Shown piece by piece: positions 1-33,438 of a stretch of 33,438 nt of DNA. The notes beneath the pieces were generated by a model, which saw only the letters and a list, made by a program, of their open reading frames with translations, had not been told where the DNA came from and made no database searches. Numbering within the stretch: position 1 is the first letter of the stretch; each line of letters opens with the position of its first letter. A program made the position numbers and the translations under genes. The stretch lies in the IMG/VR virus record IMGVR_UViG_3300010370_000124, positions 1-33,438 of that record; one strand, written 5' to 3'. Source of the stretch: a virus.

Positions 1-86
1 GAACATTTAGTCCAGTCATTGTCCCATTGAGGAACCTGAACAAAAGAGAGTGCCGCAAAGATGAAACCAAGAAAACTAAGAATCAT
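1..86 (-). CDS. Partial small membrane or exported protein (N-terminus only)
   Basis: The minus strand opens with ATG at 86, two bases after the stop of the upstream gene, and reads 28 codons without a stop to the window edge. The first 17 residues (MILSFLGFIFAALSFVQ) are strongly hydrophobic and are followed by a polar, Trp-rich stretch (VPQWDNDWTKC). This looks like a signal peptide or a single membrane anchor. The tight spacing to the signal-peptide gene at 89-496 suggests co-transcription with it. The gene is cut by the window edge, so neither length nor function can be judged. It could still be a chance ORF. Confidence 0.45.
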   Translation of the reverse strand, partial: MILSFLGFIFAALSFVQVPQWDNDWTKC

Positions 87-88
87 GA

Positions 89-496
89 TTAGTAACGATT
101 ACATCCGAACAATGCACCACCGATTGCTGCACCAACAGGAACAGACCAATAGTAACCATTTCCACGGCTCATACTGGCAGCGACGCCACCACCCAATAGA
201 GCACCCAATGCAGTCTGAGTGGGGTTACAATAAACAGCGTTGTTGTAGTACCTTGGCGCAGGTACTGGCGCTGGTGCAGGAGCATACTGCGGTTGTTGAT
301 AGGATACATCTCCACAAGGAACTTTATAGGATTGAGTCCTTACACTACCAGCAACATAGTTTCCATATCGATCATAATATCCAGGAACATAAGTTTCACG
401 AAACCTTGTGCAGGTCTGATACTCATATACCTGTTGAGCCTGAACTGGCACTGAGAACAGAGATGCAACCAGTGGAAGTAGAAGCAGTTTTTTCAT
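89..496 (-). CDS. Exported glycine-zipper protein
   Basis: The 135-aa product begins with a classical Sec signal peptide (MKKLLLLPLVASLFSVPVQA, likely cut after the AQA-type site near residue 20). A Tyr-rich region follows, with a pair of cysteines and a Pro/Ala stretch (PAPAPVPAP, about residues 73-81). The C-terminus has glycine-zipper spacing (ALGALLGGGVAASM and VGAAIGGALFG) like the 17-kDa surface antigen and Gly-zipper 2TM families, which insert into or associate with membranes. It presumably acts in the host periplasm or envelope, for example in lysis timing, superinfection exclusion or membrane modification, but that role is inference. It reads in the same direction as the partial membrane gene two bases downstream. 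Confidence 0.75.
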   Translation of the reverse strand: MKKLLLLPLVASLFSVPVQAQQVYEYQTCTRFRETYVPGYYDRYGNYVAGSVRTQSYKVPCGDVSYQQPQYAPAPAPVPAPRYYNNAVYCNPTQTALGALLGGGVAASMSRGNGYYWSVPVGAAIGGALFGCNRY

Positions 497-549
497 CGGT
501 TTGATGTGTTTGACGCCAGAATATCAGATATTTAGTGAATTGGCAAGGG

Positions 550-837
550 TCACCACATGTTTATGGGACATTCAGATTTTTTGAATTTCCACTTAACTTC
601 CATGTAACAACCACAGAGATAACATCTTTTACTTTCTTTATTGAACTTGGAACACTCAATACAGATTTTTTCGCGTTCTTTTATTTTTTCTTCTGAAACT
701 AAAACACCATCTCCTTCAGCAATTCCTTGTCCTACGGATTTAGCGAATGCTTGAAATCCTTTCATTTGTTCCCAAAAATCTGGATATTGATTCTCATCAA
801 TGAAATCTGGTAAGTTCTTTTTTTCCATAAGATTCAT
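550..837 (-). CDS. Small Cys-rich, probably zinc-binding phage protein
   Basis: This 95-aa protein has an acidic N-terminal half with aromatic residues and a C-terminal half with a cysteine array: C59-x2-C62, C72-x2-C75-x-C77 and C90 (CIECSKFN, RCYLCGCYM, SECP). The spacing suggests one or two zinc sites in a rubredoxin-like or zinc-ribbon fold. Small proteins with this CxxC...CxxCxC pattern recur in cyanomyoviruses, but I know of no assigned function. Two in-frame ATGs exist (837 and 828), and neither has a clear Shine-Dalgarno. The C-terminal Cys cluster makes it very unlikely to be a spurious ORF. Confidence 0.75.
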   Translation of the reverse strand: MNLMEKKNLPDFIDENQYPDFWEQMKGFQAFAKSVGQGIAEGDGVLVSEEKIKEREKICIECSKFNKESKRCYLCGCYMEVKWKFKKSECPINMW

Positions 838-847
838 TAAAAATAAA

Positions 848-880
848 AAACAGGGAATGTCAAAGTTGACAAGCCCTGTT
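848..880 (-). terminator. Intrinsic terminator after the 61-aa coiled-coil gene
   Basis: Read on the minus strand, an interrupted hairpin pairs ACAGGG with CCCTGT and, inside, TTGTCAA with TTGACA. A run of six U follows. It lies about 30 bases past the stop of the 909-1094 gene. Transcription of that short gene may therefore end here before the 95-aa gene. Confidence 0.6.
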
Positions 881-908
881 GATTTTGACTATAATAACTC
901 TGTTGCAG

Positions 909-1094
909 TTAAACAATAATATTAGGGCTTTGAGCAATTTGGAAAGCTTCTAGAGCTCCTTGAATTTTAATGAATTCTTCTTTTTTAGTATTAAATTCTT
1001 TTTCAAGTTCCATCAGTTCGGTTCTGAGGGTTTCTGCTTTCTCGGTTAATTCTTCAACCATATCGGAAAGCTTTTGCTTCTTTTCTTCGGTCAT
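909..1094 (-). CDS. Small coiled-coil protein
   Basis: The product is a 61-aa, highly charged protein from ATG at 1094 (MTEEKKQKLSDMVEELTEK...). A TTG nine bases upstream would add three residues, but the ATG is the simpler start. Residues 3 to about 50 are a nearly continuous helix with hydrophobic heptad spacing (Leu, Met, Leu, Leu, Leu, Phe), rich in Glu and Lys, so a homo-oligomeric coiled coil is likely. The last ten residues (IAQSPNIIV) are uncharged. No family is recognised. A strong hairpin terminator follows the gene. It could be a small scaffold or a regulator that binds a partner, but nothing in the sequence decides this. Confidence 0.65.
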   Translation of the reverse strand: MTEEKKQKLSDMVEELTEKAETLRTELMELEKEFNTKKEEFIKIQGALEAFQIAQSPNIIV

Positions 1095-1181
1095 AAATTT
1101 CAAGTATAAATGTACTTTGTAATTTTATTTAGTATCACAATTTTAGTCAAGTATTTGTTTCGGTTCGGTAATTTCTCCATA

Positions 1182-1189
1182 TATAAACT
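1182..1189 (+). promoter_or_regulatory. Weak late-promoter-like box
   Basis: TATAAACT matches six of eight positions of the T4 late box TATAAATA and lies 15 bases before the ATG at 1204. It sits between divergently read genes, where a promoter is needed. The match is poor and it is close to the start codon, so this is tentative. Confidence 0.3.
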
Positions 1190-1203
1190 AAAGAGTTTTG
1201 TTC

Positions 1204-1926
1204 ATGAATTTTAATTTTATTGACACGGATTTGATTTGCATTAACGATGAGTTAGAAGCAAATATAACAACGATATCTAATACAAATCATCTTATTATAA
1301 CAATTGATAATTTTCTAAAAAATCCAGAAGATCTTCAAGATATTGCAAGTAAACAATGTTTTGAAAAAATACCAGCAAATAAAAATGGAAGTCCTGGTTG
1401 GACTTCTATTACAAATTTGAAGTTTGATCAAATCGCAACTACAGCAAAATATCTAAGCGATAATTATTTTGATACATTTCACAATAATAAAGTAAGTTTT
1501 CAATTTAATTTATTTGAAGGAGGTATGCCTTGCAAATATACTTCCATCTTACCTCATGTCGATCAGTCTTTATCGGCATTTCAAATCTATCTCAACAATC
1601 CTGAAGATTGTTATGGAGGAACAAATTTTTATAAACACATTGAATCTGAATCTGATGTGAATGTAGAGTATTTGGATTCAGATTTTAAGAAAACAGAATC
1701 TTATCACAAATTTGATAATTATGTAAAAGAAACTTCTCAGAATAATTATAATACAATTTTAGATTCTAGACAAATTAATTCTTCAATTTGGCAATTAATA
1801 CATCATGTTGAAATGAAATATAATAGATTTGTAATGTATCCTTCTTATATTTTTCATAGCGCATATATTGAAAAAGAATGGTATCAAGATATCAAAAGAA
1901 TTGGCTTAGTTGGATTTTTAAACTAA
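1204..1926 (+). CDS. 2OG-Fe(II) oxygenase-like protein (DUF6445-type)
   Basis: The 240-aa product carries the iron-binding pattern of the cupin-fold 2-oxoglutarate/Fe(II) dioxygenases. A proximal HxD lies in LPHVDQS (H118, D120), a distal His in YPSYIFHSAYI (H218), and an Arg near the end that could bind 2OG (IKRIGLVGF, R232). This layout is seen in prolyl-hydroxylase-like and DUF6445 proteins common in marine phages. Substrates of the phage versions are unknown; protein side chains, nucleobases or glycans are possible. The start is ATG 1204, with AAGAG eight bases upstream; a TTG at 1198 is a weaker alternative. It is followed by an unrecognised 311-aa gene on the same strand, which could encode its substrate or partner. 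The oxygenase call rests on motifs only. Confidence 0.7.
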   Translation: MNFNFIDTDLICINDELEANITTISNTNHLIITIDNFLKNPEDLQDIASKQCFEKIPANKNGSPGWTSITNLKFDQIATTAKYLSDNYFDTFHNNKVSFQFNLFEGGMPCKYTSILPHVDQSLSAFQIYLNNPEDCYGGTNFYKHIESESDVNVEYLDSDFKKTESYHKFDNYVKETSQNNYNTILDSRQINSSIWQLIHHVEMKYNRFVMYPSYIFHSAYIEKEWYQDIKRIGLVGFLN

Positions 1927-1927
1927 C

Positions 1928-1935
1928 AATAAATA
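1928..1935 (+). promoter_or_regulatory. Late-promoter-like box
   Basis: AATAAATA matches seven of eight bases of the T4-type late box TATAAATA. It lies 26 bases before the ATG at 1961, a normal distance for a late promoter with a short leader. Confidence 0.45.
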
Positions 1936-1960
1936 TTACAAGACTACATTTTTCAAAAAA

Positions 1961-2896
1961 ATGGTATTTGCAGAGAAGTTTGTTGACATATATGATACTG
2001 GAGAATTTAATCATCTACTGAATGAAATTGTAATAGATGACATTAAACAGGTAACATCTTCTAATAGTTCTCCTTCTGGTGTATTAATTGAAAGAAATTT
2101 CACCAGAAATACTCATAGGATAGTTTTAGCACAATTTGCAGACAATGGCCATTTTGATCCTAGGTTACTGCAAATAGATTTTTTTAAGAATAAATGTCAG
2201 ACAGATTGGAAAATATTTGAAAATGGAATTCTATCAGAAAAATTATATAGTTTTAACACTTTGCCGATAGAAAATAGTTATGATGAAACATTAGAAACTA
2301 GAGATTCTATAAAAAATGTTTTTGATACTTGGAGTCCATATTATAAGAGATTTTTAGATTCCGTACTTAAATGTTTTGATGGAGAAAGTGAAAACTTTTT
2401 AAACGGATTATCTTTTAGTTGTAATGGATGGGGAGAAAATTATAATCCGTCTTTTGATCAAAAATTTAATCGTATTATTTGTCATGAATATCCAGACGCA
2501 CAATTTGATAGAGATAAAACAATAATTGAAAAATTATGCAATCTTTACAAAATAGTCGAAACTGATGATGATAAGAAGGATTTGGATTCTATTATTGAAA
2601 AAATAAAACCAATATTATCTAAAGAAAATTTAAAAATAAATTATAAATTAATTCAATCAAAATTAGAATACAAGGAAATTGAATTAACCATATATCCAAT
2701 GATTCACGAATTTAGAAATGATATATTTGTTTCTACTTTGAAATGTTTACACGAAAATTTCAAGTTTGATCTCAATGTTATTAAAGAACTTAATTCTTGG
2801 GAAAATGGAGAAAGAATGTTCGGATCTATTTCTTTAAAACTTATTAAGAGAGATAAGGTAGAAATTGAATCTATATGTTCTTATGGAACACTTTAA
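1961..2896 (+). CDS. Unrecognised 311-aa phage protein
   Basis: I do not recognise a family. The protein is soluble, rich in Asp, Glu, Asn and Lys, with no signal peptide or membrane segment. Residues about 190-230 are a charged helical stretch (DDDKKDLDSIIEKIK). A Gly/Trp-rich patch (CNGWGENYNP, about residues 154-163) and FADNGHFDPR (about 59-68) look like possible binding loops. It has its own late-like box and lies 34 bases after the oxygenase gene, so the two may be expressed together late. Its stop codon overlaps that of the converging adhesin gene on the other strand: a TTAA at 2893-2896 supplies both stops. That location suggests, but does not prove, a role linked to virion surface proteins. 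Confidence 0.7.
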   Translation: MVFAEKFVDIYDTGEFNHLLNEIVIDDIKQVTSSNSSPSGVLIERNFTRNTHRIVLAQFADNGHFDPRLLQIDFFKNKCQTDWKIFENGILSEKLYSFNTLPIENSYDETLETRDSIKNVFDTWSPYYKRFLDSVLKCFDGESENFLNGLSFSCNGWGENYNPSFDQKFNRIICHEYPDAQFDRDKTIIEKLCNLYKIVETDDDKKDLDSIIEKIKPILSKENLKINYKLIQSKLEYKEIELTIYPMIHEFRNDIFVSTLKCLHENFKFDLNVIKELNSWENGERMFGSISLKLIKRDKVEIESICSYGTL

Positions 2897-3957
2897 TTAT
2901 TTTGAGTCGATCCGGCTAACACAGCAGTACTTTGTATAGAAACAACTCGATTATATCCAATAATAGAAGTTCCTCCAGAAGCACCTGCACCGCCGGTTCC
3001 TCCTCCTCCGCCACCGCCGCCGCCTTGACAATTTCCTCCTGGACCAGTACCACCATTGGTTCCATTACTTCCAGCGGTAGAAGAAGCTCCCCAAGTTCCA
3101 CCATTTCCGCCGGCACCTCCAGTGCCACCACCATTTCCGGGACTAGTTGGCACAGCGCCAGTTGTTTCTGTAACTAAGGTTAATACTCCTCCAGAATAAC
3201 GATATCCCCTACCAACTCCACCTGATCCACCAGCAGTTCCACTATCACTACCACCCCCTACCCCACTATCACAAGCCTCGCAATATTGCCAACCAGCAAA
3301 GTCACACGAATATCCTCTTTTATTTCTTCCTCCACCACCTTCTTGTCCACCACCACCGCCGCCACCACCTCCGGCACCACCACCAGCGATACTTGCGCCT
3401 GTTCCTTCTATTGAAATATTAGATAATATAGTTAATGCATTTCTTCCGGCAGCACCAGCACCTCCAGTTCCACCATTTGCCCCGCCACCATTTCCACCAA
3501 TACCATTAAGAGTACTTGTGCCATTTACAGTACCTCTATGTCCAAATATACCACCACTGGTTAAAACTATTTTAATTGTTGCTCCAGCTCCCGCTGGAAC
3601 TGTTAATGCAGGATTGGTATTTTGTGAAATAATATTTCCGTTTACATTGATTGTTTTTTTGAGTGCGGAAGTATAATCAGATGTTCCAAATATGGTTTGT
3701 GCGTTTAGATTTTCTTCTACACCTGTAATATTAGCTGTGGCATTTGTATTGACTCCGTAAAATTGACTAAATGAAATTTCACCACTGGTAGGAACTCCAC
3801 CAGTTGTTCCAGCTGTAGGTACAAAAGAACCATTTCTATACAACTCACTGAGGGAAACCGATCCACTAGCAGTTTCTTTTATTTTAGTTCTGAGTTCAGT
3901 ATTAGCAGAAATAGAACCAGAAGATGTTACTGGATTGGTTACTACACTTATGGCCAT
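2893..3957 (-). CDS. Glycine-rich adhesin or short tail-fibre protein
   Basis: The product is 354 aa. Residues 1-70 form an N-terminal module common in marine phage virion proteins (TELRTKIKETASGSVSLSELYRNG, shortened: SGSVSLSELYRNG at 31-43, then FSQFYGVN at 63-70). It is followed by a beta-rich linker. The C-terminal half is dominated by glycine runs at about 151-205, 234-250 and 273-330, including a 9-Gly run near 312-320. Such Gly-rich stretches form stacked polyglycine-II helices in T-even gp38-type adhesins, with loops between them binding the receptor. Between two runs lies a Cys/aromatic loop (C218, C226, C229; a further Cys at 310). It is encoded next to the giant fibre gene and has its own late-like box. 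It probably sits at a fibre tip; the receptor is unknown. Confidence 0.7.
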   Translation of the reverse strand: MAISVVTNPVTSSGSISANTELRTKIKETASGSVSLSELYRNGSFVPTAGTTGGVPTSGEISFSQFYGVNTNATANITGVEENLNAQTIFGTSDYTSALKKTINVNGNIISQNTNPALTVPAGAGATIKIVLTSGGIFGHRGTVNGTSTLNGIGGNGGGANGGTGGAGAAGRNALTILSNISIEGTGASIAGGGAGGGGGGGGGQEGGGGRNKRGYSCDFAGWQYCEACDSGVGGGSDSGTAGGSGGVGRGYRYSGGVLTLVTETTGAVPTSPGNGGGTGGAGGNGGTWGASSTAGSNGTNGGTGPGGNCQGGGGGGGGGTGGAGASGGTSIIGYNRVVSIQSTAVLAGSTQNN

Positions 3958-3975
3958 TTTAGTATCTTTTTTAGT

Positions 3976-3983
3976 TATTTATT
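3976..3983 (-). promoter_or_regulatory. Late-promoter-like box upstream of the adhesin
   Basis: On the minus strand this reads AATAAATA, seven of eight bases of TATAAATA, 19 bases upstream of the adhesin ATG. It would let the adhesin be transcribed apart from the large fibre gene that precedes it. Confidence 0.45.
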
Positions 3984-4022
3984 TTTTAAATGATCAAAAT
4001 AACCAAATTCAAGTGCCTGAAA

Positions 4023-7000
4023 TTAATAATCGTAGAGACCATTCATGTATTTTTGTTCCATTTTATCAAGTCTATCAGAAAGTTCTTTGATTGCTTCAAT
4101 GAGAAGTGGAACGAGTTTTTCATACTTAACAACTAGGATTTCTTCACCCTCAAGTTCTTCTGTCTTAACTGCTTCTGGGAGAACTTTTTGTACCTCTTGA
4201 GCGGAAACACCAACTTGAGTGACACCTTTAACGAATCCAAGTTTCTCTGCCTTATCATTCCATGTGAATGTAAATCCATTTAGGGATAGAACTTTATCAA
4301 GGGCATTTTCAATTGTTACTCTATCGGTCTTTAAAGTATCATCTGATGCAGCAGCTGCAAAAGCAGTAATATCTCCTCTTACAAATAGACTTGCACTTGT
4401 TGGAGTTGTTATGTTTGGTCTCAAGTAGAAACTTGAGCAAACTCTCATCGTATCATTAGCAGTTGATGCGGAATTTGCAGAGAAAACTGGGAAGTGATTT
4501 GCTGATGAATCTGTTGCAGTGACATCTACAGTGTCCGTAGATGTTGAATTTCCACTGAAAGCACCTATAAATGTTGTTGCGGTTACTGTTCCAGATACGT
4601 TTACACCATGAGCTCCGACAACTAATCCACTTCCTGCAGCACATTGAACATTACTTGAGAATGTAGTAACTCCACTTACTGTAAGACCATTACTTGAGAT
4701 TCTTACACCATCTCCAACCCACAATTGTCTTGCGACACCCAAACCACCCGTTAATTGTACTGAACCAGTGGAAGAACTGGTTGATTGTGTATTGTTACTT
4801 ACAACTAAAGTACCAGCAATAGAAGAATTTCCAGTCGCACCATCAACGGTAAATCTATTTGTATTGACTACGATGGACCCAGTAGCACTTATGTTTAGAG
4901 TATTTAAATTGACAGTTCCTGCACTGAAACCACCGCCACTTCTAATAACAACACTAGCACCTGTAGTATCTGTTGAAGAAGTATCTAAACCATCCAGGTA
5001 ATCAGCATTTAAGTTTGTAACTTTAGTTAGAGAGCTGACTACAAATGGAGGTGTTCCAGAAACAAGTGTTCCAGTAGCAGTGGATGTATATTGTCTTGCG
5101 GAAACATCTCCAGAAGTTCCACAATTAATATTCATACTTCCTGCAGTTGGATTCGTAGCTCCAGGTCCAAAGGCACTAATAATACCAATGTTTGCATAAA
5201 TTCCCTCACCAGCGCCTGTTCCAGACAACCAGAGTTTACTTCCAATTCTTGCGTTTTGATAGTATAGAACACCACCATTAGCAGCGGTTCCCCCAGAACT
5301 TCCATACAGAGTAGTAATAATACCCGTATTAACATATGCAGTTGGAGCACCCATCCAACCAGTGACAACAGCAGTGGTTGTAAATCCAGTATTAACATAA
5401 GCAGTTGGAGCACCAAACCATCCATCAACAGGTGAAGCTGCTCCACCTAGATGAGAGTATCCTACAGTCGGAATGACCAATGTAGTGACAACTCCAATCT
5501 GTGCAAACATGTTGGTTATGACACCAACTGTACTACTAAAGTTTGTTATAACTCCAGCATTAATGTGAGCTAAAGGAGTTGCAAACTGATTATTTGCTCT
5601 GATTCCATTGGAGAATGTATTGGTAATCGTAAGAGTTGTGATTGTTGCAGCAAGACCAGTAATGCAAGTAATTAATCCAACTTGAGAATTTATTGTAGTG
5701 ATTGTAGCTGCAGTACCTGTTTGACAGGTAATAATACCATTTGTGATAAAGGCATCTTTTCTAACGGAAAGAGTGTCAATACCAACGTTATCTCCTCTAA
5801 ATTCTGTTGCTGTAATAATTCCAAGGTCACATCTTAAACTTCCAACAGAAAGTGTTCCTCCTACTGTACTAATTCCACCAAAAACAGAATTAAATGAATT
5901 TTCAAATCTAACTGTTGGATTTGTAAATGTTACTGCATATCCAATAAATTCTGCATTTTGGAATTCTGCAATTGAATTTGCATTGGTATGTCTAATCGTA
6001 TAATTTGTACCAACTCCTGCAAATCTAACAACTTTATTGATATCAATCTCATCAAAGTTTGCATTACCAATTGCTTGAGCCCCAGCAAATGTAACAGCAC
6101 CACCAACATATAAGTTCTTAACTTTTACTGTACCATTGACTTCCAATGCATCTTTAAAGTCAAAGATATCAAAACTCTGTCCGATACCTACTTTATCGAA
6201 AGTTAAGAAGTCACTATTCTTTTCTCTAGAAATCATTCCAAATCTACGCCAATCACTATCGGCATAGACATGTCCGATATATCCACCAGCATCTGGAGTA
6301 GCAAGTAGAGAAATGTCTCCGGACTTTCTAGCATCAGTTGGAGTTGCAATACCAACCGTAATTAGTTTTGGTTGAGAAGCAACACCCTTAACATAAAGAT
6401 CTCTTGTTTCTAAACCATCTTCAGAAGTATTTGTAAGTTTTTGTGAGAAGTTTACTGGACCATAGAATTGTGATGTTTGGTTATTGTTTTCGCCACCTTC
6501 TACAGTTAGTCTCTCTTTAACAACTAAATCATCAAAAATACCGCTATTTCTCTTAACGATTTCTGTATCGGAATCATCTCCAAAATAGGTTACAACAGGA
6601 GCTTCAAGAACTTCTTCTTCACCAGTTGCACCATTAATTTTAGTTGCACCAGAATAAAATTCACCCCTATCATTCATTCCAGTATAAACTACTGTACCAC
6701 CATCCTGCTCTCTTGCCTGTGAAATTGAAATTTCATCATTACTTAAAATTCTATCTTGTTTTATTGGTAGTGCAGTGGAGTAATTACCAGGACCATAGCC
6801 AAGATATTCAAAGGTATGTCCAGAAGCACGAAGAATAGATGGTCTACGTAATTCCATTGGGATAATACGTAGTTTTTTGATGATTGCTCCAGCAACCGCA
6901 GGAACTGCTAAAGTTGAAAACTGACCTCTAATAACTGTAAAACTATCTGCAACTGGATCTGAACCTAAACGAATGATTTCTGATCCAATTAGAACATAAT

Positions 7001-10000
7001 CACCCTTTGCAAATCCACTTGAACTTGCAAATGTAAGGGTTGTATCCGATTGAGTAATTGGTGTAGTTAAAGTAGTAGAAATTCCAGCATAAAGATAATT
7101 AGCTCTTCCACCTAAGTTTTCTTCTCCAGCGCCAAGAGATTTTCCGTTAGCCGAAATACCTCCCTTAAAAACTCTTACTTTGGTAAAATCACTTGATACA
7201 TTTGCAGTTGTAATTCCAGAAGAAAATGTAAAGGTATTAATTCCAATAACTTCACTAACAATGAATTTTTGTGAATAATAATTATTTGTAGATCCAAACC
7301 CTATCAGTTTGAACGAGTTTCCAGGAAGTAAACCATGTGCTTCTGTGCAACTTATTGTTGTAATTCCACTTTGTTTTGTTAAAGTTCCCGTGGCAATTCC
7401 TATAGATGGTCCACAATGTTGGACAAGTGGATATCTATAATCATTTCTATTGAAATAAGTAACACCAATTCCATTTGGATTTAAAATTTCAATACTTCTG
7501 GATGAAGGAATATTGATAATTTTAAATATTCCGTTCATTAAAGGATCTGCAAATCCACTAAGTTCTACAGAATCATTAATACTATTATTAATTTGTGTTA
7601 CTTGAACTACAGCAAAAGAACTTGGAGATCCTGCTGGATACGATGAAATAGTCATCGTATTTCCAACACCATAGGCAGATCCAGAGTCTACAAGTTGAAT
7701 GGACGAAATTGTATTGCCGATAGAAATCGTTGCTTTTACAGATCCATTTCTACCTTCAATTGAACCATTCTCAAGTTCTGCAGAGTAGAGAGTACTTGAT
7801 ACACCAGCCGAATTATTATATCCAGCACCTCCACTTACGAGAGAAATTGATTTGATGGAATTTAAATTATGATCATTATTTGTATAAAGAGTAACAGTTG
7901 TGTTCCCAGTTCCAGTGATTATTGCGCCAGTAATTGCATAACCAATTCTATTGTTGTCTAAGAAATAACTTAAACTTTCTTTTGTCAAAGACAACTTTTT
8001 ATCATTTGTTTGAACCTTTCCTAGGGGAGATAGTTCAGCGTAACTGATAGTTGCTTCTGGATCAATTACAACATTATCTCTATCAACTTGTGGATAAAGA
8101 TTTCTTACATCCTGATTGAATTTTCTTTCACTTATTCCAAATCCAACGTTAGGTTTCGGACTTACACTACCAGCAATTAAAGTTAATTGATATATACCAT
8201 CTTGACCATCAGCACCAGGAATTAATTTTTTAACTTCCTGACTTCTGTATATGAATATACTATCTCTATATTTTTCTCTCTGAACTAAAGGTAAAGCTTC
8301 AATTTGTTGTTGCGTTGATCTTTGGTTGGTTTGATTTAAAAATGTTCCAGGGTCACTACTAAGTCCAACATATTGGAAAGTTCTTGGACTTGGAGTTGAA
8401 TATACTTCAAAAGAACCATTGTATGGTATTAAAGAATTACCCGAAGTATTATTAGAACTTACTATATTAGTTATTTTAACCTTATCCCCAGGAACTAAAT
8501 TATGAGGTACTTCGGTTTTAATTGTTACCGTTCCTCCAGCATAGGCTGCATTAACAATAACTTTGGGGTTTCTTAATTGTGTAGCATCAGAAACTCCAGA
8601 GGTAATAAATGATACTGATCCAATACCAACATTTTTAGATTCTTGTAAAACAAATCCATCAGTTGGAGGTCTTGCATTGGTGAATTCTTTTGGAATTACA
8701 TAACGAACTTTATAAATTCTTTCATCCAAACCTCTATTATCAACTTTTCTCGTTACAAAAGTTGATCCAGTTTGATTGCCTAATATAGAAGTTCCGATAC
8801 CAACAATTCCATCATAAATTGTGTTGAAAAATGTTACTGGTGATCCGGTGATATACCATTGTTTTTCAGTTGTATCATACTGGATTGGATGTCCAGCTTC
8901 TCCTGGAAGTTTATCTGCAACCGCACTAACAATTCTTAATTTTCCTCCTCCATTTGAAATTCCGGTAAGAGTATTTCCAGAGTTTGTATCATTTAAAGTG
9001 GAAGATATTTTAATTTGATTTGCTGATAGTCCTGTTGTATATGCATAATAAATTTTATCTGCTACAATATTGTTTGGAACTTCTCCAGTATCACTATAAA
9101 TTCTTATTTTTTCTCCATTAAAGAGTTGATGAGTCCCTGTTAATGTGAAAATATTATTTACAATACTATTAATTCCTACGTTTCTTCCAACTGCATATAC
9201 TTTTTCAGCAGATGTTGATATTCCGCTTGGAGATTGCATTAAAATTGGACTCTTATAATTATTCTCTTGAGTTCCAATAATAATAGAAAGATTTAACTCT
9301 TCTCCTTTCTTAGCACCAATTTTGTAAGAATCAATTTGAGATGGAGGTACAATGTCAATACTCTTATAACCAGCAAGATATAATCTTTCTGTTTTAGCTG
9401 CTGATACTATTTTTTGAGAATCAAGAGATAACCATGTAACGTTTGTAGTTCTATTTACTGGTTCTCTTGGTGGAATGATATGTGTAATATAACCAACATC
9501 ATCTCTATCAAATGATTCTGGTCTAAATCCTGTGGATTCTAATGATATTGCTCCAAAGTTTGAGTTGGAGTTTGTAATTGATTGGTCACCACCAGATTCA
9601 GCAACAAAGTGTCTAGCGTATCCAATTGCGAAGATAGAAACACACTGAATAATAGCATTATTGCTACATTTCATGTGTGAAGATTCCCAACCATATCTGT
9701 AAATGGCACGAGAATTTATATGTAAAGGTTTATCGTTTTCAGCCGCAGTTATATTATCGTTATAAATTCCAGAAACAGGATCATATATTAAAAATGCATT
9801 ATCATCTTTTTGTAGGGAAATACCAGTAAATTGTGCAGTCAACATGGACTTAAATCCAGTTGCTTTAGATCCATCGGCATGAAGTCCATTCATACCATAT
9901 ACGGATCTCAATGTGCATGAGAAGATATATGGAGATGCCGATGATACACTATCCGATTCTACAATAACACTAGCATCTACAATATCTGCTGGAGATGGTA

Positions 10001-11078
10001 GTGGATTGGAAGGAGTTACTGAAGCAGTAAATGTAAATTCCGTAGAACTGTTTACATTACTTACGAGTAAAGATCCATTATAAGATGTTGTATTGGTAGT
10101 AATTCCGGTTATTAATATTGGTGTATCTCTAAACAATCCATGAGGTTCAGATGTAGTAACAGTAATTGTAGACGTTGGAGTAACTCCATTTCCTGCACGA
10201 ATACTGGTGATTCCAATTTCATCAGCACGAAGATCACCTACAATTCTGTATTCATCAATAGAAGGTTCAAAGTCTGCAGAGACATTTGGGAAATTAGCTA
10301 ATCCTCTACCCGAAGTATCACCATAAGCATAGGTAACTTTTGCATAATACATCTCCAAATCTGTGATGGATAAAGTTTCATTACCCAATCTTGCAAAATT
10401 AACACCATCAGCATATTCAAATGCCGTCAATTTATGGTGGGAATAATTTGGTACAGATTTTCTTCCAGTGGAATCTTTGTAAGCTGCTCTTTGTAAATCT
10501 GCATCAAAAATTGAGAAAGAAGTAAAGTAACATGTACCAGTTACTCTAAAAATAGCAGTTTCAGATACGGCATCATTTAATGGATCTGGCACATACATTG
10601 GACGAATCTTAGTCTTTCTAAGATCTAAACCAACGATTGAAGTACCTCTAGGAAGTATTACTCCACCATAAACTGAGTTGAATTTGTATAATTCATTATT
10701 TTCATCAAAAATATCAAAATTACTTGATTCAGTAAATTCTGAAATAGACGCTCCAGATGTAGTCCAAGAAAAATTTAGATATCTTTTAAATACTGCTGTC
10801 CCTGAAGAATTTTCAATAGAGTGTCCTGGTCTATTATCAATGTAATGAGTTCCAGGATAAACAAGAATTGTCGTAGTATCAATTTTATCGTTTTGTTTTC
10901 CAGATTGATATGAAAATCTTGCTGCTTCTATTAGAGCTCTCTGAATAGTTCTAAAAGGTCTTGTTAATGAGTTACCTCTATTTTCAAAACTATCAGTAGC
11001 GTCAAAGTCTGAAGGGTTTACATAAAGAATATTACCTTCTGCATTCTTTAGGAAATTCTCTAATCTACTTATGGGCAT
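4023..11078 (-). CDS. Giant tail-fibre-like virion protein with C-terminal S74 chaperone domain
   Basis: The product is 2351 aa, the largest in the window. The N-terminus (LYVNPSDFDATDS, RPFRTIQRALIEAARFSY, TILVYPGTHYIDNRPG, about residues 18-85) is a beta-helix head typical of cyanomyovirus structural proteins. The middle consists of beta repeats rich in Gly, Thr, Ile and Ser, including GxGY units and a 21-aa tandem repeat. The last 107 residues are a Peptidase_S74 intramolecular chaperone. Ser2245 and Lys2250 (SDDTLKTD) have the Ser-x4-Lys spacing of the endosialidase catalytic dyad, followed by FTFTWN, VGVSAQEVQKVLPEAV and YEKLVPLLIEAIKEL, then a trimeric coiled coil. The family releases this domain by self-cleavage after folding, so the mature chain would end near residue 2244. 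It is a trimeric fibre or spike by family; the receptor cannot be read from the sequence. Confidence 0.85.
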   Translation of the reverse strand: MPISRLENFLKNAEGNILYVNPSDFDATDSFENRGNSLTRPFRTIQRALIEAARFSYQSGKQNDKIDTTTILVYPGTHYIDNRPGHSIENSSGTAVFKRYLNFSWTTSGASISEFTESSNFDIFDENNELYKFNSVYGGVILPRGTSIVGLDLRKTKIRPMYVPDPLNDAVSETAIFRVTGTCYFTSFSIFDADLQRAAYKDSTGRKSVPNYSHHKLTAFEYADGVNFARLGNETLSITDLEMYYAKVTYAYGDTSGRGLANFPNVSADFEPSIDEYRIVGDLRADEIGITSIRAGNGVTPTSTITVTTSEPHGLFRDTPILITGITTNTTSYNGSLLVSNVNSSTEFTFTASVTPSNPLPSPADIVDASVIVESDSVSSASPYIFSCTLRSVYGMNGLHADGSKATGFKSMLTAQFTGISLQKDDNAFLIYDPVSGIYNDNITAAENDKPLHINSRAIYRYGWESSHMKCSNNAIIQCVSIFAIGYARHFVAESGGDQSITNSNSNFGAISLESTGFRPESFDRDDVGYITHIIPPREPVNRTTNVTWLSLDSQKIVSAAKTERLYLAGYKSIDIVPPSQIDSYKIGAKKGEELNLSIIIGTQENNYKSPILMQSPSGISTSAEKVYAVGRNVGINSIVNNIFTLTGTHQLFNGEKIRIYSDTGEVPNNIVADKIYYAYTTGLSANQIKISSTLNDTNSGNTLTGISNGGGKLRIVSAVADKLPGEAGHPIQYDTTEKQWYITGSPVTFFNTIYDGIVGIGTSILGNQTGSTFVTRKVDNRGLDERIYKVRYVIPKEFTNARPPTDGFVLQESKNVGIGSVSFITSGVSDATQLRNPKVIVNAAYAGGTVTIKTEVPHNLVPGDKVKITNIVSSNNTSGNSLIPYNGSFEVYSTPSPRTFQYVGLSSDPGTFLNQTNQRSTQQQIEALPLVQREKYRDSIFIYRSQEVKKLIPGADGQDGIYQLTLIAGSVSPKPNVGFGISERKFNQDVRNLYPQVDRDNVVIDPEATISYAELSPLGKVQTNDKKLSLTKESLSYFLDNNRIGYAITGAIITGTGNTTVTLYTNNDHNLNSIKSISLVSGGAGYNNSAGVSSTLYSAELENGSIEGRNGSVKATISIGNTISSIQLVDSGSAYGVGNTMTISSYPAGSPSSFAVVQVTQINNSINDSVELSGFADPLMNGIFKIINIPSSRSIEILNPNGIGVTYFNRNDYRYPLVQHCGPSIGIATGTLTKQSGITTISCTEAHGLLPGNSFKLIGFGSTNNYYSQKFIVSEVIGINTFTFSSGITTANVSSDFTKVRVFKGGISANGKSLGAGEENLGGRANYLYAGISTTLTTPITQSDTTLTFASSSGFAKGDYVLIGSEIIRLGSDPVADSFTVIRGQFSTLAVPAVAGAIIKKLRIIPMELRRPSILRASGHTFEYLGYGPGNYSTALPIKQDRILSNDEISISQAREQDGGTVVYTGMNDRGEFYSGATKINGATGEEEVLEAPVVTYFGDDSDTEIVKRNSGIFDDLVVKERLTVEGGENNNQTSQFYGPVNFSQKLTNTSEDGLETRDLYVKGVASQPKLITVGIATPTDARKSGDISLLATPDAGGYIGHVYADSDWRRFGMISREKNSDFLTFDKVGIGQSFDIFDFKDALEVNGTVKVKNLYVGGAVTFAGAQAIGNANFDEIDINKVVRFAGVGTNYTIRHTNANSIAEFQNAEFIGYAVTFTNPTVRFENSFNSVFGGISTVGGTLSVGSLRCDLGIITATEFRGDNVGIDTLSVRKDAFITNGIITCQTGTAATITTINSQVGLITCITGLAATITTLTITNTFSNGIRANNQFATPLAHINAGVITNFSSTVGVITNMFAQIGVVTTLVIPTVGYSHLGGAASPVDGWFGAPTAYVNTGFTTTAVVTGWMGAPTAYVNTGIITTLYGSSGGTAANGGVLYYQNARIGSKLWLSGTGAGEGIYANIGIISAFGPGATNPTAGSMNINCGTSGDVSARQYTSTATGTLVSGTPPFVVSSLTKVTNLNADYLDGLDTSSTDTTGASVVIRSGGGFSAGTVNLNTLNISATGSIVVNTNRFTVDGATGNSSIAGTLVVSNNTQSTSSSTGSVQLTGGLGVARQLWVGDGVRISSNGLTVSGVTTFSSNVQCAAGSGLVVGAHGVNVSGTVTATTFIGAFSGNSTSTDTVDVTATDSSANHFPVFSANSASTANDTMRVCSSFYLRPNITTPTSASLFVRGDITAFAAAASDDTLKTDRVTIENALDKVLSLNGFTFTWNDKAEKLGFVKGVTQVGVSAQEVQKVLPEAVKTEELEGEEILVVKYEKLVPLLIEAIKELSDRLDKMEQKYMNGLYDY
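5311..5423 (-). repeat. 63-base tandem repeat inside the giant fibre gene
   Basis: Two similar copies of about 50 bases start at 5311 and 5374, exactly 63 bases (21 codons) apart. They encode GW(F/M)GAPTAYVNTG(F/I)-x-TT twice. The period fits one added turn of a beta-helix or one trimer layer, and in-frame duplication would lengthen the fibre. Confidence 0.65.
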
Positions 11079-11107
11079 TTTGCTATCCTACAGCGACAAA
11101 TCTATTC

Positions 11108-11115
11108 TTTTTATA
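11108..11115 (-). promoter_or_regulatory. Late-promoter-like box upstream of the giant fibre
   Basis: TATAAAAA on the minus strand matches seven of eight bases of TATAAATA and lies 30 bases upstream of the fibre ATG. It follows directly after a hairpin terminator, which makes a separate transcription unit likely. Confidence 0.45.
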
Positions 11116-11125
11116 TTTAGACACC

Positions 11126-11152
11126 AAAAAACCTCCCAGATTGGGAGGTTTT
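11126..11152 (-). terminator. Intrinsic terminator between the Mom-like gene and the fibre gene
   Basis: A perfect 11-bp stem (AAAACCTCCCA pairs with TGGGAGGTTTT) has a 3-base loop and ends in six U on the minus strand. It lies 58 bases past the stop of the Mom-like gene and would end the accessory-island transcript. Confidence 0.85.
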
Positions 11153-11209
11153 AAAGTTCACACGGAAGGGATTTTGTCGCTGGTGTTAGTATCACCATGT
11201 ATTATATTA

Positions 11210-11812
11210 TCAGTCATTTTCTTTCCAGGCAAGCTTTAATGACTTATCAAAGATCATCACATATCTGTGTTTACGACTTCTTTCTTTCCATTCACCTTCC
11301 GAACCTTTGACTCTTCCACGAGAGTGTTTAGTTCCATCTGCAAAATAGAAATCTTTTCTAGCGTCCGTGAGACCTGCATATTTAAAGTTACAAGCACGAT
11401 AAATTGTACCAGTATGGTGATTTGAATCAGCATAAGAAATGATTGCTTTAACTTCAGTATCTTTCCGAAGTTGTCTAATCGCCCGTGACACAAACCAAGA
11501 AGTGATGTTATATTCGCATGACTGCGTACTAGGTTCGATGCAAAGTCTGGAGAGTTCAAAGAGTCCTTGTTGTTCATGTCGTTCTAATCCAAATGCTCCT
11601 ACCGCAATTTCTGGAACTGGGAGGCCAGTAAAAATGCAAGCGCCAAGACACCCGCCAATTCTAAGGGGACATTCCCACTCAGTATGTCTGAAAAGCCCAT
11701 AATTATACCCCGATTTAAAGTCTTTAGATTCGTCTTTTAAGTAATGATGGGTATAAAGAAGGTCTTTAATCTCATCTTTACCAACTTTATCTATATAAAA
11801 ATCACTTTTCAC
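11210..11812 (-). CDS. mom: Mom-like GNAT-fold DNA adenine modification protein
   Basis: The 200-aa protein resembles the Mom family. In phage Mu, Mom converts adenine to N6-carbamoylmethyl-adenine and protects phage DNA from host restriction. Conserved-looking blocks are IGGCLGACIFTGLPVPEIA (52-70, GNAT strands), ELSRLCIEP (87-95) and SYADSNHHTGTIYRACNFKYAG (126-147, given as SYADSNHHTG then YRACNFKYAG). These are the ELSRL and SYAD...G.iY.a.nF segments that mark the family. The start is GTG at 11812, because a TAA stop lies upstream in frame and there is no early ATG. It is the last gene before a strong terminator. A general GNAT acetyltransferase is the main alternative, but the combination of blocks favours Mom. 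The gene symbol reflects similarity by eye, not a search. Confidence 0.75.
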   Translation of the reverse strand: MKSDFYIDKVGKDEIKDLLYTHHYLKDESKDFKSGYNYGLFRHTEWECPLRIGGCLGACIFTGLPVPEIAVGAFGLERHEQQGLFELSRLCIEPSTQSCEYNITSWFVSRAIRQLRKDTEVKAIISYADSNHHTGTIYRACNFKYAGLTDARKDFYFADGTKHSRGRVKGSEGEWKERSRKHRYVMIFDKSLKLAWKEND

Positions 11813-11825
11813 TGAGTATAATTAC

Positions 11826-11990
11826 TTACTTTTGTTTGTGTTTCACAATATATTCTACCGTATTTGCAACGTCGTTCATTGCTGTTCGGAGATCTGATTG
11901 ACCTCCAGTATGTTGTTCCATTGTTTGTGGATCAGTTAGAGACCATCTCCACTGATTCATATCTTGATTGTGCCAGAGATTTATGATCAT
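11826..11990 (-). CDS. Small conserved-looking protein of unknown function
   Basis: The reading frame from ATG at 11990 gives 54 aa (MIINLWHNQDMNQWRWSLTD...). A longer version begins with TTG at 12020, but that codon lies inside the tRNA-Thr gene, so the ATG is preferred. The product is rich in Trp, Gln and Asn near its start (NLWHNQDMNQWRW). It ends with a short helix (LRTAMNDVANTVEYIVKHKQK, from about residue 34) and has no membrane segment. It lies 13 bases ahead of the Mom-like gene and probably shares its transcript. I do not recognise the family. Its tryptophan-rich, low-complexity-free sequence argues for a real protein. Confidence 0.6.
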   Translation of the reverse strand: MIINLWHNQDMNQWRWSLTDPQTMEQHTGGQSDLRTAMNDVANTVEYIVKHKQK

Positions 11991-12008
11991 GTTAAGATTT
12001 AAATCTGA

Positions 12009-12082
12009 AGCCCCCGACAAGACTTGAACTTGCGACCTGAGCTTTACAAAAGCCCTGCTCTATCCAACTGAGCTACGAAGGC
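12009..12082 (-). tRNA. tRNA-Thr (anticodon UGU)
   Basis: On the minus strand a full 74-base cloverleaf folds. The acceptor GCCTTCG pairs with CGGGGGC (two G-U pairs), the D arm is GCTC/GAGC, and the anticodon stem is GGGCT/AGCTC with loop TTTGTAA (anticodon TGT). The T arm is GCAAG/CTTGT with loop TTCAAGT. CCA is not encoded. It reads ACA codons, which are common in the AT-rich fibre genes. Confidence 0.93.
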
Positions 12083-12093
12083 AGAAAATAGGA

Positions 12094-12573
12094 TTATTTC
12101 CTATCGAATTGGAACAAACCGTGATAGGATCCCCAAATTTGTTCATTTGTTTCTGGATCCATTCCTTTATCGATTACATTGTAATAATCTTTTCCTAAAA
12201 ACGCTTCTGTTAATAGGTAGCTATTTTTTCCATTTTTTTCAACAAAACACTCATTGCAAGTGTTTTGTCCATGAAATTCGTCTTTTTCAGCATCATATTC
12301 AAAAATAACATCACAACCCTCTAGATATGGTTGGTCTTCAACATCTCTATATGATTTTAGAAGAATTTTGCCATCTTTTTGGGTAACTTCAATAATAGCT
12401 TGACGATAGGGTTCTTTGTCAATAATATACTTTTGTGTTACTTTAAATTTGTTTGATGATATTTTAACATGGGTTAATTCAATCATAGCAAATTCTCTAG
12501 GCATATAAAATGCTTGGGCTTGATTGTTAAAATATCCCTCAAAATAAGAAATAAATTTAGATTTAATAGTCAT
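12094..12573 (-). CDS. cpeT: CpeT-like phycobiliprotein lyase
   Basis: The 159-aa product matches the CpcT/CpeT family, small beta-barrel lyases that attach bilin chromophores to phycobiliproteins. Recognisable segments are SYFEGYFNNQAQAF (9-22), EFAMIELTHVKI (27-38), PYLEGCDVIFEY (82-93), and the C-terminal IDKGMDPETNEQIWGSYHGLFQF (134-156, in parts IDKGMDPET and EQIWGSYHG). Cyanobacterial enzymes are near 200 aa, so this is a shortened phage version, as in other cyanophages. The usual Gly-Pro near the end is Gly-Leu here. The gene lies between two tRNA genes and has an exact late-type promoter box directly upstream. Expected role: altering phycoerythrin or phycocyanin pigmentation during infection. 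Activity of the shortened form is uncertain. Confidence 0.85.
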   Translation of the reverse strand: MTIKSKFISYFEGYFNNQAQAFYMPREFAMIELTHVKISSNKFKVTQKYIIDKEPYRQAIIEVTQKDGKILLKSYRDVEDQPYLEGCDVIFEYDAEKDEFHGQNTCNECFVEKNGKNSYLLTEAFLGKDYYNVIDKGMDPETNEQIWGSYHGLFQFDRK

Positions 12574-12593
12574 GTTAAAAAATATTTTTGATT

Positions 12594-12601
12594 TATTTAT
12601 A
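12594..12601 (-). promoter_or_regulatory. Perfect T4-type late promoter box upstream of cpeT
   Basis: The minus strand reads TATAAATA, an exact match to the T4 late consensus. It lies 21 bases upstream of the cpeT ATG and 4 bases past the 3' end of tRNA-Leu. It could drive cpeT, tRNA-Thr, the 54-aa gene and the Mom-like gene as one late transcript ending at 11126-11152. Confidence 0.65.
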
Positions 12602-12604
12602 AGG

Positions 12605-12689
12605 TAGGGCGAGAGAGACTTGAACTCTCACGGGTTATTCACCCAACGGATTTTAAGTCCGGTGTGTCTACCGATTCCACCACCGCCCC
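12605..12689 (-). tRNA. tRNA-Leu (anticodon UAA)
   Basis: This is an 85-base class II tRNA on the minus strand. The acceptor GGGGCGG pairs with TCGCCCT through G-U ends. The D arm is TGGTGGAATCGGTAGACAC, and the anticodon loop CTTAAAA gives TAA. A long variable arm (GGGTGAATAACCC) and the T arm GAGAG/CTCTC follow. CCA is not encoded in full. It reads TTA, a codon favoured by AT-rich phage genes. Confidence 0.93.
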
Positions 12690-12698
12690 ACAAAAGGC

Positions 12699-12908
12699 CT
12701 ACTCTTGTTGGTAGGTCATAGGATTATACTTCAAGTACTCAAAGAATGTCAACTTCATTTCTTTTTGTGTCATTCCGCAATGTTTTGCGGCCGCAGGAAG
12801 TGTCATTGTGCAATTAAATAATCCTTCATTAGCCTCACGAACATTTTCTGGGGTTGTTTTTACAGGATATTCGTATAGATTTTTGTAATTGATTTTTAAT
12901 AGATTCAT
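12699..12908 (-). CDS. Small hypothetical protein with possible helix-turn-helix
   Basis: The 69-aa product begins MNLLKINYKNLYEYPVKTTP. Its second half (LPAAAKHCGMTQKEMKLTFFEYLKY, about residues 37-61, in parts LPAAAKHCGMTQ and EMKLTFFEYL) has the spacing of a small helix-turn-helix: an Ala-rich helix, a Gly turn, then a second helix. It could be a small DNA-binding protein or simply a helical adaptor. Its ATG starts one base after the stop of the 49-aa gene, which implies translational coupling. It directly precedes tRNA-Leu. No named family is recognised. Confidence 0.65.
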   Translation of the reverse strand: MNLLKINYKNLYEYPVKTTPENVREANEGLFNCTMTLPAAAKHCGMTQKEMKLTFFEYLKYNPMTYQQE

Positions 12909-12909
12909 A

Positions 12910-13059
12910 CTAAATTGGTACGATCTCTAGGTTTCTTACATTGAGTTCGGTCTTAACGTAAGACTCCCACCTCATTGCGTCTTCTATATTGTAAAACACC
13001 GCTTCGTGTTTGGCAAGACCCTTTTTCTTGGGTTTGAGGTACTGAACCTTATACATCAT
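12910..13059 (-). CDS. Very small basic protein overlapping the SGNH gene
   Basis: The frame from ATG at 13059 (or the next codon, ATG 13056) gives 49 aa: MMYKVQYLKPKKKGLAKHEA then a helix-strand end (AMRWESYVKTELNVRNLEIVPI, from residue 28). The frame stays open upstream, but that part lies in the SGNH gene, is low-complexity Ile/Leu/Lys and is not credible. The start overlaps the last codons of the SGNH gene (ATGATGTATAA), a coupled arrangement. The basic patch KPKKKG and the alternating C-terminal strand suggest a compact fold. Function is unknown. Confidence 0.6.
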   Translation of the reverse strand: MMYKVQYLKPKKKGLAKHEAVFYNIEDAMRWESYVKTELNVRNLEIVPI

Positions 13060-13843
13060 GAAAAATAAATGCAGCTTCTTCAAGACTTTTAGACATTGTA
13101 TAATATTTTGGAGGATAATCAAAGGTTTTGTGAATATCAAAATCTTTATTTTGATGTGACTCAAATAAGTATTGAGCAAATTCTTTATTTTGAGTTTCGG
13201 TAAAATGATTAAATTTTCTTTTGGACTTAGGATCTTCACTAACATTAGACAATTTATCTGAATATTGCATCATATCAAAGAGAGGTATTCTCCACATTCC
13301 AGGAGTTACTTTTTCAGTGAGTTTATTTTTATTAGTTTTAAAGTAATCAAATGCTTGAATATTGAAACAATCCGGTCTCCTATGTTTTACACTATCTCTC
13401 ATTGCAATGATACTTAATAAGTTTTTATTTCTAAACGTATTTGACCAGTGATTTTCCGTTTTAATCCATGTAGAAAGTAATTTTTTATTGATATCAGATA
13501 TATTTCGATTAGGCATTCCATAATATTCAGCATTTAGGGGGTAATATTCTTTGCCTAGAGAATTTTCTTTTGGTTCTGAAGGAGAAAAACAAATATGATG
13601 TTGTAATATAGATTCATCTTTATCTGGTGTAGAAACTAACCAAACTCTTGTAATATCCGTCCACAAAAAAATTACATGATCATATTCTTCATGTGTTTCT
13701 AGAAATTTAAAGTATGAATATCCAATAGAAGTGCTGTAATAACCAAAGGTTTTTACGTCACATTTCATCAGTTCTCCAAAATATTTTGGCCAGCCTTCAT
13801 AATCGGCTGCAAAACTATCTCCATATATTGCTATTTTGGTCAT
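13049..13843 (-). CDS. SGNH/GDSL-hydrolase-like protein
   Basis: The 264-aa protein begins MTKIAIYGDSFAADYEGWP, with the GDS block I of SGNH hydrolases (Ser10 would be the nucleophile). A strand ending in DHVIFLWTDITR (55-66) resembles the block III region. Near the end, FNHFTETQNKEFAQYL (211-226) aligns with the family's D-x-x-H-F-T...FA..L helix. His213 is present, but the Asp three residues before it is Lys210, so the catalytic triad looks incomplete. Members of the superfamily deacylate glycans or lipids; the phage substrate is unknown. A late-like box lies about 20 bases upstream. The first four or five genes of the island read in the same direction behind it. Confidence 0.7.
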   Translation of the reverse strand: MTKIAIYGDSFAADYEGWPKYFGELMKCDVKTFGYYSTSIGYSYFKFLETHEEYDHVIFLWTDITRVWLVSTPDKDESILQHHICFSPSEPKENSLGKEYYPLNAEYYGMPNRNISDINKKLLSTWIKTENHWSNTFRNKNLLSIIAMRDSVKHRRPDCFNIQAFDYFKTNKNKLTEKVTPGMWRIPLFDMMQYSDKLSNVSEDPKSKRKFNHFTETQNKEFAQYLFESHQNKDFDIHKTFDYPPKYYTMSKSLEEAAFIFHDV

Positions 13844-13863
13844 TTATGATTATGATTTTGGAA

Positions 13864-13871
13864 TATTTATC
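13864..13871 (-). promoter_or_regulatory. Late-promoter-like box upstream of the SGNH gene
   Basis: GATAAATA on the minus strand matches seven of eight bases of TATAAATA, about 20 bases before the ATG at 13843 and 24 bases after the stop of the 58-aa gene. Confidence 0.5.
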
Positions 13872-13894
13872 AAATGATCTTTAATCATTAGACC

Positions 13895-14071
13895 TTAGAC
13901 TTCATCTGCAACCACTTCACCACGAAGTTCTGCAAGTTTTGCAGTTGCGAGACATTCTACAGCAGTCCAATAAACTTCACCACTGATGGGGAAGTTCTCA
14001 TGACAGAAATATTCTGCAGTGTCTTCTTGTAGACCCTGAAGAGACTTCAGAGTATCACGATGGATTTGCAT
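13895..14071 (-). CDS. 58-aa conserved-looking small protein
   Basis: The frame from ATG at 14071 to TAA at 13895 encodes MQIHRDTLKSLQGLQEDTAE, then YFCHENFPISGEVYWTAVEC, ending in ATAKLAELRGEVVADEV. It is acidic and mostly helical, with two cysteines (23 and 40). Codons ending in C or G are clearly more frequent than in the neighbouring structural genes, as in gp32 at the far end of the window. This could mean high expression or separate origin. A stable hairpin sits directly upstream of the ATG. I do not know a function. The coherent amino-acid composition and codon choice make a chance ORF unlikely. Confidence 0.65.
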   Translation of the reverse strand: MQIHRDTLKSLQGLQEDTAEYFCHENFPISGEVYWTAVECLATAKLAELRGEVVADEV

Positions 14072-14074
14072 GTA

Positions 14075-14097
14075 AAGGTTGTTGAGAGAACGACCTT
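14075..14097 (-). promoter_or_regulatory. Leader hairpin before the 58-aa gene
   Basis: On the minus strand AAGGTCGTT pairs with AACAACCTT across a 5-base loop (one mismatch). The stem ends three bases before the ATG at 14071. No Shine-Dalgarno is visible outside it, so the hairpin may control initiation or mark a processed 5' end. Confidence 0.35.
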
Positions 14098-14133
14098 ATC
14101 ATACCAAGATATGATGGGAGTGTCAATGGGTTT

Positions 14134-14155
14134 GTGACGCTTCTTCAAGTGTCAC
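14134..14155 (-). promoter_or_regulatory. Hairpin at the stop of the 567-aa gene
   Basis: GTGACACTT pairs with AAGCGTCAC (one G-U) around a 4-base loop, and the 5' arm overlaps the TGA stop. There is no U-run, so it is not a standard terminator. It may protect the 3' end of the long tail transcript. Confidence 0.4.
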
Positions 14156-15855
14156 TCAAATTCATCGAAATCGTCTGCTTCTAGAGAATTAACGTCTTGA
14201 GTTAACCTTTTAAGATCATTAACAAGAGATCCTCTACCTCTGCGATATGCCCAGGCTGTAGATTGTTTTCCGTCTCTTATTGATCTTAAGGTTCCACCTT
14301 TTGATATGTATTCATTAATGATGGGTAGATTGGTATTTTTTATTGAATTTAATTCATTTTCAGCAGTGGTAATTGCAGTATCTGAAGTACTACAAGTTCC
14401 TGCGGATGGAGCTAATGCCGAAGTTGAAGTGTATCCAATTCCAGCACTAGAAGAACCAGTACCTGCAAGAACAGTTATACTCTGTCCTTCTGAGGCATAT
14501 GAAAAAGTATATCCAGTTACTGTTGGAGGAAGTCCAGATAAAGTAGGAGTCAACACACCAGGCCAAGAAGTATTACCAATGTAATAAAAATCATATCCTG
14601 CTCCCACTGAGGGTTCAGATTGAACATATTCTGTATAGGCCTTAGTTACATCCGGATTTCCATTATTAATGAGTATAATAGAATGTCCATATCCAGCCTT
14701 ATTTTCATTTTTAACTAGTCCAACTTCTACTGGATTTTCTCCATTTGTAGTAGGATCAAAATTTTCATCCGTTCCAGTAGATCTTACAATAAAGAAGTTA
14801 TCATCGGATGTTCCATATGGAGTTGATGTACTAATAAAAATAGTAGGATAAGAAGTGTATATGCCGACATTAAAAATAGATTGAGAGGTTGAAGCAATAG
14901 CTGGTTTACTTAATATGATTGAAGTTGTATCAATATCAAATGTAGTCGTGATCCCCAAAGTATCAATACCACTTACGGAAACAGTAGTTGTTCCAAATCC
15001 AACAACTAAACTATCAGTTGAAGTTATTCCAGTTCTCCAGATTTTATCTCCTGTTGTAATTCCTGAGGTTGTATTAAAACCAGTATAAGCTAAAATTGTA
15101 GACCCTAAAGAAATACTAGCACCAAAGGTAGTACTAATGCCCAATAAACTGGTTGATCCAAAACCTACGACTTCTGGTAATTGTCCAATAACAAAAATTG
15201 TAGGTTGTTCGATGGAATCTGTTATAGTATCTCCAGTTTGAATTCCAGAAAGAATTGTAAAACCTTGAGTCGTTGTTGTGGAATCATAAACAATCATGTA
15301 AGTACTTCCTATACCAACAGAAGCACTAGGAAGTTCTTTTACTGCACTTGAACCATAATCTCTATCTTTTGGCCTCTTATAGTACTTCGCACCATAATAG
15401 TTTATTTGTCTATAATCCGCAGCTATTTTTTTAACTTGATATGTATTATATGTTTTTGGTCCAATTGTACCAATTCCAGATATAGTTTTTGACGAAGTTA
15501 GAACCCACTCTAAATCATTTTTACAGCCATTTGCAATTCTTGCACGATATGCATTACCAACAGCAGTAATTTTTGTGTTTATTTCATCAATTAACGATGG
15601 AAATTTTTTATCTATGTTTGTGATTAATTCATCATACATATCTAAATCAATATCAAGTAACAATAACATGTCACTTATTTGTTCTTTTTGAACTTTTTTA
15701 GATTCTATTTCCGTTTTAAGAGAATCTATAATTTTTTGTGATTTTTTTTGAGATGTTGATGTACTAAGTCCCAATATTGATCTTATAGAAGTTGCTGCTT
15801 CAGCTACTCCAGATGTGGTACTTAATTGTGCTGTAGTTCCTATACCTGTTGACAT
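14152..15855 (-). CDS. Virion structural protein, probably baseplate or fibre connector
   Basis: The 567-aa product has helical ends and a beta-rich middle. Residues about 36-110 are charged helices (SQKIIDSLKTEIESKKVQKEQ, shortened: KIIDSLKTEIESKKV; then DKKFPSLIDEINTKI). About 115-480 consists of Thr/Ser/Gly/Ile strands with repeated GIGTT, GFGST and GIST motifs. The last 80 residues are helical again and end in an acidic tail (SLEADDFDEFE). The same GIGT-type strands occur in the 2351-aa fibre and in gp5 here, and are typical of cyanophage virion proteins. Its start overlaps the stop of the upstream 279-aa gene by one base (TAATG). It is the last gene of the hub and tail operon. An exact T4 counterpart is not evident. 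Confidence 0.7.
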   Translation of the reverse strand: MSTGIGTTAQLSTTSGVAEAATSIRSILGLSTSTSQKKSQKIIDSLKTEIESKKVQKEQISDMLLLLDIDLDMYDELITNIDKKFPSLIDEINTKITAVGNAYRARIANGCKNDLEWVLTSSKTISGIGTIGPKTYNTYQVKKIAADYRQINYYGAKYYKRPKDRDYGSSAVKELPSASVGIGSTYMIVYDSTTTTQGFTILSGIQTGDTITDSIEQPTIFVIGQLPEVVGFGSTSLLGISTTFGASISLGSTILAYTGFNTTSGITTGDKIWRTGITSTDSLVVGFGTTTVSVSGIDTLGITTTFDIDTTSIILSKPAIASTSQSIFNVGIYTSYPTIFISTSTPYGTSDDNFFIVRSTGTDENFDPTTNGENPVEVGLVKNENKAGYGHSIILINNGNPDVTKAYTEYVQSEPSVGAGYDFYYIGNTSWPGVLTPTLSGLPPTVTGYTFSYASEGQSITVLAGTGSSSAGIGYTSTSALAPSAGTCSTSDTAITTAENELNSIKNTNLPIINEYISKGGTLRSIRDGKQSTAWAYRRGRGSLVNDLKRLTQDVNSLEADDFDEFE

Positions 15856-16694
15856 TATCCTTCGTACTCAATTTCAAGTTTTTCTACGTCTTTTCTTTCA
15901 GCATAAACAATATAACTACAATCAATTGATCCACCCGTATTATTTACCACATTAATTTTTCTTCCCCATTCAATATTTTTAACATAAAGTTCTTGGTAGT
16001 GAGTATGTGGAGTTAAATTTACTGTAATTGTTTCTGGATCTACTAAATTATTCCAATAATCTGGTAATTCTATCACATTATTTCCAGTTAATCTACCTCT
16101 ATAGTAGACTCCAACTTCTGGACCTTCAATACATGCATGTTTTAATCTCATCCCAGGTTTATTTGGATGAGGTATATCAAATAATTTAAATGGCGCAGCA
16201 ACTGTTTGAAATGCACCATTGAAAGCCTTAATTGATACACAATCAATATCACCACCAAATATTTTGGCGGTAAAGTTTAAAGAATCGCAATTAACTAATG
16301 GAGAATCTAAAAGTGTTTCGACATAAACTGTTTTAAATGTGTTAATTGATGATCCAACATTTGTGGAACTTTTAATATTCACTCCTGTGGTTGCACTCAA
16401 TGCAGCTCGCATTGTTGCACCGACTTTTGTGGTCAATCCAGCAACATTTGTAACTGCGACTCTATTAACGACACCCGCAACATTTGTTATTCCGGTTATC
16501 TGCAATGTAATTGGATGTAGTCCAGGTCCAATCATGCAATTTGCAATTGGAAGTGGTGGCCCACCAGCACCAATCCAAACTGGGCCATTTAATACTGTAC
16601 TTCCAGGTATTGCTGGAGTTGCAGGTAAAAATGAGTAATCGAGTTGTCCTACTACAAGTTTGTCACCAATATATTGTACTGGAGTAGCTGGCAT
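15855..16694 (-). CDS. Virion structural protein with conserved marine-phage C-terminal domain
   Basis: The 279-aa product has an N-terminal part (1-150) of Val/Thr/Asn-rich strands (VAGVVNRVAVTNVAGLTTKV, about 73-92). A C-terminal domain from about 170 includes KLFDIPHPNKPGMRLKHACI, IEGPEVGVYYRGRL, ELPDYWNNLVDPETITVNLTP and YAERKDVEKLEIEYEG, each quoted in parts. The set 'FDIPHPNK...R.+H.CIEGPE..VYYRG.L...I.LP.YW..LVD...TV.LTP' recurs at the ends of tail-fibre and structural proteins of many marine phages, where it likely caps or trimerises the fibre. Its stop and the next start overlap. It probably makes a short spike or fibre attached near the baseplate. Confidence 0.75.
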   Translation of the reverse strand: MPATPVQYIGDKLVVGQLDYSFLPATPAIPGSTVLNGPVWIGAGGPPLPIANCMIGPGLHPITLQITGITNVAGVVNRVAVTNVAGLTTKVGATMRAALSATTGVNIKSSTNVGSSINTFKTVYVETLLDSPLVNCDSLNFTAKIFGGDIDCVSIKAFNGAFQTVAAPFKLFDIPHPNKPGMRLKHACIEGPEVGVYYRGRLTGNNVIELPDYWNNLVDPETITVNLTPHTHYQELYVKNIEWGRKINVVNNTGGSIDCSYIVYAERKDVEKLEIEYEG

Positions 16695-16706
16695 TTTTCA
16701 CTTACC

Positions 16707-17255
16707 TCATTCAAAAAATTTCTGAAACTTTTTAACTGCGCCTAATATTTGATTCAAAATACCAGATTGTTGTTTCTCTCCTTCCGTATTTTGAGTGTTT
16801 TGCATAACTCCAGTTGTGTCTACCGACAATGCTCCTACAGAATATGAGTTTGACATGACCGTATTTAAATTCGTGCCTTTAAAGTTTTGAATAGGTGCTT
16901 GAATTGATACTTGTTTTGCGGAATTTATAGTAACTTCACCACTTCCATCCATTGCGACGATTCTAATATTTCTCGCTCTTAAAATTAAATCCCCGGCTAC
17001 TGCTTCAATTATAACATCTCCGTTCTTAGCTTTTATAATTTTTGCAGGTTCTCCTTCATTAACACCTTCACCCACAGTTTCATAGGAAGTTTTTTTACAA
17101 GCGTCGTATTTGTTTCCTTCTTGTGTATATTCAAATCCCTGTCCGTTATCAGTAAATACTGCGTAATCTATTTTTTTACCAGCAATATCTGGCGTTCCGG
17201 ATTTAACAATAAATCCAGGTCTTTTTTCATAATATTCTTTTGGTTGATCCGTCAT
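16707..17255 (-). CDS. Spike-associated beta-helix protein
   Basis: Starting at ATG 17255, which overlaps the gp5 stop as ATGA, the product is 182 aa. (An ATG two codons earlier, at 17261, is less likely.) The N-terminal part is hydrophilic (PKEYYEKRPGFIVKSGTPDI). The centre, about residues 75-125, has short alternating strands with regular turns: GDVIIEAVAGDLILRARNIR, IVAMDGSGEVTINSAK, VSIQAPI. This pattern resembles the intertwined triple beta-helix of T4 gp5 C-terminal needles and VgrG proteins. The C-terminus is helical (ILNQILGAVKKFQKFFE). The likely role is part of the central membrane-piercing spike, encoded apart from the gp5 OB-domain protein. This is inference from pattern and position. 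Confidence 0.65.
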   Translation of the reverse strand: MTDQPKEYYEKRPGFIVKSGTPDIAGKKIDYAVFTDNGQGFEYTQEGNKYDACKKTSYETVGEGVNEGEPAKIIKAKNGDVIIEAVAGDLILRARNIRIVAMDGSGEVTINSAKQVSIQAPIQNFKGTNLNTVMSNSYSVGALSVDTTGVMQNTQNTEGEKQQSGILNQILGAVKKFQKFFE

Positions 17256-19468
17256 ACACAATCCACCACGTTTGCAAATGTACTTATTCCGACTTTTAGA
17301 GTAGGATTATCCACAATATATTGTGGTACATACTCCATAACAGGATAAAGTATAGCTCCTTGTCCCGTGTTAGTATTTATGGAGATAGTAGGATAGGTCA
17401 AAAATTGTTGTTTACAAGAATTTGGTGATGTAAATCCAATAATAGATCCATTTGAAGTCAATATTGGTTCATATATACAATCTCCAACTTCTATAGTATC
17501 TCCAGAAGTATAACCAATACCAGGACCCTCTATTACTATGGAAGTGACAATTCCAACGGGAGTAGTAGAAACTCCAACATTTGTCGATCCCACTCCAACA
17601 GTTGGGGAAGTTGTTCCGATTCCTGTTCCAGGGATTTCTATTCCATTTAGATTTGTTTGACAATATCCATTCCCAGATTCAACTAAGTAAATCGATTCTA
17701 TATTTCCTTTTGAATTAATAGTTGACTTTGCTAGAGCTCCTTTTCCATAATTTGAATTATCTAGTATTGATATTGTGGGGGGTTTAGTATATCCTTTACC
17801 AGGATTTAAAACTTTAATTGTTAGAATAGAACCATCGGAGCTTGATACTACTGGTATTGCTTTTGCATCAATACCATCCCCATTGATGATTACTTCTGGT
17901 GGAATGCATTTGTAGTATTTTACTCCTATGGGCAATATTGGAGCATCTTCTTGTGTAGATGGATTTATTGCTGTTTGTCTACAATTTGTAAATGGAGTAT
18001 CAGCAGATCCAAACATCGAAAGAAATCCGATTGCTTCATCAATATCGTCCCCAAGGCCTCCAAGAATATCAATATTGTTTAAAGTTTGAGCCCATTTATC
18101 TGATTTGGGGAATTTTACACCACCAAAAGGATCCCAAGTGGAAACACCTTTACATGCTAATGCATCACAATCTAAGAAACTTAAAAGTTGTTGAAGAATA
18201 TTAACAGCACCAGTAATTGTTCCTGTAATAGAACTAATTCCTCCTGCTAACCAGTCAAGTCCAGAAAGTATGGTGCTTAAAACCCCATTTATCATGTCTT
18301 CCAATTTCGATATCAGTGCAGCTACCGTTTCTTCAGCTGCACATCTTGGAATATTTGGTGTTTTTCCTACCAATCCATCTAATAGACCAGCAATAAAATC
18401 CATCAAAGGTCCAAATAGTTTTTCAAAGATACAAAAAATAATATTTAAAATATTTTTTGCTGCCTCAGATATTGGAAGTTGAAGTGGAGATGGAATTGTA
18501 ATACCAAGAAGTTTAAATAACTTTCCTACTAATTTAAAGATATTATCACGCATTCCATTGATGACAAATTTCATAATGGATGCAACTAATCTTGCTACTT
18601 TTTTAATTTGAGATCCAACATTTACTACTACGTTTCTTACTGGATCTATAAATCCTAAAGCAGTTTTTTCTAATCCATTTATAAATTTAATAAAACTCTG
18701 TAAAGCAGCGGTTATTTGAGATAAAACATTATTGCCACAACCATTTTCTCCTTGCACTTCTTCAAATTGTCCTAAAAATGCTGCTTCTCCCATTTCATCA
18801 TAAAATAACTCATCTTGAGGTATTTGTTGTTGAGGAAGTAAAATACCTGCTAAATTTGAAGTATCGGTAGATAGTGGTTTGAAATCTGGAGATAACTCTA
18901 TACTTCCTACTGCATCTGTAGCAAATTGTGGATTACTATCCATTGTTACCGCTGGACCACCATCATTAGTAGCAGTTGGTACTTCTTTAGAAACTGCTCC
19001 CTTTGGTACTTTGTTTCTGGTTGCTTGAGCTCCAGTTGCAAATGATCCCTTTACGCCAGTAAAAGGATCAAAAGGATTTGGATTTTTTACATTTACAACC
19101 ATAGGACTTCTATGGAAACAAGCCATTACAACAGGTTGTTGAGCTTCTTCTCCATCTAAGAAAAATCCTAATACAGATTCTCCACCAACAAGAGTTGGCA
19201 ATTTACCAAAACCTCCTTGAGCAGGAGCTCCATCGGCAGCACTAGTTAAAATATGAGCCCAAGGTAAATCTTTATCGGGTAATTCATTTGGACTAAAACT
19301 ATGATATCCAATAATCCTTACTTTACATCTATAACCCCAAGCATCTTTTCCATTATCAATGCGAGTTTTTTCATTACGCCAAACCTTAGGGTCTGCAACT
19401 TGACCGATCCACCATATGAATCCATCTTTGCCAATAAAATTAGATTTTAATAAGGATTCTTCAATCAT
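17252..19468 (-). CDS. 5: gp5-like baseplate central spike protein without lysozyme
   Basis: The 738-aa product opens with the gp5 OB-fold domain: FIGKDGFIWWIGQV (11-24), DAWGYRCKVRIIGYHS (42-57), LPWAHILTSAADG (68-80) and VLGFFLDGEEAQQPVVMACF (99-118). These match the gp5 N-terminus that sits on the gp27 hub. No phage-type lysozyme domain follows, unlike T4 gp5 (575 aa). Instead there is a Pro/Ser/Gln linker, a long series of amphipathic helices (about 245-440) and a C-terminal beta part with GxGY repeats (GKGYTKPPTISI near 557-568, GPGIGYTSGD near 648-657). Its start shares one base with the CP12 stop and its stop overlaps the spike gene, so translation is coupled. Wall-cutting activity is probably supplied by the 584-aa protein upstream. 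Confidence 0.85.
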   Translation of the reverse strand: MIEESLLKSNFIGKDGFIWWIGQVADPKVWRNEKTRIDNGKDAWGYRCKVRIIGYHSFSPNELPDKDLPWAHILTSAADGAPAQGGFGKLPTLVGGESVLGFFLDGEEAQQPVVMACFHRSPMVVNVKNPNPFDPFTGVKGSFATGAQATRNKVPKGAVSKEVPTATNDGGPAVTMDSNPQFATDAVGSIELSPDFKPLSTDTSNLAGILLPQQQIPQDELFYDEMGEAAFLGQFEEVQGENGCGNNVLSQITAALQSFIKFINGLEKTALGFIDPVRNVVVNVGSQIKKVARLVASIMKFVINGMRDNIFKLVGKLFKLLGITIPSPLQLPISEAAKNILNIIFCIFEKLFGPLMDFIAGLLDGLVGKTPNIPRCAAEETVAALISKLEDMINGVLSTILSGLDWLAGGISSITGTITGAVNILQQLLSFLDCDALACKGVSTWDPFGGVKFPKSDKWAQTLNNIDILGGLGDDIDEAIGFLSMFGSADTPFTNCRQTAINPSTQEDAPILPIGVKYYKCIPPEVIINGDGIDAKAIPVVSSSDGSILTIKVLNPGKGYTKPPTISILDNSNYGKGALAKSTINSKGNIESIYLVESGNGYCQTNLNGIEIPGTGIGTTSPTVGVGSTNVGVSTTPVGIVTSIVIEGPGIGYTSGDTIEVGDCIYEPILTSNGSIIGFTSPNSCKQQFLTYPTISINTNTGQGAILYPVMEYVPQYIVDNPTLKVGISTFANVVDCV

Positions 19469-19680
19469 CAGTCTTCGTAAATTTTACACTCAGCAGCGTC
19501 TGGGTGAGTATCGCAATACAACTCTAATGGAGTTGGGTCATGATCATCTTCTGGATGATTTGATTTATAAGCTTCTAAAGCTTCTAATTCTTCTTGAGTA
19601 TGTCTTCTCGCTTGTGGAGAAGTAACTGGATTGTCTAGGATTTCTTTATCCTTTGCAATATGTTCGTCGATGTTTTTCAT
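19468..19680 (-). CDS. cp12: CP12-type regulator of the Calvin cycle
   Basis: The 70-aa protein ends with the CP12 signature PLELYCDTHPDAAECKIYED, in which C56 and C65 have the canonical C-x8-C spacing. In cyanobacteria CP12 is an intrinsically disordered protein. Its C-terminal disulfide binds GAPDH, and with PRK it forms an inactive complex that stops carbon fixation. The N-terminal cysteine pair is absent, as in many marine forms, and the usual AWD-VEEL core is only partly kept (QEELEALEAY, 29-38). Phage CP12 is thought to shut the Calvin cycle and favour the pentose-phosphate route for nucleotide synthesis. Unusually, the gene sits between gp27 and gp5 and overlaps both (ATGA at its start, a shared base at its stop). 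The call rests on the C-terminal motif and length. Confidence 0.8.
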   Translation of the reverse strand: MKNIDEHIAKDKEILDNPVTSPQARRHTQEELEALEAYKSNHPEDDHDPTPLELYCDTHPDAAECKIYED

Positions 19681-20975
19681 TGGTTAGCACCGTATAATCC
19701 GTAAGAATCTCTAACAAGTTTTAGAGAAGTAACCATTTGTCCACCTTCAAAATGGTGTCTTAACTCTTTAATGAGATAATTACCACTTTGTTCTTCATCT
19801 ACTTCACCAGATTTAGACGCATCAACTTTTTGGAATTGAGCGTATATAATACCACCAGCTTTGAGTTTGATGTTTAATGGCACTACCATATTTAGTGACT
19901 GCGTGAACAACAAATTATATCTTGCAAATGCTTTTGCCATGTCAGTATTATCTCTTCCACTATCTGATGTAGATCCAGAAGAATCGACTATTCCTGTATC
20001 ACTAGTTCTAAATAAAACTCTAGATGGTTTTGTACCAAAGTCTTTTGGATAACCTAGTTTTCCTTGACCACCTAATTTAGACTTTACTTCTTCACTTATA
20101 TTGTAGTCAATACCTTCCACTTTATTTTTATAAAGATCGTAAAAATACGTTACATTTGAATACATTCCCACACGAAGAGACTTCATCAAATCTATATTTT
20201 TTTCAAAATTATAATTTAAAATATTAAAATTATTTTGTGTTACACCTTGTTCAACTACTTGAGTATATGTGTACTTTGGAATGTATTCTTTTGATGTACT
20301 TCCCAGCTGTGTTTTTGTGGAAGAAACTAGTGTGTCAATACTTCTGAAATTAAATCCATCTTTGTTTTCATAAAATAGAAATCCTGAAACACCCTTGGCT
20401 TTTGTTCCGTTTTTACCAGAAGATGATGTTGTTGGTATTCCTTTAGGCCCTAACCAAGTCAATACATGGAATGGTTTCTTTACTGTACCAATAAAACTAT
20501 AAGAATTTGAGGTTTTTTCTATATTTTCTGATTTATATTTTTTAGTTTTCAAGACATTCTTAAGAATATCTGTAACGTGATCATTAATTGGTTTCTTTTC
20601 ATATTTTTTCTGAACTCTTGCAGTCTCATTTGTCAATGCTTCTCGTGAGACTAAATGTAGAGTAAAAAATTCTTTATTTGAATCTGTAACAATAGAACTT
20701 ACTTTATAGACATACAATCCATAATCTCCATCCAATAAAAATTGACCACTTACAGTTTCAATATCCAATAAAACTTTCTCTCCACCACGAATAGGTAATC
20801 CATTATAAATTGAATATTGTGATGCCACTTGTAAATTCATAGTTACGCATGGCGATAATATATCTTCAAAATAATCACAAAAAACGATTGAATTTGATAA
20901 ATCAATCCTCTTATTACCATCTAAAGATATGATTTCTGCTCTATTAAATTTTAAACCAGTTATAGCTTCTGACAT
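19677..20975 (-). CDS. 27: gp27-like baseplate hub protein
   Basis: At 432 aa it is close to T4 gp27 (391 aa). It begins MSEAITGLKFNRAEIISLDG and carries tail-hub strands such as SNSIVFCDYFEDILSPCVTM (27-46), LPIRGGEKVLLDIE (60-73) and EFFTLHLVSREALTNETARV (102-121). GYLIKELRHHFEGGQMVT-like sequence (NYLIKELRHHFEGGQMVTSL, near 401-420) closes the second tube-like domain. gp27 forms the trimeric ring that carries gp5 and joins the tail tube. Position immediately before gp5 (separated only by the CP12 gene) and after the large hub proteins agrees with this. Residues about 175-195 form a Ser/Gly/Lys insertion. The family is assigned by architecture and context, since sequence similarity to T4 is low. 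Confidence 0.75.
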   Translation of the reverse strand: MSEAITGLKFNRAEIISLDGNKRIDLSNSIVFCDYFEDILSPCVTMNLQVASQYSIYNGLPIRGGEKVLLDIETVSGQFLLDGDYGLYVYKVSSIVTDSNKEFFTLHLVSREALTNETARVQKKYEKKPINDHVTDILKNVLKTKKYKSENIEKTSNSYSFIGTVKKPFHVLTWLGPKGIPTTSSSGKNGTKAKGVSGFLFYENKDGFNFRSIDTLVSSTKTQLGSTSKEYIPKYTYTQVVEQGVTQNNFNILNYNFEKNIDLMKSLRVGMYSNVTYFYDLYKNKVEGIDYNISEEVKSKLGGQGKLGYPKDFGTKPSRVLFRTSDTGIVDSSGSTSDSGRDNTDMAKAFARYNLLFTQSLNMVVPLNIKLKAGGIIYAQFQKVDASKSGEVDEEQSGNYLIKELRHHFEGGQMVTSLKLVRDSYGLYGANQ

Positions 20976-20976
20976 T

Positions 20977-22857
20977 TTATGATGATGATAAGTTTGTTAG
21001 TAACATAGTCTTGAATAAACTATTTAACAATGCACCTTGCGGTGCCGGAGGCATAACTACTGTACCACCACCCCCACCACCGCCAGAAGAAACTACCATT
21101 GGTCTTTGGGAACTTTCTCCAGAAGACATCATCATTGGCATGATAGTGATGGTAGATTGCGGTTGATTATATGAAGGGTATTGTTGTAGTTCCATAGGAA
21201 CAAATTGTTGCATTAGTGATACTGGATTTACCATTGACATATTTTGAGAAGCTTGAATGCTGGCTATCAAAACCTGTCTTTCTAATTCATCTCCAGATAA
21301 TCCTTTTATTTCAGCATCTTCTCTTGCTCTGGAAGCAGCTTCAAAAACTATAGGACTTGAAGTTTCAGTTTTAGTTGAGCCTAACATTCCTCTTAGATTG
21401 TCCGTGGACATTTTGGACAAATCTTGTTTTTGTGGTTGTTGTGTTGCAGGTTGTTGATCAGATTGTTGCATAACTGCGATTGTAGGTTTAGTCCCTTCAA
21501 CAGCTGGTGGAGGAGTTGATTGTTTTATTTTTTCTTTGGGTGTTGATGTTGATCCTATTGCTCCATGAGCAACAAAACCTTTTGTTCCTACAAGTTTACC
21601 ACTAATTCCAAATCCATCTCCACGATCTTTGACATCTTCAACAGGCCAGGGCAATCTTGTTCCATATGGAGCAGCAATATCAATTCCACCGAAAGAACTT
21701 CCCATAGATCTACTTTCATGAGCCTGTTGTTCTTGTTTAATCAAATCCGATAGTTCTCCATCAGAAAGTTTTTGTGATGGTCTAACCCAAACTCCCGCAT
21801 TACTTAATAAAAATGGAACTTTTTTATTAAGTAAAGCTTTTGCAACTTTTAATGCTGCTTCTCTAGCATCTGCTCGTCCTTGAGGTTTTCCATAATTTTC
21901 TTGTGGTCCAATATGAAAATGAGGTCCAGTAGATCTTCCAGTAGAACCTTGTATAAATGTTCCTTCTCCTTCCATAGCAATATCAGGTCCGTATGGAGAT
22001 TGATTTTTTTCCAATTCATCTGCAGCATCTCTAGCTTCTTGTATAGATTGTTCTTCCTCAGTCACCATCGTAACTCCACCACTTACTGCATATCTTTCAA
22101 AATTAATTACTACATTTTCAAATTTGTTTAAAACTTCTGGGAGTGTTAATTGGGTTGCACTTGCTGCAAGTGCCTTTTGTTTTTGTTCTTGTTTTTTTAA
22201 ACGTTCTTTTGTTTTTTCCTTTACCGATTTGTTTTCTCCTGTTGCAGTTTCATATCCTCTGTCCGCTAAGTAACCTCCTAAGAAATTACCTGCCATACTT
22301 CCAACAACAAATCCCAATCCAGGAACTGGAATTAACGCTTGACCTATCGCACCACCTAATAAAGATCCTGCGAGGGCTCCACCAGCTCCAGCAGCTGCTT
22401 TGCCTGCTGATTCTCCTTCAGCGAGACCAGTAGCAAAATCTAACCCAGCAAAAATTGCATTCGCAATTCCTAATGCCTTAAGTCCCCCTAATTTGACCAT
22501 TGGACCCTTAGAAGGAACTACTTTTGGAGGTTTTGCACTCTTAGATCCTCTTCCTCCACCAAACATATTTCCAATTAATCCAGCAGCATCAAGAGCACCA
22601 TCTGCAATAGCAGATAGTAAATTTCCGGGTCTACCAAAAGTAGAAGCTACATTAATATTTGCAATTTCATTTAACTTTCTTTTTTTAGGTAATTTAATGG
22701 CTTGAAGATTTTTAACTTCAATATCCATAAAGCTCAAAAATCCTTGGAAGGATGATTGAGTGTTTCTCATTGTAGATGCAGTGCGTCTAATTGGAACTAT
22801 ATTGTTTAAAGCTCCGAATATTGGCGATGAAGATAAGTACGTTTTCTTTTCAGCCAT
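20977..22857 (-). CDS. Baseplate hub or tail protein with permuted, degenerate M23-like motifs
   Basis: The 626-aa product has an amphipathic N-terminus and two Gly/Ala-rich hydrophobic stretches (about 122-148 and 155-198; AGSLLGGAIGQALIPVPGLG) that could interact with membranes. A Lys/Glu helix follows (203-232). STGPHFHIGP (309-318) resembles the last motif of lysostaphin-type M23 peptidases, GGIDIAAPYGTRLPWP (390-404) the first, and FVAHG (428-432) an inner strand. The order is therefore permuted. The first zinc-ligand His is Phe389, while Asp393, His313 and His315 are kept. The rest is Gln/Pro/Ser-rich, ending with an 8-Gly run. It lies between gp27 and the muramidase protein, so a cell-wall-contacting hub or tape-measure-associated role is likely. 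Peptidase activity is doubtful. Confidence 0.65.
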   Translation of the reverse strand: MAEKKTYLSSSPIFGALNNIVPIRRTASTMRNTQSSFQGFLSFMDIEVKNLQAIKLPKKRKLNEIANINVASTFGRPGNLLSAIADGALDAAGLIGNMFGGGRGSKSAKPPKVVPSKGPMVKLGGLKALGIANAIFAGLDFATGLAEGESAGKAAAGAGGALAGSLLGGAIGQALIPVPGLGFVVGSMAGNFLGGYLADRGYETATGENKSVKEKTKERLKKQEQKQKALAASATQLTLPEVLNKFENVVINFERYAVSGGVTMVTEEEQSIQEARDAADELEKNQSPYGPDIAMEGEGTFIQGSTGRSTGPHFHIGPQENYGKPQGRADAREAALKVAKALLNKKVPFLLSNAGVWVRPSQKLSDGELSDLIKQEQQAHESRSMGSSFGGIDIAAPYGTRLPWPVEDVKDRGDGFGISGKLVGTKGFVAHGAIGSTSTPKEKIKQSTPPPAVEGTKPTIAVMQQSDQQPATQQPQKQDLSKMSTDNLRGMLGSTKTETSSPIVFEAASRAREDAEIKGLSGDELERQVLIASIQASQNMSMVNPVSLMQQFVPMELQQYPSYNQPQSTITIMPMMMSSGESSQRPMVVSSGGGGGGGTVVMPPAPQGALLNSLFKTMLLTNLSSS

Positions 22858-22859
22858 TG

Positions 22860-24614
22860 TTAATCTACTAAGTTATATACCATTTTTGAATATAATGTAA
22901 GAAAATTATCATGATTGGTAGGCGTTAAAAATGGAACAGAGGCTCCACCTTTACTTAAGATTGGTGGAGCTGCAACTTGTGAACCCACGGGAGTTGATTG
23001 AGTTTGTGGAGATGACACATTCAAAGGAATTACATTCACTTGTGGTTTTGATTGTGTCGGAGGTGGTTGTGCAACTTTCTGTGCAACCTGTTGTTGAGTG
23101 GTTGCTTGTGTTGTTGCAGGAGTAACTTTGGGTGGTGTCGTTTGTGCAGTTGCAACTGGTTTATTTCCACCACCTCTGATATTTTTTAGTTCTGATATAG
23201 TTTGTGCATAAGTTTTATGGGCTTTATTACCACTTTTATATTGATCTTGATATGTGAGATCTGCCGTACCACCGAGTTTTGCAGCATTAATTTGTCCTTG
23301 GGGAAGACCTCTCCACGTTGGAGAAAGTTTCTGTAAGAATTGTTCTTCTGTTATTTGGCCACCCAAAAACTTATCTAGTGAATGACCTTTTCTAAGTTCA
23401 TTCAAAGTTATTGCATCTTGAACTTCAGGAGTAAATTTAGTATTTGCATCAAATCCTGCTCTCTTTGCTCTCTCTAAAAGATATTGTGGCATTTGTTGAT
23501 ATCTGCCAATTGCTCCTTTTGCATTTTTAGCTAACCAGCCAATAGTTTTTTCAGTTGCTTTACCTGGAGTTTTTCCTGCACTTGTATTAAAACTATCATA
23601 TCCTTCTGGACCCTGTTCTACAGAAGCGATAAGATCTAAAACACCTTTTTCTCCAGTTGTAGTAACTCCTTTAGCACTTTCACCGGGAAGTCCCGTTTTT
23701 TCATTTGTATCTTTTTCTTTTCTTTGTCCAGATCCGGGAGGTGAAGATTGTTTTTTTGCTTGAGTAGAACCTTCAGACGAAGATAATCTTTTGATTGCAT
23801 TATCAAATCTATCTAATATGGCATTAAACCTTTCTAACATTGGGCCACTCAAACCTTCACCACCTGTTGTTTGAACTGATTCTACCTGTTGGTCTCCCCC
23901 AACATCCATCATTCCACTTACAACTTTTGCACCCAACATTCCAGCACCGCCAGCAGCACCAGCCATTCCAATCATCTTTAACATTGATCCTCTAGTGGGT
24001 GCAGATCTTCTTAATGGCCCACCTGGAACATTGACATCAACATCTATTCCAGATCCACCTGGAGCAGCCTTTGGTAAATTTGATAATTGTTCAACAATTC
24101 TTACAATCGTTTGTCTAATTGTCCTTGCAACTTGAAATGTTTCACTAAAAACTTCTTGGAGTGCCTTTAAATTATCTCCAAGTCGTTTTACATTTCTACG
24201 ATCACCCAAAAATTGAATATATCCAATTGCATTTTTGTAGAGACTGATGAAATTTTCAAGGAATCTATTGGGAACATCTCCATCAACAGATTGAAGTTTC
24301 TCTCTATATTCACCAAGCTGGTTTTGGAAATTTTTCTGTATAAATTGTTGTACGTTATTATTAATAGATTGAACTCTATTTTCTACATTATTTAAAATAT
24401 TGCTAGAAAGAGTTTTAATAATGGATCCAAGATCGGGGGGTCTTGGTGCAACCGCCGCAGCACCACGTTGAAACCCTACGATTTTATTTGCGGCAGAAGC
24501 AACAATGGAAGTTCCCAGTGGAGCTCCACCTGAAATAAAATTCATTGCACCAGCAATTGATGCAGGTCTTTCTGCAACTCCTACACCTGGATTAATTGCT
24601 GGTTTAATTGCCAC
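22860..24614 (-). CDS. Baseplate hub protein with GH104-like muramidase domain
   Basis: The 584-aa product has a helical N-terminal half (60-180), a hydrophobic Gly/Ala/Met segment (209-238) and a lytic domain at about 320-478. VLDLIASVEQGPEGYDSFN (325-343) holds Glu333 as the probable catalytic acid. AKGAIGRYQQMPQYLLERAK (365-384), FTPEVQDAITLNEL (394-407) and LSPTWRGLPQG (430-440) align by eye with the phage lambda endolysin R and GH104 transglycosylase pattern (GAGRYQ..., F.P..QD..AL...). The tail is Gln/Thr/Pro-rich. The start is GTG at 24614, overlapping the previous gene by 11 bases. It should cut peptidoglycan during DNA injection, replacing the lysozyme missing from gp5. The fold call rests on motifs. 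Confidence 0.75.
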   Translation of the reverse strand: MAIKPAINPGVGVAERPASIAGAMNFISGGAPLGTSIVASAANKIVGFQRGAAAVAPRPPDLGSIIKTLSSNILNNVENRVQSINNNVQQFIQKNFQNQLGEYREKLQSVDGDVPNRFLENFISLYKNAIGYIQFLGDRRNVKRLGDNLKALQEVFSETFQVARTIRQTIVRIVEQLSNLPKAAPGGSGIDVDVNVPGGPLRRSAPTRGSMLKMIGMAGAAGGAGMLGAKVVSGMMDVGGDQQVESVQTTGGEGLSGPMLERFNAILDRFDNAIKRLSSSEGSTQAKKQSSPPGSGQRKEKDTNEKTGLPGESAKGVTTTGEKGVLDLIASVEQGPEGYDSFNTSAGKTPGKATEKTIGWLAKNAKGAIGRYQQMPQYLLERAKRAGFDANTKFTPEVQDAITLNELRKGHSLDKFLGGQITEEQFLQKLSPTWRGLPQGQINAAKLGGTADLTYQDQYKSGNKAHKTYAQTISELKNIRGGGNKPVATAQTTPPKVTPATTQATTQQQVAQKVAQPPPTQSKPQVNVIPLNVSSPQTQSTPVGSQVAAPPILSKGGASVPFLTPTNHDNFLTLYSKMVYNLVD

Positions 24615-24789
24615 GATTTGCTGCCTGTTGTGCCTTTAGGTTTTCTTCTTCAATGTGTTGTTTCAATAGAGTGAGGTAGATATCTCTCTCCCAAGGCATC
24701 ATGTTTTCAATCTCAGTCAAAGAGTATTTATGGAACTGCATGAGAGCAAAGTTAATTCTAAAATATGACTCAAGATCTATATGAGCCAT
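24604..24789 (-). CDS. Small tail or hub assembly protein next to gp26
   Basis: The 61-aa product reads MAHIDLESYFRINFALMQFH, then YSLTEIENMMPWERDIYLTL, and ends with a charged helix. It is all-helical, and the 'FALMQFHKYSLTEIENMMPWERDIY' type of sequence is conserved beside gp26 in T4-like marine phages. It may correspond to a gp51-type hub assembly factor, or act as a small chaperone like the gpG/T products next to tape-measure genes. I cannot decide which from sequence. It starts two bases after the gp26 stop and overlaps the muramidase hub gene by 11 bases. Confidence 0.65.
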   Translation of the reverse strand: MAHIDLESYFRINFALMQFHKYSLTEIENMMPWERDIYLTLLKQHIEEENLKAQQAANRGN

Positions 24790-24791
24790 AA

Positions 24792-25520
24792 TTAGCCGAA
24801 AAAACTTGTTAGACCCTCCAGAGTTACTTCATTTTCAACTTTGGTTTTTGGATTTACAACAGTAAACGTATGCGAAAGTTTTGGCATAGTTTCAAAGAAT
24901 TGTTCAATTTTTTTGAACTGTTCAGCATTCATACTTTCAATAAACTCAATCAATTCTTTTTTGGTACAATCAGAAGCTGCCCAAGCTTCATCGGAAGTAA
25001 AAATAGTTTCAATACACGAAGAAATGATATCAAAAGATCTCTCTATTGTCGATACAGATTCTTGTGTAGTAAAATCAAAATTATTTTTAATGAATTGGTC
25101 TAATGAAGGATACTTCATTTTGATAACAATACTATCATCAAGTTTAATTTCTGAAGTGTGTTCCGAATCTTTTTGAACTTTGATTTCGTCTACATAAATT
25201 TTTGTAGGAACTTCAGTTACACCATCATCAGAACAAGTTACTACTAAATCAATAGATTCGCCAACAGATTTTCCACGAACATTTAAAAAGATATATTCAA
25301 TATCAAAAGAAGGCAGATCTTCTACTTTGATACCTTTTGTGAGTATGCAATCTTTTAGAACAGACTTGATAGCTAGAGTAATTTGTTTTGTGTCTTGACT
25401 CTCCAAAGCCAAGATTAGAACTTTCTCTTCTTTAACTAAAAATGGTCTGTATTTAATTGTTTTTCCTGTAGATGGCAACTCAAGTTCATAAGTTGGAGTC
25501 GCAATTTTTGGTAATGGCAT
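24792..25520 (-). CDS. 26: gp26 baseplate hub subunit
   Basis: The 242-aa protein starts MPLPKIATPTYELELPSTGK and continues with IKYRPFLVKEEKVLILALES. This is the characteristic N-terminus of T4-type gp26 (208 aa in T4; Pfam T4 baseplate protein family). Later conserved parts are SFDIEYIFLNVRGKSVGESI (70-89) and the C-terminal helical region (KKELIEFIESMNAEQFKKIE, about 185-204). gp26 is a hub component needed for assembly of the baseplate centre. It follows the gp54-like gene with a 28-base gap that contains a weak TATAATAT box, and precedes the 61-aa gene directly. Confidence 0.88.
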   Translation of the reverse strand: MPLPKIATPTYELELPSTGKTIKYRPFLVKEEKVLILALESQDTKQITLAIKSVLKDCILTKGIKVEDLPSFDIEYIFLNVRGKSVGESIDLVVTCSDDGVTEVPTKIYVDEIKVQKDSEHTSEIKLDDSIVIKMKYPSLDQFIKNNFDFTTQESVSTIERSFDIISSCIETIFTSDEAWAASDCTKKELIEFIESMNAEQFKKIEQFFETMPKLSHTFTVVNPKTKVENEVTLEGLTSFFG

Positions 25521-25548
25521 TGAATATTATAAAATCAGATAAAATTAT

Positions 25549-26499
25549 TTAGAGTGGTTGAAAAGGAATAGATGAATCACTTCCCCAACTAAAAGAAGGA
25601 TTTGCCAATAAAGAAGGTTGACTTTGACTTTGTGCCCACTCAGGTAAAGTTGCTGAAGAACTAGTAGGTTCTGGTTGTTGAAATTCTGCCTTACCCGTTC
25701 CTTGGTGATTCAGAATTACATATCGATCATAGTTAAATGTAACCGTAGTCTTGGTAATTGTACTTCCTTCATAAGTTACTGGAAGTGCAGTTAATTGAGT
25801 TGGAAATGCATTCACGAAGTAATAAGTTAACATTGAGGGTGTTCTTACAACATCCTTCATTGGACTCATATGGGTATCTCTTTCAAACTTAGTTATTGCC
25901 AATCCTCTTTTATATGTATTTGGATATCTAAATCTGAAGAATTCCCAATCATTAAATCTTTCAGCTCCTCCTTTTGAAGTTCCTTTGGTTGCTCTTCCAT
26001 ATTGATTATAGAGGGGATTGATGAAATTTAACCATTCTTCAAATAGACGAATAATTCCATACTCAGCATCAACATAAAATGTCATTGAAATATCTGGAAA
26101 TTCTCTTCTATTTGGAAATCTTTCAACAACTCCTTGTCTACTTCCAACTTCCTCAAGCATACTAAATGAAGAACCAGGAAGACTGGTTTCATTGCACATA
26201 AATTCATATCGAAGTGAATTTAAATATGCATTGTTGCCGTTGAATAATTCAGAACCAAGAACACCACAAGAAACTAGCCATGCATTAATGTCAGAATCGG
26301 AATTAGTACTTGGGAAAGTGTCACCAAGGTACAAAGTAACTTTAAATTGGCTAGTGACTGACAATTCACCAAAAAGATCTTGAACACTAGGAAATCCAAA
26401 TCTGTTATCGTTGGAATCTCTAGGTAGAGTCATCCTTGTGTAGATAGGATCAACTCTGTATGGATTTTGTGGGTAATCGTCTCTGAATGCCTCAGGCAT
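25549..26499 (-). CDS. 54: gp54-like baseplate tail-tube initiator
   Basis: The 316-aa product has a length close to T4 gp54 (320 aa) and the pattern of tail-tube-fold proteins. SVTSQFKVTLYLGD (47-60) is the first strand pair, NETSLPGSSFSML (103-115) the conserved loop, and RREFPDISMTFYVDAEYGII (131-150) with FEEWLNFINPLY (153-164) the core strands and helix. TITKTTVTFNYDRYVI (248-263) forms the last strand. The last 45 residues are Ser/Pro/Gln-rich and disordered. It initiates tube polymerisation on the baseplate if the gp54 call is right; a gp19-like tube protein is the alternative. It is the first gene of the long minus-strand tail operon and is divergent from gp4. Confidence 0.65.
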   Translation of the reverse strand: MPEAFRDDYPQNPYRVDPIYTRMTLPRDSNDNRFGFPSVQDLFGELSVTSQFKVTLYLGDTFPSTNSDSDINAWLVSCGVLGSELFNGNNAYLNSLRYEFMCNETSLPGSSFSMLEEVGSRQGVVERFPNRREFPDISMTFYVDAEYGIIRLFEEWLNFINPLYNQYGRATKGTSKGGAERFNDWEFFRFRYPNTYKRGLAITKFERDTHMSPMKDVVRTPSMLTYYFVNAFPTQLTALPVTYEGSTITKTTVTFNYDRYVILNHQGTGKAEFQQPEPTSSSATLPEWAQSQSQPSLLANPSFSWGSDSSIPFQPL

Positions 26500-26500
26500 T

Positions 26501-26508
26501 GATAAATA
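26501..26508 (+). promoter_or_regulatory. Late-promoter-like box before gp4
   Basis: GATAAATA matches seven of eight bases of TATAAATA, 19 bases ahead of the gp4 ATG in the short divergent gap. It would start the plus-strand unit from gp4 to the radical SAM gene. Confidence 0.5.
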
Positions 26509-26527
26509 TTTTTTAAGGATCTATAGT

Positions 26528-26971
26528 ATGTATATGAGTTATAAGGGAAAATACAGACCGGAAAACCCCAGAAAATATAAAGGCGACCCCACAAACATTG
26601 TCTATCGTTCTTTGTGGGAGAGAAAATTCATGCGTTATTGTGATTTAAACGAAAATGTAAACCAATGGCAGTCGGAAGAATTCTGGATTCCTTATAAGTC
26701 ACCTTTAGATGGTAAAGTTCACAGATATTTTCCAGATTTTTTTGTTAAGTATAAAGACAAGAATGGAAATACACGAACAGTAATCATTGAAATTAAACCC
26801 AAAAAAGAAGTGGAAATGCCAGAACAAAACCCCAAAAGAAGAACAAAGGCATGGGCTTATAAGGTTCAGATGTGGGTTAAGAACCAAGCAAAATGGGAAG
26901 CGGCAAGAGAATATTGTGCAGATCGTAATTATGAATTCCGAATCATGACTGAGGAGGATCTGGGAATATGA
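26528..26971 (+). CDS. 4: gp4 head-completion protein (PD-(D/E)XK nuclease fold)
   Basis: The 147-aa product (MYMSYKGKYRPENPRKYKGD...) matches T4 gp4 (also called gp50/65), the head-completion protein required to finish packaged heads. It carries a PD-(D/E)XK nuclease pattern: Glu31 in SLWERKFM, Pro69-Asp70 in YFPDFFVKY, then Glu88-x-Lys90 in VIIEIKPKKE, and a basic helix (PKRRTKAWAYKVQMWVKNQA, about 105-124). AAGGAT seven bases before ATG 26528 supports that start; ATG 26534 would remove two residues. The stop overlaps the next ATG by four bases (ATGA). Confidence 0.9.
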   Translation: MYMSYKGKYRPENPRKYKGDPTNIVYRSLWERKFMRYCDLNENVNQWQSEEFWIPYKSPLDGKVHRYFPDFFVKYKDKNGNTRTVIIEIKPKKEVEMPEQNPKRRTKAWAYKVQMWVKNQAKWEAAREYCADRNYEFRIMTEEDLGI

Positions 26972-27498
26972 CTTGGAGAGACGAACCCTATATTGATGGA
27001 GAGGGTTTTGGATATGATTTACTTAAACAAGTAAAAGGAAAAAATAAAAGTGGAGATTGGTTCTCTGGCCAACTCCGTCAGTATCTTGGTGAACTTGATC
27101 AATCTGATATTAATCTTGAAGATACTGGTGGAATTGAAGTTGGACGAATGTATTTCTTCATTTATGGTGCAAGTACACAAGATCTTGGTTTCTTTGATAG
27201 GCAACCTCTTGCATACATTACGGAGGTTAATTATAGTAAGAACTATTTTATCGGAATTAATTTACATTATCTCAACAGACAATATCGTGAAGGAATCGCA
27301 AAAGGCCTAATAAATAAGTCAGATACCGTAGGTATACCTCGTAATACGATTCATCGTTACTTTTTTTCTGGAGTTGCTGGAGGATTTTTAAGAGTTCCAG
27401 AAAAAGATTGGCCCTCCGTTGCATTATTGCCCACTGAAAAATTTGTTGATATGAGAGGTCAACCTTTCCCGAATCACAAAGCCTGGAGCAAATCTTAA
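26968..27498 (+). CDS. Conserved T4-like phage protein between gp4 and gp48
   Basis: The 176-aa product has an acidic start (MTWRDEPYIDGEGFGYDLLK). Its core resembles a family widespread in marine T4-like phages: GRMYFFIYGASTQDLGFFDR (59-78), PLAYITEVNYSKNYFIGINL (80-99) and HYLNRQYREGIAKGL (100-114). Later come HRYFFSGVAGGFLRVPEKDWP (129-149, in parts) and a WPSVALLPTEKF strand. The pattern 'MYFF.Y......FDR.PL' followed by 'G.NLHYL' is distinctive, but I cannot tie it safely to a named T4 gene. A virion assembly or DNA-end role (gp2-like) is possible because T4 gp2 adjoins gp4. ATGA overlap with gp4 and a directly abutting gp48 show co-translation. Confidence 0.7.
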   Translation: MTWRDEPYIDGEGFGYDLLKQVKGKNKSGDWFSGQLRQYLGELDQSDINLEDTGGIEVGRMYFFIYGASTQDLGFFDRQPLAYITEVNYSKNYFIGINLHYLNRQYREGIAKGLINKSDTVGIPRNTIHRYFFSGVAGGFLRVPEKDWPSVALLPTEKFVDMRGQPFPNHKAWSKS

Positions 27499-28950
27499 GT
27501 GGCGTACCAAAACGTTAAACAATCCATCATATCAAGAAATGGAGTTAATTATAATCTCCAATATGACCCTTCCAATGGAAAAGTTCAAATTATACAACAA
27601 AATGCTGCAACTGGAACGGCTCCGATATATCAGGATGGAAATTTTAACTCTTCCGCAAATGCATTAAATTTAACAACCGCAGATAGACAATCAATACACA
27701 ATCAAGTTCAAGAATTAGTAAGAAATTCTCATACAAAGGCAGGAGGAAACGCAAAAAAAGCAGTGTTACCTCCATGGGCTCAATTACAAAATCAAGGACA
27801 AGCTCCAGGTCAAACATCAACAAATCCAGCAAATGGAACTGCAATTACAAATAATGGATCGGGTGGTGGTTTAGGTAATATAGTAAATACCGCTGTAAAT
27901 CCAGCAGAAGCATTTAAAAATTTTGCTGTTAATGGAGATAAATTTGGAGTTCCAAATGAAAAAGAGTTATTTAATGGAAAAAAGGTTTCTCTCATGTATC
28001 CAATTGACATGCGTAGAGAAACCCAAGACAATTTTGTAATATCTCAATATAGATATAAACCATCAAAAGCTGATGCTATTTTTGGCGGCGCAGAAGTTGC
28101 AAAACAGATTTTAAGTGGAGGGTTGCAGACATCATCAAATTTAGAAACATTAATTGGTACTGTATATTTGCCTATGCCAAATGGAGTTCGTGATTCTAAT
28201 AATGTAGACTGGGGTGGAGATGCAATGAATAATCTTGCAGCAGCTTCTGCGGCAAATACCACTAAAAATATGGTAGGTCAGGGAGCCCTTGCAGCAGCTG
28301 GAAGTTTATTTGGCGTTGGCGCTGATAAAGCACTGGCTGCAGCAAATATGATTGCCTTATTAAAAAATCAAGCTATAAGTGAGGAGTTAAGTCTTCTGGT
28401 TGGATCAGGCGCAGCATCTAAATTATTAAAAATGCAAGGATTTGGAGTAGATACCGAGTCTCTCCTTGCAAGAGGAGCGGGAATTGTTCCCAATTCAAAC
28501 TTGGAACTTCTCTTCAATAGTCCTGTTCTTAGACAATTTAATTTTACTTACCGATTATCAGCTAGAAGTGAAAAAGAAGCAGAAACTATAAGAAGAATTA
28601 TAAGATTTTTCAAACAAGGGATGGCTCCTAAAAAAGCAACTGGAAAAGCAGGACAAGCTTCCTTCTTCTTAGGAACTCCAAATGTTTTTAAATTGGAATA
28701 TAGAACAGGAAGAAATTCTGCAATTGATGGTGTAAATAAATTTAAAACCTGTGCATTAACACAATTCCAATGTGATTATACTCCTGATGGTTTTTGGGCA
28801 GCTTATGATAAAGGACAACCACTTTCAACGACAATCTCAATGGGATTTTATGAGTTGGAAGCAATATACGACACAGATTATCAAGAAAATAATATTTTTG
28901 AAACAAGAGATGATCTATTCTCAGTCAGCAATAATTCGGTAGGATACTAA
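27499..28950 (+). CDS. 48: gp48 baseplate tail-tube cap
   Basis: The 483-aa product has a disordered, Gln/Asn-rich first 160 residues and a Gly/Ala-rich helical middle. The C-terminal third matches T4 gp48 (364 aa) in layout. VLRQFNFTYRLSARSEKEAE (about 346-365) corresponds to the gp48 segment FTWDLTPRSTED. FFLGTPNVFKLEYRTG follows, then FQCDYTPDGFWAAYD and TISMGFYELEAIYDTDY at the end. Earlier strands include SLMYPIDMRRETQDNFVISQ. gp48 sits on the baseplate with gp54 and starts tube growth. It begins with GTG directly after the previous TAA, with GGAG ten bases upstream. The extra length relative to T4 lies in the N-terminal and central parts. Confidence 0.8.
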   Translation: MAYQNVKQSIISRNGVNYNLQYDPSNGKVQIIQQNAATGTAPIYQDGNFNSSANALNLTTADRQSIHNQVQELVRNSHTKAGGNAKKAVLPPWAQLQNQGQAPGQTSTNPANGTAITNNGSGGGLGNIVNTAVNPAEAFKNFAVNGDKFGVPNEKELFNGKKVSLMYPIDMRRETQDNFVISQYRYKPSKADAIFGGAEVAKQILSGGLQTSSNLETLIGTVYLPMPNGVRDSNNVDWGGDAMNNLAAASAANTTKNMVGQGALAAAGSLFGVGADKALAAANMIALLKNQAISEELSLLVGSGAASKLLKMQGFGVDTESLLARGAGIVPNSNLELLFNSPVLRQFNFTYRLSARSEKEAETIRRIIRFFKQGMAPKKATGKAGQASFFLGTPNVFKLEYRTGRNSAIDGVNKFKTCALTQFQCDYTPDGFWAAYDKGQPLSTTISMGFYELEAIYDTDYQENNIFETRDDLFSVSNNSVGY

Positions 28951-28951
28951 A

Positions 28952-31288
28952 ATGGGATACTTCAAAGAATTACCAAACTTACAAGTTCTAAACAGAACTA
29001 AAAATAATGTTTCTAGTGATGAAGTTGTTATCATTAAAAATTTCTTTAGAAAACCAAAAGTTCGTGAAGACTTTTTATCGATATTCGCTGCGTTTGAATA
29101 CTACTCAATTACTGGCAATGAAAGACCAGAACAAATTGCAGAAAAAATATATGGTGATCCAGAACTAGATTGGGTAATTTTAATTACAAATAACATCACA
29201 AATGTTCAAGAACAATGGCCTTTAGATCTGGATTCATTCAACAGATACATGTTGGATAAGTATGGATCGGAAGAAGCATTTTCAAATATTAAACACTATG
29301 AAACTTTATCAGTCAAAGACTCTTTCAATAGAGAAGTATTTCCCGCTGGTTTGATTGTAGATGAAGCATTTTACAATGCACCAGAATTTGAAAGTATGGA
29401 TGAACTTCCTCCTGGAATAACATTTCCTCCAATTTACGTTCCAGGAACGACCGCAACAGCATCAGCAGTAGTAGGTGCAGGACAATCCATCGGTAGTATT
29501 GTTATCACTAATAGTGGAGCTGGATATCAACAAGCTCCTAATGTTTATATTTCAGCTCCACCAGTAACCGCAAATGCTTCAGCAAGTTGTGTTATCAATA
29601 ATTTTGGAGTTTCATCAATAGTCAGTCTAGTTGGTGGCCAAGGATATAATTCTTCCCCAAATGTTTCTATATCTACTGCACCATCTTCAAAACAAGCAAC
29701 TGCTTCTTCTGGATTAGGGACAGGAATTTTCTATGATCAAGTAGTTTCTATTCATAGTTTAGATGGAGGGGCTGGATATGGGTTAACTTCTCCCACCGTT
29801 ACTTTTTCTCCTCCCCCAAATATTATCCAAGGATCATATCTAAATCAGTCATCAGGTTCCGCTGGAAATCAAATAGAAGGATTTTACATCAGACCAGATG
29901 GAGCAAAGTTATATACAGCTAGTATTTTTGGAGCAAATCAAATTAAAGAATATAGTTTTTTAAATCCATGGAATGTAACTTCGATCATTTTTGAAAAAGA
30001 AATTGATGTAAGTTCAGAGTTTAGTTATTGTAGTGGAGTTGAGTTTAGTCCAGATGGTTCTAAAATGTACATCACTGGAGGCCAAGGAGGGTCTTATAAA
30101 CTAATATCTTATCAACTTTCTACTCCATGGGACATATACACAGCTGCAAAATGGCATGAAGTCTCCACAACAACTCCTGGTGGTGTAAGATTTAAACCAG
30201 ATGGAACAATGTTTTACTTCCTGGAAGCAGAAAGTCCCGATGTTGTTAAACAATATTCTCTTTCTAGTCCATGGAACTTAACGACAAGATCTGGATCTCC
30301 GATTGGAGTTTATAATATAACGACAGTTTCGGGCGAAAATAGAATGTTGGGAATATCATTTTTATCTGATGGAACTAAAATGTTTGCTACCGGTGAAGAC
30401 AATTCTAGTATATTTGAATTTACTTTTGGTACTCCTTGGGACATTACAACTCTTAATTACGCTCTTTCATTTTATGTTGGAGATAAAATTACAAATCCCG
30501 TTGATGTTTTTATTAGACCAGACAAAGAAAAATTCATTGCTGGAGGTGGAGTGGGAGATAAAATGTATGAATATAACGTTGTATCTTTAGCAAAAGGGTT
30601 TTCTACAGTTTTAAATGGATCTGTCAATTCTATTCAAATTACACAACCTGGAGCGGGATACACTGAAGCTCCGACGGTAACTCTAAGTTCTCCATATCCT
30701 GCAGTTAATGCTACAGCAGTTGCAAACGTATCTGCGGGAATTGTCACGAGTATTTCTATTACAAATGCTGGTTTTGGATATACAATTGCCCCATCACTTA
30801 CGATAGATCCTGCTCCAATTTCTAGACAAGCGACAGCAATAGCTTCAATATCAAATACTGGAATCTCATCAATTCGTATCCTTGATGGCGGTTTAAATTA
30901 TGTTAACGCAATAACAGTAACTTTTGATCCAGAACCTCAAGATATTTTAAATGTTGAAGAAGGAGAAATTTATACACAAGTACAAAAGATATGGAAATGG
31001 TCTGGTACTGAGTGGAAAGAGCAAGTTACTGATGAATTTAAGTATCTAGATCCAACAACCAACACTTTGATTAAAGTTCCTGGAAATGCGATGTCAAAAC
31101 CAATAACAAATTATGAATATGAAGTTCAACTAAATGAGAAAAAAAGACAAATTGTAATTTTAAAACCACAATACCTATCAACATTAATTCAAGATTTAAG
31201 AAATATGATGAAGTATGATCCAGATATAAAAGATTATATCTCCGATAATTTGAAGTCTACATATAATGAGAAGCTAACGGGAGTTTAA
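28952..31288 (+). CDS. 53: gp53 baseplate wedge protein with large beta-propeller-like insert
   Basis: The 778-aa product is about four times the length of T4 gp53 (196 aa). The gp53 core is at both ends: FFRKPKVREDFLSIFAAFEY (31-50), RPEQIAEKIYGDPELDWVIL (58-77) and LDLDSFNRYMLDKYG (91-105), then at the C-terminus YEYEVQLNEKKRQIVILKPQ (721-740) and LIQDLRNMMKY (745-755). Between them lie three GxGY-type repeats (about 180-290) and five PDG-type repeats starting near 314, 366, 415, 471 and 522. Four of these end in a PW motif (NPWNVTS, TPWDIYT, SPWNLTT, TPWDITT), as in beta-propellers. Three more GxGY repeats follow (about 560-662). AGGA lies eight bases before the ATG. gp53 joins neighbouring wedges, so the insert may protrude from the baseplate. 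Confidence 0.85.
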   Translation: MGYFKELPNLQVLNRTKNNVSSDEVVIIKNFFRKPKVREDFLSIFAAFEYYSITGNERPEQIAEKIYGDPELDWVILITNNITNVQEQWPLDLDSFNRYMLDKYGSEEAFSNIKHYETLSVKDSFNREVFPAGLIVDEAFYNAPEFESMDELPPGITFPPIYVPGTTATASAVVGAGQSIGSIVITNSGAGYQQAPNVYISAPPVTANASASCVINNFGVSSIVSLVGGQGYNSSPNVSISTAPSSKQATASSGLGTGIFYDQVVSIHSLDGGAGYGLTSPTVTFSPPPNIIQGSYLNQSSGSAGNQIEGFYIRPDGAKLYTASIFGANQIKEYSFLNPWNVTSIIFEKEIDVSSEFSYCSGVEFSPDGSKMYITGGQGGSYKLISYQLSTPWDIYTAAKWHEVSTTTPGGVRFKPDGTMFYFLEAESPDVVKQYSLSSPWNLTTRSGSPIGVYNITTVSGENRMLGISFLSDGTKMFATGEDNSSIFEFTFGTPWDITTLNYALSFYVGDKITNPVDVFIRPDKEKFIAGGGVGDKMYEYNVVSLAKGFSTVLNGSVNSIQITQPGAGYTEAPTVTLSSPYPAVNATAVANVSAGIVTSISITNAGFGYTIAPSLTIDPAPISRQATAIASISNTGISSIRILDGGLNYVNAITVTFDPEPQDILNVEEGEIYTQVQKIWKWSGTEWKEQVTDEFKYLDPTTNTLIKVPGNAMSKPITNYEYEVQLNEKKRQIVILKPQYLSTLIQDLRNMMKYDPDIKDYISDNLKSTYNEKLTGV
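29834..30601 (+). repeat. Five-fold PDG/PW repeat region (beta-propeller-like) in gp53
   Basis: Five protein repeats of 49-56 residues span about residues 295-550. Each has a turn like RPDGAKLY, SPDGSKMY, KPDGTMFY, LSDGTKMF or RPDKEKFI, and the first four end in PW(N/D)(V/I/L). The DNA copies are divergent, so the duplication is old or the module arrived as a unit. Confidence 0.75.
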
Positions 31289-31291
31289 TTT

Positions 31292-31573
31292 ATGAGTCAT
31301 GTGAAAGTTTTGTTTATTGCAAAAGTAAAAAATTTGAATAAAGAATACGAAGAATACAATGAAAATCTATTCAGTAGTGCTAAGAACTTACCAGGATTTT
31401 TAGGTATAACTAGCGAACAAATAGATGATATTGAAATTACTACAAGTATGTGGAAAAGCAAGGAAGATGTAATAAATTGGTCAAGAGATCCAGAACATAT
31501 AGAAGCCAAAAAAAGAGTCAATGAGTGGTATCATTGGGTAAAAGGAATTCATTTAGAATGTGTAGATGATTGA
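31292..31573 (+). CDS. Antibiotic-biosynthesis-monooxygenase (ABM) fold protein
   Basis: The 93-aa product has the size and pattern of the dimeric alpha/beta-barrel ABM family. A first strand VKVLFIAKVK (4-13) is followed by a helix, then LPGFLGITSEQIDDIEITTS (33-52), a W-x-S-x-E turn (MWKSKEDVINWSRDPEHIEA, 53-72), and a last helix with VNEWYHWVKGIHLEC. Members include small oxygenases, haem-degrading enzymes and stress proteins. No specific substrate is evident and no metal site is obvious. It begins three bases after the gp53 stop and overlaps the radical SAM gene by eight bases, so the two are probably co-translated and may act in one pathway. Confidence 0.7.
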   Translation: MSHVKVLFIAKVKNLNKEYEEYNENLFSSAKNLPGFLGITSEQIDDIEITTSMWKSKEDVINWSRDPEHIEAKKRVNEWYHWVKGIHLECVDD

Positions 31574-32822
31574 TACTAGTAAAATTAATCCAAATAATAA
31601 GGTTTTTTGTGTCGCTCCTTGGTTAAGTTTAAATATTAATCAAAATGGAAATGTTCAACCTTGTTGTAATGCCAATTTGTCTTTTGGTAATATTCTTAAA
31701 GATAATATAGAAACAATTTGGAACAATGAGCCAATAAAGAAATTTAGAGAAGGGATGGTAGAAAAAATCCCTCAAGATGCCTGTAGATTTTGTTATGAAA
31801 AAGAATTATCAGGTCAAAAATCTTTACGAGAAGTTTTTAACGAATCATTTTTTGAAGAAGGAAAACAATTCATTTATGATACTAATGATGATTATTCTGT
31901 AAATGAATTTGGTTTCATCCATTGGGACGTGAAATTAAGTAATAAATGTAATTTTAAGTGTAGAACTTGTTGTCCAGAATCCAGTTCAAGTATTGAATTA
32001 GAATTTAATGGTAAAATTTCTGGATTGTATGACTTTGCAGACATTAAATTTAATAAAATTAAACCTTACATTGATAAAGTAAATCATTTATATTTCTCTG
32101 GTGGAGAACCATTAATAATAGAAGAACATTATCAAATGCTTTTTATGTTGATTAAACTGAAAAAAAATAAACAATCAAATTTTTATCTTACATATAACAC
32201 CAATTTTAGTACTCTTACATATAAAAAAATTCACGTTTTCGATATTTGGGATGTATTTAATTATGTGCAAGTACGTATTAGTGTTGATGGTATGGGAAAT
32301 AGGGGAGAATTAATAAGAAATGGATTTAAATGGGACCGATTTGTATCTAATGTAAAAGAATTTAATCAAAAATTTTCTAATAAATCGGATACTCACGGAC
32401 TATGGTTTGATTGTACAGTTCAAGCTTTAAATGTATTTGATGTGGTTACCTTGCACCAAACTCTTTTTAAAGAAGGACTATTAACAAATATAGATAATTT
32501 CCATTTAAATTATTTACATGGACCGAGAAATCTTTCAGTATGGATTTTAGACAAAAAAACAAAAGAAAAAGCAAAAGCAAATATACAAGATCACATTAAT
32601 AATTTTTTGATTCCGAATCAAGCAGTAAAAACATTACGTGATTTTGAAAGTCTTATAAAGTTTATCGATTTATATCAGGATCAGAATTTAATACCAGACT
32701 TTGTACACACCATGTCAGATCTTGATAAAAAAAGAAATGAAAATGTATTTAAAACTTTTCCAGAACTAAAAGACACTTGGATAACGTATTTAAACTATAA
32801 AAAAAATCTCCCACCGAAGTAG
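31566..32822 (+). CDS. Radical SAM protein with N-terminal twitch/SPASM-like domain
   Basis: The 418-aa product has two Cys-rich parts. The N-terminal one has CVAPWLSLNINQNGNVQPCC (15-34), FGNILKDNIETIWN (40-53) and CRFC (73-76). This is the twitch/SPASM pattern for an auxiliary Fe-S cluster. The radical SAM core follows: NKCNFKCRTCC (126-136) holds the C-x3-C-x2-C motif (C128, C132, C135), and YFSGGEPLII (176-185) the GGE motif that binds SAM. VQVRISVDGMG (about 245-255) is a later core strand. Twitch-type enzymes modify peptides or small molecules; related phage copies have no known substrate. In most relatives the auxiliary domain follows the core, so its position first is notable. It overlaps the ABM gene and ends the plus-strand unit. 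Confidence 0.85.
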   Translation: MIDTSKINPNNKVFCVAPWLSLNINQNGNVQPCCNANLSFGNILKDNIETIWNNEPIKKFREGMVEKIPQDACRFCYEKELSGQKSLREVFNESFFEEGKQFIYDTNDDYSVNEFGFIHWDVKLSNKCNFKCRTCCPESSSSIELEFNGKISGLYDFADIKFNKIKPYIDKVNHLYFSGGEPLIIEEHYQMLFMLIKLKKNKQSNFYLTYNTNFSTLTYKKIHVFDIWDVFNYVQVRISVDGMGNRGELIRNGFKWDRFVSNVKEFNQKFSNKSDTHGLWFDCTVQALNVFDVVTLHQTLFKEGLLTNIDNFHLNYLHGPRNLSVWILDKKTKEKAKANIQDHINNFLIPNQAVKTLRDFESLIKFIDLYQDQNLIPDFVHTMSDLDKKRNENVFKTFPELKDTWITYLNYKKNLPPK

Positions 32823-32829
32823 GAGATTT
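32801..32829 (-). terminator. Strong terminator of gp32 with UUCG tetraloop
   Basis: Read on the minus strand, AAATCTCCTAC pairs with GTGGGAGATTT (one G-U) around a TTCG loop closed by C-G, followed by eight U. C(UUCG)G loops are unusually stable. The hairpin overlaps the 3' end of the converging radical SAM gene and may also slow its transcript. Confidence 0.88.
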
Positions 32830-32837
32830 ATAGTTTA

Positions 32838-33438
32838 TCAGGACTCAGCGAGTTTCTGGAAGTAACTCAGAGCATCATCTGCATCTTCATCATCTTCTTC
32901 CTGAACTGCAGGACGAGCAATCTCAAAGGAAGGAGTGGAACGCTTCGGAGTGGACTCACCACGGCGTTCTGCTTCCCATTGTTCATCCTCTTCAACGGTC
33001 TCAGGATCCTGTCGTGCGGGAGCTTTTGCACCCAGGACATAATCCAGACGCTTCTTCAGTTCTTCATAAGACTTGAAGTTTGATGCAGCACTGAACTCAT
33101 TCAGATCATTCAGATTCTTGTAGATGCGTTCCAGTTTGTCATCATCATCCAGAAGGGCAGAAGGCTTTTCAAACTCGGACTTATCGTAGTTCCAGTAACC
33201 TTCAACCTTACGAATCTTCAGTTTGAAGTTAGCACCAGTCCAGAAGTCAAAAGGATTGACAGCTTCTTCATCTGCAAACTGCGGTTGCATCGCTTCGGTA
33301 ATCTTATCATAGATCTTCTTACCGAACTTGTAGAGGAACACACGACCCTCATTCTCGGGGTGTGCAGGATCACTCACCACATAGATGTTGGCGTAGTAGG
33401 AGAGTTTGCGTTTCTGTTTCCGAGCAATCTCCTTATCA
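32838..33438 (-). CDS. 32: gp32 single-stranded DNA-binding protein (N-terminus outside the window)
   Basis: The frame is open to the window edge, giving the last 199 residues of T4-type gp32 (301 aa in T4). LSYYANIYVVSDPAHPENEG aligns with the T4 stretch RYYANVLVVKDPAAPENEG, then RVFLYKFGKKIYDKI, FDFWTGANFKLKIRKVEGYW and NYDKSEFEKPSAL continue the OB-fold core. Helices KLERIYKNLNDLNEF and FKSYEELKKRLDYVLGAK follow. The end is a disordered, strongly acidic tail (VQEEDDEDADDALSYF), the part that recruits replication and recombination proteins. A GTG at 33380 is internal, not a start. Codons are richer in G and C than in the tail genes, as expected for a very highly expressed protein. A UUCG terminator follows immediately. 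Confidence 0.93.
   Translation of the reverse strand, partial: DKEIARKQKRKLSYYANIYVVSDPAHPENEGRVFLYKFGKKIYDKITEAMQPQFADEEAVNPFDFWTGANFKLKIRKVEGYWNYDKSEFEKPSALLDDDDKLERIYKNLNDLNEFSAASNFKSYEELKKRLDYVLGAKAPARQDPETVEEDEQWEAERRGESTPKRSTPSFEIARPAVQEEDDEDADDALSYFQKLAES

Follow-up and report, generated by a model that had tools for sequence, protein, structure and literature searches.

How does a metabolic gene come to lie inside the baseplate hub operon of a virus, and when in infection would it be expressed there? We addressed this question for a cp12 gene in the 33,438-base virus record IMGVR_UViG_3300010370_000124, which is taken over its whole length and hereafter called the window. Among phage metabolic genes cp12 is well known, and its role is commonly placed in nucleotide synthesis during the early to middle part of infection. 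A sequence-only reading of the window had proposed that this copy is either made late or served by internal promoters. That was the right question, and from the sequence patterns described below the answer is probably both, with an internal promoter of late type.

The cp12 gene, which encodes 70 amino acids, occupies positions 19468-19680, as had been read, on the minus strand, which had been left unstated; the plus strand at this position holds many stops. Upstream, a gp27-like hub protein (19677-20975, minus, 432 amino acids; phrog_350 tail protein, E = 1e-101) ends in an ATGA over the cp12 start, a 4-nt overlap, and downstream a gp5-like hub/tail lysozyme protein (17252-19468, minus, 738 amino acids; phrog_1922, E = 1.4e-107) starts on the last base of cp12, a 1-nt overlap. 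Both overlaps, and the locking of cp12 between these two hub genes, are as they had been described. The hub run begins with a gp26-like baseplate hub protein (24792-25520, minus), assigned by synteny with S-T4, DSL-LC02 and S-SM1 and matched in 192/256 sources searched. It is followed by a small ORF in the gp51 position (24604-24789, minus), placed by synteny alone, a 584-amino-acid ORF (22860-24614, minus) for which Pfam and PHROG searches gave no convincing family match, and an endolysin-like ORF of 626 amino acids (20977-22857, minus), so called from weak PHROG matches (phrog_12490 lysis, E = 2.7e-6) and synteny. The run comprises ten genes, from gp26 to a 567-amino-acid ORF, and its nine junctions all fall between -11 and +12 nt; tight packing is therefore the rule in the hub operon. 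Among related records, slot and standalone cp12 taken together, psbA/psbD-type genes were present in 17 of the 20 searched, which marks these records as cyanophages.

The identification of the product as CP12 was borne out by profile matches to Pfam PF02672 (score 52 bits, curated threshold 22.7) and phrog_627 (E = 2.6e-29). The gene order gp27-cp12-gp5 recurs in the cultured phages DSL-LC03, S-T4 and DSL-LC02 and in viral contigs; given this conservation and pairwise dN/dS values of 0.02-0.10 (nine pairs computed in the window's clade), cp12 is not a chance ORF and, judged by these ratios, is under strong purifying selection. The available text of PMC3906501 defines classical CP12 by three features, a C-terminal Cys pair, an N-terminal Cys pair and an AWD_VEE core, and for the core it names cyanophages and some cyanobacterial classes as exceptions. 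The C-terminal pair is present in the window protein (C56 and C65), in 97/99 slot sequences (of the other two, one is truncated at a contig end) and in 39/39 non-slot sequences. The N-terminal pair is absent from the window protein, and the first 40 residues are free of Cys in 87/99 slot sequences (the other 12 have one) and in 39/39 non-slot sequences; the AWD_VEE core is found in 0/138 CP12 sequences, that of the window included. Since the N-terminal pair is missing, the window CP12 is of the cyanophage, C-terminal-only type and not the classical form. Its PDB matches center on residues 50-70, the part present in GAPDH-CP12 peptide structures, and Foldseek, run on an AlphaFold model with a pLDDT of 91, returned as its top two PDB entries the CP12-GAPDH structures 6gfo and 6ghl (probabilities 0.95 and 0.92, at E values of only 0.04-0.05). 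From the sequence and this weak fold match we infer that the window CP12 may bind GAPDH.

CP12 proteins in the slot vary in their first half. A divergent group scores 48-67 bits with the first profile made here, has about 40% identity to the window protein, keeps an end like LELFCDLNPNALECRIYDD while the first half is changed, and folds alike; Pfam CP12 matched all five members scanned, at 34.1-44.9 bits. Other strongly diverged slot CP12s were seen at loci L190, L200, L201 and L232; in L200 and L201 the spacing between gp27 and cp12 is also longer, at 91-93 nt. At L148 and L150 the first C-terminal Cys is replaced by Tyr and the remaining tail is kept. A single CP12 was found in each of the 20 records searched, and talC in five of them with no pattern of linkage to cp12. 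A CP12 tree built on 70 columns was mostly unresolved (14/129 inner branches starred) and implied 13 changes of position, only two of them forced by starred branches; it was not used.

The slot itself had been taken as an unusual place for cp12, a view that did not survive comparison: in cultured marine cyanomyoviruses the gene commonly lies between gp27 and gp5, and a position "near gp5" appears in the available text of Sullivan 2010 (PMC3037559). The gene and its slot position are of a known kind, and the arrangement is neither rare nor unreported. We ran three scans, with the window gp27, with a diverse gp27 alignment and with CP12, taking the best 80 matches of each in lists that overlap. 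Among the best 80 loci of the window-gp27 scan, 75 carry CP12 between gp27 and gp5, three more extend far enough to show CP12 in the slot, and two stop short of it, giving CP12 in 78/78 close-gp27 loci that reach the slot. The best 80 loci of the diverse-alignment scan comprise 43 with an empty slot, 34 with CP12 (by subtraction) and three cut off at contig ends. Those of the CP12 scan place the gene in the slot 41 times and elsewhere 36 times; in L014 and L042 the gene is truncated by the contig end, with gp5 after it, and in L075 (606-3389) CP12 runs in one open frame into a gp5 without its first part, which is either a real fusion or deletion or an assembly chimera. L001, which duplicates part of the window, was left out of all counts, L075 out of the slot counts, and L014, L042, L075 and L088 out of the non-slot count.

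Thinning at 95% identity reduced 206 usable gp27 sequences from the listed matches to 142 representatives, a set that includes loci fetched by CP12 and is thereby biased toward presence. A comparison of the gp27-gp5 junction in relatives, which the sequence-only reading had proposed, gave a divided answer here: CP12 lies in the slot in 99/142 representatives, and gp27 is joined directly to gp5 in the other 43. The presence or absence of CP12 needs three changes on the gp27 tree, and the best fit is a slot of old date that is empty throughout a single large clade and was lost twice more at a late stage (L196 and L211), on long branches that leave the deep order unsure. Spacing between gp27 and gp5 in the 43 empty loci ranges from -4 to +12 nt and is -4 in 20 of them, as it also is in P-SSM2 and ACG-2014f; Rhizobium phage RL38J1 likewise joins the two genes directly, with a 4-nt overlap. 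Because cp12 and gp5 both begin with ATGA in the window, a start-to-start loss of cp12 would bring gp27 and gp5 together through an ATGA, and L211 looks like such a loss. S-SRM01, whose CP12 is the closest cultured match to that of the window (78.6%), has 3 nt between gp27 and gp5 and carries its cp12 about 42 kb away. In Sinorhizobium phage phiM9 (L269, 4739-6303) the slot holds a homing endonuclease with 4-nt overlaps on both sides.

We then considered which signals could drive cp12. The late promoter of S-PM2 and Syn9 is given as NATAAATA in the available part of PMC2984593. When 7-mers lying 25-37 nt ahead of 2617 distinct predicted starts were ranked de novo by enrichment, ATAAATA (228 vs 5) and CTAAATA (117 vs 3) came first, with TTAAATA weakly enriched (18 vs 4.5). 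The word [AC]TAAATA lies 20-45 nt before gp26 in 80/83 slot-CP12 representatives, and gp26 and gp4, both structural genes, carry this same late-promoter word; in the window, CTAAATA at 25546-25552 (minus), 32 nt upstream of gp26, is the proposed promoter of the whole hub operon. Standalone cp12 genes have the word at 20-45 nt in 32/33 distinct upstream regions, compared with 33/997 other predicted genes in those loci and 213/18134 random ATGs; the S-TIM5 cp12 (L004) is without it. These standalone copies often follow a small ORF of 58-68 amino acids beginning MTL(A/S/P)KT (L017, L021, L025, L031, L032, L037, L046 and others). The P-HM2 cp12 has ATAAATA at 31 nt, in a promoter region that also has TTGACA, and belongs to the middle expression cluster according to the available text of PMC5082946, which means that the word is no proof of late timing. 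The early promoter of its own that the sequence-only reading had weighed for cp12 found no support, as sigma-70-like sites in the window hub region show no excess (31 found, 34.0 expected); a sigma-70 promoter at cp12 was rejected on this chance-level scan.

Slot cp12 genes split according to the room available to them. The adjacent word, at 20-45 nt, occurs in 0/66 loci where gp27 and cp12 are at most 11 nt apart, in 17/33 with a gap of at least 12 nt, and in 0/43 empty loci. In the tightly joined loci a word appears inside gp27: the window has CTAAATAT at 19888-19895 (minus), 215 nt before the cp12 start, where gp27 codons 361-363 (Leu-Asn-Met) hold CTAAATA, and we propose it as an embedded late promoter of cp12-gp5. 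Such an embedded word, 120-300 nt upstream, is present in 57/66 tightly joined, 8/33 gapped and 2/43 empty loci. Within these limits no locus has both forms and 17/99 have neither, L200 and L201 solely because their word lies at 310-315 nt; few variant words were found in the loci with neither form. The exclusion has a Fisher p of 4e-10, indicative only, since relatedness of the sequences inflates all p-values here; widening the limits to 100-300 nt yields one locus with both words. The embedded site belongs mostly to the window's 61-row clade, where the word stands at the same codons in 60 rows; the one row without it, L206, carries CTAAATA 39 nt ahead of cp12, with a gap of 31 nt there. Outside that clade 8/17 tightly joined loci have the word, at various places.

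Leu at the embedded site is CTA in 58/59 sequences (CTA usage 13%), and this column ranks first of 422 in synonymous-choice score (50.6, next 23.0). Its codon changes once on the tree, whereas each of the 22 other conserved Leu columns needs 12 changes or more (median 22). The most frequent codon for Leu, TTA (42% in tightly joined loci), would keep the protein here and lose the word; in the two Ile variants at this position the word persists as ATAAATA. [AC]TAAATA is otherwise avoided about twenty-fold in the gp27 coding bodies of the 142 representatives (3 observed vs 65 expected from synonymous shuffles). The empty loci L196 and L211 keep the embedded word without cp12; the 41-row empty clade has it at the site in 0/41. 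Cultured phages outside the main analysis have one word in 5/5 with slot cp12 (four adjacent, and Sf-FS3 embedded at 241) and none in 6/6 without slot cp12, phiM9 with its endonuclease included; S-SSM7 and S-SCSM2R also carry the embedded word. S-PM2 and S-RIM32, which have no slot cp12, show the weak form TTAAATA 27 nt before gp5. The embedded word lies 215-230 nt upstream vs the usual 25-37 nt, and our claim is therefore that it works like a late promoter, not that it is a typical one. A site embedded in gp27 codons would not be listed by Sullivan 2010, because late promoters were kept there only if intergenic or with 10 bp overlap, according to the available text (PMC3037559).

Further words and locked codons occur in the hub region. 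The window has ATAAATA at 24725-24731 (minus), inside the gp51-position ORF and 117 nt before the 584-amino-acid ORF, as a possible second embedded late promoter, and ATAAATA at 17374-17380 (minus), inside the gp5 3' end and about 120 nt before a 184-amino-acid ORF, as a possible further one. Across representatives, a late-type word is found within about 200 nt upstream of the 584-amino-acid ORF in 50/54 and in the gp5 3' end region in 89/118, the gp5 body holding 10 in 250 kb; these could form a series of late promoters inside the hub operon. In gp27 of the 41-row empty clade (e.g., L175 and L176), Leu at the column of window residue 399 is locked to CTA in 37/38, in the context GGT-CTA-TAT-ATG (CTATATATG) upstream of gp5. 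This is not an evident promoter; CTATATA is weakly enriched before genes (12 vs 4).

Several readings compete with a late promoter serving cp12. The promoter may be real and serve gp5 and the genes downstream, with cp12 a passenger between, which we regard as possible though doubtful: both genes lie downstream of the word, comparable words with no cp12 adjoining precede the 584-amino-acid ORF and occupy the 3' end of gp5, the two recent cp12 losses keep the word, and S-PM2 and S-RIM32 have their weak form before gp5, but the 41-row empty clade is without [AC]TAAATA at the site even though gp5 directly follows gp27, and nearly every standalone cp12 has a word of its own. It is unlikely that cp12 behaves as a middle gene, like that of P-HM2, and that the late-type word does no more than prolong its expression. 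The P-HM2 gene, middle in the available text of PMC5082946 and yet preceded by ATAAATA, is the precedent for this, and against it stand the chance-level sigma-70 count and the use of the same word by gp26 and gp4. Somewhat more improbable still is a hub operon with no internal promoter, in which cp12 is expressed solely by read-through from gp26 and the codon lock reflects RNA structure, recombination or a DNA-binding site. The near-universal gp26 word, the packing of genes without gaps, the odd distance of 215 nt and the locked CTA of the empty clade all fit such an operon; however, the locked word is the same one that is enriched ahead of genes, an adjacent copy takes its place in L206, and the rest of gp27 avoids it.

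The overlaps had also prompted the suggestion that CP12 sets the gp27:gp5 ratio. Ratio-setting is unlikely as a purpose given the empty slots, the 4-nt overlap in RL38J1 and the endonuclease in phiM9, and the hub does not need CP12, because gp27 is joined directly to gp5 in the representatives that do without it. That slot CP12 has been converted to a role in assembling the hub or in setting the ratio is highly improbable: its strict position and the divergent N-terminal half of one group would suit such a role, against which it is the genome's only CP12 in 20/20 records and has kept its C-terminal Cys pair almost throughout. As a candidate ratio-setter or hub part CP12 was rejected on the empty slots and the single copy per genome. 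Mechanical translational coupling of gp27, cp12 and gp5 is plausible. A Shine-Dalgarno duplex energy of -4 or lower is found at 64% of the 28 cp12 starts that overlap by 4 nt, 22% of the 87 that lie at a distance of at least 0, 22% of 2934 internal ATGs, 5% of 43 gp5 starts at distance -1 and 24% of 117 gp27 starts; since gp27 starts also resemble controls, a missing Shine-Dalgarno sequence says little here. The idea that Met363 supplies an internal ATG from which a gp27 fragment is translated was discarded, the residue being Ile in 21/61.

We therefore return to the embedded late promoter in gp27, which on the sequence comparisons above likely makes cp12-gp5 a late sub-unit of the hub operon. 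Late transcription would start inside gp27 and, by read-through, at gp26; cp12 and gp5 would be transcribed together late in infection and translated in turn via their overlaps. The CP12 product, which retains the C-terminal part through which CP12 binds GAPDH, would be expected to bind host GAPDH, and CP12 would hold down the host Calvin cycle during virion assembly. Such an arrangement suggests that cp12 may be used while virus particles are assembled. A broader proposal is that cp12 is tied to a late promoter everywhere in these phages, beside standalone copies, in or near many gaps, and in gp27 codons where the genes are tightly joined, so that Calvin-cycle shut-off belongs to the virion-assembly phase and not only to nucleotide synthesis; we consider the case for it evenly balanced. 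If most cp12 copies are under late-type promoters, the nucleotide-synthesis account needs changing, and the codon-locked word suggests that regulation in densely packed phage operons escapes promoter scans that look only between genes. As far as the literature searched shows, with most subscription papers outside it, the codon-locked late-type word, its exclusion of the adjacent word and its tie to cp12 are new, and among the papers matched there none concerns, by its title or the start of its abstract, this gp27-embedded site.

Known systems place the window as follows. S-SM1, Syn9, S-RIM8, S-RSM4, S-SSM7 and S-SCSM2R have cp12 in the same gp27-gp5 interval and on the same strand, but the slot of cultured cyanomyoviruses mostly contains gaps, cpeT, tRNAs or other genes together with an adjacent word, whereas the window has overlaps on both sides and an embedded word. 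The P-HM2 cp12, from the same phage class, has 61% identity to the window CP12 and a late-type word upstream, yet it stands alone before talC, outside the hub operon, and was measured as middle (available text of PMC5082946), whereas the window gene lies inside that operon. The C-terminal part of cyanobacterial CP12 in complexes with GAPDH (PDB 6gfo, 6ghl, 3b1j and 3zdf) aligns with window residues 50-70; unlike cyanobacterial CP12, the window protein has neither the N-terminal Cys pair nor the AWD_VEE core. Late promoters of T4 type (TATAAATA in T4 and NATAAATA in S-PM2, as given in the available part of PMC2984593) have the same -10 word as the window site, which differs from them in lying inside conserved codons, about 215 nt upstream.

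Follow-up and report, generated by a model that had tools for sequence, protein, structure and literature searches.

A predicted five-bladed beta-propeller between two GxGY repeat triplets in the baseplate wedge protein gp53 of cyanophages

The stretch of DNA analysed in this study, an IMG/VR record of 33438 bases (hereafter the window), carries an ORF for a T4-type gp53, a baseplate wedge protein, with a core in two parts (positions 28952-31288, plus strand; 778 aa, ATG start). Between the two parts lie ~575 residues comprising a predicted five-bladed beta-propeller and, on either side of it, a triplet of GxGY repeats. This region, a slot for accessory sequence, corresponds to a nearly fourfold growth of a small essential baseplate protein, which is usually seen as a minor and unchanging component of the contraction apparatus. 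Beta-propellers, GxGY modules and gp53 itself are all known. Searches of the open-access literature yielded no account of an insert in gp53 or of a propeller within any protein of the baseplate wedge, nor of how these elements are combined, how widely they occur together or how the slot behaves. The proteins of Sf14 and XM1 labelled 'gp53' are unrelated.

An earlier note on the same DNA regarded the ORF as an enlarged gp53, and this assignment was borne out by Pfam, PHROGs and the neighbouring genes. Residues 26-103 matched Phage_gp53 in Pfam (PF11246; E 6.7e-12, 45.9 bits against a cut-off of 21), and residues 1-143 matched PHROG 232, 'baseplate wedge subunit' (E 4.6e-55). These matches, together with the family profile and the solved gp53 chains (9f4a_AL and 5hx2_F), which align to residues 32-141, define the N-terminal part of the core (N-core; residues 1-142, positions 28952-29377). 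In the alignment, the N-core is the counterpart of T4-type gp53 up to residue ~140. The C-terminal part (C-core; residues 717-778, positions 31100-31285) lies beyond the slot and was identified by the gp53 family profile (residues 717-770, iE 1.6e-26) and by a weak but colinear alignment of residues 718-769 to the solved chains, in which residues 153-189 of T4 gp53 are the counterpart. The earlier note divided the core at residues ~150 and ~665, with an insert of ~510 residues. The division itself stands, but the profile match moves the start of the C-core to residue ~717. The insert block therefore extends from residue ~143 to ~716 and takes in a WxWxGxxW module that had been counted with the core.

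The gp53 ORF is directly preceded by homologues of gp4, gp2 and gp48, as identified by PHROG matches. The gp48 gene for the tail tube cap (27499-28950, plus strand; PHROG 230) is the conserved upstream neighbour, and the order gp4-gp2-gp48-gp53 is that of S-SCSM2R and other cyanophages. Most of the genome records nearest to the window are Synechococcus or Prochlorococcus myophages. Downstream, gp53 is directly followed by a gene for a 93-aa protein with no PHROG match (31292-31573, plus strand) and then by one for a radical SAM protein (31566-32822, plus strand; phrog_14086, E 7e-20), whereas a gp32-type gene is the usual follower in the other cyanophages examined. Elsewhere in the window, a 2351-aa ORF on the minus strand (4023-11078) ends in a Peptidase_S74 intramolecular chaperone and probably encodes a tail spike or fibre of very large size.

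The block, on the plus strand throughout, has a symmetrical plan. A linker recognised in alignments (residues 143-165, positions 29378-29446) is followed by the N-side GxGY triplet (residues 166-290, positions 29447-29821), the propeller region of 259 residues (291-549, positions 29822-30598), the C-side GxGY triplet (residues 550-667, positions 30599-30952) and the WxWxGxxW module (residues 668-716, positions 30953-31099), which was assigned to the insert from alignments and because it is missing together with the rest of the block in the loci L185-L187. Six GxGY or GxGY-like motifs start at residues 189, 229 and 273 on the N-side and at 567, 607 and 647 on the C-side. In between, DG-K-M/L-Y/F motifs occur at 316, 368, 417 and 473, and a degenerate fifth copy (RPDKEKF, residues 521-527) completes five units of ~50 aa. 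Self-alignment scores were 105 for the N-side triplet, 141 for the propeller and 126 for the C-side triplet (maxima among shuffled copies 49, 44 and 49, respectively); the gp53 core scored 27, no better than its shuffled copies. The plan of three GxGY repeats, five repeats of ~50 aa and three more GxGY repeats, as first described from the sequence, is thus confirmed, except that the fifth of the supposed PDG/PW repeats is degenerate and lacks PW. The two triplets share 43% identity over 115 columns and are, on this comparison, homologous to each other.

GxGY repeats are not confined to gp53. A gp5-like spike/lysozyme protein in the window (ORF 17252-19468, minus strand) has repeats of the same family at residues 557, 599 and 650, within residues ~518-676 (positions 17441-17917), and such repeats also occur in several further baseplate, neck and fibre proteins. 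When the C-side triplet of gp53 was folded alone, the global model was poor (pTM 0.33) and its structural matches were too weak to be of use (best Z score 2.2). Short strands at residues 575-578, 616-618 and 656-659 were present in the model of the full-length protein but absent from that of the isolated triplet, a difference that could be explained if they pair with the N-side triplet.

The assignment of a propeller rests on AlphaFold and structural comparison, because Pfam matches remained below threshold (PD40 at best 18.8 against a cut-off of 20.9 bits, SGL at best 24.3 against 26.3) and a search of the PHROGs gave no match for this region. With an alignment of 47 sequences, made of the window protein and those of the other loci, as input, the model of the full gp53 reached a pLDDT of 86.5 overall and ~90-96 over the insert, while its pTM of 0.53 means that the relative placement of the domains is not reliable. 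In the propeller region we counted 20-21 predicted strands (within residues 294-554), and their order fits five four-stranded blades, with the strand at 294-299 completing blade 5. After re-alignment of the Foldseek matches, the top solved fold was 3mbr (Z 19.7, rmsd 3.0 over 218 of 236 residues), followed by 3nol (Z 18.8); both are five-bladed glutaminyl cyclases. The third was well below (Z 16.0). The identity to the glutaminyl cyclases was only 10-11%, and the fold match by itself shows no function. In addition, a sequence profile of the propeller found the YVTN surface-layer propeller 1l0q (E 8e-9). Residues 291-549 are therefore predicted to be a five-bladed beta-propeller, and the AlphaFold check proposed in the earlier note came out in favour of this fold.

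We compared the length of the slot across 105 gp53 proteins having both core parts. In most of them it comprised 18-50 residues. Mid-sized slots were found in L075, L079 and L097 (134-141 residues), in L037, L063 and L068 (180-291) and in L071 (290), and long ones in S-H9-2 (482) and in the propeller forms (573-595, and ~700 in some of them). gp53 proteins thus share neither one length nor one insert, in agreement with the earlier view of the insert as accessory rather than core. The cargo differs as well. The slot of S-H9-2 contains GxGY repeats, a Reelin-subrepeat-B-like domain and degenerate GxGY repeats, and that of L071 a Reelin-like domain without GxGY. Four gp53 proteins of ~900 aa (L132, 363-3059; L135, 3-2579; L137, 4119-6809; L146, 2038-4755) have a further, cupredoxin-like domain of ~105 residues within their second GxGY triplet. 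Where type-1 copper sites have their ligands, this domain retains H, C, H and M (HPFWIK ... YYYNCQFHAAM), and it matches the end of a PHROG for a baseplate wedge / tail fibre connector. Growth of another kind is seen in gp53 of S-CAM22 (L013, 2495-3427) and S-SSM6b (L014, 2495-3475), where a low-complexity tail at the C-terminus runs out in GGGYGGGY.

A natural case of presence and absence is the pair of near-identical phages S-H9-2 (L009, 3001-5025) and L186 (3001-3657), in which the DNA flanking the difference is 86% and 83% identical on the two sides. The two genes differ cleanly by the block, about 1.4-1.48 kb in the former against 110 bases in the latter, and the block, GxGY-cargo-GxGY-WxW, has thus been kept or is missing as a whole; the gp53 proteins of L185-L187 are 219 aa long and lack it entirely. 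These data bear in two ways on the proposal in the earlier note that the GxGY array is the older element and received the propeller later. In its favour, S-H9-2 has GxGY repeats on both sides of another cargo, but we found no bare array of six repeats among the gp53 proteins, and the block behaves as all or none in the S-H9-2/L186 pair. In one kind of locus, gp53 consists of two ORFs, with the break lying exactly at the slot (12 of 12 loci: L023, 4001-5124; L029, 1520-2638; and L024, L025, L034, L040, L042, L044, L049, L051, L058 and L061). The first ORF encodes the N-core with cargo (~280 aa); a few bases further on, an ATG of its own opens the second, which encodes a C-core of ~97 aa. This separate start, together with a reading frame that differs from locus to locus, led us to reject a programmed frameshift. 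The spread of lengths, the exchange of cargo and the split genes together show that the slot tolerates insertion, exchange and breaks of the chain, and it is most naturally read as a surface loop.

On the tree of the core, propeller-bearing gp53 proteins fall in two groups, and a single origin was rejected (AU test, p 4e-9); the tree of gp48 likewise separates the two groups. Distances in the propeller correlated with those in the core (0.89), also for the insert against the core within the groups (r 0.85), and between the two groups the insert is at least as divergent as the core. The presence of the insert in both groups is thus old. With an insert at least as divergent between clades as the core, one early gain followed by many losses is indistinguishable from an old transfer. 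A recent transfer into this genome is not supported, as the GC3 of the propeller (0.189) is close to that of gp48 (0.182). Against the closest distinct relatives, L002 and L105, dN/dS was 0.065-0.093 for the propeller and 0.041-0.075 for the N-core. Purifying selection acts on the insert, whose divergence follows that of the core, so that, unlike a typical host-range tip, it is not hypervariable. The earlier expectation of a variable insert between constant ends holds between lineages but fails within the lineage of the window, where the insert is conserved. Across 57 unique propellers, three inner-strand positions were nearly or completely invariant, namely R413 (57/57), E/D364 (57/57) and D518 (56/57). 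E364 and R413 occupy equivalent positions on the innermost strand of adjacent blades, where they may make up a binding site or help to maintain the fold.

A search of IMG/VR with a propeller profile matched 178 loci, and the best 80 of the 178 all carry the propeller inside gp53, a count biased by the fact that the profile was made from gp53 propellers. The only exceptions among these 80 were truncations at contig ends and one ORF broken by a change of frame. Among the isolates in the phage collection, S-SCSM2R alone has a propeller within gp53. Genes of the psbA/psbD family, encoding photosystem reaction-centre proteins, were found in 6 of the 14 propeller contigs tested, and a 97-kb relative with an 88% identical gp53 is among the contigs carrying such genes; these phages are therefore cyanophages.

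What the block does in the virion can be approached from these observations. T4 gp53 is incorporated into the wedge, with six copies per baseplate, and triggers the association of wedges (PMC3004832). We propose, with confidence that is about evenly balanced, that the block in the gp53 loop projects from the baseplate and shows six propellers, which make low-affinity contact with a conserved ligand on the host surface. The core would do its normal job of joining the wedges, in six copies per baseplate, with the accessory block sitting in the one loop between N-core and C-core. As this loop tolerates insertion and chain breaks, the block most likely extends outward from the baseplate, where each propeller could take part in a many-fold contact with lipopolysaccharide or an S-layer-type glycan. 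Such contact would help to seat the baseplate ahead of contraction and would not serve to select the strain. Contact with a host-surface ligand is favoured because of the propellers of phage phi11 and of the related propellers in fibre-like proteins. That the propellers face outward and meet glycans or the host, as the earlier note suggested, we still infer, with indirect support from the fold of phi11 and the propellers in tail-fibre-like genes. A broader reading, on which we are more tentative, is that the gp53 loop is a general and long-lived docking slot of cyanophage baseplates for cassettes of stalk and cargo; whole cassettes (GxGY stalk, cargo, GxGY stalk and WxWxG) would enter, leave or be swapped, the paired triplets would make one stalk carrying the cargo outward, and the cargo would contribute a further, conserved stage of contact with the host at the baseplate itself, distinct from that made by the tail fibres.

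The slow evolution of the insert speaks against a strain-choosing tip, and leaves as a serious rival the idea that the propeller is an internal docking platform for a virion protein (a short tail fibre, a gp9- or gp10-type connector or another wedge protein) rather than for the host. Purifying selection in step with the core suits a conserved ligand and a virion partner equally well, and the invariant inner-strand residues also fit a fixed protein partner. The insertion domain of the wedge protein gp31 in cyanophage A-1(L) holds the long tail fibre (PMC10966104), and GxGY repeats recur in other baseplate, neck and fibre proteins, including the gp5-like protein of the window. Nevertheless, close relatives lack the block and different cargos occupy the slot, so that any docking partner would also have to be lost or changed. 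In addition, phages that are unrelated have similar propellers in fibre-like proteins. We regard docking as rather unlikely, albeit the strongest of the rivals. A general decoration, in which the block would be sticky or would stabilise the surface in the manner of Ig-like domains such as Hoc and have no single specific ligand, would fit the variety of the cargo (propeller, Reelin-like, cupredoxin-like and others) on a constant core and the presence of GxGY modules in many virion proteins. R413, E/D364 and D518 together with the low dN/dS suggest a specific site (or a structural role) instead, and we consider this explanation improbable.

It is quite improbable, again, that the propeller is an enzyme acting on envelope carbohydrate or peptide. 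The nearest solved folds are indeed enzymes (glutaminyl cyclase, paraoxonase and Drp35), and conserved charged residues stand at equivalent inner-strand positions, but identity is ~10%, the Pfam models SGL and PD40 stay below their cut-offs, and propeller folds are reused for many functions. The pTM of the full model might raise the suspicion that the region is not a propeller or that the ORF is mis-assembled. High local confidence, structural matches that are consistently propellers, and the same architecture in 80 independent loci (the best of 178) and in the isolate S-SCSM2R make this scarcely credible.

If the propellers contact the host surface as we propose, gp53 is a candidate for cases in which baseplates, rather than fibres, touch cyanobacterial surfaces, and gp53 may serve as a display site in phages represented by 178 matching environmental loci (the best 80 checked), some of them clearly cyanophages. 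S-SCSM2R, the host of which is Synechococcus WH7803, and the S-H9-2/L186 pair offer natural comparisons with and without the insert. A loop that takes up ~575 residues, other cargo or a chain break is also informative for baseplate assembly.

T4 gp53 (PF11246, PHROG 232; PDB 5hx2/5iv5) shares with the protein of the window the N-core, the C-core, the gp48 neighbour and its place in the wedge. It has 196 aa in total, whereas here ~575 residues separate the points matching T4 residues ~140 and ~153. The closest isolate counterpart, gp53 of S-SCSM2R (PQ898602, XQU49932.1; 780 aa), has the same architecture throughout, 46% identity and the same gene neighbours, and its record is annotated as baseplate wedge protein 53 only, with no domain named. 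gp53 of S-H9-2 (675 aa) shares the slot, GxGY repeats on both sides and the WxWxG module, but its cargo is the Reelin-subrepeat-B-like domain in place of the propeller.

Five-bladed propellers have been described in the baseplate of phi11, where they belong to the receptor-binding protein Gp45 and probably bind cell-wall sugar (PMC4901313). The published top DALI match of that propeller is 3nol, the second-ranked match in the present study, and its N-terminal strand closes blade 5 (PMC4901313). The likeness to Gp45 is by way of this shared nearest fold and not by sequence similarity. Moreover, Gp45 comes from a siphophage and is a protein in its own right, trimeric and fibre-like, whereas the propeller here is an insert within a wedge protein, and neither the sequence nor the model of gp53 contains an N-terminal coiled-coil stem or a C-terminal tower of the phi11 type. 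Propeller repeats of the family seen in gp53 (SDGTKMY...LSTPWDxxTAS) occur at 25-35% identity in fibre-like proteins of the Lentibacter phage ICBM2, the Roseobacter phages CRP-9, CRP-13 and CRP-738, and S-SKS1. These propellers lie outside gp53, in some cases as several sets of repeats in tandem; that of the podophage ICBM2 is in a 404-aa protein with a tail-fibre-like N-terminus, adjoining the gene for the tail assembly chaperone. gp31 of A-1(L) is likewise a cyanophage wedge protein carrying an accessory domain, but its insert comprises ~100 residues and is placed in gp31, not in gp53.
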